Of a stretch of DNA of 60,556 nucleotides, positions 1 to 60,556 are shown piece by piece. The notes beneath the pieces are model-generated. The model made no database searches and was not told the DNA's origin. It saw only the letters and a list, made by a program, of their open reading frames with translations. Numbering within the stretch: position 1 is the stretch's first letter; the number at the start of each line of letters is the position of its first letter. The stretch comes from Burkholderiales bacterium (GTDB lineage Bacteria > Pseudomonadota > Gammaproteobacteria > Burkholderiales > SG8-39). The translations under genes were made by a program, and so were the position numbers. Where the stretch lies: contig JAHDYJ010000015.1 of NCBI GenBank assembly GCA_023383795.1, positions 1 through 60,556 on the forward strand, read 5' to 3'.

Positions 1-45
1 AAACTGCAACGACGCTCAGAAGACCGGGTGTCGGGGAATTACTGA

Positions 46-630
46 GTTTGTACACGCGGAACAAGAACCGATCCCTACGCGGCCTTCGCGCGCCGCGTCA
101 AGAATCTGGAGCAAGTCTGCAATCCGAACAAGGGCAATCTGCACTTTGATCTGATTGCCTTCGCAGATGTCGAGCTGTTTCGAAAACTCGCCGCTCTCAC
201 CAAGCAGGGGCTCGATACCGTCTACGCTCAATGCGGCCACGATGTTGAGAGGATCCAGCGAGCGATGATTGCTCGCGGCCATGACCTATACGGTGACTGG
301 TACACGCTCTATCAGCTCATCGACTCTGCAGCAATACTGGTAGGAAATGAGGCAAGGCAGGCGGAGATCCCACTGGACGTCGTCGAAGACCTTATCGTCC
401 TCCTCGTCGAAACGTCTCAGTTTGCGCCTGGGCGGTGGGCTGACCTAACGAAGCGTAACCACGAAGCGCTCGGAGACCTGCTGCTTAAATTCGATCGCGG
501 CGAGCTGACGCTCCTAGCGCGCAGGACGGCGGAGAAGTTCGGCAGTACCGTCCGCGAATTCGTCGACCGGACGATCAACGAGGTGGAAGCCGTCCGAAAG
601 GAACGGGTTGCACGCACAAACCCGGAGTGA
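46..630 (+). pseudogene. C-terminal part of an unrecognised protein, probably frameshifted
   Basis: I do not recognise a family. Frame 1 is open from 46 to the TGA at 628-630 and gives a soluble, mixed helical product. It has no ATG, GTG or TTG before the ATG at 265. Frame 2 is open from the window edge past position 150 and reads plausibly (residues like GCRGITEFVHAEQEP) up to about position 70. A one-base shift there would join the two halves into one protein that begins outside the window. Either the gene is frameshifted or a short 121-residue product starts at 265. It points away from the minus-strand defence operon. Nothing in it reveals a catalytic motif. Confidence 0.4.
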
Positions 631-925
631 GGCGAGGCCGGAGCTAAAGACACATCCGTGATGCGCGACTGCACCCCTTCTAGTCTCCGGTCATTAGTCG
701 ATACCCGTTCCCCGACGGTTGAGGGTTTCCAGTACTCCAGTACATTTGTGTAGCGGTTACGACTCGCAACACAACGCTTGATCTGTTGCCGGTTCCCCCT
801 CCGAGCCTCTGAAACTTGCCTAGGAGGAAGCGGCTGCCCCCTCCCGGGCGGGCGCCGGCCGCTCATTGGCATGGATCGTGTGCCCCCTGCTCGGCAGCGG
901 GGATTGAAGACGGCGCATTGCTTGG
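631..925. other. intergenic stretch between convergent genes
   Basis: These 295 bases separate the plus-strand fragment from the end of the DUF499 gene. I see no convincing gene, tRNA or strong terminator. Composition is more AT-rich than the coding DNA on its right, which would fit an old junction at the edge of the defence island. Confidence 0.4.
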
Positions 926-4267
<3,342 letters not shown>

Positions 4268-4272
4268 GCGTG

Positions 4273-4611
4273 TCAATCCTCCCCGACTGCGGGCTTCAGC
4301 TGTGCGACGAGCGGCGGCAATGCGAGCTGCACCGTGTCCCAGAGAATGTCGCGGTTGATGTCGAAGTAGGCGTGGATCAGGCGGTTACGCATTCCGACGA
4401 TCTGTGCCCACGGCACTTTGGGCAGCTCGGCGCGCCCCGCCTCGCTCACCTGGCCCGCGGCTTCGCCAACGATCTCCACCGCGCGCGTCAGCGCGAGGCG
4501 CAGCATGGCGTCGCCATCCAGATCCGCGCGCACGCGCCCGGCAACGAACGCGAGCGCCTGCTCGGACGCCTCGATCATGTGGCAGATACGCCAGCGGTCA
4601 TCCGGCGACAT
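4273..4611 (-). CDS. hepT: HepT-type HEPN toxin (DUF86)
   Basis: This 112-residue all-helical HEPN protein matches HepT toxins in length and sequence. It carries the complete RX4HXY motif (RNRLIHAY) at residues 75-82. Known family members are RNases or tRNA-targeting toxins neutralised by MntA, which AMPylates the motif tyrosine. The start overlaps the end of the upstream MntA-containing gene by 14 nt, and the stop sits only 5 nt before the ATG of the DUF499 gene, so all three are probably translationally coupled. The cognate antitoxin domain is the C-terminal part of the upstream gene. Catalytic residues look intact, so an active toxin is expected. Confidence 0.88.
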   Translation of the reverse strand: MSPDDRWRICHMIEASEQALAFVAGRVRADLDGDAMLRLALTRAVEIVGEAAGQVSEAGRAELPKVPWAQIVGMRNRLIHAYFDINRDILWDTVQLALPPLVAQLKPAVGED

Positions 4612-5956
4612 ACTGCGGTTCCGCCGTGCGCACGACTTCGTCCCGGAAGTAGCGGCTCAAGTCCTGGGCGGTGCGCAGGTCCACCTTGCGCCCGCCGAGT
4701 AGCTTTGACAGGTCGATCTCCATCTGCGCAATGTCGAGCAGCGTCGGCCGCGCATCCGGAAAGAACTCCACCAGCAGGTCGATGTCGCTCTCCGGCCCCG
4801 CCGTCCCTTTGAGCTGCGAGCCGAAGAGCGAGAGGCGCCGGATGCGATGCCTCTCGCAGAATGGCTTCAGGGCGCGCCCGTCGAGATTGAACCGCCGGCT
4901 CACTGCTTCGCCCGTACCGGCCTGTCCCGCTCCCCCACCGGCGCTCGTCGCCACCACGCGGCGGATCATCTGATCAACGGCCGGCGCGGCATTGATCGGC
5001 ACGATCCGGATCTGCGGATGCGCGGCGGCGAAGACGCGGAACAGCTCGTCCGCGAATGCCTGCCCGATGTCGGAGATGCCGCCAAAGTCCAGCTCCACGC
5101 GCTTGAAGCGCTCGAAGCGGTGCGCCACGCGCTTCGCCTGCGAGCGCGAGACGAGCTTCTCGCCCTCGTACTGCGCGAGGCGGAGCGGCACCACGGTCCG
5201 GTCGAACGTGAGCTCCCCCGGATCGGTGTACGCGTCGAACACCCCGCGCAGCGTGCGCGCGCTGTCGCTGGCGAGGCGCATGCGCACGCGCGTGCCGGGC
5301 GTGTCCGCCGCCAGCTCGACTATCGAATCCTCGTCACGGGGTGCGTGGCGAAAGCGCAGCCGGTGCGACTCGATCTCGAAGACGTCCACCGCGCGCGAGG
5401 TGAAGAAGATGCCTTCGCCCGTGTGCCGATCCGGCGCGGTGGTCAGCTTGCCCTTGGCGAGCTCGAGAATCGCCTCGCGCGGGTGGTGCAGACCCAGCGC
5501 CCGCTGGATCTTGACGAAGATCCCCTCGCCCTCGTCGGCGACGAGTACCTCGACGTGGAGCGCATCGGTCCGCACCCCGACCAGCACTTCGGCCGCGCCC
5601 GAGTGGTCGATCGCGTTGTTGATCATCTCGGTGGCCGCGTAGTGCCAGATGTCGCGGACGTTCTGCGGCAGCCGCGCCACTACGGGGGCGACGAGCTCGC
5701 GCCAGACCAGGTCCTCCTGCAGCCCCGCGCACGGGTAGCGGCGCTCGACCTCGGCCAGGGTCTTAAGGCGGTACACCTTGGCGCGCGTCGTTCCTTCCGC
5801 TTCGACCAGGCCGTCGCGCGCGAGGGCCTGCAGGTAGCTATTGGCCACCTGCCGGGACACCCCGGCGACCTGGGCGAGCCGCGTGCCGACGCGGTGGCCG
5901 TCGGCTGCGATCAGCTCCAGCGCCCGGCGGCGAATTGAGCTCTTGTCAATATTCAC
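4598..5956 (-). CDS. HTH-GHKL ATPase-STAS(DUF4325)-MntA fusion regulator/antitoxin
   Basis: Four domains can be read in order. Residues 1-65 are a winged-helix DNA-binding domain. Residues 80-230 are a GHKL (HATPase_c) domain with an N box (EMINNAIDHS, 110-119), a G1 box (DEGEGI, 141-146) and a lid motif (HTGEGIFF). Residues 245-335 are a STAS-like DUF4325 domain. Residues 355-440 are an MNT nucleotidyltransferase with the exact GSX10DXD motif (GS at 379-380, D391, D393). The MNT part is the expected antitoxin of the overlapping hepT. MntA is normally about 100-150 residues and stands alone; here it is fused to an ATPase/STAS regulator. The start is GTG, with AAGAG just upstream. A promoter and a 10-bp inverted repeat precede it, which suggests autoregulation. 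Confidence 0.85.
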   Translation of the reverse strand: MNIDKSSIRRRALELIAADGHRVGTRLAQVAGVSRQVANSYLQALARDGLVEAEGTTRAKVYRLKTLAEVERRYPCAGLQEDLVWRELVAPVVARLPQNVRDIWHYAATEMINNAIDHSGAAEVLVGVRTDALHVEVLVADEGEGIFVKIQRALGLHHPREAILELAKGKLTTAPDRHTGEGIFFTSRAVDVFEIESHRLRFRHAPRDEDSIVELAADTPGTRVRMRLASDSARTLRGVFDAYTDPGELTFDRTVVPLRLAQYEGEKLVSRSQAKRVAHRFERFKRVELDFGGISDIGQAFADELFRVFAAAHPQIRIVPINAAPAVDQMIRRVVATSAGGGAGQAGTGEAVSRRFNLDGRALKPFCERHRIRRLSLFGSQLKGTAGPESDIDLLVEFFPDARPTLLDIAQMEIDLSKLLGGRKVDLRTAQDLSRYFRDEVVRTAEPQYVAG

Positions 5957-5963
5957 GGCTCTT

Positions 5964-5993
5964 ATTGTAATCGTCTAAACCAGGATTTGACAA
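5964..5993 (-). promoter_or_regulatory. predicted sigma70-type promoter of the HTH-MntA fusion gene
   Basis: Read on the minus strand, TTGTCA (5993-5988) and TACAAT (5969-5964) are separated by 18 nt. They end 7 nt before the GTG start, so the transcript would have almost no leader. The DNA here is notably AT-rich against its surroundings. The -35 hexamer lies inside the left arm of a perfect inverted repeat. Confidence 0.5.
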
Positions 5994-6017
5994 ACTAAAA
6001 CGCATCATTTGTCAAAT
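5985..6017. promoter_or_regulatory. 10-bp perfect inverted repeat, candidate operator
   Basis: The arms ATTTGACAAA (5985-5994) and TTTGTCAAAT (6008-6017) are exact inverse complements around a 13-bp spacer. The repeat covers the predicted -35 element of the fusion gene and ends 8 bp from the DUF1156 stop codon. The downstream gene starts with an HTH domain, so self-binding is the simplest reading. Confidence 0.55.
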
Positions 6018-6025
6018 TCCGCCGC

Positions 6026-9054
<3,029 letters not shown>

Positions 9055-9058
<4 letters not shown>

Positions 9059-9690
9059 GCGAAATGCGCCTCCAAGTACAGCAGGCTCCTCGCGTCCAAG
9101 TCCCGCCGGATCTCATCCAGCACACCCGGCGTCGGTGCATGCAAACGACGGTCGCCAATGAAGGACTCGAAATGCTCCTCGTAAAAGCGCGAGATGCTCC
9201 GCGAATAGAACTCGTGTGGATTGCACCGCTCTGATGAGAGGATCGAGATGGCTGGAACGATAGTCACCCCGGCACGCGCATACAGGAATACGAACGAATC
9301 GGGTGTCCGCGACAGCATCCGCTCGCATTGGGCCTTCATCCGCTCGAATTCGTCCTTCGACACCCACCCGCCGGGCTCAATTAGCTTCGCCTGCGCAAGA
9401 AATCCTTTCTTCACCGTGAATGCTGGAAGGTCGATCGAGAGCACGCCCATAAAGTCTGCGCCATGTTGGCGCTCCTGAGCATTAGGCCCTCGGTCTGTGA
9501 GTGTCTTGGCCGACCAGGAAATACCCTTCGCTTGGTAGTCGTGCATGGCTCCTTCAATAGCTCCGAGCATGCGATCTGTAAAAGCCGGTTCCTGCTCAAC
9601 CCTCCCCTCCCGCAGCGCGCCAGTTACGCGCTCCGCGGCACCGGCGACGCGTGCGGCCGCGTCCCGAACAATTCCAAACTCGCGAATCAC
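9055..9690 (-). CDS. candidate PD-(D/E)XK nuclease of the defence operon
   Basis: I do not recognise a named family, but the 211-residue protein carries a PD-(D/E)XK-like signature: HGAD (D79), then about 20 residues, then QAK (Q100, K102) at the end of a hydrophobic strand ([11 protein letters not shown]), with upstream acidic residues. A later segment ([16 protein letters not shown]) fits the next strands of such a fold. It has 4-nt overlaps on both sides, with the helicase upstream (GTG start at 9690) and the DUF1156 methylase downstream, so it is an integral operon member. Inference: it supplies or regulates DNA cleavage, or uses the nuclease-like fold for recognition. Gln in place of Glu is tolerated in some nucleases. 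Confidence 0.6.
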
Positions 9691-12600
9691 GTCGGGGCCT
9701 CGGCGCGCGCCAGGAGCTCGGCGAAGTCGTAGTTGACGCTTGTGACACCGAAGTCGGGTTCGCGGCGGAATGGCTGGCGCAGGTAGTGGACGCGGTGGCT
9801 GTCTTCACCCAGGAATTCTACGATCGCGAGGATGAAATCCTCCGGCTTGTTGAGCGAATACAGGATTTCGTTCTTGGTCACGGTTATCGTGGCCGCGCCG
9901 CTCGTTCGCCCTTTCACTTCCAGGAAGCGCAATTGCCCGGTACCCGGCACTCGCGACTCGATGTCGTAGCCGAGTTTCTCGGTCTCCCGGTCGGTCGGGT
10001 CGAACCCGAGCCGGCGCTCGATTTCCATCACGATCGTGCGTGCGCGCACGGCGGATGCCTGCGTGTCGACTGAGATATCGGACCCGGGGGCAGCGCTCCC
10101 AGTCATCTTAGCGATGAGACCCATCGGCACGACGACGAGTCCGCCCAGCACCGCGGGAGGAAGGGTGGAGAGTTTCGCCTCGGCGTCGAGTTCGGCCAGG
10201 CGCTTCTGGAGCCTCCCCTGCAGATCATCCGCCCGGCGCCGGGCCTCGCCGGAGTTGAGCCGCGCGCCCGCCCGCCCGGCCTGCTCCTGGAGCTTCAGCT
10301 GCTCGGCACGATGATCCCAGTAGGTGATCTCCTTGGTCAGCCGGTCCTTGACCGCGGCGCGGGTCTTCTCGATCCAGTCGAGTCGACGGCCGCGCACCTC
10401 GGCAATGTGTTCTGGCACCACGTTCGCAATCGCGTGCCCGAGCGCCTTCTGCTCCAGATCGCGCGTGATCCAGGCGCACTCAGGCCGAGCGAGGAGGTCA
10501 TCGACCCGGGGCTCGTCCTCGGCGAGCGGGCGATAGTCAAGGTACGGTGCATACTGCAGGTGGCGCGGTTGTCCTTCCTCATCGAGCTCGACGTAGAGCA
10601 TCCGCTTGCTGATCGTGCGCCGCTCGCCGGAGGCCAGCACCCGTGCGTCCTGGATGGTGTGCTCCAGGTAGAAGAGCACGCGCGGCCGGGTCCCGGGATC
10701 GCGCTCGTCCACCAGGACGGTGCCCCGCCGCAGGAGGTCGCGGTAACGCTCGAGCGTGAGGTCGAGCAGCGCATCGAGCAGCGGGTGGCCGGGGCACACG
10801 AAGGCGGCCATCGGCTGCCCCGGAGGCGTCAGCAGATCCTTCTCGAAGGCGACGCGCTCGTAGCGCTGCAGCACGGGGTCGCCCATGCCGATTGCGCGGT
10901 CGCGGTTCCGCACGGGGGCTGGCACGTGCGTCACCTCGTAGCGGCGCGGCTCGCGCTGCCGCGCCGTGCCGCCGAGCTGCTTGAACGCCTCCAGGAAGAA
11001 CGACTCGATGTAATGAGGCTGCAGGCGCCGAGCGTCGGCACGCTCCATCTCCCCGCGCACGCGCGCCACGCGGCTTGCGTCCATGGCGTCGTGGGCGAGC
11101 GCGCGCTCCTCGATCAGGTCCTCGAGATGGGTGCGGTCCACAGCATGAGCGATAGCCTGCGTCAGCCGCGCGCGCACCTCGGCCCGGTCGCCGTAGCGGA
11201 TCGCCTCGATGAGGAGCTCGCGCAGCGGCCGTCCCTCGAACTGCAGCTTGCCGAGGACGTCGAAGACCTGGCCGCCTAGCGCGTGGCGCGCCTGCTCGAG
11301 CTTCTCGAGCAGGGTACGGTACACGTCGCCCTCGCGCGTCTCTTCGGCCACCAGGTTCCACAGGTGGCAGACCTCGGTCTGGCCGATGCGGTGAATGCGC
11401 CCGAAGCGCTGCTCGAGGCGATTCGGGTTCCAGGGCAGGTCGTAGTTCACCATGAGGTGCGCCCGCTGCAGGTTGATGCCTTCGCCGGCGGCGTCGGTGG
11501 CGAGCAGCACCTGCACCTCGGGATCGTGCAGGAAGCTCTCCTGCGCCTTGCGCCGATCCTCGCGCCCCATGCCGCCGTGGATCAACACCACCGCCTGCGG
11601 GCGCCCGAGCAGCGAGCCGATCTGCCGCTCGAGGTAGTTCAACGTGTCGCGGTGCTCGGTGAAGAGCACGAGCTTTTGACGCGGCGACGGCTTGGGCGGC
11701 GGAATGGCGCCGGCGCCGTAGGGGACCGCGGGCTCCGCCACACGATAGCCGAGGCCCGCGGGCGTGAAGATCTCGCCGAGGAGATGAGAGAGCTCCCGCC
11801 ACTTGGTGTCCTGGCCGCTGCGGCGCACTTCCGCCGCCAGCGCTTCGAGCCGGGCGAGCGTGTCGATCTCGAGCTTCAGTTCCGCGATGGTGCTGGCGGC
11901 GGTGGCCTGGTCGAGCACCTCCTCTTCGGCGGCCTCGACCTCGTTCTCGGGCGCCTCTTCCAGGTCCTCGACGTCGTCGCTGTCGAGCACGGGCCCGGCC
12001 GCGAGGGCCGGCGCGGGAACCGCGGCGCCGCGCTGCAGGAGCTCGAGCTCGCGCAAGCGCTTCTCCAGCCGCTCGCGGCGGCGCCGCAGCGACTGGTAGA
12101 TCGCCTCTGGAGACGACGCGAGACGGCGCTGGAGGATGGTGAGCGCGAAGCCGACCGTGCCGGCGCGCTTGTCGTTCTGGAGCGCCTCGGCGCGGTTGAA
12201 TTCGTCCCGCACGTAATCAGTGACTTCCTTGTAGAGGCGAGCCTCCTGCTCCGAGAGCTTGTAGGGGACCGTGTAGGCGATGCGTTCCGGAAAGAGCGGC
12301 CGGCCGTCGAACTTGAGCAGGCTCTCCTTGACCATCCGGCGCATCAGGTCGGAGACGTCCACCTGGTGCACGCCATCGCGGAAACGGCCCTCGAAGCGGT
12401 CCCCGTCGAGCAGCGCGAGGAAGAGCTGGAAATCCTCCTCCTTGCCGTTGTGCGGCGTGGCGGTCATCAGCAGGAAGTGGCGGGTGAGGCCGGAGAGGAG
12501 CTGGCCGAGCCGGTAGCGCTTGGTGTACTTGACCTCGCCGCCGAAGAAGGTCGCCGACAGCTTGTGCGCCTCGTCGCAGACCACGAGGTCGTAACGGCAA

Positions 12601-13265
12601 TCGGGCGCTTCGAGCTTCGCCTGGACATCCTCGTTGCGCGAGAGCTTGTCGAGCCGCGCGATAGCGAGGTCGTTCTCCAAGAACCAGTTACCGGTGCGGG
12701 CCGCCTCGAGCTTGTCGTTGGTCAGGATCTCGAAGGGGAGATGGAACTTGCGGGAGAGCTCGTCCTGCCACTGCTCGACGAGGCTCCCCGGGCATACGAT
12801 CAGGCAACGCTTCAGGTCGCCGCGCGCGATGAGCTCCTTGACGAGCAGCCCCGCCATGATCGTCTTCCCGGCGCCGGGGTCATCAGCGAGGAGGAAGCGC
12901 AGCGGCTGGCGCGGCAGCATGGCCTCGTAGACCGCGGTGATCTGGTGCGGCAGCGGCTCGACGAGCGAGGTGTGCACCGCGAGCACGGGGTCGAAGAGGT
13001 GTGCCAGCCGGATGCGATGCGCCTCGGACACGAGGCGAAACAGCGCGCCGTCGCCGTCGAAGCTCCACGGCCGGCCCTGCTCCACGACCTCCAGCCGCGG
13101 CTCGTCGTGGCGGTACAGGATCTCCTCGGCGACGCGGCCATTGGGCGCCCGGTAGATGAGCGTGAGCGCATCGGAGCCGTGCCATTGCACACTGACGACG
13201 GCCACCGCACCGTCGGGGGCGAGCCCACGGACGGCGGCGTCGGGGCGGAGGTCCTCGAGTTTCAC
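9687..13265 (-). CDS. SNF2-type helicase with C-terminal DUF3883 domain (DrmD-like)
   Basis: This 1,192-residue superfamily 2 helicase has Walker A DDPGAGKT (128-135), DEAH box CDEAHKLS (230-237), motif III TATPHNG, motif V ATDAAGEGINLQ and motif VI QRFGRIHRIGQ. An acidic, helical insertion lies around residues 395-470. The C-terminus (about 1045-1160) has the DUF3883 signature, GYDIES followed by LEVKGR, which resembles a PD-(D/E)XK nuclease fold. The start is GTG. Gene order and domains resemble the SNF2 helicase of class 1 DISARM, but drmA, drmB and drmC are absent. Likely function: ATP-dependent DNA translocation or scanning in the methylase-linked defence system. It is the first gene of the overlapping three-gene block. 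Confidence 0.88.
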   Translation of the reverse strand: MKLEDLRPDAAVRGLAPDGAVAVVSVQWHGSDALTLIYRAPNGRVAEEILYRHDEPRLEVVEQGRPWSFDGDGALFRLVSEAHRIRLAHLFDPVLAVHTSLVEPLPHQITAVYEAMLPRQPLRFLLADDPGAGKTIMAGLLVKELIARGDLKRCLIVCPGSLVEQWQDELSRKFHLPFEILTNDKLEAARTGNWFLENDLAIARLDKLSRNEDVQAKLEAPDCRYDLVVCDEAHKLSATFFGGEVKYTKRYRLGQLLSGLTRHFLLMTATPHNGKEEDFQLFLALLDGDRFEGRFRDGVHQVDVSDLMRRMVKESLLKFDGRPLFPERIAYTVPYKLSEQEARLYKEVTDYVRDEFNRAEALQNDKRAGTVGFALTILQRRLASSPEAIYQSLRRRRERLEKRLRELELLQRGAAVPAPALAAGPVLDSDDVEDLEEAPENEVEAAEEEVLDQATAASTIAELKLEIDTLARLEALAAEVRRSGQDTKWRELSHLLGEIFTPAGLGYRVAEPAVPYGAGAIPPPKPSPRQKLVLFTEHRDTLNYLERQIGSLLGRPQAVVLIHGGMGREDRRKAQESFLHDPEVQVLLATDAAGEGINLQRAHLMVNYDLPWNPNRLEQRFGRIHRIGQTEVCHLWNLVAEETREGDVYRTLLEKLEQARHALGGQVFDVLGKLQFEGRPLRELLIEAIRYGDRAEVRARLTQAIAHAVDRTHLEDLIEERALAHDAMDASRVARVRGEMERADARRLQPHYIESFFLEAFKQLGGTARQREPRRYEVTHVPAPVRNRDRAIGMGDPVLQRYERVAFEKDLLTPPGQPMAAFVCPGHPLLDALLDLTLERYRDLLRRGTVLVDERDPGTRPRVLFYLEHTIQDARVLASGERRTISKRMLYVELDEEGQPRHLQYAPYLDYRPLAEDEPRVDDLLARPECAWITRDLEQKALGHAIANVVPEHIAEVRGRRLDWIEKTRAAVKDRLTKEITYWDHRAEQLKLQEQAGRAGARLNSGEARRRADDLQGRLQKRLAELDAEAKLSTLPPAVLGGLVVVPMGLIAKMTGSAAPGSDISVDTQASAVRARTIVMEIERRLGFDPTDRETEKLGYDIESRVPGTGQLRFLEVKGRTSGAATITVTKNEILYSLNKPEDFILAIVEFLGEDSHRVHYLRQPFRREPDFGVTSVNYDFAELLARAEAPT

Positions 13266-13437
13266 GTCCGGCTCCGCAAGGCGGCCGCCGGGCCGGTGGC
13301 GTCGGGGGCGCGGGATCGGAGCTGGCTGAAGATGGGTGTCGGCATTGCGGGCACGGCAATCTACCGCAACTGGCGCTCGCCGGCGACGATCCAGAGCCCG
13401 CTGCTGTCAGACTCTACTCATCTCTGGCCGTCGACGT

Positions 13438-14292
13438 CTACGCGGTTAACGTTCTGAGGCGGCCCTCGACAGCCTTGGTGAGCAGATCCAAGCCTTCACT
13501 ATTCGGCAGATACGACACGTATCGCAGATGCCGCAGGTCAAACGGAATATCATCGGCTGCGCGCGTAATCAAAATGACGTCCTTCCCCAGCGAATGGGCT
13601 ATGCCAATCTCGTAGAACACATTCGGGTTTCTCCCCGAACAGTCGCAGATCACCACCTTCGCCTTCGCAATCAGATCCACGATGTCCTGAATGACGTGGT
13701 GATGAATCCAAATATCGTCCGCCCGAACGCATCGGAGGTTTAAGCCTTTTGCAGCGACCCGAAGCGCATTCAGCACAGGATCAAACTCCCTACCGAATGG
13801 CATCATTACTGAGACGAGATCCTCCTCCTGATCCTGGATGCCGGCAGTCGAGAACACGGTTGCTCCCCCTGGCTTCGCAACTGCTGCGTTGTCTTGCTGG
13901 ATTAGCAGGAGCACACGGAACAGATCGGCGTCGCATACCCGCCAATGCGTGTGGGTAAGCATGGTCTTGGTAATACCGAGCTGGCCGGCAAAGTCTTCGA
14001 GAGCGCTATTCGCAACCCCAGGTATGGTGGTATCGACCAGGTATCGAATGGTTGTATCGCGGGCGTTCTGGGTAAGCCCGTTGATATACGCTACACGCGC
14101 TTTCTGCGACCCGGTACCGGTGGTTTCGCTCACCAATAGGGCCGGTACCATGCTCACCTTGGCAGTGTCGAGCTTTCCAGCGGTCAGCATTTCACTTCCG
14201 GGACGCTCGTCCGCTTTGATGTAAATCCGACCCGTCGGGATCGTGTCAGCGCCTTCTTTCCAGCCGTTGTAGGACACCAGCAAGTGGAACAT
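13438..14292 (-). CDS. two-part protein with C-terminal nucleoside-deoxyribosyltransferase/TIR-like domain
   Basis: Residues 1-150 match nothing I know. Residues 160-275 are a Rossmann-like domain of the nucleoside 2-deoxyribosyltransferase/TIR-like group. It has MMPFG (163-167), CVRADDIW (188-195), CDCSGRNPNVFYEIGIAHS (216-234, with E228 at the usual catalytic position), GKDVILITR, and IPFDLRHLRYVSY. Members of this group often sit in defence loci and are suspected or known to hydrolyse NAD+ or nucleosides. The protein is 284 residues, stands 172 bp upstream of the helicase operon and 33 bp downstream of the NERD helicase. An effector role is inferred; substrate is unknown. The N-terminal half may be the sensor. 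Confidence 0.65.
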   Translation of the reverse strand: MFHLLVSYNGWKEGADTIPTGRIYIKADERPGSEMLTAGKLDTAKVSMVPALLVSETTGTGSQKARVAYINGLTQNARDTTIRYLVDTTIPGVANSALEDFAGQLGITKTMLTHTHWRVCDADLFRVLLLIQQDNAAVAKPGGATVFSTAGIQDQEEDLVSVMMPFGREFDPVLNALRVAAKGLNLRCVRADDIWIHHHVIQDIVDLIAKAKVVICDCSGRNPNVFYEIGIAHSLGKDVILITRAADDIPFDLRHLRYVSYLPNSEGLDLLTKAVEGRLRTLTA

Positions 14293-14325
14293 TGTGAGTT
14301 CAGAACGTGATGTGAATAATCGTCT

Positions 14326-16248
14326 TCACAGAGAGGCGCGCGTTCCGGCGAGTTGCGCTTCTGGAATGGGCACAAACCCCACTTCGACCTTCGCACGCTC
14401 TCGCGCCAGCGCAAGCCGCTCGGCGAACTCCGTCTTACGGTGGCAGGTCATGACGAGCTCGTCCATGGCCCGTGTCATCGCGACGTAGAGGAGGCGCGCC
14501 TGGTCCTTGGCATCTTCGCGCTCGTGGGGCATGAAGCCGATACCGGGGATGGCGACGAGCGGGAACTCGAGGCCCTTGGCTGCGTGCATGGTCATGACCT
14601 TGACCGAGTCCTCGCCTGGCCGGTAGTTGCGGCTTCGCTTGCTCTCGTTCAGCCACTCGACCGGGATGCCTGCTGCCCGCAGGCTGCGGGTGACTTCCTC
14701 GCCCATGAAGCCTGCGCGGTAGACGACGCCCATGTCGCGCCAGGCGCGGCCGCGGGCGTGCGATTCCTTCAAGCGGTTCGCGATGTAGTTCGCTTCGCTC
14801 TTGAGGTTCGAGAGGTGGACGAACTCGGGGACAGGGCCGTGGCGGCCGGCGCTCGTGGGGGCGACGAGCGGAATGCCGTCCTCGCCCGCTTCCTCGGGGG
14901 TGAGCACCTCGCGGGCGAACTCGTAGGCGACCGCGAGCACCTCGTTCGTGTTGCGGTAGTTGAGCTTGAGGATCGTGGTGCGGCCCTGCGCCTGGATGCC
15001 GACGCTCGCGAGGCTGAACTTGCGGCGCTGCTGTCGGCCGTAGATCGACTGGGCGTCGTCGTAGAGCAGCAGAAAGGCATTCGTGTCCGGATCGACCATC
15101 TGCACGACGAGCTGCAGCCACTCGGGCTGGAAGTCGTGCCCTTCGTCGATCAGCACCGCGCCGTACTGGGCGCGGGGGATCTGGCCGCGCTCGACCGCGT
15201 CGATCACGCGCGCGACGAGCGCTTCGACGAAGGCTTCCGCCCCGCCCTTTTCCGCGGGCGGCGGCAGCGCGACGTGGTAGAGCTTGAGCTGGTCCATGCA
15301 CCAGCCGTGGAAGTGGCGCACGGTCACTTGCTGGTCGAGGCCCTTGGCCTGGATCACGTGGCGGAGCTTGGCGGCGAGCGCGACGTTGTAGCAGAGGACG
15401 AGGATCGGCTTCTGTGTGAGGTGCGCGAGCTGCTCGGCGCGGTAGCCGAGGATGAGCGTCTTGCCCGAGCCCGCGACGCCATGGATGACGCGGTGCCCTT
15501 CGCCGAGGCTGCGGGCGAGCTGCTCCTGTTGGAGGTCCATCACGCGCACGAGATCGGGGGCGAGGTCGGAGACGGTCGCTTCGCTGGCGGGCGGCTCGCC
15601 TTCGAGGGTGAGCGCGCCTTGCTGGATGCGGATCTCCGGGAAGAGGTGCCAGCGGATGCGCTCGACCTGCGGCAGTGTGAGCAGGCGCTGGAACGGCGCG
15701 GAGTGCATGCGCCAGAGCTTTTGCTGGAAGGCGGCGGGATCGACCGATTCGGCCATCTCGTCCTGGCAGATCACGCGCTCGGGGTCGAGGACGTCGTCGA
15801 GGTCGGTCGCCTCGAACTGCTTGCACGTGATGTTCGTGAGCACCACGCCGTAGCCGTAGGGGACGGCGAGCTTGCCCTGGTGCGGGCCGTCGGCGACCTG
15901 GAGCGCGGGGTCGCGCTCGAGGAGCGCCTTGACGGCAAAGGCGTACTGGCGCGCCTGCTCGAGCGGGTTGGCGGCGTGCGTGAGGCCGCGGTCGGTCGCG
16001 AGCTCGAAGGCGGCGCGGTCGGCCTTGCGGATGGTGTCGAGGCGCCAGTCCTTCACTTCCAGCACGAGGAGGCCGCGGCCCGGGTGCAGCACGACGAAGT
16101 CGGGGTGCAGGTGCTTGGGGCCGACCGGCACGTCGTACCAGCAGAGGTAGTCGTCCTCGAGCTTCGCCTCGAGGCGCTGGGCGAGGCGGCGCTCGCCGGG
16201 GGTCATCCGGCGCGCGCAGCTACCGAGCGATGGGATCAGCGTCGCCAT
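14326..16248 (-). CDS. NERD nuclease-related domain fused to UvrD/Rep-type helicase
   Basis: The 640-residue protein begins with a NERD domain (residues 15-130) that has the nuclease-like pattern HPDFVV (D50) and LVLEVKDW (E64, K66). A superfamily 1 helicase follows, with Walker A GVAGSGKT near residue 260, Walker B VLIDEGHDFQPEW, motif IV-like LNYRNTNEV and the C-terminal block VKVMTMHAAKGLEFPLV. I start it at the ATG at 16248, which has GAGAGGG about 9 nt upstream; the longer frame adds 36 unlikely residues. Nuclease-helicase combinations of this type occur in phage defence loci, including the Nhi type by analogy. It is probably the first gene of the minus-strand island, though it may be an independent defence unit. 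Confidence 0.8.
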   Translation of the reverse strand: MATLIPSLGSCARRMTPGERRLAQRLEAKLEDDYLCWYDVPVGPKHLHPDFVVLHPGRGLLVLEVKDWRLDTIRKADRAAFELATDRGLTHAANPLEQARQYAFAVKALLERDPALQVADGPHQGKLAVPYGYGVVLTNITCKQFEATDLDDVLDPERVICQDEMAESVDPAAFQQKLWRMHSAPFQRLLTLPQVERIRWHLFPEIRIQQGALTLEGEPPASEATVSDLAPDLVRVMDLQQEQLARSLGEGHRVIHGVAGSGKTLILGYRAEQLAHLTQKPILVLCYNVALAAKLRHVIQAKGLDQQVTVRHFHGWCMDQLKLYHVALPPPAEKGGAEAFVEALVARVIDAVERGQIPRAQYGAVLIDEGHDFQPEWLQLVVQMVDPDTNAFLLLYDDAQSIYGRQQRRKFSLASVGIQAQGRTTILKLNYRNTNEVLAVAYEFAREVLTPEEAGEDGIPLVAPTSAGRHGPVPEFVHLSNLKSEANYIANRLKESHARGRAWRDMGVVYRAGFMGEEVTRSLRAAGIPVEWLNESKRSRNYRPGEDSVKVMTMHAAKGLEFPLVAIPGIGFMPHEREDAKDQARLLYVAMTRAMDELVMTCHRKTEFAERLALARERAKVEVGFVPIPEAQLAGTRASL

Positions 16249-16553
16249 GCATGGTGGCCCTCTCGTTTTGGGTCTGGGCCGTTGCGGTGGCGGGATTATG
16301 CAGGAGGCGGCGTTGCCGCGGGGCGGGAAATCGGGCGGGGGTGTGGCAAGCTGCACGGTGGGCGGGCTTCGCGCGCGGGTGGCTGCTCTTGAACTGCACA
16401 GGCGGGTCTCGGCCCCCGAATCGGCTCACGGGCTGAGCCTGCACCGCCCGCAGACTCGGACGCTGCAGCCCACGCACGTGGGCGAACGCCAGGCATCGCC
16501 TCCTCCGAGCAGAATCACCTTGTCGCTATAGTACCGTTTACGTTACCATTTGC

Positions 16554-16724
16554 ATGCTCGAGCATCGGCTCGATTTTGGGCCGGGTTATCGGATCTACCT
16601 CGGGCGCGACGGCGCGATCCTCGTCATCTTGCTCGGGGGCGGAACGAAGAAGCGCCAGCAACACGATATCGAAAGGGCAAGGGCCCGATGGTCGGACTAC
16701 AAGCGTCGCAGACGGAGCAACTGA
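16554..16724 (+). pseudogene. 5'-truncated RelE/HigB-type toxin
   Basis: A 56-codon frame encodes only the C-terminal half of a RelE/HigB-type RNase toxin: [30 protein letters not shown] and [13 protein letters not shown] are family hallmarks. Normal members have about 95-100 residues, so roughly 40 N-terminal residues are missing. No start codon upstream in frame restores them. It is followed 10 nt later by the intact antidote gene in the usual toxin-then-antitoxin order. The core C-terminal catalytic basic residues remain, but activity is doubtful without the N-terminal helices. Confidence 0.7.
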
Positions 16725-16734
16725 GGATCGCCGC

Positions 16735-17082
16735 ATGGCGCTGACGCGCAGTTTCAAGGAAACGGTGCGGGCTCGTGCGGAGCGGGATCCTGCGTTCCGC
16801 GAAGCGCTGCTGCGCGAGGCGGTCGAGACGATGCTCGCCGGCGACGTCGAGACGGGCAAGGCCGTGCTGCGTGACTACATCAAAGCCACGATCGGTTTCA
16901 TGGCGCTCGGCGAGGCGACCGGCACCTCCCCCAAGAGCCTGATGCGGATGTTCGGGCCCAAGGGAAACCCGCAAGCGCAGAATCTATTCGCCGTTCTCAG
17001 CCACCTGCAGAAGAGGGCCAATCTCAGGCTTCAGGTTCGTGCGGCACGTCGCCGGCGCGAGCACGCGACGGCGCGTGGGTGA
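16735..17082 (+). CDS. HTH antidote protein of a RelE/HigB-type module
   Basis: The 115-residue product matches the antidote proteins paired with HigB/RelE-like toxins: a helical N-terminus (SFKETVRARAERDPAFREA) and a Cro-like HTH around residues 60-95 with the motif TSPKSLMRMFGPKGNP. I use the ATG at 16735, which has GAGGA 7 nt upstream, not the longer in-frame extension from 16576, which overlaps the toxin. The toxin partner just upstream is truncated, so this is probably an orphan antitoxin. It may still bind its own promoter or neutralise related toxins. Confidence 0.75.
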   Translation: MALTRSFKETVRARAERDPAFREALLREAVETMLAGDVETGKAVLRDYIKATIGFMALGEATGTSPKSLMRMFGPKGNPQAQNLFAVLSHLQKRANLRLQVRAARRRREHATARG

Positions 17083-17278
17083 GGCGCGGCGGCGAAACGG
17101 AATAGATCGTCCCCCTGGGAGCTCGGCGAGAAGGTCTGCTCCGTGTGACACGCGGACACGCGCTGCTATCTTCCAGGCCATGGAGTAGCCGCGGCACGCC
17201 GTGCAGAAAGATGGGATCGACCTCCCCGGGGGCGCGTGCAATTGCTCGCCTATTCCCGGTTCGGGTATCCGGCGCGCG

Positions 17279-17773
17279 CTAGTGAAGTTTCGGCAACTTT
17301 TGACCTAGGACAGAGGCGACGGCTTGAGCACCCAATAGACCGTCTCTTGGGAGGCTAGCTACCGCATGTGCGTCCGCTTCCGTCTCTGACACGACCCTAG
17401 AAGGGTCATCGTCGGCATACACGACTCTCAGCAGTCTTCCGGATACAAGCTGCTCGCGAACAAATGCCGGGTTCGGCCATGCCTCTTTGCGCCATTCAGG
17501 CAAACGTCCGACTATTGACCAGGTACCATCTATGAGGCCGAGATCTCCGAAACGGCACACGTGGACGGCGTCGTTTGCGGTTGCCGAAGCTACCTGGTCG
17601 ATACTTGGAATCGAGGCTCGCCGGGAGCCGAAGAAGTAGCCCAAGAGAACGCCCTTGCCGGCTTGCCGACTCGCGCGAGCGATTATCCCGATTGCGTAAC
17701 CGCCGTCCGGCAGCGGAAGCGCGAGTATGTCTCCCTCTCCGTAGCCGCGTGCCCTTTTCGTTTTTGTCGTCAT
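17279..17773 (-). CDS. Imm26-type immunity protein (orphan)
   Basis: The 164-residue protein opens with the Imm26 hallmark GDILALPLPDGGYAIGII, typical of immunity proteins to polymorphic toxins. The middle has VCRFGDLGLIDGTWSIVGRLP. It is less GC-rich than the surrounding genes, as is common for immunity genes. It lies on the same strand as, and downstream of, the RHS toxin locus, with ComJ and Imm33-type genes between. No toxin tip matching it is visible, so it looks like an orphan kept in an immunity bank. The start is ATG with a weak ribosome-binding site. Confidence 0.65.
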   Translation of the reverse strand: MTTKTKRARGYGEGDILALPLPDGGYAIGIIARASRQAGKGVLLGYFFGSRRASIPSIDQVASATANDAVHVCRFGDLGLIDGTWSIVGRLPEWRKEAWPNPAFVREQLVSGRLLRVVYADDDPSRVVSETEADAHAVASLPRDGLLGAQAVASVLGQKLPKLH

Positions 17774-18010
17774 CTGATATTGGCAGAGAGGCGGCGTTTA
17801 CGTTCTATCGTTCAGACCTCCTTTCCCAACTGGCGTCGGACGAGGCGGCTCGGTCAGCTAGCAGACGTCAACTATCCGGACTGGGGCACGCAGTTGGTTC
17901 GCGGGACGCTTCGTCTCCATCAGTCTCACCCAGGTGGCGCTTCCAGTACAGCCCAAGTCGTCTATTGTCGCAAGGTCGCGCGAAGTGGCGAGCATCGATC
18001 CTGGCGGACA

Positions 18011-18496
18011 TCAACCTGGTGCGGGCTGCGCAGTCGTCAGCAATGGCGTACTTACGGACAGCGCCTCATCCGCGCGCACAACCGCGAACCGAGGGACATC
18101 ACTCTTAGCAAAGATAAGCCTGACGCGTTGCCCGTCATCGACACCAAGGCCAAGGAATTCGCAGCGCAAGAGGAAGCGACCCGGCGGGAGGGTCACCGCG
18201 GTCGAATCTGAAATACTTCCCACTTCGACTGCACCATTCGCCGGGACTTCAAATGGCACTTCTATTGCGCGCACGGCGTCCTTACTCGCGGAGCCGGTAT
18301 GTTCAACGACTTCGATCTCAACCGAGTGAGGTCCCGCCTCGGCTAGCGTTCGGAAGGACACGGTTCCCGGTCGCCATGAGAAACCCTGTGCGACATGCTG
18401 GTCGGTCCAGTCATTGAAAGGTTGGTCGAGCGCGCTCGGAAAGACCGCAAGCTGACTATAGGAAACGTCGACCGCGACCGCCGATGGCATGGTCAT
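18011..18496 (-). CDS. comJ: ComJ-family nuclease inhibitor/immunity protein
   Basis: The N-terminus (VSYSQLAVFPSALDQPFNDW, then TDQHVAQGFSWRPGTVSF) is the ComJ signature. ComJ in Bacillus inhibits the competence nuclease NucA, and relatives serve as immunity proteins to nuclease toxins. The product has 161 residues. Its ATG overlaps by 4 nt (ATGA) the stop of an upstream reading frame cut by an IS3 element, which implies translational coupling to a lost partner, probably the cognate toxin. It lies in the immunity-gene bank behind the RHS gene. Confidence 0.7.
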   Translation of the reverse strand: MTMPSAVAVDVSYSQLAVFPSALDQPFNDWTDQHVAQGFSWRPGTVSFRTLAEAGPHSVEIEVVEHTGSASKDAVRAIEVPFEVPANGAVEVGSISDSTAVTLPPGRFLLRCEFLGLGVDDGQRVRLIFAKSDVPRFAVVRADEALSVSTPLLTTAQPAPG

Positions 18497-18565
18497 TCCA
18501 CGGCCCTGACTGGTACTTGCGCCAGCTGCGGGCTCTCGGCACTCGCCCGCATCGCAGAATCAACG
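18493..18565 (-). pseudogene. C-terminal stub of a gene coupled to comJ, interrupted by the IS3 element
   Basis: The frame ending ESPQLAQVPVRAVE overlaps the comJ ATG by 4 nt. It runs straight into the IS end at 18565. Removing the IS and one copy of its ACG duplication continues the frame on the far side, 19940 down to 19879, giving about 44 open codons. A TGA (19943-19941) and another stop beyond show that the gene was already decayed or that the frame is fortuitous. The product is not recognised. Position suggests a displaced toxin tip. Confidence 0.35.
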
Positions 18566-18607
18566 TGAACCGCCCCGGGATTCCCGGAGACTCCATTTCT
18601 TGAGAGG

Positions 18608-19836
<1,229 letters not shown>

Positions 19837-19875
19837 CTCAAACCCGGAGATCTCCGGGAAAGCCGGGGCGGTTCA

Positions 19876-20065
19876 ACGCGCTGCGCTTGAGAATCATTCT
19901 GGAGTCGTTGGGCGCTCTGGATCTCTTGTATCACGCCCCGTCACGCGCGGAAGAGCTGAGTTGCGACGATCGAGTCGTCTCCCAAACTCAGCTAATGGAA
20001 CACTGCTCTGCCGACCTTCCGCGGCTTGCCGATGCAATCGCACTGCTTCTCCGGCGCTTGCGCCG
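19876..20065. other. spacer between IS3 element and Imm33-type gene
   Basis: This 190-bp flank begins with the ACG target duplication. Read on the minus strand it continues the comJ-coupled frame but contains in-frame stops. No other gene is supported. It is best read as decayed toxin or immunity-bank DNA. Confidence 0.4.
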
Positions 20066-20416
20066 TTACACGTTCAGGAGGCTCTCATCGAACCAAACGT
20101 CTTCATACTCACCTGCTATCAGAAAACGCCACCCTGGCGGGAGCCCCAGATACTTCTTCACCTGGGGACACCACTCATCTAGGTGCTCAATATGAAGTGG
20201 AACAAAGAAGTCGGGGGAAGCAGACAACTCTTCTCCCGCCCAGATGAACCATCCAGTCGTGTCCCCTTTTGGAGGATGGCGCAACCCATTAATAGGCAAT
20301 AGCCCAGTTCGGACGTTCTCCGCTATGCCGATCTTCTGATTCAACGGGGCGGGATAATAATCCGCGCCAAAGCGAAGGCACGTTCGACGCTGATCTTCCT
20401 CCACGGCTCTACTCAT
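20066..20416 (-). CDS. Imm33/DUF2185-type immunity protein, partner of the RHS toxin
   Basis: The 116-residue protein ends in a conserved block ([42 protein letters not shown]) that I match to the Imm33 (formerly DUF2185) immunity family. Its ATG overlaps the TGA of the RHS gene by one base, or a GTG at 20419 overlaps by four. Synthesis is thus coupled to that of the toxin. It is the cognate immunity protein by position. Its base composition is less GC-rich than the RHS shell, like the toxin tip. Confidence in the coupling is high; the family name is from memory of the motif. Confidence 0.72.
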
Positions 20417-23400
20417 CACAGTCCAAGTTCTCTTCTCTTTTCGCGGGAATATCGGGCCATGTCAGCTCCCTCGCGCGCCGAACATGTCGGGCACTCAGGT
20501 TGCACAGAATCAAGTCTTCGCATGCGCTCCGTGTTGATAGACCCTGTCTCATAATATTCTTTGACAAGCGGTTCTCTGTGTCCCGCCACTTGGTGTGAGG
20601 TCTCAGCCCCGCATTTTACGCACGGCTTGCCTTGTACCGATGCTCGTTGGGCCGACGTTGTCGCGCCCGAGGGCCGTTTGTACGGAGCGGTGACCTCGAT
20701 GTTCGTACCAACTCTCTGAGGAACGCAATTTCTCGCGACGGTCGCACGGGCAAGCGCCGGCGCGAGGCTTGCCGCAGGACTGAGAAGGCCGAGCAGCGCA
20801 CCCGCAGTGGCATCGTCGATGACTTGGTGGCCGTCGATTTGACCCGTAAGCGCATATTGCACGGCCGCGCTTGTGAGTCCTCCCGCAAGCGCGCCAACTG
20901 CAAGTCGGGTTCCAACAAGTCCTACGTAGGCTCCCGCCTGCAACCCGTAATGGTCCCGGAGTAGGAGCGGCTTGGATTCGGCGTACGTGTAAGTGTCGAG
21001 ACCGCCGTCGAGCCCAATCGGATCACTCTGTACATACCTTCCAACCGCCGGATCGTAGTCCCGGAAGTAGTTCTGATGTAGCCCCGTCTCGGCATCGAAG
21101 TACTGCCCCGGGAACCGGAGGTTGAGGGTGACGTTGGTCCCGTCTCCGTCCGGGTCCTCGTCGGGCGCGTAGCGCCCGAAGGGATCGGAGTCCCACTTCC
21201 AGACCACGCGGTTCTGCCCGTCGGTGAGCCGGCGCGGGGTGTCGAGGTGGTCCGGGTGGATATAGTAGACCTTGGCTTCGGTCGGGGTCGTCGCGCTGCC
21301 CGCCGCGTCGTCGCAGACGACGTTGCCCGCGGTGACGTGGAAGTCGAGCTTGTTGCCGCGCGGCGGGTAGCCGCCCCTGAAGATGAAGGTCACCGTGCCG
21401 TCGACCGTGTAGCCGTCGCGCAGCGACTCGCCGGCGAAGATGCGCGCGTTGCGCGAGAAGGTGTTGTCGCCTGCGGTCTGCAGGGTCTCGCCGACGGGCT
21501 CGCCGTCGATGTCGGTGAGCTCGACCCGGATGAGGTTGCCCGCGCCGATGTCCTCGGCCGAGCGCACGACGAAGCGCAGCGCGTTGCCGACGTCCATGCC
21601 GCCCGACCAGCGCAGCGTGAAGAGCTCGGCCGCGCCGTCGCGCACCGTGACCTGTGCGTTGCCCGCCCCGTCGTAGGCGAGCCGGAAGGCGTAGGGCTTG
21701 CCCGAGACCCAGTCGAGGTCCTCGCGCGCCGAGCCCTCGAAGTCGCGCGTATTCTCGCCGAGCCCCCATTCCCAGCCGCGCTCGCCCGGGCGGCCGCTGT
21801 GCACTTCCATGCGCTCGCGCCGCTCGAAGGGCGTGAAGCCCCCGGGCGGACGAAGCCGCGGTGCCGCGGGACAGCTGCTCGCCGGCGCGGCGGCGGCGAT
21901 CATCGCTACCGGCGTGTCGCCGAGCCAGATGTACTCGCGCTCGATGCGCCCCGCGCCGTCGCTCTCGGCGATGAGCCTGCCGCCGGCGTCATAGTGGTAG
22001 TGGGTGTTGCGCGCGCTAGCGAGCTTCGCCACGCGCTGTCCCAGGGCGTTCAGGCGATACTCGGTGACCGTCGCGCCGACCGCGGCGCGCACCATGCGCC
22101 CTCGCGCGTCGTAGGCGAAGCTCGGTCCCGCCGAGGAGGACACGAGGCTTCCCGCAGCGTCGTAGCCGAAGGTGGACGGGCTCGGCCCGGCCACCGCAAG
22201 CAGGCGGTTGGAGGCCGGATCTACGGTGTAGGCGTAGCTCGTGCCGCCGAGCGTGAGCGAAGTGCGGTTGCCGGTGGCGTCGTAGGCGTAACCCTGGCTC
22301 GTGGTGCCCTGAACCCAGCTCGCGAGGCGGTCGAGGGCGTCGTAGCCGTAGACGGCGTCGTTTGCCGGGTTCCCCGGGTCGGCGATGCCGATGATGCGCG
22401 AGGCCGCGTCGAAGGTCAGCGTGCGCGAATCCGCGCCGAGCGTGTACGCAGCGATGCGCCCATCGGCGTCGATGGTGCGCACGTGGCTCGCGAGACTGCC
22501 GTAGGTAAAGCGCTGCAGGCCGCCGAACGGGAAGTAGCCGGCGTCCTGCGCCAGCACCTGGCTTCCGCCCTCACCCGAGGTCTCGATGCGGGCGATCCGC
22601 CCGAGCGCATCGCGCCCGTAGGTGATCACCCGGCCCGAGGGGTAGGTCACCGCGGCGAGCCGTCCGGCCGGGTCGTAGCCGTAGGCGGTAACGTAGGCGA
22701 TTCCCGCGATCGTGCGGGTCTCCTGGGTGAGCCGGCCGTGCGCATCGTAGGCAAAGGCGGTCGTGCCCGAGCTGTCCGTGATGCTCGTGAGCCGGCCGGC
22801 GCTGTTCGCGCCCGCGTCGTAGCCGAAGGTCTCCACCTGGCCGTCGGAGTAGGCGATGCGGGTCACGCGGCCGAGCGCGTCGTACGTGTAAGTCGCGCTC
22901 GTTCCGTTGGCGTTCGTGCGCGTGAGCACGTTGCCGGAGGCGTCGAAGGTGCGCGCGGTCGCGCCCGCGTCCGGGCCTTGCTCGGCGGTGAGATCGCCGA
23001 GCGCGCTTCGCTCATAGCCGGTCGCGAGGCCGCGCGGGTCGGTCACCGCGCGCAGCTGATCGAGCGCGTCATAGCCCAGGCGCGTCGCCCCGCCCGCCGG
23101 ATCGATCATGGCGACGAGCCGGCCGAGCGCGTCGTAGCTCCGCCGGTGCTCGCGCCCGAGGGGATCGGTGATCGAGGTGAGGTTCGCCTCGCCGTCGTAG
23201 TCGTAGATGGTCGTGTGGCCGAATGCGCTCGTCGATTGCGCGAGGCGGTTGAGCGTGTTGTAGAGGTGCGCGCGCGTCTGCGCGAGCGTGCCCGAGGCGT
23301 CGAAGGCCTCCTCCCGGAGGCGGTTCCCCATCGCGTCGAGCGTGTACTCGATGCGGTTGCCCAGGTTGTCGGCGACGCGCACGAGCCGCTGCGCGTCGTC

Positions 23401-25512
23401 GTAGGCGTAGTCGAGGTAGCTCCCGTCGGGCAGCGTCACGCGCGCGAGCTGCCCGGCGGCGTCGTAGGCGTAGGTGGTGGTCTCCGTGCCCGTTTGGCGG
23501 GTGACGAGCCGCCGGCGCGCATCGTAGACGAGCGTGGTGGCAAGGCCGTTGGGGTCGACGATCCGGGTCGGCTGGCCGTGGGCGTCATAGGCCGCGATCT
23601 CGGTCACGTGCCCGGCGGCGTTGGTGATGCGCCGGAGATTGCCGCGCCTGCCGCGGTCGGGATCGTCGTCGGCGTAGTAGTCGTAGGTCGTGACGTCCGC
23701 GACGTCGGTGCGCGGGCCGTCGGCCGCGAGCACCCGGCCGAGGGCGTCATAGGCGTAGGTCCAGGTGCGGGCCGCGCCGCTGCCAGTGTCGCGCACCGCG
23801 TAAGTGATCGGGTTCCCCGCGGCGTCGTAGGCGAGCGTGGTCTCGCGCCCGGGCGCGGCGATGCGCGTGGGCAGGCGAAAACTCGGGTGCCACTCGGTGG
23901 CGATGATGCGTGCCTCGCCGGTGCCCACGGCCTCGGTGCGCGCGGTCTCGAGATCGGTGCGGCCGTGGGGATCCTCGCGCACGAACGTGGTCCGGTGGCC
24001 GTTCCAGTCGGTGAGCGCGGCGATCTGGCCGGTGGCCGGATCGAGCGTCTGCACGGCCGGACCGTAATCGGGCGCCGGCGTGCCGGAAACCTCGGTCGTC
24101 TTCGGCACGCCGAAGAGCGTGGCGAAGCTCCGGGCGCGCGAGGCGCCGAGCGCATCGGTGACGGTCGCGGCGCCCTCGGCGTAGCTCAGCTCGACGCGCT
24201 CCGCGCCGCCGGCGTGCTCGGTCAGGACGGCGCGGCCCTCGCCGTCGTAAGCGTAGGTGGCTAGGCGCACGCCGCGCTCGTCGGTGATACCGGTGAGCGC
24301 CGAGGCGAACGAGAAGCCGCTTCCCGGCACGGGCGGGCCGGTGAGCCCGTAGTGGTACTGGCGCGTGCGCCCGTCCGGGTAGGTCACGCCGACGAGGTTC
24401 CCGGTGTCCGCGTGATAGGCGTACTGGTAGACCCCGCCCGCCGGATCAACCATGGTCGCTACGCGGCCGAGCGCATCGTAGATGAAGGCAAGCGCGCGCC
24501 CGCCCGGGTCGATCACGCGCGCAAGCAGCGCGCCGTAGTTCGGGTGCGCGGCGTACTCGAGCGTGAGTGCCGCGCCCGCCCGGTTCGCGATCGAGGCAAG
24601 CCGCCCCTCGGCATCGTAGGTTTCGACGTAGTCGGTTTCGGCGACGCGGTAGCGCCAGCCGGTCGGCGCGCCGGCGGTGTCGAACAGGCGCTCGAGCCGG
24701 TCGGCGACGTCGGGCTCGGGCACCCAGTCCACGCCGCTGCGCGCGAAGCGGTGCATCACCCCGTCGGGCCGGTAGGCGAGCGCCTGGTCGAGCGCGTCGT
24801 CGAGGACCACGCGCGCGTCGAAGCTGTGCCGCCAGCGCCGGCCGATGGTCGTGTCCGGAACGAGGCCCAGACTGTTGTAGCGGCGCGCGAAGACGAGCGG
24901 CAGGATGCCGGCGCCCACGTAGTCGACCTCCTCCTGCACCTTGTTGCCGTTGCCCGGGTTGATCGGGTTGCCGGGGAAGCACATGGTGTCCCGCTCGCGG
25001 CCGGCGGCCTTCGTCTCGGAGACCGCGCGCGCACTCACCGCCACGCCCACGATCGGATAGCCGTACGCCGGCCAGATGGACGGATCGGCGCATGCGATGG
25101 TCGGGTCGGCCTTCCTGTACACGGGCGAGGCCCGGATGGTGCAGGTGGGTTGGGTGCTGAGCACCTGCACACTGCCGGGACACACCGCGTCCGCGCCATA
25201 GGTCGCGGAGTAGTGGCTGTACACGCGAATGTTGTCGCGCTCGATGTCGGCGGCATAGGTGCTGCAGGCGGCGCCGCGCGTGCTGCTCATGTACGGATAC
25301 AACGGCGTCATGTCGCCGTAGCCCTGGACGTTGGCGATCCAGAGCGTCGCTTGCGCGCAGGCGGCGTTCGCGGCGAGAACCGCGAGGCACGCGAGCGACG
25401 CGCAAGCGGCGTGACGCGCGAATGCACGCGCCTGGAATGATGAGACGGTTGCCCTCTGCCGGCACCGCCGCAGCGGTGCGGAGCCGATGCCTCGGCGTGC
25501 GCGCGCGACCAT
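20416..25512 (-). CDS. secreted RHS-repeat polymorphic toxin with Cys/His nuclease-like tip
   Basis: The 1,698-residue product has a signal-like hydrophobic stretch ([18 protein letters not shown]). It then has a DUF6531-type motif ([20 protein letters not shown]), dozens of RHS/YD repeats (YDALGR, YDAAG and similar), and the RHS core end [13 protein letters not shown]...LLLRDHYG. The last 175 residues (20416-20943) are a variable tip with a hydrophobic Gly/Ala segment and then a [15 protein letters not shown]...CPTC region, a zinc-binding HNH-like arrangement. RHS shells encapsulate the tip toxin for contact-dependent competition. I use the ATG at 25512, preceded by GGGAGGGG; an in-frame ATG at 25551 also exists. 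The cognate Imm33-type gene overlaps its stop. Confidence 0.88.
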
Positions 25513-25907
25513 CATCCCCTCCCTGCCGCAACAGGGCGCCGCCGGCTGCATCGCGCACGGCGTGCGCCACCGATCGGCCGCGAGCGCATGCCCGGGCCAT
25601 CAACGTCTGAGTACGGTTAACGCCTTGCGAGGTGTTGTGGTCGTTATCGCGGCGTCGGCAACACGCTAGCGCTGCGCCGTGCTTTTCGCAAGCGGTCGGG
25701 GGTAGGCCGAACGGCCGATGCGCGTGCGCGGGCGCGCGCTGTGACAAGGTTGTAACAGTTGGCGCGGAGCGAATGTGTGGACGAAGGCGTCTCGGCTCGA
25801 AGCGCACGCTGGTCGAAGGCTGAAGCGCACGCGATACGCCTGCGACGGCGCGCTCGGTCCGCCTCGCAGGTCCCGCGGCGCGAGGCAGGGCTCCTCCGGC
25901 CGGCGGG
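25513..25907. other. upstream region of the RHS gene
   Basis: About 395 bp lie between the RHS start and the vapC stop. I see no gene or RNA. The AT-richer patch around 25600-25690 is a reasonable place for the RHS promoter, but I cannot pick out convincing -35/-10 elements. Confidence 0.35.
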
Positions 25908-26306
25908 TCAGCGGACCGCCTTCAGGCCGAAGTGCCGCTCGAAGGGCTCGAAATCCCGGTCACTGTGGAGAAGCGGGATCCGGTGGCGAATGCAGAATCC
26001 GGCGATGAGCGCATCGACTCCGCCACGCACGGTGACGCCCCGCGCTCGTAGCTGCCGGTATAGACCGGCCGCGCCGATCGCGGCATCGTAGCCGCCCAGG
26101 GTGACACAGGGCAGACCATCGAACACCCGCCGCGCGGCGTCGAAATCTCGCTGAACCGGGAAGCCTTGGAGTACCTCCGCCACGATGAGATCGCCGGCGA
26201 CGACGGTTTCGCCGCCCACGAGGAGGCGCCGCAACGCCTTGACCGGCGCCGCGTCGGCGCCGCCACGGAAGAACTCGATCCAGACGCTGGAGTCGACGAG
26301 GATCAC
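25908..26306 (-). CDS. vapC: VapC PIN-domain RNase toxin
   Basis: This 132-residue PIN protein has the acidic residues of an active VapC: Asp in MILVDSSVW, Glu in IVAEVLQGF, Asp in GGVDALIAGF and Asp in LLHSDRDFEPF. VapC toxins cleave tRNA or other RNA. The GTG start overlaps the vapB stop by 4 nt (GTGA), so expression is coupled. Both genes look intact. An inverted repeat upstream of vapB fits the normal VapBC autoregulation. Confidence 0.92.
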   Translation of the reverse strand: MILVDSSVWIEFFRGGADAAPVKALRRLLVGGETVVAGDLIVAEVLQGFPVQRDFDAARRVFDGLPCVTLGGYDAAIGAAGLYRQLRARGVTVRGGVDALIAGFCIRHRIPLLHSDRDFEPFERHFGLKAVR

Positions 26307-26524
26307 CGCTCGCGACGCATCGCGTCGAGGTCACCCTTCCAGCGAAGCTTCCCCTGGAGCGACATGATGTACTCGTAGTGCTTCTGGCGCGCGAGCAGCC
26401 GCAGACCGGCCTCGATCGCTTCGCGCTTGGTCCTGAAACCGCCCGCTTCCATGGCCTCCTTCACGAGCGCATCGTCGAGCACGACATTCGTGCGGGTGCT
26501 TCGAGCGCTGCGGTTCTTCGCCAT
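26303..26524 (-). CDS. vapB: VapB-type antitoxin
   Basis: The 73-residue protein has a short basic ribbon-helix-helix start (RTNVVLDDALVKEAMEAGG) followed by FRTKREAIEAGLRLLARQ, typical of VapB antitoxins of the DUF2191 type. The ATG at 26524 has GGAGG 6 nt upstream; longer in-frame extensions are not credible. It sits directly before vapC, overlapping by 4 nt, and is expected to neutralise VapC and repress the operon through the palindrome at 26533-26567. Confidence 0.9.
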   Translation of the reverse strand: MAKNRSARSTRTNVVLDDALVKEAMEAGGFRTKREAIEAGLRLLARQKHYEYIMSLQGKLRWKGDLDAMRRER

Positions 26525-26532
26525 CTCGACCT

Positions 26533-26567
26533 CCGATGTGTATGTCCGCGACATTCTTACACATCGG
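26533..26567. promoter_or_regulatory. vapBC operator palindrome
   Basis: The arms CCGATGTGTA (26533-26542) and TACACATCGG (26558-26567) are perfect inverse complements with a 15-bp spacer. The repeat begins 9 bp upstream of the vapB ATG and its left arm contains the ribosome-binding site. This is the usual place for VapB binding. Confidence 0.65.
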
Positions 26568-26829
26568 GCGCCAAGCGGAAAGACCCGCCTCTTGCGTCCG
26601 CGGACACCTGCACACAAGACCGACTTCGGAATCGAGGCCGCGCGGTCGGACGGCGGTTCGCCGAGCCCCCGAGTGGGCTGCCGCCGTATGAGCCGCGACC
26701 TCTGCCGCCACTTCCCTGCCGCGCTGTCGCGCCGCAGGTTCGCGACGGCGCAGGCGTGAAGGGGCGCACAGGTCCGTTCCCCGGAGACGCGCATCGCGCT
26801 CCCGGCGCGGGCGCGGCGGGCACAGACAC

Positions 26830-27068
26830 TCAGAGGTGGCGCACCGCGCGCCGCGCCATGTAGAGCGCGGCGCGCTCGGGGGCGAGCGCGCGCAGGCGCT
26901 CGCGCTGCGCGCCGAGGCGCCGCGAGGCGCCGCCCTTCTCCAGCTCGGCGCGCTCGCCGAGCAGCCGCGCCGCGGCGGCCGGTGCGACGGCGCGAGCCGG
27001 CCTTGCGCGAAGATCAGGGCGAAGAGCACCGCGTTGGTGGCGAGCACCACGCGCGGTGCGCGGCTCAC
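26830..27068 (-). pseudogene. broken PIN-domain toxin start behind an AbrB-type antitoxin
   Basis: A GTG at 27068 overlaps the stop of the AbrB-type gene by 4 nt (GTGA). It opens with RVVLATNAVLFALIFAQGRLA, which matches the first strand and helix of PIN_3 toxins except that the catalytic DTN is ATN. After that the frame turns into low-complexity Arg/Ala/Pro sequence. Another frame carries a helical stretch ending at 26830. A frameshift plus the Asp-to-Ala change imply a dead toxin. Confidence 0.45.
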
Positions 27069-27331
27069 TTCTTCCTGCTCCCGGGCGACGGCCGCCTCGC
27101 CCACGCGACCGCGTCGGCAACGTCCCGTTCGGTCAGCTCGAGCTCGGCGAGCTTGGCGCGCACCGCGTCGGCTCGCTGGATGCGCACCGGCGTGAGGATG
27201 ATCCGCCCGTCGCGCGCCTCGACCTCGAAATACTCCGCCGCGCCCACGGCGTCGGTGATGCGCTTCGGCAGCGTGAGCTGGTTCTTTGCAGTGACTTTGC
27301 AGGCACTGGCGAGCTCCCCCGGTCTACTCAA
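27065..27331 (-). CDS. SpoVT-AbrB-type antitoxin
   Basis: The N-terminal swapped-hairpin signature is clear (CKVTAKNQLTLPKRITDAVG, then EVEARDGRIILTPVRI). A helical C-terminus (LAELELTERDVADAVAWARR) would wrap a PIN toxin. The first usable start is the TTG at 27331. The downstream PIN frame is broken, so this may be an orphan DNA-binding antitoxin. Length (88 residues) is normal for the family. Confidence 0.75.
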   Translation of the reverse strand: MSRPGELASACKVTAKNQLTLPKRITDAVGAAEYFEVEARDGRIILTPVRIQRADAVRAKLAELELTERDVADAVAWARRPSPGSRKK

Positions 27332-27351
27332 GGAAGTAAGGGTCCCTTACA

Positions 27352-27597
27352 TTACCACCTGATCGAGCCGGCGACAGTCCCCAAGGACCGCCTCTCCTCC
27401 GCTCCGGTCAATCGATCGAGCACCGCAAGGAGCTCGTCGACGCGGTCGGCGGGGACGCCGAATTCCGGGCGGCGCAGCACCTCTTCGTATTCCTGCCGGA
27501 TCGCCTCGTCGAAGGCGGGCTCGAGGCCGCCCGCAAGCACGGCCTCGACGATCCACCCGGGCGGTCCCGCGGCCGATGGCAGTCGGGCCACCAGGGC
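27352..27597 (-). pseudogene. PIN_3-family toxin fragment
   Basis: About 80 codons encode the central part of a PIN toxin: SAAGPPGWIVEAVLAGGLEP, DEAIRQEYEEVLRRPEFG and PADRVDELLAVLDRL are typical of the family's middle helices. The N-terminal catalytic strand and the C-terminal third are missing, and the frame ends early in SIRW. It lies just upstream of the AbrB-type gene and marks a second decayed toxin-antitoxin unit. The 260 bp before it show no clear antitoxin. Confidence 0.5.
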
Positions 27598-27857
27598 GAG
27601 CGGCAGTGAGCGCACGGGTAACCTCGCCTGCCTGCTCGGCGCGCTCAGTGCTCCACCGGCCGGGCAAGCAACTCCGCGACGGCGACGATGCCGGCGCTTC
27701 ACCTCGATCGCGGCGAGCTGCTCCATGGCGCGCACGAGGCAGCTCACCTCGCGTCTGCCCGCGCGACCGCAGAGGAGCTCGCATGCGCCGGATCCGCCGC
27801 GAGCATGCAGGCACGAGCGCTCTGCGCCGCTGCTGCGCGCGTGTTGCACGCGCCAGA

Positions 27858-29138
27858 TCAGAGCTCGGGCATGCGCACCCGCACCGTGTAGCGCAGCGCC
27901 TCGTCGAGGTCGACGACGCGCACGACGAGCACGCCGCCCTCGCGCTCGGGCAGCTTCGGAAAGTAGACGACGCCGCTTCGCTGCGCGCCGCCGGCGGCGA
28001 TGCCGTCGGCGAGCGTCTCGGCCGACACCGCGTCGCTCCAGGCGGCGAACTCGTGCCGGTGGCGCTCGAGCTCCGCGGCGCTCACCAGCGCGGCGAAGAG
28101 CGCGGGCAGCGCCGCGACGCCGACGCCGGGCGCGACCACCATCCCGAATGGGAGCCGGGTGATCAGCGCCGCCGCGACCTGCGGCGGCAGCGGCTCCAGG
28201 GGCACCTCCGACCCCGCGTGCCACTCGATGTCGGCAGGGTCGAGCGCGAGTCGGTGCGTCGAGGCGTTCTCCAGGGTGAGCCGCACGGCGACGAGGTTCG
28301 GCTCAGCGGCGGCGGCCTCTTCGGAGAGGTCCTTCGGCGGCTTCGGGATCGGCGCGCGCTCCGCGCGGAGCGCGAAAGCGCCGGCGTAGCTCGCCAGCGC
28401 GCCCCGCTGCTCCGGGCCGAGGGCGCTCGTCGTCTGCCGCTCAGGCGCGACGTCGGTGCCCGCCACTGGTTCGCCCCTGCGCCACCGGATGAGCTCGGGC
28501 ACGCGCTCGAAGCTTCGCGCGAAGCTCGCGGTGGCGGCCTCGATCGCGCGCCGTGGCGCCTCGATGTTGATCGCGGCCTCGCCCCGGGGCGGCGGCGGCG
28601 AGTCCTTCGTGCGCGCCCGCAGCTCGGCGTCGAGGTCGAACTGCCCGAAACCGCGCACGGTCCAGCGCGCGATCGCCGCGCCGTCGGCGCCGGTCAGCGC
28701 GAAGCGGTACTGGACCTCGGCGTAGTACGGCCCGTGCATGCGCCGCGACGCGTTGAGGTAGTCGAACGCGGAGATGGTGGGCTCGAGCAACGCTACGGCG
28801 CCGTCCGCGCGGGCGAGCGCGGCAAGCTCCTCGCGCGAGCCCACCTCGCGCGGCGCGGCGAAGAGCCGCGCGTAGGTCTCTCTGAGCACCCTGTCGCTCG
28901 CCTCGCCGAGCTTGAGGGGGAGGACGTAGCCCTGGGCGTAGGGCTCGATCGGCTGCTCGCGCTCGCGGAACGACTGCGGGTGGAAGAAGGCGATCGGGCG
29001 CGCGATCGGCGCGGCCGCGGGCGGCGCCGCCGAGCGCACCTCGAGGGACACCGGCTCGTGCGCGCAGCCCCCGAGCGCCAGGGTCAGCGCCGCGGCGGCC
29101 CCGAGACGGGCGGCGGCGCGGCGCATGGCGATCTTCAT
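27858..29138 (-). CDS. hypothetical lipoprotein
   Basis: The 426-residue product starts with a lipoprotein signal peptide (LGAAAALTLALGGCAH, Cys of the lipobox). I do not recognise the mature domain. It is Ala-rich and mixed alpha/beta, with a possible hydrophobic segment near LPFGMVVAPGVGVAALPALF and a C-terminal beta-rich part (GVVYFPKLPEREGGVLVVRVVDLD). The ATG at 29138 follows GGGAGA; a GTG lies one codon upstream. It is likely anchored in the outer or inner membrane. Its neighbours give no functional clue. Confidence 0.75.
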   Translation of the reverse strand: MKIAMRRAAARLGAAAALTLALGGCAHEPVSLEVRSAAPPAAAPIARPIAFFHPQSFREREQPIEPYAQGYVLPLKLGEASDRVLRETYARLFAAPREVGSREELAALARADGAVALLEPTISAFDYLNASRRMHGPYYAEVQYRFALTGADGAAIARWTVRGFGQFDLDAELRARTKDSPPPPRGEAAINIEAPRRAIEAATASFARSFERVPELIRWRRGEPVAGTDVAPERQTTSALGPEQRGALASYAGAFALRAERAPIPKPPKDLSEEAAAAEPNLVAVRLTLENASTHRLALDPADIEWHAGSEVPLEPLPPQVAAALITRLPFGMVVAPGVGVAALPALFAALVSAAELERHRHEFAAWSDAVSAETLADGIAAGGAQRSGVVYFPKLPEREGGVLVVRVVDLDEALRYTVRVRMPEL

Positions 29139-29244
29139 CACTTGTCTCCCTTGGAGCAGACTCGATCGGTCTCAGGCTAGCAGGCGGATGGGCGCGCCTC
29201 TTGATCTTCCGCAAGCGCGATCGCACCTGACGTAGAGGCACGCC

Positions 29245-29271
29245 TTGGCCGGCCTCGGCAGGGTCTAGAAT
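29245..29271 (+). promoter_or_regulatory. possible near-leaderless promoter of the HhH gene
   Basis: TTGGCC (29245-29250) and TAGAAT (29266-29271) are 15 nt apart. Transcription would begin about 5 nt before the ATG at 29281. The short spacer and imperfect -35 make this tentative. Confidence 0.3.
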
Positions 29272-29280
29272 GCGGCGGGA

Positions 29281-30180
29281 ATGGGCACGCCGGCGACCAG
29301 GCAGGAGCGAACAACGCGCGCACGGAAGTCGCAGGCGTCCGAGGCGCAGATCGCCTCCGCGCTGCGCCAGGCGGCCGAGCTCCTGCACGCGCAGGGGGCG
29401 AATCCGTTCCGCGTCGGCGCGTATCGCAAGGCCGCCGACACCGTCGAGGGGCTCGCGGGCGAGCTCGTCGCGCTGTACGAGGCGAAGGGCGCGGCGGGGC
29501 TAGACGCGCTGCCGGGCATCGGGCCGGGCATCGCCGCGGCGATCCGCGAGATGCTGGAGACCGGCCGCTGGTCGCAGCTCGAGCGGCTGCGCGGCAGCGT
29601 CGATCCGGAGATGCTCTTTCGCACGATTCCGGGTGTGGGGACAGAGCTCGCGCGGCGCATCCACGATGCGCTGCACGTCGACACGCTGGAGGAGCTCGAG
29701 ACCGCCGCGCACGACGGGCGCCTGGACGGCGTGGAGGGCGTCGGCAAGCGCCGCGCGGCTTCGATCCGCGCAAGCCTCGCGGAGATGCTCGACCGGCGGC
29801 GCCTCGCGCGCCGTTCAGCGCCGCAAGAGGCCGCCGCCGAGCCCTCGGTGGCGGTGCTGCTCGCGATCGACGCCGAGTACCGCGAGAAGGCCGAAGCCGA
29901 CGCGCTCCCCAGGATCGCGCCCAAGCGCTTCAACCCGAAGGGCGAAGCGTGGCTGCCGATCCTGCACGCGACGCGCGGCGAGTGGCATTTCACGGCGCTC
30001 TTCTCGAACACCGCGCGCGCGCACGAGCTCGGCAGGACGCGCGACTGGGTGGTGATCTACTTCTACGACAGCGACCACGTCGAGCGCCAGCGCACGGTCG
30101 TCACCGAGACGCGCGGAGCGTTCGCGGGCAGGCGGGTCGTGCGGGGGCGCGAAGAAGAGTGCGCGCAGCACGATCTATAG
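29281..30180 (+). CDS. helix-hairpin-helix protein resembling the N-terminus of DNA polymerase X
   Basis: Residues 20-90 match the 8-kDa DNA-binding domain of family X polymerases (QAAELLHAQGANPFRVGAYRK). Helix-hairpin-helix motifs follow: LPGIGPGIAAAI, IPGVGTELARRI and VEGVGKRRAASI. The nucleotidyltransferase palm and PHP exonuclease domains of bacterial PolX are absent. The C-terminal 110 residues form another domain (FNPKGEAWLPILHATRGEWH, VVIYFYDSDHVERQRTVV) of unknown role. A DNA-binding repair accessory is likely. It converges with the DUF4143 gene, whose stop is 18 bp away. Confidence 0.8.
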   Translation: MGTPATRQERTTRARKSQASEAQIASALRQAAELLHAQGANPFRVGAYRKAADTVEGLAGELVALYEAKGAAGLDALPGIGPGIAAAIREMLETGRWSQLERLRGSVDPEMLFRTIPGVGTELARRIHDALHVDTLEELETAAHDGRLDGVEGVGKRRAASIRASLAEMLDRRRLARRSAPQEAAAEPSVAVLLAIDAEYREKAEADALPRIAPKRFNPKGEAWLPILHATRGEWHFTALFSNTARAHELGRTRDWVVIYFYDSDHVERQRTVVTETRGAFAGRRVVRGREEECAQHDL

Positions 30181-30197
30181 GCGCCGATTGATCGGCG

Positions 30198-31388
30198 TCA
30201 GCGCACCCAGTCGGCCACGGGCCGCGCGAGGAACTCGGCGACCTCGATCCCGCCCCCACCGACGAGCAGCTTGCGTCTCGGCTTGAAGACCGCCGCGAAC
30301 TCCTCGATTCCGGGATGGGCCTCCCGTACGCGACCGGTCTTGACCTCGATCGCCGTGAGGAGCTTGCCCGCCCGCACCACGAAGTCGACTTCGCGATTGC
30401 GCTCGCGCCAGTAGTAGAGCTCGCAAGTGCCGGCGGCAGCCGCGTTCGCGAGATGGGCGCCGACCGCCGATTCCACCAGGCGGCCCCAGAGCGCCGGGTC
30501 GGCGCGCGCTTCCTCGAGCGTGAGCCCCGAAGGGGCGGTCATCAACGCGGTGTTGAGCACCTGGAGCTTCGGGCTCGACCCGCGCTGCCGCGCCGAGGCG
30601 CCGGCGTACTTCTGCAGCCCGGTGAGCATGCCTGCGCCCGAGAGCAGCTCGAGGTAATGCGCGAGCGTCGTCGCGTTCCCGGCGTCCTGGAGCTGGCCGA
30701 GCATCTTGGTGTACGAGAGCACCTGTCCGGAGTAGCGGCAGCCGAGCTCGAAAAGCCGGCGCAGCAGCGCAGGCTTGTCTACCCGCGTGAGGAGCAGGAC
30801 GTCCCGCGAAATCGTCGTCTCGATCAGCGAGTCGATCACGTAGCGCGCCCAGCGCGCGGGGTCGGCCACGAGCGGCGCGGCGCCGGGATAGCCGCCATAG
30901 AAGACATAGCGGTCGGGGTCCCAATCGAAACCGTCGCGCATTTCCGCGAACGACCAGTGGGGCAAATGCAGGACTTCGAAGCGCCCAGCGAGGCTCTCGG
31001 TCAGGCCGCGCTGAACGAGCAGCGGCGCGGATCCCAGGAGGACCACCTTGAGCGGCGTACGCGCGGCGGTGTCCTCGTCCCAGAGCCGCTTCACCGCCTC
31101 GGACCATTGCGGTATCTTCTGCACTTCGTCGAGAACCAGCACGGCACCGGCGCGACCGGCGTTGCGCGCGGCCAGGCGCGCAGCCGTCCACTGCTGCTCG
31201 ATCCATTCGCCGCCACGCAACGTCGGTTCATCGGCGCTCGCGTAGCGGATCGGATGTCCGGAGGCCTCCGCGACCTGGCGTACGAGCGTCGTCTTGCCGA
31301 CCTGCCGCGGGCCGGTCACCGCCTGGAGGAATCGGCGCGGCTCGCCGAGACGGCGCGACAAGACCTCGGCCTGGGGGCGGGTGTACAC
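30198..31388 (-). CDS. AAA_14/DUF4143 ATPase
   Basis: The 396-residue protein has Walker A GPRQVGKTT (26-34), Walker B VLVLDEVQKIPQW and the arginine-finger region ESLAGRFEVLHL typical of AAA_14. A DUF4143 C-terminus follows, with a PD-(D/E)XK-like pattern (REVDFVVRAGK, then AIEVKTGR). These ATPases are common, mobile and often found among toxin-antitoxin or defence genes; their role is unsettled. The start region is preceded by a tandem double palindrome (31405-31444), probably its operator. Confidence 0.88.
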   Translation of the reverse strand: MYTRPQAEVLSRRLGEPRRFLQAVTGPRQVGKTTLVRQVAEASGHPIRYASADEPTLRGGEWIEQQWTAARLAARNAGRAGAVLVLDEVQKIPQWSEAVKRLWDEDTAARTPLKVVLLGSAPLLVQRGLTESLAGRFEVLHLPHWSFAEMRDGFDWDPDRYVFYGGYPGAAPLVADPARWARYVIDSLIETTISRDVLLLTRVDKPALLRRLFELGCRYSGQVLSYTKMLGQLQDAGNATTLAHYLELLSGAGMLTGLQKYAGASARQRGSSPKLQVLNTALMTAPSGLTLEEARADPALWGRLVESAVGAHLANAAAAGTCELYYWRERNREVDFVVRAGKLLTAIEVKTGRVREAHPGIEEFAAVFKPRRKLLVGGGGIEVAEFLARPVADWVR

Positions 31389-31404
31389 GGCGGCTTCTGA
31401 AATT

Positions 31405-31444
31405 TACTCAATATGTTGAGTATTTTTACTCAATGTGTTGAGTA
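31405..31444. promoter_or_regulatory. tandem double palindrome upstream of the DUF4143 gene
   Basis: Two 18-bp palindromes, TACTCAA-tatg-TTGAGTA (31405-31422) and TACTCAA-tgtg-TTGAGTA (31427-31444), are separated by TTTT, so the sites repeat every 22 bp. They lie 17 bp upstream of the gene's ATG. This AT-rich block stands out sharply from the GC-rich surroundings. The same architecture recurs at 34617-34656. Confidence 0.65.
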
Positions 31445-31624
31445 AATGCAAGCGCTGTCGCTGGGCGGCGAACCGGCCCGCGCCGCGCGGCGACGCTCGT
31501 TTCGCACCGACGTGAGATCGCGCGCAAGCGCCGAGGAGACGCTCGCGTGGGAACGGCGGCGCGCCGCCGGCTTGGCGCGGACCGGGTCCGCGGTGCGGCG
31601 CGCCGCCGCCGCGCTCGCCGCGCC

Positions 31625-33085
31625 TTACCTCACGGTCCTCTGCCGGGGCCGTTTCTGCGCTCGCCGCCGGCGTCCCGGATCGCCCGCGCTCGCTCTCCGA
31701 GCTCCTGACGGCGCTCGTTCACGAGGTCCCGCTCGGGCGCTTTCCGGAACCCGCGTCCGGGTCGGCGGCACGGTCTTCTCCTTCTTCGCGCGCGGAGTGA
31801 CCGCGCGGCGGCTTGCCGGGGCGTTGCGCTTGGCGGCCGGCCGCCGGGGCGCGCGGCCGAGGAGTCCGATCATCTCCTCGACGCAGGCGTCGGCGAACGC
31901 GGCGTCGTTGATGTGGTGCGGAAGCTCGCGGATCACGCCGTCCGGCAGGTACCGTGCGAGCGTGTCGACGAAGACGCGGTCCGTGTCCGGCTGCGCCCAC
32001 GCGCCGCGCTCGTTGCCGGCGAGGTCGTAGGTCTTGCGGCCGACGAGCTGGCTCATCCCGAGGCGCGGGATCAGGACCCGGACCGGACCCTTCGCCGCGC
32101 GCAGCCGCTCGCCGATCAGCGCGCCGAGCGCGGCGAACTCCTGCGCATTCGTGCGCATCAGCAGGATCTCGACGTTGTACTGGAAGAACTCGCGGTCGCG
32201 GTACTTCTCCGGCACCTGCCCCACCCACCAGTTGGTGAAGTCGAGGCAGCCGGGCGCCACCACCTGCGGCAGTCCGGCGGCGCCGGCGGCGGTGAGGCGT
32301 CCCTCGCCCGCGCTGTAGACGCCGCCGGTAAGGAGATCGGTGAGCTCCGAGATCGTGAGATCGATCACGCCGGCGAGCTCGCCCGAGGCGGCGAGCTGCT
32401 CGAGCGCGCGGCCGCCGGGGCCCGAGGCGTGGAAGTGGATGACTTCGTAGCCCGCGGCCTCGAGCCGCGCGGTGATGCGGTCGACCGCCGGCTGGGTGTT
32501 GCCGAACGAGGAGACGCCGATCAGCGGCACGCGGCGTGCCGCGCGCCGCGCGCTGCGCGTGCGCGCCATGCCCGCGAGCGCGCGGGCCGCGTTCGCCATC
32601 GCGGCGCGCGTGATCCGGTTGAGCGAGATGTCGCCGATGGTCGGGAACATCGCGATGTCGCTCTCGGCGACGTACCACTGCACGGCGGCGGTGGCCGCGA
32701 CCGGCGTCACCATCGCCTTCGGCAGCCCGAGCGGCAGCGTGCGCATGATGGCGCAGGCCATGGTCGAGCCGTTGGCGCCGCCGACGCCGATCACCCCGCC
32801 GATGCCGGCGCGCGCGAGCTTCGCGCGCACGATCCGCGTGCCGCCGGCGATCATGTGCTCGGCGGCCTCGGCGCGCGAGAGCTTCGCGAGCGCGTCCCAC
32901 GACGTGCCGGCCGCCGCCGCGACCGCATCGCCGCGGACGTCGGCGAACGCGTGCGCGTGCGGACGCAGCGAGAGATCGACGAGCCAGGGCGCGGCCCCGG
33001 CCCTCGCGAGCGCCTCGCAGACGAAGCGCGCCGCCTCCTGCTTGCTGTCGAGCGTCGCGAGGACCGCGACGTTGACCTTCCTCAC
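31625..33085 (-). CDS. UPF0261/Tm-1-like ATP-binding protein with basic C-terminal tail
   Basis: Residues 1-400 are a complete UPF0261 (Tm-1-like N-terminal) protein. It begins VAVLATLDSKQEAARFVCEA, and has GVIGVGGANGSTMACAIM and CLDFTNWWVGQVPEKYRDR. The tomato Tm-1 protein fuses this domain to a TIM barrel like that of the adjacent gene and binds ATP. Here residues from about 400 on are an Arg/Pro/Ala-rich basic tail of some 85 residues that relatives normally lack, possibly from loss of the original stop. The GTG start directly abuts the TAG of the upstream gene. Enzymatic role unknown. Confidence 0.82.
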   Translation of the reverse strand: MRKVNVAVLATLDSKQEAARFVCEALARAGAAPWLVDLSLRPHAHAFADVRGDAVAAAAGTSWDALAKLSRAEAAEHMIAGGTRIVRAKLARAGIGGVIGVGGANGSTMACAIMRTLPLGLPKAMVTPVAATAAVQWYVAESDIAMFPTIGDISLNRITRAAMANAARALAGMARTRSARRAARRVPLIGVSSFGNTQPAVDRITARLEAAGYEVIHFHASGPGGRALEQLAASGELAGVIDLTISELTDLLTGGVYSAGEGRLTAAGAAGLPQVVAPGCLDFTNWWVGQVPEKYRDREFFQYNVEILLMRTNAQEFAALGALIGERLRAAKGPVRVLIPRLGMSQLVGRKTYDLAGNERGAWAQPDTDRVFVDTLARYLPDGVIRELPHHINDAAFADACVEEMIGLLGRAPRRPAAKRNAPASRRAVTPRAKKEKTVPPTRTRVPESARAGPRERAPSGARRASAGDPGRRRRAQKRPRQRTVR

Positions 33086-33934
33086 CTATCCCGCCTTCGG
33101 CAGCCGCACGTCCTTGAACTGCCGCGCCGCCTCGACCACCGATTGCTCGACCGGGAAGCGCTCGGCCGAGGAGCCGCCGACGTAGCCGTGCAGCCGGGGC
33201 TCCGCCTTCAGGAAGTTCGCGAAATCGGCCGGCGACTCGATCCCGCCGCCGTGGCAGGTGACGATCCGGTCGGGAAACTCACCCGCGAGCGCGTCGATCA
33301 CCGCGGTCGCGCGCGCGTGCGCCGCGGCCGCGTCGAGCACGGTCTTCGAGCCGATGGTGCCGCCCGAGCTGTTGCCGAAGTGCACGATGATATTGTCGAC
33401 GCCGGCGCGCGCCATGGCGAGCGCCTCCTCGGGCGTCGTGCAGAACGCCTTGGTGAAGAGCCCCATGCGCGAGGCCTGCCCCAGCACCTCCACCTCGCGG
33501 GCGAAGCTCATGCCGGTCTCCTCGAGCGTGGTGCGGAACTGGCCGTCGATCAGCGCCACCGTCGGGCAGTTCATCACGCCGTCGTAGCCGGCGGCGGCGA
33601 TGCGCTCGAGGAAGCGGCCCATGTCGCGCGTGGGGTCGACGCAGAGCAGGCCGGCGATCGCCGGGCAGTCGGGCAGCACGTTGAGCAGCGCCCGCTCGCC
33701 GAGCTCGAGCGTGAGCGCGTTCGCGTCGCAGATCGGCAGGTAGCCCGCCATCGAGCTCAGCCCCTGCATGCGGAAGTACGCGAGGCAGTGGGTGGTGACG
33801 AGATCGGCCCCGCCGCGCGCGGCCATCTTGGCCGTGATGCCCGAGCCGCAGAGTGCATCGTAGACCGGCCGCCCGGCGCCGATCTCCGCGCGCAGCCGCG
33901 AAAGAATGGTGTCCCGATCGAACCTCGCCGCCAT
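33086..33934 (-). CDS. phosphoenolpyruvate-hydrolase-like TIM-barrel protein
   Basis: The 282-residue protein belongs to the PEP hydrolase family of TIM barrels (related to isocitrate lyase/PEP mutase folds). Evidence is YDALCGSGITAKMAARGGAD near the start, ATPase-independent barrel strands such as GYDGVMNCPTVALIDG, and IIVHFGNSSGGTIGSK. Its stop abuts the start of the UPF0261 gene with no gap, which fits the known pairing of these domains in Tm-1-like proteins. Substrate is not established. It diverges from the pyrophosphatase gene. Confidence 0.82.
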   Translation of the reverse strand: MAARFDRDTILSRLRAEIGAGRPVYDALCGSGITAKMAARGGADLVTTHCLAYFRMQGLSSMAGYLPICDANALTLELGERALLNVLPDCPAIAGLLCVDPTRDMGRFLERIAAAGYDGVMNCPTVALIDGQFRTTLEETGMSFAREVEVLGQASRMGLFTKAFCTTPEEALAMARAGVDNIIVHFGNSSGGTIGSKTVLDAAAAHARATAVIDALAGEFPDRIVTCHGGGIESPADFANFLKAEPRLHGYVGGSSAERFPVEQSVVEAARQFKDVRLPKAG

Positions 33935-33990
33935 GCCGCTCCTCCTCGCAAGACGTGTCGTGCTAGCCTAGCACAGCGAAATCGAGCGCC

Positions 33991-34455
33991 ATGCGCGTCT
34001 TCATCGAGAACGAGGCCGGCTCGCGCCGCAAGAACACGTACGACGAGCGTACGTTCCGGTGCCTGAGCACGGTCGAGGTGTCGGCGGCCTACCCGTTTCC
34101 CTACGGCTTCGTCCCCGGGACGCTCGGCGGCGACGGCGACGCCGTCGACTGCTTCGTCGTGACCGCCCGGCGCGTTCCGGCCGGGCAGGCGCTCGAGTGC
34201 GACCCGGTAGCGCTGCTCGAGCAGGTCGAGGACGGCGACGTCGATCACAAGCTGCTCGCCGTGCCCGCGGGCGAGCCGGCGCTCGTCGACGAGGCGGCCG
34301 TGGCGGCGTTGCGGCACTTCGCGGCGAACGTGTTCGCGCACGTGCCGGGAAAGCGCATGACGATCGGGCGCCTGCTCGATCGCGCGGCCGCGGAGGCGTA
34401 CCTGCGCGAAGCGCGCGAGCGCCATGCGGACGGCGCGGGCGGCGGGACGGAATAG
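33991..34455 (+). CDS. ppa: family I inorganic pyrophosphatase
   Basis: The 154-residue enzyme has the substrate/metal site of family I PPases: YPFPYGFVPGTLGGDGDAVD with the DXDXXD acidic triad at 48-53, and a later acidic loop EDGDVDHKLLAV. It hydrolyses pyrophosphate to drive biosynthesis. It is slightly shorter than the E. coli enzyme (about 175 residues). The start ATG lies 56 bp from the divergent PEP-hydrolase-like gene. Confidence 0.85.
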   Translation: MRVFIENEAGSRRKNTYDERTFRCLSTVEVSAAYPFPYGFVPGTLGGDGDAVDCFVVTARRVPAGQALECDPVALLEQVEDGDVDHKLLAVPAGEPALVDEAAVAALRHFAANVFAHVPGKRMTIGRLLDRAAAEAYLREARERHADGAGGGTE

Positions 34456-34616
34456 GCAGCGGCGGGATTGCCGGCTTCGTCGCGACGCCACGGAAGGTCG
34501 AACGCAGGCGCGCGCGCTTTGCCGCGCGCTCGCGCTCGCCGGCTCGCTCCTCGCCGGCTGCGGCTACACCGCCTGGCGCGCAGCGCGGGTCGGGTCGCCC
34601 GCACGGCGTAACGATC

Positions 34617-34656
34617 TACTCAGTACATTGAGTATTTTTACTCAATGCACTGAGCA
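34617..34656. repeat. orphan copy of the tandem double palindrome
   Basis: TACTCAG-taca-TTGAGTA (34617-34634), TTTT, then TACTCAA-tgca-CTGAGCA (34639-34656), followed by AATG. Layout, spacing and flank are the same as at 31405-31444, with diverged central bases. No DUF4143 gene is next to it; the nearest genes are ppa and a secreted protein pointing away. It may be the remnant of a lost DUF4143 locus or a second site for the same regulator. Confidence 0.6.
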
Positions 34657-34720
34657 AATGCGAACCCGCCGTGCCGCCGATGCCGGCGACGACCGGCAAC
34701 GGCGCCCGGTGCGCCCGGCC

Positions 34721-35593
34721 CTACTGCGCGTCCCGCTTGACGAAGCCCTCGATCGAGACCGTGTAGCGGTCGACGCCCTTCAGGTGGCGCACGCAGTACT
34801 TGGTCGGGTAGCTGCCGGCGACCTGCCAGGCCTTCGGCTGCTTGATCGGCGCGCACATGTCGGGACCGCTGGCGATGAAGGCGTGGGTGATCATCGGCTC
34901 GAGGAAGATGATCCGCCCGTCGTACGCCCCGTAGATGAAGGTGTGCGTGAACTTCGGGCCGCCCTTCTGCAGCTCCGGCGCCTTCACGTTGATCAGGTGA
35001 TTGCCCATGTCCGGCACCGCGGCGTCGACGTTGATGTGGTCGGGGTGCATGTACTGCGCCGGCACCGGCCTGGTCGCCTTCTTGAAGTCATCGCAGTGGA
35101 TCAGCTCGCCGCACGGTCCCGGCCGGATCGTCTTCACGGCCTCGCGGTCGGCCGTGTAGAAGTGGAAGTCGAAGTGCGGCTCGGCCCACGGCGGCGGCGC
35201 GGGCGCCATGTGGCCGTGCGGGTTCCAGTTGAAGCCCACCCACTTGAACGGGGCGAGCGCCTGCGCGGCCGCCGCGGGCAGCGTGAAGACGCGCTCGTAG
35301 TCGCCGATGCACTCGTGCGCGTCCATCTTGCCGTTGCCGTTCTTGTCGAAGCAGCGGCTCGTCGCGTTCGGCTCGGTGGGCAGGCCCTCGAGCGCCGCCT
35401 TGTCCATGCTCACCCCGAGGGCGAGCGGGTGGCCGCTCGCATCGAGCGCGACGTAGAGCCGCGCCTTGCCCTTGCCGACCGCCTGCGGCGCCGAGCTGAT
35501 CACCTTCACGTCCGCGGCCGCGGCGAGCGGCGCCGCGCAGAGAACGGGCGCGGCGACCAACGCGCAGACCAGACTGCGTTCCAGCCTCTTCAT
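34721..35593 (-). CDS. secreted TTHB210-like (DUF5602-type) protein with an EF-hand-like loop
   Basis: The protein has a Sec signal peptide (CALVAAPVLCAAPLAAAADV) and 290 residues in all. The block FNWNPHGHMAPAP...PHFDFHFY matches the TTHB210-like/DUF5602 pattern, which is rich in His/Asp and probably binds metal. A loop DKNGNGKMDAHE resembles a calcium-binding EF-hand. The ATG at 35593 follows AGGAGGGGAGACACC; a longer frame upstream is discounted. It is likely periplasmic. Biochemical role unknown. Confidence 0.7.
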   Translation of the reverse strand: MKRLERSLVCALVAAPVLCAAPLAAAADVKVISSAPQAVGKGKARLYVALDASGHPLALGVSMDKAALEGLPTEPNATSRCFDKNGNGKMDAHECIGDYERVFTLPAAAAQALAPFKWVGFNWNPHGHMAPAPPPWAEPHFDFHFYTADREAVKTIRPGPCGELIHCDDFKKATRPVPAQYMHPDHINVDAAVPDMGNHLINVKAPELQKGGPKFTHTFIYGAYDGRIIFLEPMITHAFIASGPDMCAPIKQPKAWQVAGSYPTKYCVRHLKGVDRYTVSIEGFVKRDAQ

Positions 35594-35742
35594 GGTGTCT
35601 CCCCTCCTGAGTGATGTTTCGAGCCGGTGGCACGAAGCCCTTCTCTCCCCGCGCGGCCGGTTCTCGTGCCGGCGCTCGCGGGTTCGGGCGGCTTCGCCTG
35701 CACGCGCGGCCCAGCCGGGCGCGCAGGCGAGGCGAAGCATAG

Positions 35743-35916
35743 CAGGCTACTGAAAAATGCAACCGCTGCAGACTTCGTCAGACGAAATCAGCGTGCAACC
35801 CAAACCCCGGCCGTACGAACAAGGGGGACAGCCCCTTGTATATTCCCCGGAACGAACAAGGGGCAAGCCCCTTGTATATCCCCTCGTGCGCACCGGCGGA
35901 GCTTCTCAACAGGCTG
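35743..35916. repeat. MITE-like hairpin repeat, copy 1
   Basis: About 174 bp bounded by CAGGCTACTGAAAAA on the left and TTCTCAACAGGCTG on the right, which are imperfect inverted termini. Inside are two tandem hairpins built from ACAAGGGG...CCCCTTGT arms followed by TATAT. A near-identical copy lies in inverted orientation at 53634-53795. There is no transposase; a short frame (MQ.L.TSSDEISVQPKPR) is shared by both copies but is unlikely to be a gene. The rest of the 35594-36035 gap shows nothing else. Confidence 0.7.
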
Positions 35917-36035
35917 ATAGACTTCTTCCGCACGCGGGCGCAATGGCGTCGGCGGCCACGCGCCGGCGCGAAGCGGAGCTGGCCCGGCTTATGCCACGGG
36001 GTCGCGCGCCGGCGCCGGGCGCGCCCCGCCGCCGG

Positions 36036-37784
36036 CTAGCAGCCGAGCGCCTTCCAGAGGCGCTCGTGGAGCCGCGCGTTCTCGTGCCGGTCGGTCACGA
36101 TCTCGAGGAGCTGCGGCCCGGCGGGCGGATCGGCGATCCGCCGGACGAGCTCTTCCCGCCGCTCGACGACGTACGCCGGGATCCCGAGCGCCTGCGCCAC
36201 CGGCGCGAACTTCGTCCCGTGCGGCGTCGCGACATGCGACTCGAAGTGCGGGAAGCCCACCTGCGGCACGAAGTGGAAGATGCCGCCGCCGTCGTTGTTC
36301 AGGACGACGAACGTGACCGGGACGCGATGCAGGACGGCGGCCCGCAGCGAGCCGAGGTCGTGGAGCACGGAGAGGTCGCCGGCGAGGACGTAGGTGGGCC
36401 TGGCCGGATCCGCGAGCGCGGTGCCGACCGCGGTGGCGAGGAGCCCGTCGATGCCCGACGCTCCGCGGTTGGAGAGGATCGCGATCTCGCGCCCGACGAA
36501 CGGAAAGAAGCCGTCGACGTCGCGGATCGGCATCGACGCGCCGACGACGATGCGCGAGCCCTCGGGCGCCGCTTCGGCGAGGGCGAGCACCGCCCCGGGC
36601 TCGGACGGGAACGTCACCTCGGCTGCAAGCGCTCGCGCGATCTCTTCCTTGCGCCGGGCGAGATGGCTCCTCCAGCGCTCCGTCCAGGCGCGCGGCGCCG
36701 GCGCGCGGAGCGCGAGCGCGAGCGCGCTCGCGACCGCGGCGGGCTCGCCGCGAACCACCGCCGTCGCGAGCGCCGCCGGGTCGCGCCAGCGCCCGTCGTC
36801 GACCACGATCTGCGGCATCGCGCGGCGCGACGCGAGCCACGCGTTCAGCGCCTTGGAGACCGGCGGCGCGCCGAACCGGACCACGACCTCGGGTTCCTCT
36901 TCAATCGGCAGACCGAGCGCGCGCGCGATCACCGTGCGCGCATCGACCGCGCCCACGCCGGGCTCGCTCAGGTAGAAGAGGCTGCCGGCGTCGTGGCGTC
37001 CCGCGCGCAGGTACGAGAGCGGATCCGCGAAGACCGGGAAGCCGCCCTCGCCGGCGAGCGACAGGATCGCGGACGCGTCGCGGCGGTTGCGCAGCTCGCC
37101 GGCGACGATCATGGCCCGGCGGCCCGCAACGAGCTCGGCGGCCGAGGCGATCGCGGCATCGCCGGGCGCCACCCGACCGGGAAAGTACCGCGCGACGTGC
37201 GCATGCTCTTGCGCAGCCTCCGCGCCGCCGGCAGGCGCCTCGATCGGCGGCAGCGGCTCGCGGAACGGGAAGTTGACGTGCACCGGCCCGCGCGGCGACT
37301 CGATCGCCTCGCTCCACGCGCGGAGCGCCAGCGCGCGCACGTAGCCGAGCAGGTCGGGGGCGGCGGTCGGAAGCGCGGCCTCGTGATACCACTTCGCGGC
37401 GCGCCCGAAGAGATGCACCTGGTCGACCGACTGCCGCTCGCCGACGTCGCGCAGCTCGTGCGGCCGGTCGGCCGTGAGGAAGAGCACCGGGATCCGCGAT
37501 TGCCACGCCTCGACGACCGCGGCGTGCACCTCGGCCGCGGCGGTCCCGGCGGTCACCATGACGGCGACCGGCTCGTCCGCGGCCCGCGCCAGGCCGACGC
37601 CCGCGAACGCGGCCGCGCGCTCGTCGTGGAACACGTGGTTCGCGATGCCCGGATGCTCGGCCGTCATCAGCAGGAGCGGCGAGTTGAGGTAGCCCGGGCA
37701 GACGCACGCGTGCCTCAGGCCCGCCTGCGCCAGCGCGTCCAGGAAGTGCCACGCGCACCGGTAGTTCGGATTCGAGAACCGCAT
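36036..37784 (-). CDS. menD: MenD-type thiamine-diphosphate synthase
   Basis: The 582-residue enzyme aligns by motif with MenD (2-succinyl-5-enolpyruvyl-6-hydroxy-3-cyclohexene-1-carboxylate synthase). It starts with a CVCPGYLNSPL region, has the catalytic Glu in DERAAAFAGVG, the ADRPHELRDVG block, and a ThDP-binding segment GDLSVLHDLGSL...VLNNDGGGIFHF. MenD joins isochorismate and 2-oxoglutarate in menaquinone synthesis. Start chosen at 37784; the longer frame runs into the next gene. No other men gene is in the window. Its neighbours upstream are acetoacetate-decarboxylase- and MaoC-like genes on the same strand, so a different ThDP reaction is possible. Confidence 0.78.
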   Translation of the reverse strand: MRFSNPNYRCAWHFLDALAQAGLRHACVCPGYLNSPLLLMTAEHPGIANHVFHDERAAAFAGVGLARAADEPVAVMVTAGTAAAEVHAAVVEAWQSRIPVLFLTADRPHELRDVGERQSVDQVHLFGRAAKWYHEAALPTAAPDLLGYVRALALRAWSEAIESPRGPVHVNFPFREPLPPIEAPAGGAEAAQEHAHVARYFPGRVAPGDAAIASAAELVAGRRAMIVAGELRNRRDASAILSLAGEGGFPVFADPLSYLRAGRHDAGSLFYLSEPGVGAVDARTVIARALGLPIEEEPEVVVRFGAPPVSKALNAWLASRRAMPQIVVDDGRWRDPAALATAVVRGEPAAVASALALALRAPAPRAWTERWRSHLARRKEEIARALAAEVTFPSEPGAVLALAEAAPEGSRIVVGASMPIRDVDGFFPFVGREIAILSNRGASGIDGLLATAVGTALADPARPTYVLAGDLSVLHDLGSLRAAVLHRVPVTFVVLNNDGGGIFHFVPQVGFPHFESHVATPHGTKFAPVAQALGIPAYVVERREELVRRIADPPAGPQLLEIVTDRHENARLHERLWKALGC

Positions 37785-37881
37785 GTCGGCTTGTGGCACC
37801 GCGCCCTCCCCCGGCGTTTTCGTTCGAGTGCCCGCCGGGTGCGCGCGACACGCCGGCGGAACGGACGGATCGTCCCGTCGA

Positions 37882-38613
37882 TCAGCGGGCCGGACCCCGG
37901 TAGTCGGCCGCGAGGACCGTCGCGTAGCGCAGCGCCATGTCGAGCTCGCGATAGCGTCCGCCCCGGATCTCGAAGGGCTGCAGCACGTCGAGCGGATCGT
38001 CGGGCGAGCCGGTGACCCGCAGCGTGCAGTCCATCGGCCGGACGAGCCGGACCACCGCGCTCGGATCGGCGTCCTTGCGCAGCACCTCGCGCAGGACGTA
38101 GCCGGGTCCGTCCGCGCGCGGGAACTCGCGCACGATGAGCCGCGGACCGGACGGCAGCGGCTCGAAGCCGAGCTTGGCGGCCGCGCTCGGCCGGCCTTCG
38201 AACTCGAGCCGCGCCGCGCCGCGCACCACGCTGCCGCGGACGCGCTCGCCGTCCTGCTCGAAGCGGACGTCGCCGTCCTTCTTCGGGAAGCCCATGAGCT
38301 CGCGGCCGCCGACGATCGGCCCGACCTTGTCGAGATACAGGAACGGCGCGTAGGTCTGCCCGGCGACATCGCCGTACCGGCACGGCACGATCACGCCCGC
38401 CTCGGTGTAGGGACCGTAGGGCGTGTCGCCGTAGAGCGCGATGAACACTTCGAACAGCGCGACGCCGCGCTCCGAATGCGGCGGCTCGAGCGGGGCCGGA
38501 ATGACCGGGCGCAGCCGCTCGCTCGAGGTCTCGCAGTAGACCGAGAGCCAGCGCACGTCGCGATACGGGCGCGGCAGCTCGGCGTAGAGGTCGGATCCGA
38601 CCGGGATCTGCAT
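37882..38613 (-). CDS. acetoacetate-decarboxylase-family protein
   Basis: The 243-residue protein has the fold motifs of acetoacetate decarboxylase: Glu in PYTEAGVIVPC (E71) and the Schiff-base lysine region ELMGFPKKDGD (K111/K112). It may decarboxylate a beta-keto acid, or act as one of the many ADC-like hydratase or lyase relatives. The ATG at 38613 follows GGAGGA. It lies 97 bp upstream of the MenD-type gene and 120 bp downstream of the MaoC-like gene, so a metabolic operon is plausible. Confidence 0.78.
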   Translation of the reverse strand: MQIPVGSDLYAELPRPYRDVRWLSVYCETSSERLRPVIPAPLEPPHSERGVALFEVFIALYGDTPYGPYTEAGVIVPCRYGDVAGQTYAPFLYLDKVGPIVGGRELMGFPKKDGDVRFEQDGERVRGSVVRGAARLEFEGRPSAAAKLGFEPLPSGPRLIVREFPRADGPGYVLREVLRKDADPSAVVRLVRPMDCTLRVTGSPDDPLDVLQPFEIRGGRYRELDMALRYATVLAADYRGPAR

Positions 38614-38733
38614 CGTGGCTCCTCCGTGTGCGCGCGGGAAATCGGGGGTTCGTGAATCGTCGGTGCGCGGGTACCCTAGCACAGCAAGGGCGCGCGCCGC
38701 AGCACGGCGCGTCAAGGAACCGCGGCAGCGCCC

Positions 38734-39639
38734 CTAACCGACTTGGGGCAGTCGCTCGTGCCCCCAGGCACGGCGGAGGTGGCCGACGATCGCCGGCCGC
38801 GGGTCGTGCGCCGTCGTGAGCGCGAACGCGACGTCGCGCTCTTCCCCGCTCGCGCGCAGCGCGACGTCCGCGCCGTAGGGCACCGGGCCCTTGAGCCACG
38901 CGTCGAGGCGCTGCGGCTCGTCCGGCATCGGCGCGAGCGGGTGCGTGGTGCAGTAGCCGAGCACGCGCTGCGGGTGATGGAACGCGGCCGGGAAGCCCGC
39001 ACGGCGGGCGTAGGGCGTCCAGAGGTGCAGCGGGTTGTAGTCGCCGGTGAGCTCGCACGCGCGCCAGGCGCGGCGCGCGGCGGGCATGCGCCAGCGGGTC
39101 TCGTTGTCGCTCTCGATCTCGGGCGCGTCGGCGAGCGGCGACGCCTCGGCGGTCGGCGCGCCGAAGCTGCCGCGGGCGTAGAAGGTGTTCAGGCTTTCCC
39201 ACGGCACGTCGCGCCCGAAGGCCACCGTCGTGTGCACGTCGACCTCGAGGCCCTTCTCGAGGATGCGGTGGGCGACGATCCGCGCGGCGAAGTCGAGCGA
39301 CGCGCCGAGCGGGATCGGGCGGTGCTGCAGCAGGTGGTTGCGGATCTGCAGCACGCGCCAGATCGGCACCGGGAAGCGCGGATGGCAGAGCAGCGCGAGC
39401 TGCAGCCGGAAGCCGATCGCGTGCGGCAGGAGGAACGGCACCCACTCGCTCGGCCACACGCCGGCGAGCGCGCAGAAGTCGGCGACGTCGTGATCGCGCA
39501 CGCGGTAATCGCGCCACTGCGCGGCGATCTCGGGAACGACGGGGCCGCCGTCCGCCCGCGCCTTCGGCCACAGCGCGCCCGCCATGTAGCGGCGCGCGGA
39601 CGGCGTGCGGCGGTAGTCGAGTCGGATCGCTGCGGCCAC
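38734..39639 (-). CDS. MaoC-like hot-dog dehydratase
   Basis: The C-terminal half has the hydratase 2 signature (GDYNPLHLW, then AFHHPQRVLGYC), characteristic of MaoC-like enoyl-CoA hydratases. The N-terminal half (PVPIWRVLQIRNHLLQHRPI) looks like the paired, non-catalytic hot-dog. The GTG at 39639 is my best start; the frame is open further upstream, so the start is uncertain. It probably hydrates an acyl-thioester. It is the first gene of a possible three-gene set with the ADC-like and MenD-type genes. Confidence 0.68.
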   Translation of the reverse strand: MAAAIRLDYRRTPSARRYMAGALWPKARADGGPVVPEIAAQWRDYRVRDHDVADFCALAGVWPSEWVPFLLPHAIGFRLQLALLCHPRFPVPIWRVLQIRNHLLQHRPIPLGASLDFAARIVAHRILEKGLEVDVHTTVAFGRDVPWESLNTFYARGSFGAPTAEASPLADAPEIESDNETRWRMPAARRAWRACELTGDYNPLHLWTPYARRAGFPAAFHHPQRVLGYCTTHPLAPMPDEPQRLDAWLKGPVPYGADVALRASGEERDVAFALTTAHDPRPAIVGHLRRAWGHERLPQVG

Positions 39640-39920
39640 GGTGCGGAAGTCCGGCCGGAGGCGACCGGGTCGGACGAGGATAACGCCTGCGGGCGCCGCG
39701 CCGGCATGCGCATCGCGCGGGCGGTGAGAAGGAAGGCACGGGGGCGAGCGCATTTCGCAGGCAAGCGTCCCGATCCGGAATCGCCGGAGATCATCCGGAC
39801 GCTCGGATCGGGCGCAGGTTCCGACGAAGAGCTGGATGGTTGTCGATCCTCGAGCGCGTCGGCGCACCAGGAGCGATCCGCGGTGTTGCCCCTTCACGGC
39901 GTCCCCGGCATCATCCCCCG

Positions 39921-40445
39921 GTGCGCATCAACCGTACCGAGCTCGGCTTCGCCGCCTTCGCGGTCGTTTCGGGCGTGCTCTGTCTGTGGCTCGGCGGGCT
40001 CGAGGCCGTCGAGCGCGCGTTCGGGAGCGCGGGGCGCACGATCCTCATGATCCTGCCGCTCTTCGCGGCGGGGCTGCTGCTCGCGGGGCTGGTGCACGTG
40101 CTGGTGCCGCGCGCAGCGGTGGCGCGCTGGCTGGGTGCGGCATCCGGGGTGCGCGGCCTCGCGATCGCGATGGGCGTGGGCGCGGTCACGCCGGGCGGGC
40201 CGTTCACGTCCTTTCCGCTGGTCGTCGCGCTCGCCGAGGCCGGCGCCGACATCGGCGTGCTGGTGGCCTATCTCACTTCCTGGGCGACGCTCGGCATCCA
40301 CCGGATCCTGATCTGGGAGATTCCGCTGCTCGGCGCGGATTTCGTCGCGCTGCGGGTTCTCGCTTCGCTGCCGCTCGCGGTGCTCGCGGGGCTCCTCGCG
40401 CGTGCGATCGCGCTGCGGCTCGCCGCGCGGCGCGGGAGCGACTGA
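39921..40445 (+). CDS. permease half-protein A
   Basis: A 174-residue membrane protein with about five hydrophobic segments. Its core (VGAVTPGGPFTSFPLVVAL, then YLTSWATLGIHRILIWEIPLLG) is the repeat of the predicted permease family related to ArsP_1/YraQ. Those permeases normally hold two such halves in one 300-350 residue chain. Here the second half is the next gene, 3 nt downstream. The GTG start is a guess; an ATG at 39840 gives a longer non-hydrophobic N-terminus. The transported substrate is unknown. Confidence 0.7.
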   Translation: MRINRTELGFAAFAVVSGVLCLWLGGLEAVERAFGSAGRTILMILPLFAAGLLLAGLVHVLVPRAAVARWLGAASGVRGLAIAMGVGAVTPGGPFTSFPLVVALAEAGADIGVLVAYLTSWATLGIHRILIWEIPLLGADFVALRVLASLPLAVLAGLLARAIALRLAARRGSD

Positions 40446-40448
40446 GCC

Positions 40449-40949
40449 GTGGTCGCCGCGTTCATCCTCTGGAGCCTGGCGATCGCGGCGGGCGTCGTCG
40501 CGTACCGTCGCTCGCCGGCGGCGCTCGCCGAGGGCGGGCGACGCGCGCTCGCGATCGCGCGCGGCCTCGCGATCCGGCTTCCGCTCGCGATTCTCGCCGC
40601 CTCGTTCCTCTCGCAGATCCTGCCGCGCGACATCGTGGGCGCCTGGATCGGCGCGGGCTCGGGCATGCTCGGCGTGCTGATCGCCACGGCGGCCGGCGCG
40701 TTCATGCCGGGCGGGCCGTTCGTCGCCTTCCCGCTCGCGGTGTCGTTCTACGACGCCGGCGCAGGCTTGCCGCAGATCGTCGCGCTCATCACGTCGTGGT
40801 CGGTGCTGGGGTTCGTTCGCATCGTGAGCTACGAGTGGCCCATGCTCGGGCCGCGCTTCGTGGCGCTGCGCGTCGCGTCGACGATCGTGCTGCCGCCGCT
40901 GTCGGCGGGGCTTGCGGCGGCGATGCTGTGGCTGGCGGCGCGCGGCTAG
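40449..40949 (+). CDS. permease half-protein B
   Basis: The 166-residue membrane protein is a paralogue of the preceding half: GAFMPGGPFVAFPLAVSFYD and ALITSWSVLGFVRIVSYEWP match its partner's core motifs, in the same order. It starts with GTG just after the upstream stop. The two probably assemble as a heterodimer that stands in for one permease with internal duplication. It converges with the patatin gene, whose stop is 5 bp away. Confidence 0.72.
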   Translation: MVAAFILWSLAIAAGVVAYRRSPAALAEGGRRALAIARGLAIRLPLAILAASFLSQILPRDIVGAWIGAGSGMLGVLIATAAGAFMPGGPFVAFPLAVSFYDAGAGLPQIVALITSWSVLGFVRIVSYEWPMLGPRFVALRVASTIVLPPLSAGLAAAMLWLAARG

Positions 40950-40953
40950 GGGT

Positions 40954-43137
40954 TCACGGCTGCTTCCCGAGCAGCCGCGCAACTTCCCTGAGCGACGCCG
41001 CGTTCCAGTCGTAGCAGGACGGTGTCACGCCGCCCTCCCCGCCGCCGAGGAGATAGCTCGCGATGCGCTCGCGCGCGGCGCTCGAGAGCGCCCAGCCGAG
41101 CGGCGGCTGGAGGTCGGGGGTCTTGGGATCGCACATCCGGAAGTGGAAGAACTTGCCGCGGTGCTCGGCCGTCCACGCCTGCAGGCGCGCGGCGGCCTCC
41201 TGTCCGCGGCCGGAGCGCACGCGCTCGTAGCTGCGAAGCGTCGAGCGCAGCTCGTAGGCGAAGCGGATCGGCGCGCGCACGGGGCTGCCGGCGAGCTCCT
41301 CCGGCAGCCCGGGGTCGCTGCTGATCAGGATGACGAGCGGGTACACTGGCGCGCCGCGCGCGCTCACCACCGCGGTCGGTCCTTTCGGCATCGCCGAGGT
41401 GTCCACCACGGCCGGCGGCGCATCCGGCGCGGGCGCGCAGACGAGCGTCGCGCACGCGAACGCCAGGAGCTCGAGCGCGGTCTCGGCGCCGTAGTTCTCG
41501 AAGAGGCCGCCGTCCTGCAGGCGTCCCTCGATCGCGCCGTCGCGCTTCCACATGCCGGGCGGGCTGACGAGCGGGAAGCGCGCGCTGTTGTGGGCGGCCG
41601 TCGAGAGCCGCAGGTCGCGGCCGATGCGCGCGAGCTGGTCGTTCGCGCGCGCGAAGAACGCCTCCTCCGGGCCGGCGCCGTAGCGCAGATTGCTCGCGAC
41701 CATGCGCCGCCCGTTGTCGACCCAGGTCGCGTTCAGGAAGAGCGCGGGCCACGGCCGCGGCGCGGCAAGTGCGGCGAGCGAGGACTGCAGCAGGTCGGCC
41801 TCGGTCGTCCGCCGGAACGCCACCTCGAAGCTTCGCTCGAGCGCGGCGCCGCGGTCCGGGAACAGCGGGAGCGGCACGAAACGCTGCGTGAGGTCCGGAT
41901 ACAGCAGCGCGGCCGACACCGGCCCGAGGAAGTCGTGGCCGAGGACGCGCCGCGCGCAGTCCATCATCCCCTCCGGGCAGGCGCTCGCGTACTGCGCCGG
42001 CGGCAGCGCGAGCAGCGCGCGATAGATCGTCGCGCCGACCGAGCCGCCCGAGACGCCGCTCACCGCGAAGAGCCGCTGCGGCAGCGCCGGTCCGGCGGCG
42101 TCGTGCAGCGCGCCGAGCACGGTGCCGGTCCAGTAGGCGGCGCGAATGCCGCCGCCGGCCGTCGCGACGATCACGAACGGCGCCGGCGCGTCGGCCGAGG
42201 TCGCGTTCGCCTTGCGCCACTCCTCCAGCGCCGCGCCCACGGTGAGGCGCGCCGACAGCTCGGCGGGCTCCGGTGCATGGCGGATCTCGTGGTTGTCGTT
42301 GGTGCAGCTCGAGGCGAGCGCGAGCAGGCCCAGCGCGGTGAGCAGCGGAAAGCCCCAGCGGTCGGCGAAGTAGCTGAGCGCGCTGCCCACCGGCAGCCAG
42401 GTCGCGCCCCACAGGAAGAGCAGGATCATCGCGCCGGCACGCGCGCCGAACGCGACCGGGGCGGCGAGCGCCAGCGCGAACATGAGCACCCACGTCGCGA
42501 CGAGCGCCACGAAGAAGATCCAGCGCAGGTTGATCGCATCGCCGACCGCCATGCCCCGCGAGGGCATGTGCAGCGCGTCGCGCAGCGTCGGATGCGGCGG
42601 CACGCTCGCCGGCCCGATCTCGGCCGCTTCGAACAGGCGCGCGACCGCGGCGAGGAACGTGCGGTTGCGCCGCGCGGCGGCCTCGGCGAGCCGCGCCGCC
42701 CAGCGCCGGCGCCTCCAGAGGAGCAGCACGAAGACCACCATGCCGCCGAGCGACCAGGCGGCGAGCGCGAGCTGGCCCGCCTGCCACGCGCTCAGCACGA
42801 CCAGCGCGAAGGCAGCGGCGCCGAGCACGCGCGGCAGCCAGCGGCGCGCGAAGTTGTAGCACGGCAGGCAGGTCGGGAGCTCCGCCCAGCGGATGTCGAG
42901 CAGCACGCGCGCCCAGCCCCAGATGCTGAGCGCCCACGCGAGCACCCCCGCCGTGAGCCGCAGCGTCTTGCCGTCCTCGCCGTAGGCGACGAGAAGATCG
43001 CGGCCCTGGTCGGTCAGCAGCAGCACGCCGCCCGCCACCAGCACGAGCACGCTGAAGCGGCAGCGGGCGAGCGCGAAGCTCGCCGCGCGCAGCCAGCCGG
43101 CGACCGAGGGTTCCTGCGAGGCGTCGGCGGTGCTCAT
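40954..43137 (-). CDS. membrane-anchored patatin-like phospholipase
   Basis: The 727-residue protein has several transmembrane helices in its first 280 residues (VLVLVAGGVLLL, ALVVLSAWQAGQLAL, WIFFVALVATWVLMFAL). A patatin domain follows, with the oxyanion loop TAGGGIRAAYWTG, nucleophile elbow GVSGGSVG and catalytic DGG in LQDGGLFENYG. Patatins are Ser/Asp-dyad lipid acyl hydrolases. The active site likely faces the cytoplasm, though topology is inferred. The size is larger than simple patatins. No defence partner such as a cyclase is adjacent, so a lipid metabolic role is the default. Confidence 0.82.
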   Translation of the reverse strand: MSTADASQEPSVAGWLRAASFALARCRFSVLVLVAGGVLLLTDQGRDLLVAYGEDGKTLRLTAGVLAWALSIWGWARVLLDIRWAELPTCLPCYNFARRWLPRVLGAAAFALVVLSAWQAGQLALAAWSLGGMVVFVLLLWRRRRWAARLAEAAARRNRTFLAAVARLFEAAEIGPASVPPHPTLRDALHMPSRGMAVGDAINLRWIFFVALVATWVLMFALALAAPVAFGARAGAMILLFLWGATWLPVGSALSYFADRWGFPLLTALGLLALASSCTNDNHEIRHAPEPAELSARLTVGAALEEWRKANATSADAPAPFVIVATAGGGIRAAYWTGTVLGALHDAAGPALPQRLFAVSGVSGGSVGATIYRALLALPPAQYASACPEGMMDCARRVLGHDFLGPVSAALLYPDLTQRFVPLPLFPDRGAALERSFEVAFRRTTEADLLQSSLAALAAPRPWPALFLNATWVDNGRRMVASNLRYGAGPEEAFFARANDQLARIGRDLRLSTAAHNSARFPLVSPPGMWKRDGAIEGRLQDGGLFENYGAETALELLAFACATLVCAPAPDAPPAVVDTSAMPKGPTAVVSARGAPVYPLVILISSDPGLPEELAGSPVRAPIRFAYELRSTLRSYERVRSGRGQEAAARLQAWTAEHRGKFFHFRMCDPKTPDLQPPLGWALSSAARERIASYLLGGGEGGVTPSCYDWNAASLREVARLLGKQP

Positions 43138-43292
43138 GACTGGGCCGCCCGGGCAAAAAGACCGCCAAGTCTAGGCCGGGAGCCCAGGGGAGCAATAGAC
43201 CCGACGGTCTAATGAACGGATCGGCCGCGCGGGATCGCGCGGCCGGCGAGGGGGCGGATGAGGCACGCGCGCCGCGCGGCGCATGCCGCCGG

Positions 43293-43784
43293 TCAGTGGT
43301 GCGCCGGCGCGGCGGGCCGCACGATCGCGCGCCGCTCGGGCATCGCGAGGAACGCGTCGACCTCGGGGCCGTCGACGATCAGGCGCATGCCGTGCGCGCG
43401 CGCGAGGTTGCGCATCGCGGTGTTCTCGGCCGCGCAGCGCATGAAGATCGAGCGCACGCCCCACGTCCGCGCATGACGGCAGCACGTCGCGACGAGCGCG
43501 GAGCCGATGCCGCGGCGCCGGAAATCCGGCGCCACCGTGAGGCCGATCTCGGCGTGGCTCGGCGCGCGGGCGAGATGCGCGGCACCGATCAGCGTCACGC
43601 CCTCGTAGAACACGCCGAAGAGCGCGTCGCGCTCGAGGTCGATGCCGCTCGCGTACGCGCGCAGCGTGCAGTCCGACAGGCCGGCACCGAAGCGCAGGTG
43701 CCGGTCGTGCGGATCGAGCGCGAGGAGGTGGCGGGCGTAAGTCTCGCGCTCGTCGGCGCCGAGCAGCCGCGGTGCGTGGATCAT
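43293..43784 (-). CDS. GNAT-family N-acetyltransferase
   Basis: A 163-residue acetyltransferase with motif A VAPDFRRRGIGSALVATC for acetyl-CoA pyrophosphate binding and motif B AENTAMRNLARAHGM. Substrate is unknown. Start at the second in-frame Met (MIHAPRLLG) because the preceding residues look like leader sequence; the first Met is 24 bp upstream. A stem-loop separates it from the upstream DUF3563 gene. Confidence 0.8.
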   Translation of the reverse strand: MIHAPRLLGADERETYARHLLALDPHDRHLRFGAGLSDCTLRAYASGIDLERDALFGVFYEGVTLIGAAHLARAPSHAEIGLTVAPDFRRRGIGSALVATCCRHARTWGVRSIFMRCAAENTAMRNLARAHGMRLIVDGPEVDAFLAMPERRAIVRPAAPAHH

Positions 43785-43818
43785 GCTGGCGCTCCGCTTG
43801 CTATCCACGGATGCCCGC

Positions 43819-43838
43819 CTCCCCGCCTCGGCGGGGAG
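43819..43838 (-). terminator. stem-loop between DUF3563 and GNAT genes
   Basis: CTCCCCGC and GCGGGGAG form a perfect 8-bp stem with the loop CTCG. It lies 7 bp after the DUF3563 stop on the minus strand. No T-run follows, so it may be a weak terminator or transcript-stabilising structure. Confidence 0.35.
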
Positions 43839-43844
43839 AACGGC

Positions 43845-44207
43845 TCAGCGGTGGGAGCCTAGCAGGTCGGCGTGCCCGGTGCGCTCGACTTCGCGCAGCC
43901 GGCGCTCGAGGTCCGCGTTGTCGGTCGCCTTCGACAGGTAGCGCTCGATGTCGCGCTGGTGCGCGCGCTCGAACCAGCGCCCCAGGGCGCCGAACACCTT
44001 CCCGAAGAAGCGCGAGAACATTCCCGCTGCGACCTCGGCACGCATCTCGCGCGCGCGGCGCTCGATCGCCCGGATCTCCTCGCTCGCCGGATCGAAGGCC
44101 TCGATCGGACTCTCGGCCCGGCGCTCCGCGGCGGGCTTGCGGGCGGCATTCTCCAGCGCTTCGCGGAGCAGGCCGTCGCCTTCGTAGATCGGTACACGTG
44201 CGTTCAC
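43845..44207 (-). CDS. DUF3563-family small protein
   Basis: The 120-residue protein carries the DUF3563 block in its second half (MFSRFFGKVFGALGRWFERA, then QRDIERYLSKATDNADLERR). The family is short and common in Burkholderia-like bacteria; function is unknown. The first half is a charged linker. The GTG start has AAGGAG 8 nt upstream. A good sigma70-like promoter (44292-44264) precedes it, so it is probably transcribed alone. Confidence 0.82.
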   Translation of the reverse strand: MNARVPIYEGDGLLREALENAARKPAAERRAESPIEAFDPASEEIRAIERRAREMRAEVAAGMFSRFFGKVFGALGRWFERAHQRDIERYLSKATDNADLERRLREVERTGHADLLGSHR

Positions 44208-44263
44208 TCGAATACTCCTTGGGTCCAGTCGTCACAGCCTGGTTTGCTGCGATGCACAGTACG

Positions 44264-44292
44264 AATGTATGGGCCGGACCCTCGATTGACAA
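44264..44292 (-). promoter_or_regulatory. sigma70-type promoter of the DUF3563 gene
   Basis: Minus-strand TTGTCA (44292-44287) and TACATT (44269-44264) with a 17-bp spacer, about 57 bp upstream of the GTG start. Five of six bases match consensus at the -35. Confidence 0.55.
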
Positions 44293-44316
44293 GTAATCTT
44301 TTCAAATGGTTATGAT
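44286..44316 (+). promoter_or_regulatory. divergent plus-strand promoter without an adjacent gene
   Basis: TTGACA (44286-44291, perfect consensus) and TATGAT (44311-44316) are 19 bp apart, or TTATGA at 18 bp. It overlaps the minus-strand DUF3563 promoter. The next clear plus-strand gene, gshA, begins 500 bp downstream. The 44208-44489 gap holds no other gene I can support. Confidence 0.45.
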
Positions 44317-44489
44317 CGGATTCTCTGATCGATCAAACGTGAAATATTGCATAGCAACAGAGGCTTGCGGCACGCGCCCGACCAGGACTCCGGGTGCCTC
44401 GTAGGGGCATGGATGCGATCGCGTCGGGCGGGGCCCGACGGCGCCGCTCGAGACGGCTCTGCCGCCGCCGCCCGGGACGTGCGTTCAGG

Positions 44490-44684
44490 TCAGCCGGCGA
44501 CCGGCTTGTCCGCGCTGCGGTCGCGGAAATGCCGCAGCAGGAAGTCTTCGTCGAGCGGCGAGAGGTCGAAACGGCGGCACGCCTCCTCGATCGCCCGCGC
44601 GTCGCGCACCGGCTGCCCGCTCAGCCATTCCACCGCGCGACGCAGGCCTTCGCGATCCGGAAGCAAGTCGCCCGTGCGCTTCAT
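44490..44684 (-). CDS. small conserved hypothetical protein
   Basis: The 64-residue product (GLRRAVEWLSGQPVRDARAI, then CRRFDLSPLDEDFLLRHFRD) looks like a real, mostly helical protein of a type seen in betaproteobacteria. I know no function. It starts at ATG; a TACTGT -10-like hexamer lies only about 8 nt upstream, so it may be nearly leaderless. It is divergent from gshA. Confidence 0.6.
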   Translation of the reverse strand: MKRTGDLLPDREGLRRAVEWLSGQPVRDARAIEEACRRFDLSPLDEDFLLRHFRDRSADKPVAG

Positions 44685-44816
44685 TCTTTACAGTATGCCG
44701 CGGGACCACCGGGCACGTTTCCGGACAGGCGCCGTCGCTGCGACGCCCGGCGGCCGCGATTGTCGCCCACCCGCTTCTGCTACCCTCTCCCCCTTCGCGT
44801 CGAGGAGGAAGTCCGC

Positions 44817-46406
44817 TTGAGCGACCTGCAGTCACGGCTTCGCGCCCTCACGCCCGAGGTGCTCACGGGCATCCGGCGCGGAATCGAGAAGGAGAGCCTG
44901 CGCGTGATGCCCGACGGCCGGCTCGCGCTCACGCCGCATCCGGCGGGGCTCGGCTCGGCGCTCACCCATCCGCACATCACCACCGACTTCAGCGAGTCGC
45001 AGCTAGAGCTCATCACGGGGGTGCACACCGACGCCGAGGCGTGCGTCGAGGAGCTCACGCAGATCCACCAGGTGGTGTACCGCAACATCGGCGGGGAGCT
45101 CCTCTGGTGCTCGAGCATGCCGTGCTGGCTGCCGGCCGAGCACGAGATCCCGATCGGCCAGTACGGCAGCTCGAACGTCGGCCGGGCGAAGACGGTGTAC
45201 CGGATCGGCCTCAGCCACCGCTACGGCCGGCGCATGCAGACGATCTCGGGCATTCACTACAACTTCTCGCTGCCGGATGCGGCCTGGCCGCTGCTCAAGC
45301 GGAACGACGGGCACCGCGGCAACGCCAAGGACCACCGCAACGACGGCTACTTCGGGCTGATCCGCAATTTCCGCCGCCGCTCGTGGCTGCTGCTCTACCT
45401 CTTCGGCGCCTCGCCTGCGGTGTGCGAGAGCTTCGTCGCCGGCCGGCCGCACCGGTTGCAGCCGCTCGCCCCGGGGACTTTCTACCTGCCCTACGGCACC
45501 TCGCTCCGCATGGGGCCGCTCGGCTACCAGAGCGACGTCCAGTCGGCGCTCGCGGTGAGCTACAACAGCCTCGAGAGCTACGCGGGCTCGCTGCACGGCG
45601 CGCTCACCCGCCCCTATCCGCCCTACGAGACGATCGGCATCCGCGACGGCGACGGGTACCGGCAGCTCGCGACGAGCCTGCTGCAGATCGAGAACGAGTT
45701 CTACGGCACGATCCGCCCGAAGCGCACCATCCGCAGCGGCGAGCGGCCGCTCCGGGCGCTCGCGGAGCGCGGGGTCGAGTACGTCGAGGTGCGCCTGATG
45801 GACCTCGACCCGTTCCTACCGGTCGGGATCGTCGCCGGAACGATGCGCTTCCTCGACGTGTTCCTGCTGCACTGCGTGCTGGGCGACAGCCCGCCGGACG
45901 CGCCCGAGGAGATCGCAGTGCTCAACCAGAACCTGCGCGCCGTGGCCGAGCGCGGCCGCGATCCGGAGCTTTGCCTCGACCGCGCGGGCGACCAGGTGCC
46001 GATGCGCGACTGGGCGCGCGCGCTGCTCGCCGAGTTCGCGCCGATCGCCGAGGCGCTCGACGCGGCGCGCGGCGGCTCCGGCCATCGCGATGCGCTCGCC
46101 GCGGCCGAAGCGGCGGTGCGCGACCCCTCGCTGCTGCCCTCCGCGCGCGTGCTGCGCGCGATGGCCGAGCGGCACGAAGATTCCTACGTGAAGTTCGCGC
46201 TCGCGCAGTCGCTCGGCCACCGCCCCTATTTCGAGGGTCTCCCGCTCGCGCCCGACGTGGAGGCGCGCTTTGCGCGCATGGCCGAGGCGTCGCTCGCCGA
46301 GCAGCGCGACATCGAGGCGGCTGACAACGTGCCCTTCGAGACCTATCGCCAGCAGTACGTCTCGCAGGAGCTGCTCAGCCGCGCGCAGCGGCGCGCGCAG
46401 CGCTGA
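44817..46406 (+). CDS. gshA: glutamate-cysteine ligase
   Basis: The 529-residue enzyme is the proteobacterial-type gamma-glutamylcysteine synthetase. Family motifs are GIEKESLRV, ITTDFSESQLELITGVH, TISGIHYNFSLPD, and IENEFYGTIRPKR. It performs the first step of glutathione synthesis. The start is a TTG at 44817 with GGAGGA about 8 nt upstream; the longer in-frame reading from 44394 is not credible. A terminator-like hairpin with T4 follows the stop. Confidence 0.92.
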   Translation: MSDLQSRLRALTPEVLTGIRRGIEKESLRVMPDGRLALTPHPAGLGSALTHPHITTDFSESQLELITGVHTDAEACVEELTQIHQVVYRNIGGELLWCSSMPCWLPAEHEIPIGQYGSSNVGRAKTVYRIGLSHRYGRRMQTISGIHYNFSLPDAAWPLLKRNDGHRGNAKDHRNDGYFGLIRNFRRRSWLLLYLFGASPAVCESFVAGRPHRLQPLAPGTFYLPYGTSLRMGPLGYQSDVQSALAVSYNSLESYAGSLHGALTRPYPPYETIGIRDGDGYRQLATSLLQIENEFYGTIRPKRTIRSGERPLRALAERGVEYVEVRLMDLDPFLPVGIVAGTMRFLDVFLLHCVLGDSPPDAPEEIAVLNQNLRAVAERGRDPELCLDRAGDQVPMRDWARALLAEFAPIAEALDAARGGSGHRDALAAAEAAVRDPSLLPSARVLRAMAERHEDSYVKFALAQSLGHRPYFEGLPLAPDVEARFARMAEASLAEQRDIEAADNVPFETYRQQYVSQELLSRAQRRAQR

Positions 46407-46415
46407 GTTTCCGAC

Positions 46416-46438
46416 ACGGCGCGCGCGCCGCCGTTTTC
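46416..46438 (+). terminator. terminator-like hairpin after gshA
   Basis: ACGGCG and CGCCGT arms (46416-46421, 46429-46434) surround a GC-only loop and are followed directly by TTT. It lies 10 bp after the gshA stop. The T-run is short. Confidence 0.45.
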
Positions 46439-46623
46439 CCGACACCCGCCGGACGCCGGGCACGCCAGGTGCGTGTCTCCGGCGTCGATCCACGCTATGC
46501 CATGAGCATAATCTGGATCGCCGTCGTGTCGCCCCGCAACGACAGGCCAATGGGCGTATCGAAACCGTCATCGCCGTGTTCTAAACTGAATTCTTGATCG
46601 CCACGCCCGGCCCAGGTCGCAGC

Positions 46624-47808
46624 ATGTTCCCGCTCGAATGCCCCTTTTGCCAGCACGTGAATCCCACGCGCGCCCGGTTCTGCGGCGAATGCGGTTCGCC
46701 GCTCTATCTCGCCCCGTGCCGATGCGGCGCGTACAACCACGTGAACGACACGCACTGCTACTGCTGCGGCGTGCGGCTGAGAACGGCGCGCACCCCGGCG
46801 GATGCCGTGGACGCGCCACCGGTCGCGGACCCGCTCGATCAGAGGCCCGTCGGGCTCGACGAGCAGGCGCGCTGGGTCGAGCAGGAGTTGCGCCGGCTGG
46901 AAGAGGCGGAGGCGGAGCCGGACGCGCACGCGCAAGCCGAGGCACTCGGCGCGGCGCCTGATCCGGCGCCGCTCGACGCGGACCGAACCGAGGCGGGCGG
47001 CGGCTCCGGTGCGAGCGAAGAGGAGGCGGGCACGCCGGCGCCGGCGGCCGGCGCGCACGACGAGGCGCCGCGGGACGCGATCGCGCCGGCGTCGGGCCGA
47101 TCGGCGCGGGGCCCGTTACGCCGCGAGCCGCGCGCGCTCGCGCGAGGTGCGGCGTATTCCGGGCCCGGGTGCGTCAGCGCGAGACTTCCGGAGGGCCGGT
47201 GGCTCTTCGCCGATTTCTCCGGCGCGTCCAGCACCCGCTGGGAGGAACGCGTGGCGGGGCTGCTCGCGGCGCTCGTCGTGGTGGCGGCCGTCGCCGGCGG
47301 CTACGTCTACTACCACACGCACCTCGCTCCCACGCTGACGGTCAACTACCCCGACGCGTCCGCGACCGAGGGACCGACCGCGGTCGCAATGCCGATGGTC
47401 GCGAAGGACGCGACCTCGTACATCCGCAGCCAGGAGCCGCTGCCGGATGCGACGCCGACGAAGTCCGTCGTCGCCGCCGCGGATCCCGAGCACGCGCCGA
47501 GGCTCGCCGCCGCGCGCGCATCCGACGCTCCGGCGGAGGAAGCGGCGCGGGAGGTGCCGCAGGGGGTGCTGCAGGAGGTCGCTCAAGAGGCGGCGCAAGA
47601 GGCGGTGCAGGACGTCGTGCGGGAGGCGGCGCAAGAAGCAGTCGCCGCAGCAGCGACGCACGCCGACGGCAACCGCGCGGCCGAAGCGGCGCTGCAGGCC
47701 GTCCCGGCGAGCGCATCGGCGCCGATCTGTCCTCCCGCGGTCGCCGCGCTCGCGCTCTGCGATTGGGCGGCGCGCGCGCTCGCCGATGCGGACCGCAACG
47801 CGCATTGA
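46624..47808 (+). CDS. zinc-ribbon membrane protein with Ala/Glu-rich C-terminal repeats
   Basis: The 394-residue protein begins with two zinc ribbons: CPFCQHVNPTRARFCGECG and CRCGAYNHVNDTHCYCCG. An acidic Ala-rich linker follows, then one transmembrane helix near residues 210-230 (LLAALVVVAAVAGGYVYYH). The C-terminal part has heptad-like repeats of the type EVAQEAAQEAVQDVV and ends with a Cys-containing patch. The likely topology is cytoplasmic zinc ribbons and periplasmic tail. The ATG at 46624 is better than an upstream TTG. I do not know its function. Confidence 0.72.
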   Translation: MFPLECPFCQHVNPTRARFCGECGSPLYLAPCRCGAYNHVNDTHCYCCGVRLRTARTPADAVDAPPVADPLDQRPVGLDEQARWVEQELRRLEEAEAEPDAHAQAEALGAAPDPAPLDADRTEAGGGSGASEEEAGTPAPAAGAHDEAPRDAIAPASGRSARGPLRREPRALARGAAYSGPGCVSARLPEGRWLFADFSGASSTRWEERVAGLLAALVVVAAVAGGYVYYHTHLAPTLTVNYPDASATEGPTAVAMPMVAKDATSYIRSQEPLPDATPTKSVVAAADPEHAPRLAAARASDAPAEEAAREVPQGVLQEVAQEAAQEAVQDVVREAAQEAVAAAATHADGNRAAEAALQAVPASASAPICPPAVAALALCDWAARALADADRNAH

Positions 47809-47823
47809 AGAGCCACCGCGGGA

Positions 47824-47896
47824 GTCATCCTCGCGCAAGCGGGGATCCAGCGAGTCATCGACTGCCTTCGTCGATTCCCGCTTGCGCGGAGACGAC
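47824..47896. repeat. REP-like palindromic repeat
   Basis: Two 24-nt arms (47824-47847 and 47873-47896) match at 20 positions as inverse complements, with the core CGCGCAAGCGGG perfect. This is the common proteobacterial intergenic hairpin of the form GATTCCCGCTTGCGCG. It overlaps the presumed start region of the TAXI gene. Confidence 0.6.
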
Positions 47897-48880
47897 GGCG
47901 TTCTGCACGGCCCCCTCGCACGCTCCCGCGCGCTTCTGCTTCTGCTCGCGGCCAGCCTCGCGCTTTCCCTCCTCGCGCCCGACGCCGTCGCGCAGATCAA
48001 GATGGTGACCGGCGCAGAAGCGGCCGACCTCCGCATCGGCCGCGATCTCGCCGAGCTCGTCGCGGCGGCGGCGAACGTCCAGCTGGAGGTCGTCGGGGCG
48101 CCAAGCTCGCCCGGGACGCTCGAGCGGCTGCGCACCGACCCGAGCGTGAAGCTCGCCGCCGCGCACGCGGACGTCTACCGGGCGTTTCTCGCCCGCGCCG
48201 GCAATGCGGCGCCGCCGCCGCGGGTGATGCTCGCGCTCCCGGACAAGGAGGTCCACTTCGTCGCGCGCGCCGAGGCGCCGTTCGAGTACCTGCATCAGAT
48301 CGAGGACGCGAGGATCAACGCCGGACCGCCGGAAAGCGGCACCGCGGCGGCGACCGGCGCGATCTACCGGCTGATGTTCGGCAGGGCGCTCGACGGGGAG
48401 CAGACGACCTTCCTGCCGCACGAGGAAGCGCTCGTGAAGCTCGTGACCGACGGCACGATCGACGTCGTCGCCATCGCCGCCGGTCAGCCCGCGGCGCTGC
48501 TCGCGAACGTGAAGCCCGAGGCGCGGCGCTACATCAAGCTGCTCGCGCTCGATCCCGGGCACCCCGCTGCGAAGGCGGCGATGCGCGCCTATCCCGCGGC
48601 GACCGTGCGTGCGGCGAGCTATCCGGCGCTGCTCGCCGAGGACGTGCGGACGCTCGCGGTGAGAATGTACCTCGTTACGCTGGACTACCGCGACCACGCC
48701 ACCGAGACCCGCCTGATCCGGTTCAGCCGCGCGCTCTGCCAACGCTTCCCGGACCTGCGGACGAAGGGGCACCCCAAGTGGCGCGAGGCCGCCCCGCGGC
48801 TTGCGCCGCTGCCGGACGGCTGGAAGTACTACCCCCCGACGCGCGACGAGCTGCGCGGCTGCCGCGCCGCTGCGCTATGA
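47882..48880 (+). CDS. TAXI-family TRAP transporter solute-binding protein
   Basis: The frame encodes a signal peptide (RALLLLLAASLALSLLAPDAVAQ) and a TAXI-type periplasmic binding protein (IKMVTGAEAADLRIGRDLAEL, LPHEEALVKLVTDGTIDVV, YIKLLALDPGHPAAKAAM). It should bind a small carboxylate for a TRAP transporter, but no TRAP membrane gene is present. The start is uncertain: a TTG at 47882 gives a sensible signal peptide but lies in a REP hairpin and lacks a Shine-Dalgarno. An ATG at 47786 overlaps the previous gene and would translate the REP. Confidence 0.72.
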   Translation: MRGDDGVLHGPLARSRALLLLLAASLALSLLAPDAVAQIKMVTGAEAADLRIGRDLAELVAAAANVQLEVVGAPSSPGTLERLRTDPSVKLAAAHADVYRAFLARAGNAAPPPRVMLALPDKEVHFVARAEAPFEYLHQIEDARINAGPPESGTAAATGAIYRLMFGRALDGEQTTFLPHEEALVKLVTDGTIDVVAIAAGQPAALLANVKPEARRYIKLLALDPGHPAAKAAMRAYPAATVRAASYPALLAEDVRTLAVRMYLVTLDYRDHATETRLIRFSRALCQRFPDLRTKGHPKWREAAPRLAPLPDGWKYYPPTRDELRGCRAAAL

Positions 48881-48963
48881 TGATGCCGTCATTGCGCTGA
48901 GCAGTCGGGAAAGCGCCGCCCCCAGGACGCGCGGGGCGGACTAACGTCCAGTCCGCAGGTCCG

Positions 48964-48985
48964 CCCCAGAGGACCCCCTCTGGGG
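48964..48985. other. perfect 9-bp stem-loop between TAXI and SRPBCC genes
   Basis: CCCCAGAGG and CCTCTGGGG with an ACCC loop. There is no T-run, so it is not a canonical terminator. It lies 34 bp before the SRPBCC start and could be a folded leader or a weak terminator. Confidence 0.4.
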
Positions 48986-49018
48986 ACCCACCGCTCCCGC
49001 GTCGGAGCATCATCGGGC

Positions 49019-49486
49019 ATGCACGAGCTCCAGACACGCATCGAGATCGCGGCGCCGCAGAAGCAGGTCTGGGACGTTCTCACGGACTTCCCGGCCTACT
49101 CGCGCTGGAACCCGTTCATCCGCCACGTCGACGGCTTCGCGGACGACGCCCGCTCGCTCGAGGTGTACGTTCAACTGCGCGATGCCCGGCACGCGCGGCT
49201 GCGGGCCGTGGTGCTGGTGATCGACGCGCCGCGCGAGATGCGCTGGCGCACGCACGTGCTCACGCCCCGCGTTTTCGTGGGTGAGTACCGGTTTGCGCTC
49301 GAGCCGCTGCCCGACGGCGGCGTGCGGTTCGAGCAGAACCTGTGCTTCGGCGGGCTCCTCACCCCGTTCCTGCACGACCGCATCGACCGCAGCGTCAGCC
49401 GCGCGCTCCGCGAGATGAACGCGGCGCTGAAGGGACACATCGAGCGGGCCCGCGGTGCGTGCCCGTCGCTCAGGGGGACCGCGTAG
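49019..49486 (+). CDS. SRPBCC-domain protein
   Basis: The 155-residue protein is a START/SRPBCC-fold small-ligand binder. It has the typical beginning ELQTRIEIAAPQKQVWDVLTDFPAYSRWNPF, a middle basic strand RARLRAVVLVI-like, and the C-terminal amphipathic helix region LTPFLHDRIDRSVSRALREM. Ligand unknown; likely cytoplasmic. It is followed after 23 bp by the amidase gene on the same strand, so the two may be cotranscribed. Confidence 0.8.
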   Translation: MHELQTRIEIAAPQKQVWDVLTDFPAYSRWNPFIRHVDGFADDARSLEVYVQLRDARHARLRAVVLVIDAPREMRWRTHVLTPRVFVGEYRFALEPLPDGGVRFEQNLCFGGLLTPFLHDRIDRSVSRALREMNAALKGHIERARGACPSLRGTA

Positions 49487-49509
49487 TAAGATCGCCGCTC
49501 GTTGCGCAG

Positions 49510-50952
49510 ATGAGCGGCATGGAAGACTACGACCGCTACGACGGCCTCGGCCTCGCCGGGCTGGTCAAGCGGGGCGAGACGACGCCGGGCGAGCTGCTCG
49601 ACGCGGCGCTCGCGCGCGTCGAGCGCCTCAACCCGAAGCTGAACGCGGTGTGCGGCCTCGCCGTGGAGACCGCGCGGCGCGAGATCGCGCACGGCGCCGC
49701 GGACGGACCGTTCGCGGGCGTGCCGTTCCTGCTCAAGGACATCACCGCGGCCGCGCGCGGCGTGCCGATGACCTGCGGCTCGCGCTACTTCGCGGGCGTC
49801 GGCGGCGACCACGACACCGAGCTCGTCGCGCGCTACCGGCGCGCGGGGCTCGTGATCTTCGGGCGCACGACGACGCCGGAGATGGCGATCAGCCCGACCA
49901 CCGAGGCGCCGATCTACGGCGAGCCGACGCGCAATCCGTGGAACCTCGTCTACAGCGCCGGCGGCTCGAGCGGCGGCGCGGGCGCCGCGGTCGCCGCGGG
50001 CATCGTGCCGCTCGCGCACGGCTCCGACGGCGGTGGCTCGATCCGCATCCCGGCGTCGTGCAACGGCCTGTTCGGGCTCAAGCCGACGCGCGCGCGCCTG
50101 CCCTTCGGACCGGACGCCGGCGAGGGCTGGGGGGGGCTGCTGGTCGAGCACGTGCTGACCCGCAGCGTGCGCGACAGCGCCGCCGCGCTCGACGCCACGC
50201 ACGGCGCCGACCCCGGCGCCTACTACGTCGCGCCGCCGGTGGCGCGGCCCTACCTCGAGGAGATCGAGACGCCGCCCGCGCGGCTGCGGATCGCGTTCAC
50301 GACGAGGCTCTTCACCGGCGAGAGCGTCCACCCGGACTGCGCGGCGGCCGTGGAGTCGAGCGCGCGGCTGTGCGCGGAGCTCGGGCACGAGGTCGTCGAG
50401 GCCGCGCCGGCCGGCTTCGACTGGGAGGAGGTGCTGCGCAACGTCGTCACGATCATGGCGAGCGGCACCGCGCTCGCGGTGCGCCAGCGCGCGGCCGCGC
50501 TCGGCCGGCCGCCGCGCGAGGACGAGCTCGAGCCGGCCACGCGCGGCGCGGTGAAGCTCGCCGAGAGCATCCACGGCCCCGACTACCTCCTCGCGCTCGC
50601 GGGCTTGCACGCCTTCGCGCGCACCGCCGCGCGCTTCTTCGAGCGCCACGACGCTCTGCTCACGCCGGTGCTCGCGCAACCCACGGCGCTCCTCGGGCGC
50701 TGGGCGATGAGCAACCCGGATTTCGCGGACTACCGGCTCGGGCCCGCGGGGCTCAAGACCTACGTCGCGTTCACGCCGTTCGCCAACGCGACCGGCCAGC
50801 CGGCGATGTCGGTGCCGCTGCACTGGGCGGCGAACGGCATGCCGGTCGGCTCGCACTTCGTCGGGCGCTTCGGCGACGAGGCGACGCTGCTCAAGCTCGC
50901 GCGCCAGCTCGAGGAAGCGCGTCCCTGGCGCGACCGCCGGCCGGCGCTCTGA
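49510..50952 (+). CDS. amidase (amidase-signature family)
   Basis: The 480-residue hydrolase has the Ser-cisSer-Lys triad: Lys in [10 protein letters not shown], cis-Ser in [14 protein letters not shown] and nucleophilic Ser in [13 protein letters not shown]. The sequence resembles enzymes acting on amides such as 6-aminohexanoate cyclic dimer, but substrate cannot be assigned. I use the ATG at 49510; another ATG is nine bases downstream. It converges with a minus-strand lipoprotein operon. Confidence 0.88.
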
Positions 50953-50961
50953 CGCGTCCGT

Positions 50962-50977
50962 CGCTTCCGCGGAAGCG
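50962..50977. terminator. palindrome between convergent genes
   Basis: CGCTTCCGCGGAAGCG is a perfect 16-bp palindrome between the amidase stop and the convergent lipoprotein stop. It could act as a bidirectional terminator, but no T-run flanks it. Confidence 0.35.
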
Positions 50978-51009
50978 CGCGCCGGCGATGCCCGGCTGCA
51001 AGGGCCCGG

Positions 51010-51615
51010 CTACTTCCGCGCCGCCTCGCCGGTGAGCCGCGCCGAGGCGACGATGCGATCGAACTCGGGCAGGTAGCGCTCGAAGTAGTGCAGCCGCGCG
51101 CCCTGGAACCAGGCGCCGTAGAGCTTGCCGTTCGAGACCGTGCCGGCGAACACGCCGGCGCGCTCGACCTCGTCGCGCCCGACGACGCGGGTCTCGAAGC
51201 GGAAGCCGCGTCCGCCGGCGATCGATTCGACGCGCAGGTTGCGCTCCTCCGCGAGCGTCGTCTGGAAGAAGCGCGCCACGGTCGCGTGCAGGAGCTCCTG
51301 GACGTCGAGCGGGTTCATCGTCGAGCGGAACACCGGCGGCTTCTCCATCTTCGACTTGTCGGCGAGGCGCGGCACGAAGAGCGGCTCGCCGTCGGGCACG
51401 CCGGTGAAGAAGACGAGCGTGTTCAGCGTCGGGCCGTCGAGCGTCCAGACCTCGACGTGGCCCTCGTAGGGCGAGTTGGTCATCCTGTTCCACTTCATGC
51501 CGGGCTCGACCGAGATCACGTCGGCTACGTTCTGCCGCTGCGGCTCGACGAGCGTGAAGGCGGCGCAGCCCGCGACGAGCGCGACGAGGGGAAGAAGAGC
51601 GAGGAGTCTGATCAT
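51010..51615 (-). CDS. hypothetical lipoprotein downstream of M48 peptidase
   Basis: The 201-residue protein has a lipoprotein signal (LLALLPLVALVAGCAAF) and a mature domain of unknown family (VISVEPGMKWNRMTNSPYEG, GVPDGEPLFVPRLADKSKM). It starts 12 bp after the stop of the M48 peptidase gene and is probably cotranscribed with it and a further lipoprotein upstream. A role in outer-membrane or periplasmic quality control is a guess from that context. Confidence 0.72.
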   Translation of the reverse strand: MIRLLALLPLVALVAGCAAFTLVEPQRQNVADVISVEPGMKWNRMTNSPYEGHVEVWTLDGPTLNTLVFFTGVPDGEPLFVPRLADKSKMEKPPVFRSTMNPLDVQELLHATVARFFQTTLAEERNLRVESIAGGRGFRFETRVVGRDEVERAGVFAGTVSNGKLYGAWFQGARLHYFERYLPEFDRIVASARLTGEAARK

Positions 51616-51626
51616 GATCGCGCCGC

Positions 51627-52787
51627 TCACTGCTCCAGAAGCATGCGTAGCGCCCCGGCGTCCGGGGCCTCCGGTTTCGCCTTGAGATAGGCGTCGAGCG
51701 CCGCTTGCGCGCGCTCCTTGTTGCCCTGCTTGAGCTCGACCATCACGATCGAGCGGTGGGTGTCGGGCGGCGCTGCCCGCGTCTCGAGCGCCCGCGCGTA
51801 GGCTTCCATCGCGCGCGCGGGATCGCCCGACTCGGCGCGCAGCCGGTACACCTCGCCCTTCCCGTACCACAGCAGGCCGTCGCCGGGCGCCTGCGCGAGG
51901 AGGCGATCGAACACCACCTCGCTGCGGCCGTACTGCCTGAGCGAGAGCTCGTCGCGCACGATCTGCTCGCGCACCCCCGCGAGCCCGGCGCGGTAGCGCT
52001 CGATGCCGCGCTCCTCGGCCCCGCCCGCCCGCGCCGCCGCCGCGCGCAGCGCGCCGAGCCGCTCCTCGGGGTCGGGGTGCGTGGCGAGCAACACGTTCTG
52101 CGAGCGCTCGACGGTGCCGGCCGCAAGCTCGGCGATCAGCTGCTCCCACACCTCGGCGGCGGCGATGCGCGCGTAGCCGGCGCTCGCCATCAGCTCGAGC
52201 CCGATCCGGTCGGCCTCGTGCTCCTGCTCGCGGCTGTAGGCGAACGTCGAGGCGAGGAGCGCGAGGTTGGCGATGACGCCGGCGATGCCCGCGCCGGCGA
52301 CCGCGAGCCCGAGGCTCAGGAAGGCGCCGAAGTTCGACTTGTCGCGCGCGTCGCGGAAGCGCTCGAGCGAGTGCCGCCGCAGGTAGTGCCCCATCTCGTG
52401 CCCGAGGATCGCCGCGAGCTGCGCCTCGTCGACGCAGCGCAGGAGGAGCCCCGTCCACACCTGCATCATGCCGTTCGGCGCCATGCTGGCGTTGAACTGC
52501 GGCGTGCGCACGACGTACAGCCGCAGGTCGGGGCAGTGGTCCTTGCCGAGCCGGCAGACGACCTCGCGCAGGTAGGCGTTCAGCGCGCGGTCGCGCACGA
52601 CGAAGCGCGAGGTCCTGAGGTCGCGCTCGGCGCGGTCCATGACGCTCCACAGCCCGCCCTCGTCGGTGTCGGGCGGCGGGCGGTGGCCGGGCCTGACGAA
52701 CTCCGGGGAGGTCTGCCCTCCGGCGGCGCGCATCGCCGCGAGCGCCGCGAGCGCGCAGAGCGCACAGCCGAACCCGCGCCGGTTCAC
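51627..52787 (-). CDS. M48-family metallopeptidase with TPR-like C-terminus
   Basis: The 386-residue protein has a signal peptide, the zinc site HEMGH in AAILGHEMGHYLRR, the third ligand Glu in EQEHEADRIGLEL, and Cys pair DHCPDLRLYV-type sequence near the start. The C-terminal 130 residues look like tetratricopeptide helices (GDGLLWYGKGEVYRLRAES, DPARAMEAYARALE). It resembles BepA/LoiP-type periplasmic proteases that act on outer-membrane proteins. Starts with GTG. It sits between two lipoproteins in a likely three-gene operon. Confidence 0.85.
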   Translation of the reverse strand: MNRRGFGCALCALAALAAMRAAGGQTSPEFVRPGHRPPPDTDEGGLWSVMDRAERDLRTSRFVVRDRALNAYLREVVCRLGKDHCPDLRLYVVRTPQFNASMAPNGMMQVWTGLLLRCVDEAQLAAILGHEMGHYLRRHSLERFRDARDKSNFGAFLSLGLAVAGAGIAGVIANLALLASTFAYSREQEHEADRIGLELMASAGYARIAAAEVWEQLIAELAAGTVERSQNVLLATHPDPEERLGALRAAAARAGGAEERGIERYRAGLAGVREQIVRDELSLRQYGRSEVVFDRLLAQAPGDGLLWYGKGEVYRLRAESGDPARAMEAYARALETRAAPPDTHRSIVMVELKQGNKERAQAALDAYLKAKPEAPDAGALRMLLEQ

Positions 52788-52797
52788 GCGCGCCGGC

Positions 52798-53532
52798 TCA
52801 CTTGAGCGAGTCGGAGACGAGCGCCTTCACCGTCTCCGCGGCCGCGTCGGGCGTGCGCAGGTCGCCGTGTCCGCGCACGAGCCTGTTGAACCAGACGATG
52901 TCGCCTGTCTTGAGGTCGACGACCGAGGCGAACCCCACCTGGGCGCCGCCGGGAATGCCGACGCCGGCGATCGCGGCGACCACCATGATCGCGACGCGTC
53001 CGGCGCTCGCGTAGCTGTCGCGCACGAAGAGGAACAGCGCGTAGTCCGCCGGCCGCTCGTCGGTCGCGTGGTTGCGCGCGATCGCCGCCACCGCCGGTCC
53101 GAGCGACCAGTCGAAACTCTCGCCCTTGGTGGGAAGCTGAAGGCCGGGCAGATAGCGGTGCACCAGCACCGACCCGCCGACCGCGCGATGCAGCCTCAAG
53201 AGCTCGAGGCTCGTCGCCTGGTCCTCGGGCGTGCCGCGATCGGGCTGGTAGTCGACGAGCTTGACCCTGTAGTGCTTGGCCTCGGTCTCGAGCGCCGCGC
53301 GCATGTGCTCGAGTGCCGCGGTGGTCCACTCGGCCCGCGGCTCCTCGAGCCCGCCCGCGGTGAGCTCGGAGAGCTCCACGTCGAGCGGCATCACGACGAT
53401 CACCGGGTCCCTGCCCGCCTCGCGGCCGAGCTGCGCCGCCTGCCGCTGCGTGGCCATCGGCGCGCAGCCGGCGAGCATCGCAACGGTTGCGGCGAGCAGC
53501 AGGACCCGGGACGGCGTCCCGTACGCCCTCAT
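52798..53532 (-). CDS. hypothetical lipoprotein upstream of M48 peptidase
   Basis: The 244-residue protein has the lipobox VAMLAGCAP and a mature domain starting with VIVVMPLDVELSELTAGG. The motif SVVDLKTGDIVWFNR near the C-terminus is common in uncharacterised envelope lipoproteins of the GNA1162/CsgG-like kind, but I would not assign a name. ATG at 53532 preceded by GGGAGGAAGG. The M48 gene starts 10 bp downstream of the stop. Confidence 0.72.
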   Translation of the reverse strand: MRAYGTPSRVLLLAATVAMLAGCAPMATQRQAAQLGREAGRDPVIVVMPLDVELSELTAGGLEEPRAEWTTAALEHMRAALETEAKHYRVKLVDYQPDRGTPEDQATSLELLRLHRAVGGSVLVHRYLPGLQLPTKGESFDWSLGPAVAAIARNHATDERPADYALFLFVRDSYASAGRVAIMVVAAIAGVGIPGGAQVGFASVVDLKTGDIVWFNRLVRGHGDLRTPDAAAETVKALVSDSLK

Positions 53533-53633
53533 GACCGACCTTCCTCCCTGGAACGGACCGGCATCCGGACGAAGTTCATTGTAGCGCCGCCGCGCCGACG
53601 GATGCGCGACGTCCCGAACCGGCCGCGGCCTAA

Positions 53634-53795
53634 CAGCCTGTTGAAAAACTCCGCCGGTGCGCACGGGGGGATATACAAGGGGCTTGCCCCTTGTTCGTGC
53701 CGGGGAATATACAAGGGGGCTTCCCCCCTTGTTCGTACGACCGGGGTTTGGGTTGCACGCTGATTTCGTCTGACGAAGTCCGCAGCAGTTGCATG
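53634..53795. repeat. MITE-like hairpin repeat, copy 2 (inverted)
   Basis: This copy reads CAGCCTGTTGAAAAACTCC at its left end and is the inverse complement of 35743-35916 over about 160 bp, with only scattered substitutions. It has the same two ACAAGGGG...CCCCTTGT hairpins. The far end (about 53795) stops short of the terminus present in copy 1. Confidence 0.7.
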
Positions 53796-53802
53796 CTAAT
53801 GC

Positions 53803-54267
53803 TCAGAACAGGATCGCAATCCCGTCCAGCTCGCCCTCGGAATTGGCCAGGTCGACGCGCTTGTGCGCGATCCTGAAGCCGGCGCCGGCGCGCCGGAGCC
53901 GGTGCTCGACCAGCGCGCCCCACACGCGCTGCCGCTCGGCGCGGAACTCGACCAGCACCAGGGTCGAGGCGACGCGCACCTCGCCGGCGCCCTCCCCGAG
54001 CAGCATCACGTTGCCGACCTGATGCACGGTGCGGGCGAGCGGCAGCCGTGCGTGCGCGCGCGGGTGCCGGGCCTGCTTCACGCGGAGCTCGAGCAGCGTG
54101 CGGTCGTCGTGGATGATCGACGAAGTCTCGAACGGCTCGGCCTGGTCGTGCTCGAGCGGCACCCAGTACGTCGCGTCCTCGGTGAAGAGCGCGAGCCACT
54201 CCTCGTAGCGCTGCGTGTCGAGCAGGCGCGCCTCGTGATACAGGAACCGCTCGACGTCGCCGGGCAC
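53803..54267 (-). CDS. ring-hydroxylating dioxygenase beta subunit
   Basis: The 154-residue NTF2-like protein matches small subunits of Rieske oxygenases: FLYHEARLLDTQRYEEWLAL, FTEDATYWVPLEHDQ, and VRVASTLVLVEFRAERQ. It assembles with the alpha subunit encoded just upstream (1-nt gap). It starts with GTG. It ends 8 bp from the MITE-like repeat. No ferredoxin or reductase gene is near. Confidence 0.85.
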   Translation of the reverse strand: MPGDVERFLYHEARLLDTQRYEEWLALFTEDATYWVPLEHDQAEPFETSSIIHDDRTLLELRVKQARHPRAHARLPLARTVHQVGNVMLLGEGAGEVRVASTLVLVEFRAERQRVWGALVEHRLRRAGAGFRIAHKRVDLANSEGELDGIAILF

Positions 54268-54268
54268 G

Positions 54269-55588
54269 TCAAGCCCCGGCGGTCATGTAGTCGAGCCAGG
54301 CGCGCATCTGCGCGCGGATGTACACCTCGCTGGTGCCGGTGCCGCCGCGGCGGCTGCCGTTCGGCTCCTCGACGTCGCGGCCGTGGCCGCGCCCGATGTA
54401 GACCCACTCGGTCGCGCCCGAGGCGAGCCCGCGCTGCACGCGCTCGTACACCTCGAGATCGTCGGTCAGCACCCACGAGGCGGTGCCGTTCACCACGTTC
54501 GCGAAGGCCACCGTGTCGCGGAACAGCCGCGCGGGCGCCTGCTTCATCCGAAACGAGTACGTGTAGACCACCGAGCGGTCCACCGCCAGCGGATGCACGA
54601 TGCGCATCTGCCTGAACTGGCTCATGAACGAGCAGTTCGGGTAGACGATGGTGTTCCACAGCGTGACGCCGAGGATGCGCTTCGCCTCGGCCTCGCCCGC
54701 CTTCGCCGCGAGCGCGCGGTAGTACTCGGCGAAGGCCGGGTTGCCGAGGCCGGCGACCAGGCGGTCGTCGTTGTGGTAGTCGCCGAGCCAGCCGTGGCCG
54801 AACGGCGTGGTCCAGATCCCGACCGCCTCCCACACGGCGTCGGGCGCGCCGTTCTGGCGCATCTGCCGCACGGCGATGTCGTAGTAGTGCTCCTCCCCCG
54901 GCGCGCCCGGCTCCGGCGCGCCGCGCGCCACCGCCACCGAGGAGGCGTGCACCCAGGCCGGGTGCGCGCCGTCGAGGTGGTTCTCGAGCATCAGCTTCCA
55001 GTTGCCGCTGTACGCGTGCTTGAACACGCCGCCGGCGACCTCGAGCTCGCCGCCGGGCGCGCGGTCGACGAAGTCGTCGAACGAGGCGTGCGCCGGCCCG
55101 AGATGCTCCTCCAGGCTCGGCCCGGTCGCGGCGAGCGACGCGAAGATGAAGCCGCGGTACAGCGCCACGCGCGGCGCCGCGTGCAGGCGCAGCTCGCCGA
55201 GCCTGCCCTTGTCGTAGCCGGACTCGAACGGCGCCGCGCGCAGCGCGCCGGCCCGGTCGTAGCTCCAGCCGTGGTACGGGCACACGAAGCGCTCGGTGCT
55301 GCCGCGACCCTCGGTGCAGACCGTCGCGCCGCGGTGCGCGCAGCGGTTCACGAGCACGCGGACCGAGCCGTCGTCGTGACGCACCACGATCACCGGCGCG
55401 CGCCCCATGCGCGTGGTGAAGTAGTCGCCCGCCGCGCGCACCTGGCTCTCGTGGCCGAGGACGAGCCACGCGCGGCCGAAGATGCGCTCCATCTCCAGCT
55501 CGAAGATGGCGGGGTCCGCGTACACCGCACGGTGCACGCGGTCGGGCTGGACCAGCATCGCCAGCCGCTCGCGGTCGAAAGCGCCCAT
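54269..55588 (-). CDS. Rieske ring-hydroxylating dioxygenase alpha subunit
   Basis: The 439-residue subunit has a Rieske [2Fe-2S] site (CAHRG and CPYHGWSYD) at about residues 85-108 and the mononuclear-iron helix ENHLDGAHPAWVH. These oxygenases add O2 to aromatic or related substrates using electrons from a ferredoxin and reductase. The substrate cannot be predicted. It is divergent from the glyoxalase remnant and ABC ATPase genes; a 16-bp palindrome lies between. Confidence 0.88.
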   Translation of the reverse strand: MGAFDRERLAMLVQPDRVHRAVYADPAIFELEMERIFGRAWLVLGHESQVRAAGDYFTTRMGRAPVIVVRHDDGSVRVLVNRCAHRGATVCTEGRGSTERFVCPYHGWSYDRAGALRAAPFESGYDKGRLGELRLHAAPRVALYRGFIFASLAATGPSLEEHLGPAHASFDDFVDRAPGGELEVAGGVFKHAYSGNWKLMLENHLDGAHPAWVHASSVAVARGAPEPGAPGEEHYYDIAVRQMRQNGAPDAVWEAVGIWTTPFGHGWLGDYHNDDRLVAGLGNPAFAEYYRALAAKAGEAEAKRILGVTLWNTIVYPNCSFMSQFRQMRIVHPLAVDRSVVYTYSFRMKQAPARLFRDTVAFANVVNGTASWVLTDDLEVYERVQRGLASGATEWVYIGRGHGRDVEEPNGSRRGGTGTSEVYIRAQMRAWLDYMTAGA

Positions 55589-55617
55589 GGCAGGGGTCCG
55601 GAGAGCCGAGGCTGATA

Positions 55618-55633
55618 GGATAAAGTCTTATCC
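55618..55633. promoter_or_regulatory. small palindrome in the Rieske/ABC divergent region
   Basis: GGATAA and TTATCC arms with a 4-bp spacer, about 30 bp upstream of the Rieske alpha ATG and 40 bp upstream of the plus-strand ATG. It is the only AT-rich patch in the gap and a candidate operator for divergent control. Confidence 0.4.
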
Positions 55634-55673
55634 CCGCAGGGGCAAAGCCGGCCGCGAAAGGAGACACGCCCGC

Positions 55674-55802
55674 ATGGCAGGAATCCGGCACGTCGCCATC
55701 ACCGCCGAGGATCCGTGCGCCGCCTTCTTCGGGCGGACGTACGCGCTCGCCGGCCGGGAGCCCGACCGCTCGGCGCACGGCTGGCCGGTGGCGCCGGAAT
55801 GA
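55674..55802 (+). pseudogene. N-terminal remnant of a glyoxalase/VOC-fold protein
   Basis: A 42-codon frame starts with GIRHVAITAEDPCA, the usual first strand of VOC/glyoxalase proteins, then loses the family pattern and stops. It keeps a strong ribosome-binding site (AAAGGAGA). Its TGA overlaps the ATG of the ABC ATPase gene by 4 nt (ATGA), so it now works as a short leader frame that can couple translation of the ATPase. Confidence 0.5.
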
Positions 55803-56569
55803 GCACGGTCGCGCTCGAGGCCGCCGGCGTCAGGAAGGTCTACACCAAGGACGGCAAGCCGCTCGAGATCCTGGACGTCGAGCGGTTCAGCGTCCGCGAA
55901 GGCGAGTTCATCACCGTGATCGGGCCGAGCGGCTGCGGCAAGAGCACCTTCCTGCACATCATGGGCGGCTTCATCACCGCCGAGAGCGGCAGCATCCGCG
56001 TCTACGGGCGGGAGGTGCGCGGCCCGGGGCCCGATCGCGGCATGATGTTCCAGGAGTTCGCCCTGTTCCCCTGGCGCACCGTGGCGGGCAACGTCGCGTG
56101 GGGGCTCGAGGCGCAGGGCGTGCCGAAGTCCGAGATCGACGTCGTGGTGCGGCGGCACCTCGAGATGACCGGGCTCGCCGAGTTCGGGCACCACTTCCCG
56201 GCCGAGCTCTCCGGCGGGATGAAGCAGCGCGCCGCGCTCGCGCGCGTGCTCGCGTTCGACCCGAAGGTGCTCCTGATGGACGAGCCGTTCGGCGCGCTCG
56301 ACGCGCAGACCCGCGAGACGATGCAGGAGGAGCTGATGCGCCTGTGGGAGCGTACCCACAAGACGATCGTGTTCGTCACCCACGACATCGAGGAGGCGGT
56401 GTACCTCGGCGACCGCGTCGTCGTGCTCACCGCCCGGCCGGGGCGCATCCGCGAGGAGGTGCCGATCGATCTGCCGCGGCCGCGCGCGCTCGACGTCAAG
56501 AAGTCGATGCGCTGCCACGAGTACCGCAACTACATCTGGGACCTGATCCGCGGCGAGTCGGCGCGGTAG
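55799..56569 (+). CDS. ABC transporter ATPase (SsuB/TauB/NrtD type)
   Basis: The 256-residue ATPase has Walker A GPSGCGKST, Q-loop MFQEFALFPWRT, signature ELSGGMKQR, Walker B VLLMDEPFGALD and H-loop FVTHDIEEAV. It belongs to importers for nitrate, sulfonates, taurine or aromatic compounds. Start ATG at 55799; the frame upstream is not needed. It faces the binding-protein and permease genes on the opposite strand rather than being in their operon. Confidence 0.9.
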   Translation: MSTVALEAAGVRKVYTKDGKPLEILDVERFSVREGEFITVIGPSGCGKSTFLHIMGGFITAESGSIRVYGREVRGPGPDRGMMFQEFALFPWRTVAGNVAWGLEAQGVPKSEIDVVVRRHLEMTGLAEFGHHFPAELSGGMKQRAALARVLAFDPKVLLMDEPFGALDAQTRETMQEELMRLWERTHKTIVFVTHDIEEAVYLGDRVVVLTARPGRIREEVPIDLPRPRALDVKKSMRCHEYRNYIWDLIRGESAR

Positions 56570-56624
56570 CACGGCACGCCGCGGGGCGACGGCGCGGGGC
56601 GAAGCGCAGGGGCGGCCGGATCGG

Positions 56625-57608
56625 TCAGCGCGGCAGGTAGCCGAGGTCGACCATGCCGTCGACGTTCACCGGCTTCTCCAGCCAGCCGAGCTTCTCGTGC
56701 ATGAACCCGGCGAGCCTCTTCAGGCTGTCGACGTTGACGCGGGCGTCCGGATCGCGCTTCCAGTCCTTGTTCTTGACGTAGATCTCGACCGGCGTGCGCA
56801 CGAACCCGGCCTTGTGGAGGTCCCGCTTCGCCTGCTCCATATTCGCCAGGTAGTGCTTCGTGACCGCGACGTAGTCGGCGTGGAAAGCGCGCACCGCCCC
56901 GGGATGCGCCTTCAGGAACTTCTCGCCGAACCAGACGTCGAGCAGCTCGTGGTCGTAGCCGACCGCGTCGACCGCGGTGAAGAGCTGGCGCAGCCCGCCC
57001 TTGGCGGACTCGGCGGAATAGAACGGCTCGACGAACGTGCCGGCGTCGACCTTGCCGCTGCGCACCGCCTCGCCCATCGCCGGGAAGCTCAGCGGAAACA
57101 CCTTGGTGTCCTTGTCGGGCACGAGGCCGGCGTTCAGGAGCGCGGCGCGCGCCCACAGATCGGTGGCGGTCTTGATGCCCACCACGCCGACCGTGCCGCC
57201 CTTCAGGTCCGCGACGGACTTCACCGGGCCGTCGGCCTTCGCCATGTAGGTCGTGCTGAAGTACTGCGAGCCCGACGCCTCCAGGCAGATGCTGGCGGTG
57301 ATCTTCATGTCGATGCCCTGGGCGCGGGCGAAGATCACGGCGAGCCCGGGCGCGGTGCCGGCGTCGATCTCGCCCGCGAGGAACGCCTGGAAGCGCTGCG
57401 GATTGGCCTGGAACAGGATCTGCTTGAGCTGGTACTGCTTGCCCATGTTCGGCGCGAGGTCCGGGCGCGCGCTCATCAGCCACACCTGCTCCTCGGCGGC
57501 GAAGCCGCGGCCGAAGCGGATCAGCGGCGGATCGGCGGCGTAGCCGGCCGGAACGTACGCGAAGGTCGCGGCGAGCACCGCGAGCAGCAGGTGGCGCATC
57601 GGTTTCAT
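56625..57608 (-). CDS. ABC transporter substrate-binding protein (NMT1/SsuA type)
   Basis: A 327-residue periplasmic protein with signal peptide LLLAVLAATFAYVPAGYAA and an NMT1-like fold: FLAGEIDAGTAPGLAVIFA, VADLKGGTVGVVGIKTATDL and VDAGTFVEPF. It is the receptor of the ABC importer whose permeases lie just downstream in coordinate. The ATG at 57608 follows GGAGGAGGGG. Ligand is unknown; the neighbouring Rieske genes hint at an aromatic or sulfonated compound, by inference only. Confidence 0.88.
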   Translation of the reverse strand: MKPMRHLLLAVLAATFAYVPAGYAADPPLIRFGRGFAAEEQVWLMSARPDLAPNMGKQYQLKQILFQANPQRFQAFLAGEIDAGTAPGLAVIFARAQGIDMKITASICLEASGSQYFSTTYMAKADGPVKSVADLKGGTVGVVGIKTATDLWARAALLNAGLVPDKDTKVFPLSFPAMGEAVRSGKVDAGTFVEPFYSAESAKGGLRQLFTAVDAVGYDHELLDVWFGEKFLKAHPGAVRAFHADYVAVTKHYLANMEQAKRDLHKAGFVRTPVEIYVKNKDWKRDPDARVNVDSLKRLAGFMHEKLGWLEKPVNVDGMVDLGYLPR

Positions 57609-57624
57609 CGTCCCCTCCTCCTGG

Positions 57625-58383
57625 TCAGACGTAGTAGGTCTCCAGCCGGTCCCAGTATACCAACCGGCTGCGCAGCAGCACGAGGCCGCGATCGAGCAGC
57701 AGCCCGAGCAGCGCGATCACCACCACCGCCGCGAGCATGCGGTCGGTCTTGAGCGACGCGAGCGCGTAGATCACGACGTAGCCGAGCCCGTCGATCGAGC
57801 TGATCATCTCGGTGATGATCACCACGATCATCGCCACCGGCAGCGCGACGCGGAAGCCGGCGAAGATGAACGGCACCGTCGCCGGGATCACGACCCGCGC
57901 GAAGATGCGCGCGCGCGAGGCGCCCATGTTCTGCGCCGACCAGATCAGCACGCGGTTCACGCCGCGGGCGCCCTGGTAGGTGATGATGACGATGGGATAG
58001 AGGCACTCGAGGAAGATCAGCGCGACCTTGGACAGGCTGCCGAGCCCGAACACGAAGATGAAGATCGGGAAGAGCGCGAGCTTCGGCACCGCGTAGGTCC
58101 CGGAGAAGAGCGGATCGAGCAGCGCGGCGACGAGCTCGGAGCGGCCCATCAGCATGCCGAGCCCGACGCCCACCGCCGCGGCGAGCGCGAAGCCGGCGAG
58201 CGCCCGGTAGAGCGACACCCACGCCTCGTGCCAGCCCTCGGCCGCGGTGGCGAACCGGACGAGCTCGTCCGCGATGTCGACGAGCGACGGGAAGAGGAGC
58301 TGGTTCCACCAGCCGCTGCGCGCCGCGAGCTCCCACGCGAGGAGCAGCGCGCCGAGCAGCAGGAACGGCCGCACGCGGCTCAT
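57625..58383 (-). CDS. ABC transporter permease 2 (SsuC/TauC type)
   Basis: The 252-residue membrane protein has about six transmembrane helices and the permease EAA loop NMGASRARIFARVVIPATVP. Its start overlaps the upstream permease by 4 nt. It probably forms a heterodimer with that paralogue. It is followed by the binding-protein gene. Confidence 0.88.
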   Translation of the reverse strand: MSRVRPFLLLGALLLAWELAARSGWWNQLLFPSLVDIADELVRFATAAEGWHEAWVSLYRALAGFALAAAVGVGLGMLMGRSELVAALLDPLFSGTYAVPKLALFPIFIFVFGLGSLSKVALIFLECLYPIVIITYQGARGVNRVLIWSAQNMGASRARIFARVVIPATVPFIFAGFRVALPVAMIVVIITEMISSIDGLGYVVIYALASLKTDRMLAAVVVIALLGLLLDRGLVLLRSRLVYWDRLETYYV

Positions 58384-59120
58384 GCGTGCGTCTCCTGCCA
58401 GGCGAGCGCGCGCCGCCTGCCCGCGCGCAGCAGGTGGTCGCCGGCGTAGCCGAGGATCGCGATGGTGACGAGCGAGACGTACATCAGGTCGAAGCGCAGG
58501 CTGTTCTCCGCGATCTGGATCAGGTAGCCGAGCCCGGAGCGCGCGTTGATCATCTCGGTGGCGAACATCACGATGAACGAGAGCGCGAGCGACACCCGCA
58601 TCCCGGCGAAGACGAGCGGCAGCGCGCTCGGCACCACCACGCGGCTGAAGATGCGCCAGCGGCTCGCGCCCATGTTCATCGCCGACCACACCAGGATGCG
58701 CGGGGTCGACCGCGCGCCATAGTAGGCGTTGACGAACACCGGGTAGAAGCAGGCGAGCGCGATGATCAGGATCTTGGAGAGATCGCCGATGCCGAACCAG
58801 AGCATGAAGAGCGGCAGCATCACGATCTTCGGCACCGGGTAGGTCATGAACACCGCCGGGCTGAACGTCTCGTCGAACCACCGCGCCATGCCGGCCGCGA
58901 GGCCGAACGCGATCCCGAGCGCCGAGCCGACGGCGAAGCCCGGCAGCGAGCGGCCGAGGCTCGCGCCGATGTGCTCGTAGAGCTCGCGCGAGCCGAGCGC
59001 GGCGACGAAGTGGCGCGCGATCTCGAGCGGGCTCAGGATGTACTCGGGCAGCCCCGCGAGCGACCAGAGCTGCCAGAGCGCGAGGACCGCGACCAGCAGG
59101 CCGAGGCGCGCGATCAGCAC
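58380..59120 (-). CDS. ABC transporter permease 1 (SsuC/TauC type)
   Basis: The 246-residue protein has six predicted transmembrane helices and the EAA motif NMGASRWRIFSRVVVPSALP, paralogous to the next gene. It starts with GTG, 3 bp after the XdhC-family stop. The operon reads XdhC, permease 1, permease 2, binding protein. The matching ATPase is outside, on the other strand. Confidence 0.86.
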   Translation of the reverse strand: MLIARLGLLVAVLALWQLWSLAGLPEYILSPLEIARHFVAALGSRELYEHIGASLGRSLPGFAVGSALGIAFGLAAGMARWFDETFSPAVFMTYPVPKIVMLPLFMLWFGIGDLSKILIIALACFYPVFVNAYYGARSTPRILVWSAMNMGASRWRIFSRVVVPSALPLVFAGMRVSLALSFIVMFATEMINARSGLGYLIQIAENSLRFDLMYVSLVTIAILGYAGDHLLRAGRRRALAWQETHA

Positions 59121-59123
59121 GGG

Positions 59124-60245
59124 CTAGGGCGCGGCGCGCTTCGACTTCGTCAGCGACTCCACGGTCGCCCCGGCGAGCGTGGCCTGCAGCTCGGCGAGGA
59201 TCGACAGCGCGATCGACTCCGGCGTGTCGGCGCCGATGTCGAGCCCGACCGGGCCCTTGAGGCGGTCGCGCAGCGGCGCGCCGCCCTCGCCGAGGTCCTC
59301 GAGCAGCCGCTCCTTGCGCGCGCGCGGCCCGAGGATGCCGACGTAGCGCGGGCTCACCCTCGCGAGGTGGCCGAGATACTTGCGGTCGGTCGCGAGGTGG
59401 TGGCTCATGACGACCACCGCGTCGAACTCCGCGAGCGGCAGCTGCTCGGGAAGCCTGTCCGGGTCGACGTGGAGCGCGCGCTCCGCGCGCTCGAAACCGC
59501 CGCGCTGGATGTAGCCGGGGCGGTGGTCGGCCACGGTGACGCGCCAGCCGAGGTCGGACGCCATGCCGGCGAGCGGCACCGCGTCGAGGCCGCCGCCGAG
59601 CAGGAGCAGCTTCGGAATCGGCTCGAGCGTGGCGTAGAGCACGCCGAGGCCGGAGTCGTCCATCGCGTAGCGGTTCTCGCCCTCCTTCAGCACGCGCTCG
59701 CACTCGGTCGCGAGCGCGTCGGCCGCCGCCGCGTCGAGCCCGTGCGTCTCGCGCGCCCCGCCCTCCTCAAAGATCAGCGTGCCGCCGGGCGCGACGCCGG
59801 GCCGCGTGCTCTCGATCACGGTGGCGACGACGGCGCGCCGATGCGCGAGCAGGCGCCGCACCATCGAGGCGAAGGGCTGGTAGTCCTGCGCCGGCTGCAG
59901 CGGCTGCAGGAAGACGCGGATCAGGCCGTTGCAGCCGACGCCCAGTCCGAACAGCTCGTCGGCCTCGCCGCGCATGTCGTAGGTGACCGCCGCCGCCTCG
60001 TCGCGCTCGATCACCGCGCGCGCGCGCTCGGCGAGATCGCCCTCGAGGCAGCCGCCGCTCACCAGGCCCTGGTAATCGCTGTTGGCGGCGATCAGGATGC
60101 GGTGGCCGGCCTTGCTGTAGGTGGAGCCGATGGTGTCGAAGACGGTCGCGAGGACCATGGCCTGGCCCTGCGCGCGCCACGTCTCGAAAGTCCGGATGAT
60201 CTGACGTTGGCTCATGGCTGGACGCAACGGTTGATCGAGTGTCAT
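59124..60245 (-). CDS. XdhC/CoxI-family protein
   Basis: The protein (up to 373 residues) has the XdhC N-terminal segment (VLATVFDTIGSTYSKAGHRI, SGGCLEGDLAERA) and a C-terminal Rossmann domain with LLLLGGGLDAVPLAGMASDLGW and ADHRPGYI. XdhC-like proteins help load molybdenum cofactor into xanthine-dehydrogenase-like enzymes. No such enzyme is in the window. The start is uncertain between Met codons at 60245 and 60215. It leads the ABC permease operon and is divergent from the ECF sigma gene. Confidence 0.82.
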   Translation of the reverse strand: MTLDQPLRPAMSQRQIIRTFETWRAQGQAMVLATVFDTIGSTYSKAGHRILIAANSDYQGLVSGGCLEGDLAERARAVIERDEAAAVTYDMRGEADELFGLGVGCNGLIRVFLQPLQPAQDYQPFASMVRRLLAHRRAVVATVIESTRPGVAPGGTLIFEEGGARETHGLDAAAADALATECERVLKEGENRYAMDDSGLGVLYATLEPIPKLLLLGGGLDAVPLAGMASDLGWRVTVADHRPGYIQRGGFERAERALHVDPDRLPEQLPLAEFDAVVVMSHHLATDRKYLGHLARVSPRYVGILGPRARKERLLEDLGEGGAPLRDRLKGPVGLDIGADTPESIALSILAELQATLAGATVESLTKSKRAAP

Positions 60246-60395
60246 CGCGGATGCTACCAGACCCGGTCGGATCCGCTGCGAGGCACGGTGGACAAACGCA
60301 CCGCAAGCGGCGTTGTAATCTTCGGTTCTCCCGCCACGAGACATTTCCCGCGCACGCGCCATGGGCTTCCAGCATCCGCCGCCGCAGGGCCTCCG

Positions 60396-60556
60396 ATGAG
60401 CCAGGAGCACGCCGAGCGCGCGCGCAAGACGGCCGAGGCGATCTATCGCACCGAGTCGCGCCGCGTGTTCGCGACGCTGGTGCGCCTGCTCGGCGACTTC
60501 GACGTCGCCGAGGAGGCGCTGCACGACGCCTTCCGCGCCGCGCTCGAGCAGTGGCC
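60396..60556 (+). CDS. ECF RNA polymerase sigma factor, N-terminal part (truncated by window)
   Basis: The first 53 residues, from ATG at 60396, match the start of large DUF6596-type ECF sigma factors: AIYRTESRRVFATLVRLLGDFDVAEEALHDAF is the sigma-2 helix pattern. The rest lies outside the window. Such sigmas often sit beside YCII-domain genes. Confidence 0.75.
   Translation, partial: MSQEHAERARKTAEAIYRTESRRVFATLVRLLGDFDVAEEALHDAFRAALEQW

Follow-up and report, generated by a model that had tools for sequence, protein, structure and literature searches.

What does a small nuclease-like protein do when its gene is locked between the helicase and the methylase genes of a defence operon? This question is raised by the gene at positions 9055 to 9690 (minus strand) of the window, as we call the whole analysed stretch of 60,556 nucleotides from a Burkholderiales bacterium. 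The first-pass annotation had described a 211-residue protein with GAD and then QAK at PD-(D/E)XK spacing and with 4-nt gene overlaps to both neighbours, and had proposed it as the dedicated cleavage subunit of a system whose nuclease was otherwise unclear apart from a DUF3883 tail. The descriptive part is confirmed in the sequence: the gene starts with a GTG codon, and its product of 211 amino acids carries GAD at residues 77-79 and QAK at residues 100-102, Q100 following D79 by 21 residues. The stop of the helicase gene and the GTG start share the four nucleotides GTGA; the stop of the small gene and the ATG of the methylase gene share ATGA.

The surrounding operon (926-13265, all on the minus strand) has the order hmaA, small gene, hmaB, a HATPase-type gene and hmaC. 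HmaA (9687..13265; PADLOC HmaA, 1697.6 bits) is an SNF2 helicase with the Pfam domains Helicase_C, SNF2-rel_dom and NOV_C, the last corresponding to a C-terminal DUF3883/NOV_C domain of PD-(D/E)XK type. HmaB (6026..9058; PADLOC HmaB, 1580.2 bits; Pfam DUF1156) is a DUF1156 adenine methyltransferase and HmaC (926..4276; PADLOC HmaC, 1175.5 bits; Pfam HEPN_Swt1 and DUF499) a Swt1-type HEPN fused to a DUF499 AAA+ ATPase. With all three proteins encoded in one operon, the locus is by its profile matches an Hma system (PMC8565338), the same kind that is named Type-1 BREX-related (BR) in PMC12839542. Two genes upstream of hmaA, both on the minus strand, suggest that the operon lies in a defence island: one (13438-14292) encodes a 284-aa protein that weakly matches TIR effectors (E 6.1e-9), the other (14326-16356) a NERD+UvrD protein with a match to PADLOC C3a187 (705 bits). 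The minus strand between 17279 and 25551 encodes a 1711-aa RHS-repeat protein (20416-25551), then a ComJ-like (18011-18496) and an Imm26-like protein (17279-17773), which suggests an RHS toxin accompanied by immunity genes.

The small gene is real and under purifying selection. Homologues of 211-214 aa were found at the same hmaA-hmaB position in three further loci (L003, L004 and L005); they are 76, 64 and 53% identical to the window protein, and their assemblies are titled Myxococcales, Chthonomonadales and Terriglobia. These names represent three phyla. Overlaps of 4 nt with the form NTGA occur at all eight gene junctions of the window and these three loci. In the four of six pairs for which dS could be estimated, dN/dS ranged from 0.11 to 0.14, with dS saturated (> 2) in three; the sound pair, formed by the window and L003, gave 0.11 to 0.13 at a dS of 1.2-1.3. 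Homologues in the same place with the same overlaps, low dN/dS and invariant residues (see below) are therefore beyond chance. The alignment of the HmaB of the Chthonomonadales locus (L004:10642-14286) with that of the window is split in two by about 580 nt, which might reflect a part that was replaced or enlarged.

Sequence searches placed the small protein in no known family. The window protein has no Pfam, NCBIfam, PADLOC or PHROGs family, and phmmer found no match to it in the PDB. When twelve homologues were included, Pfam gave nothing above its curated cut-offs, the best E value being 0.0073 (DUF7552) for the homologue of L010. The sole PDB match of a profile of 14 homologues was 7bpl, a 110-aa chain named NF1 (E 0.052), which was taken as chance. 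Two AlphaFold2 models, built on shallow and overlapping and hence not independent alignments of 5 and 6 rows, reached mean pLDDT values of 78.6 and 80.5. Both predicted models show the alpha-beta-beta-beta-alpha-beta core of the PD-(D/E)XK superfamily, with a helix at residues 34-48, strands at 57-63, 80-87 and 91-103, a second helix at 112-128 and strands at 132-138 and 141-146.

In VIA-align, the first model matched RecU (2fco; Z 9.7, rmsd 3.2, 129 aligned residues) and Hjc (2eo0; Z 9.3, rmsd 3.3, 124 aligned), and the second model matched 2eo0 (Z 9.5, rmsd 3.6, 123 aligned) and 2fco (Z 9.3, rmsd 3.5, 130 aligned). All RecU and Hjc rows had Z values of 9.7-8.1 in the first and 9.5-8.3 in the second model, and these nuclease scores lie only 1-3 above the best Z of 7-8 that is typical in the absence of a true relative. 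SPARDA and several restriction enzymes rank below them. The top match of both models, above any nuclease, was the human Rab effector Rep15 (8a4a_A), with Z 11.6, rmsd 3.6 and 160 aligned residues in the first model and Z 11.5 in the second. Rep15 was earlier reported to resemble Hjc 2EO0 (PMC9308819), so that the list of structural matches is consistent. It aligns over nearly the whole small protein, and its ancestor may have been a nuclease in which the N-terminal helices were arranged in the same way. Foldseek returned just two rows at E <= 0.001, both of Rep15, followed by MspJI (8.9e-3) and Hjc (2.6e-2), and against the viral models of BFVD none at E <= 0.001, the best row being a phage RecU (1.7e-3). 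That a family does not appear among the structural matches is no argument against it. Since the structural rows agree on one superfamily, we consider the assignment persuasive despite the modest margin in Z, and the models support a PD-(D/E)XK fold resembling that of the Hjc and RecU nucleases.

The second line of evidence is conservation. An alignment of 14 sequences (A4), in which the other members are 17-76% identical to the first, has seven invariant columns among 211: E73, G77, D79, Q100, K102, Q121 and G179. All three residues that the first-pass annotation had named for its motif, D79, Q100 and K102, belong to this set in 14 of 14 homologues, for which we calculated a chance probability of 2.3e-5, a rough value as the homologues were picked by similarity. 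The three residues are also present in a copy on a virus contig (L070), which was found later and sits in alignment A5 alone. E34 is kept in 13 of the 14 sequences because the start of the L009 protein, which was nevertheless retained, does not align; L009 has a separate upstream frame with a weak profile match (E 0.0052). Left out of the alignment were a 15.6-bit match in G178 (L002), rejected as a homologue, a match in a 578-aa frame of G314 (26.7 bits), the second match in G546 (25.6 bits), the shorter copy L038, and L019-L021, which represent the same match as L018. PD-(D/E)XK enzymes characteristically combine a conserved acidic residue in one strand of the core with a (D/E/Q)xK motif in the strand that follows, and both are present here. 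In the candidate active site, E34 would be contributed by the first helix, D79 by the beginning of strand 80-87 and Q100-x-K102 by strand 91-103; Q121 and E73 would assist. Thus, the two checks suggested in the first-pass annotation, predicted fold and conservation of D79, Q100 and K102, both support the earlier PD-(D/E)XK reading.

A different picture was obtained for the second part of the earlier proposal. That the nuclease of the system is otherwise unclear does not hold, as the DUF3883 tail of HmaA is already described in print: the DUF3883 domain fused to the SNF2 helicase of such operons was recognized as a REase domain in 2013 (PMC3710099), fusions of the helicase to a PD-(D/E)XK or PLD nuclease were reported in 2020 (PMC7641849), and the C-terminal REase was presented as the active, primary effector of BR systems (PMC12839542). 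In the window this nuclease motif is intact in the motif alignment (GYDI...FLEVKGR), and all 12 HmaA proteins aligned, including the four that are accompanied by the small gene, retain the D...EVK motif. The idea that the small nuclease substitutes for a lost HmaA nuclease was rejected on these grounds.

Furthermore, a close relative of the operon does without the small gene. An Hma system on a Meiothermus plasmid (L048) has a 34-nt gap between hmaA and hmaB. Its identity to the window, compared with that of the carrier L005, is 79 versus 77% for HmaA, 69 versus 72% for HmaB and 76 versus 70% for HmaC. In the HmaA tree the four carriers form one clade with a support of 1.0 and L048 lies outside, the joining node having a support of 0.386; the HmaC tree groups L048 with the window and L004. 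Because this branching is unsure, either a loss of the small gene or recombination is possible for L048.

The comparison of Hma loci revealed exchangeable contents at the hmaA-hmaB junction, which acts like a cargo slot. Our table of 45 rows, minus 5 repeats and 11 rows without a downstream hmaB in reach, comprises 29 distinct loci; for plasmids, 20 of 57 records found were examined, chosen for spread. The spacing between the two genes is 502-5598 nt in 20 of these loci and 8-165 nt in the remaining nine. The small nuclease occupies the junction in 4 of 29, namely in the window and in the three loci found with the small protein as query, and in none of the other 25, which had been found with HmaA. 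The general presence expected of a core Hma subunit is therefore not seen for the small protein. Elsewhere the junction holds NYN proteins (L051, by the HEC-09 profile; L026, by the NYN Pfam family; and L027, whose protein has the same N-terminus as that of L026), HEC-08/DUF3644 (L024), PtuA and PtuB of Septu (L057), proteins like AriA and AriB of PARIS with moderate scores of 90 and 74 bits (L050:6549-8925, a Gloeocapsa plasmid), an annotated Fic protein (L063) or a multi-gene set including a sacsin/HATPase protein (L054). At eight wide junctions (L028, L034, L049, L052, L055, L059, L060 and L062) no content or gene was identified. In L022, PtuA adjoins hmaA and hmaB is out of reach.

The gap between hmaB and hmaC of the window contains a further gene (4598..5956, minus strand), whose 452-aa product combines HATPase, DUF4325 and nucleotidyltransferase parts with a weak HTH-like start and a PDC-S09-like tail (E 7.4e-23). 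No tblastn match to it was obtained at E <= 1e-5 in L003, L004, L005 or L048, and it is probably a second cargo of the operon. The corresponding gap of L004 encodes two proteins, one of 391 aa that was read as an AAA-type ATPase and one of 202 aa; in L003 and L005 the gap is too short for any gene. In view of these differing contents, the hmaB-hmaC junction may be a second cargo slot.

The small nuclease family also occurs outside Hma, and it is rare per genome. A search of 274 genomes with the single protein yielded the window and one rejected match. With tblastn, 5 of 72,556 plasmid records matched at E <= 1, and a later search added L038. Profile searches (A1, E <= 0.001) were positive in 3 of 398, 2 of 195, 3 of 247 and 1 of 151 genomes, each count including the seed genome; a weak match in G314 from the first of these searches was dropped. 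Of 5426 E. coli genomes, three carry the prophage version L018 with an identity of at least 99%. Both of these copies that were examined lie at the prophage end, after tail-fibre and invertase genes and beside a protein kinase gene. The copy on virus contig L070 stands beside genes read from their translations as AIPR, Dcm, Vsr and HNH, and another copy outside Hma adjoins a gene read as an OLD-like ATPase. Among 50,697 phage records no match was found with the window protein (E <= 1) or that of L018 (E <= 0.01). Scans of viral contigs detected relatives with L006 and L007 as queries, and none with the window protein, L010, L008, P0002 or A2. In L015 (8372-8851) and L044 (841-1458), the copy follows a gene for 159 or 205 aa with a 4-nt overlap or a 3-nt gap; the start of this gene's product appears membrane-bound by eye, and it is a possible partner.

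Profiles of HmaA and HmaB matched in all four genomes with an embedded copy. At E <= 1e-100, they matched in none of the nine holders of a copy outside Hma, which comprise four whole genomes (with completeness stated only for G546) and five plasmid records without their host chromosomes. On this sequence evidence, the family is very likely independent of Hma. Its members thus lie between hma genes and also outside Hma, as in the Hma-embedded class. Taken together, the intact HmaA motif, the close L048 system without the gene, the exchangeable slot and the copies outside Hma speak against the dedicated cleavage subunit proposed in the first-pass annotation, and the small protein is probably not such a subunit.

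We therefore favour, with a probability of about two in three, the reading that the small PD-(D/E)XK nuclease is an auxiliary effector. A member of a mobile, defence-associated family would have been acquired at the hmaA-hmaB junction by one Hma clade, represented by four genomes, and would be co-translated there with helicase and methylase; coupled expression with Hma is suggested by the 4-nt overlaps. Judged from the models and the conserved residues, the protein very probably cuts nucleic acid, for which it would use a divalent metal. The target would most likely be invading DNA, with the small nuclease as a second line beside the DUF3883 nuclease of HmaA. We infer the nuclease activity, the DNA substrate, the role in defence and the independence from HmaABC. 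A more specific and rather tentative version defines a family of about 200 residues, Hjc-like and with the pattern E...E-x5-D-x20-QxK...Q, as stand-alone anti-phage or anti-plasmid effector, which in one Hma clade would have become translationally coupled as a second nuclease, finishing off the DNA that HmaA has opened. In this version the carriers are placed on prophages, plasmids and islands, and the Hma clade is regarded as widely transferred.

However, the exact overlaps and the single HmaA clade would also fit a real subunit, and the auxiliary reading has to accept that the best structural match, Rep15, is not a nuclease and that our sequence searches linked the small protein to no known nuclease family. 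The small protein could accordingly be a genuine subunit of this Hma clade, an obligate second nuclease working with HmaA, for example on branched or nicked DNA made by the helicase. The NTGA overlaps at 8 of 8 junctions and the Hjc-like fold agree with this, as does the one well-supported clade of carriers, whose four genomes include three with the titles Myxococcales, Chthonomonadales and Terriglobia, a distribution which implies that the arrangement travelled as a unit. We nevertheless regard an obligate subunit as unlikely, since the HmaA nuclease motif is intact, the Meiothermus plasmid system lacks the gene while being 79% (HmaA) and 76% (HmaC) identical to the window, homologues exist without HmaA and HmaB at E <= 1e-100, and the contents of the slot exchange.

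Two further explanations concern the target and the activity itself. A nuclease of this fold might act on host nucleic acid, perhaps RNA, in a toxin-like manner or by abortive infection, with its neighbours restraining it. Copies at prophage cargo positions and beside genes read as Abi-type, the NYN and DUF3644/HEC-08 proteins among the other slot contents and the possible membrane-bound partner before the L015 and L044 copies would be in line with this; yet no recurring partner gene was seen by eye among the plasmid copies, and among solved nucleases those nearest in structure act on DNA junctions, so that we consider a host target improbable. Even less can be said for a non-catalytic PD-(D/E)XK-fold protein that binds DNA or serves as a sensor, by analogy to the protein-binding Rep15. 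It is true that Rep15, itself reported to be Hjc-like (PMC9308819), heads both structural lists, but conservation in the family peaks at the predicted catalytic positions (E73, D79, Q100 and K102 in 14 of 14 sequences, E34 in 13 of 14), which makes a loss of catalysis very improbable. The auxiliary nuclease thus remains our preferred reading: with related proteins occurring without Hma on plasmids and in prophages, an add-on weapon is more likely than Hma's own cutter.

The small protein defines a concrete, predicted nuclease family that is not covered by the annotation libraries searched, and its gene adds a further, tightly coupled example of cargo in the slot between hmaA and hmaB. If the copies outside Hma protect against phages, other uncharacterized Hma-embedded genes would gain weight as candidates. 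A requirement of Hma for the coupled copy, on the other hand, would illustrate how a passenger turns into a subunit.

A comparison with known proteins and systems helps to delimit the family. Rep15, the human Rab15 effector, has the highest structural score and aligns with residues 3-181; it is a eukaryotic protein-binding protein with 12% identity in the structural alignment, and the resemblance is no evidence of a shared function. The closest solved nuclease folds are the Holliday junction resolvases Hjc of archaea and RecU of Gram-positive bacteria, which correspond to residues of about 30-180. Compared with these, the small protein is 7-15% identical in structural alignments, has an extra N-terminal helix and gives no sequence-profile match, and it carries Q where Hjc has E in the (D/E)xK position. 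The DUF3883/NOV_C domain of HmaA is likewise a REase domain, with a D...EVK motif (PMC3710099). However, NOV_C is a part of the helicase protein and has EVK, whereas here a separate small protein with QxK is encoded. Among the defence profiles, none of 5027 PADLOC 2.0.0 models matched any of 15 family members (the 14 aligned and L070) at E < 0.01, the best value being 0.015 to PDC-S14. The QAK region of the L043 homologue (1492-2163) weakly matches PDC-S14 profiles (E 0.015 and 0.022), and PDC-S14 may contain a related core.

At the level of systems, the window resembles Hma and Type-1 BR with its HmaA, HmaB and HEPN-DUF499 HmaC (PADLOC profiles). The core is described as consisting of three genes only (PMC8565338, PMC12839542); the operon of the window has the small gene and the HATPase-type gene in addition. 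Type-1 BR loci were reported to contain or adjoin PD-(D/E)XK and other nucleases, which also occur next to the helicase-nuclease fusion (PMC12839542). Hma-embedded candidates (HEC; PADLOC) go back to a 2024 preprint of Payne et al., as cited in PMC12988326; the embedding of Septu in Hma and such candidates are in print (PMC12255303, PMC12988326, PMC10855318), and antiviral activity was tested for some embedded genes (PMC12988326, PMC12255303). In the literature searched, to which supplements and preprints did not belong, no paper naming the small nuclease family was found, and it has no model in Pfam or PADLOC (window protein and homologues) or in NCBIfam and PHROGs (window protein). Hma embedding is hence a kind already known, while the small nuclease family is not represented in the libraries searched. 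Like the HEC genes, the small gene sits between hma genes, in the very slot that holds HEC-08 in L024, HEC-09 in L051 and a NYN protein in L026.
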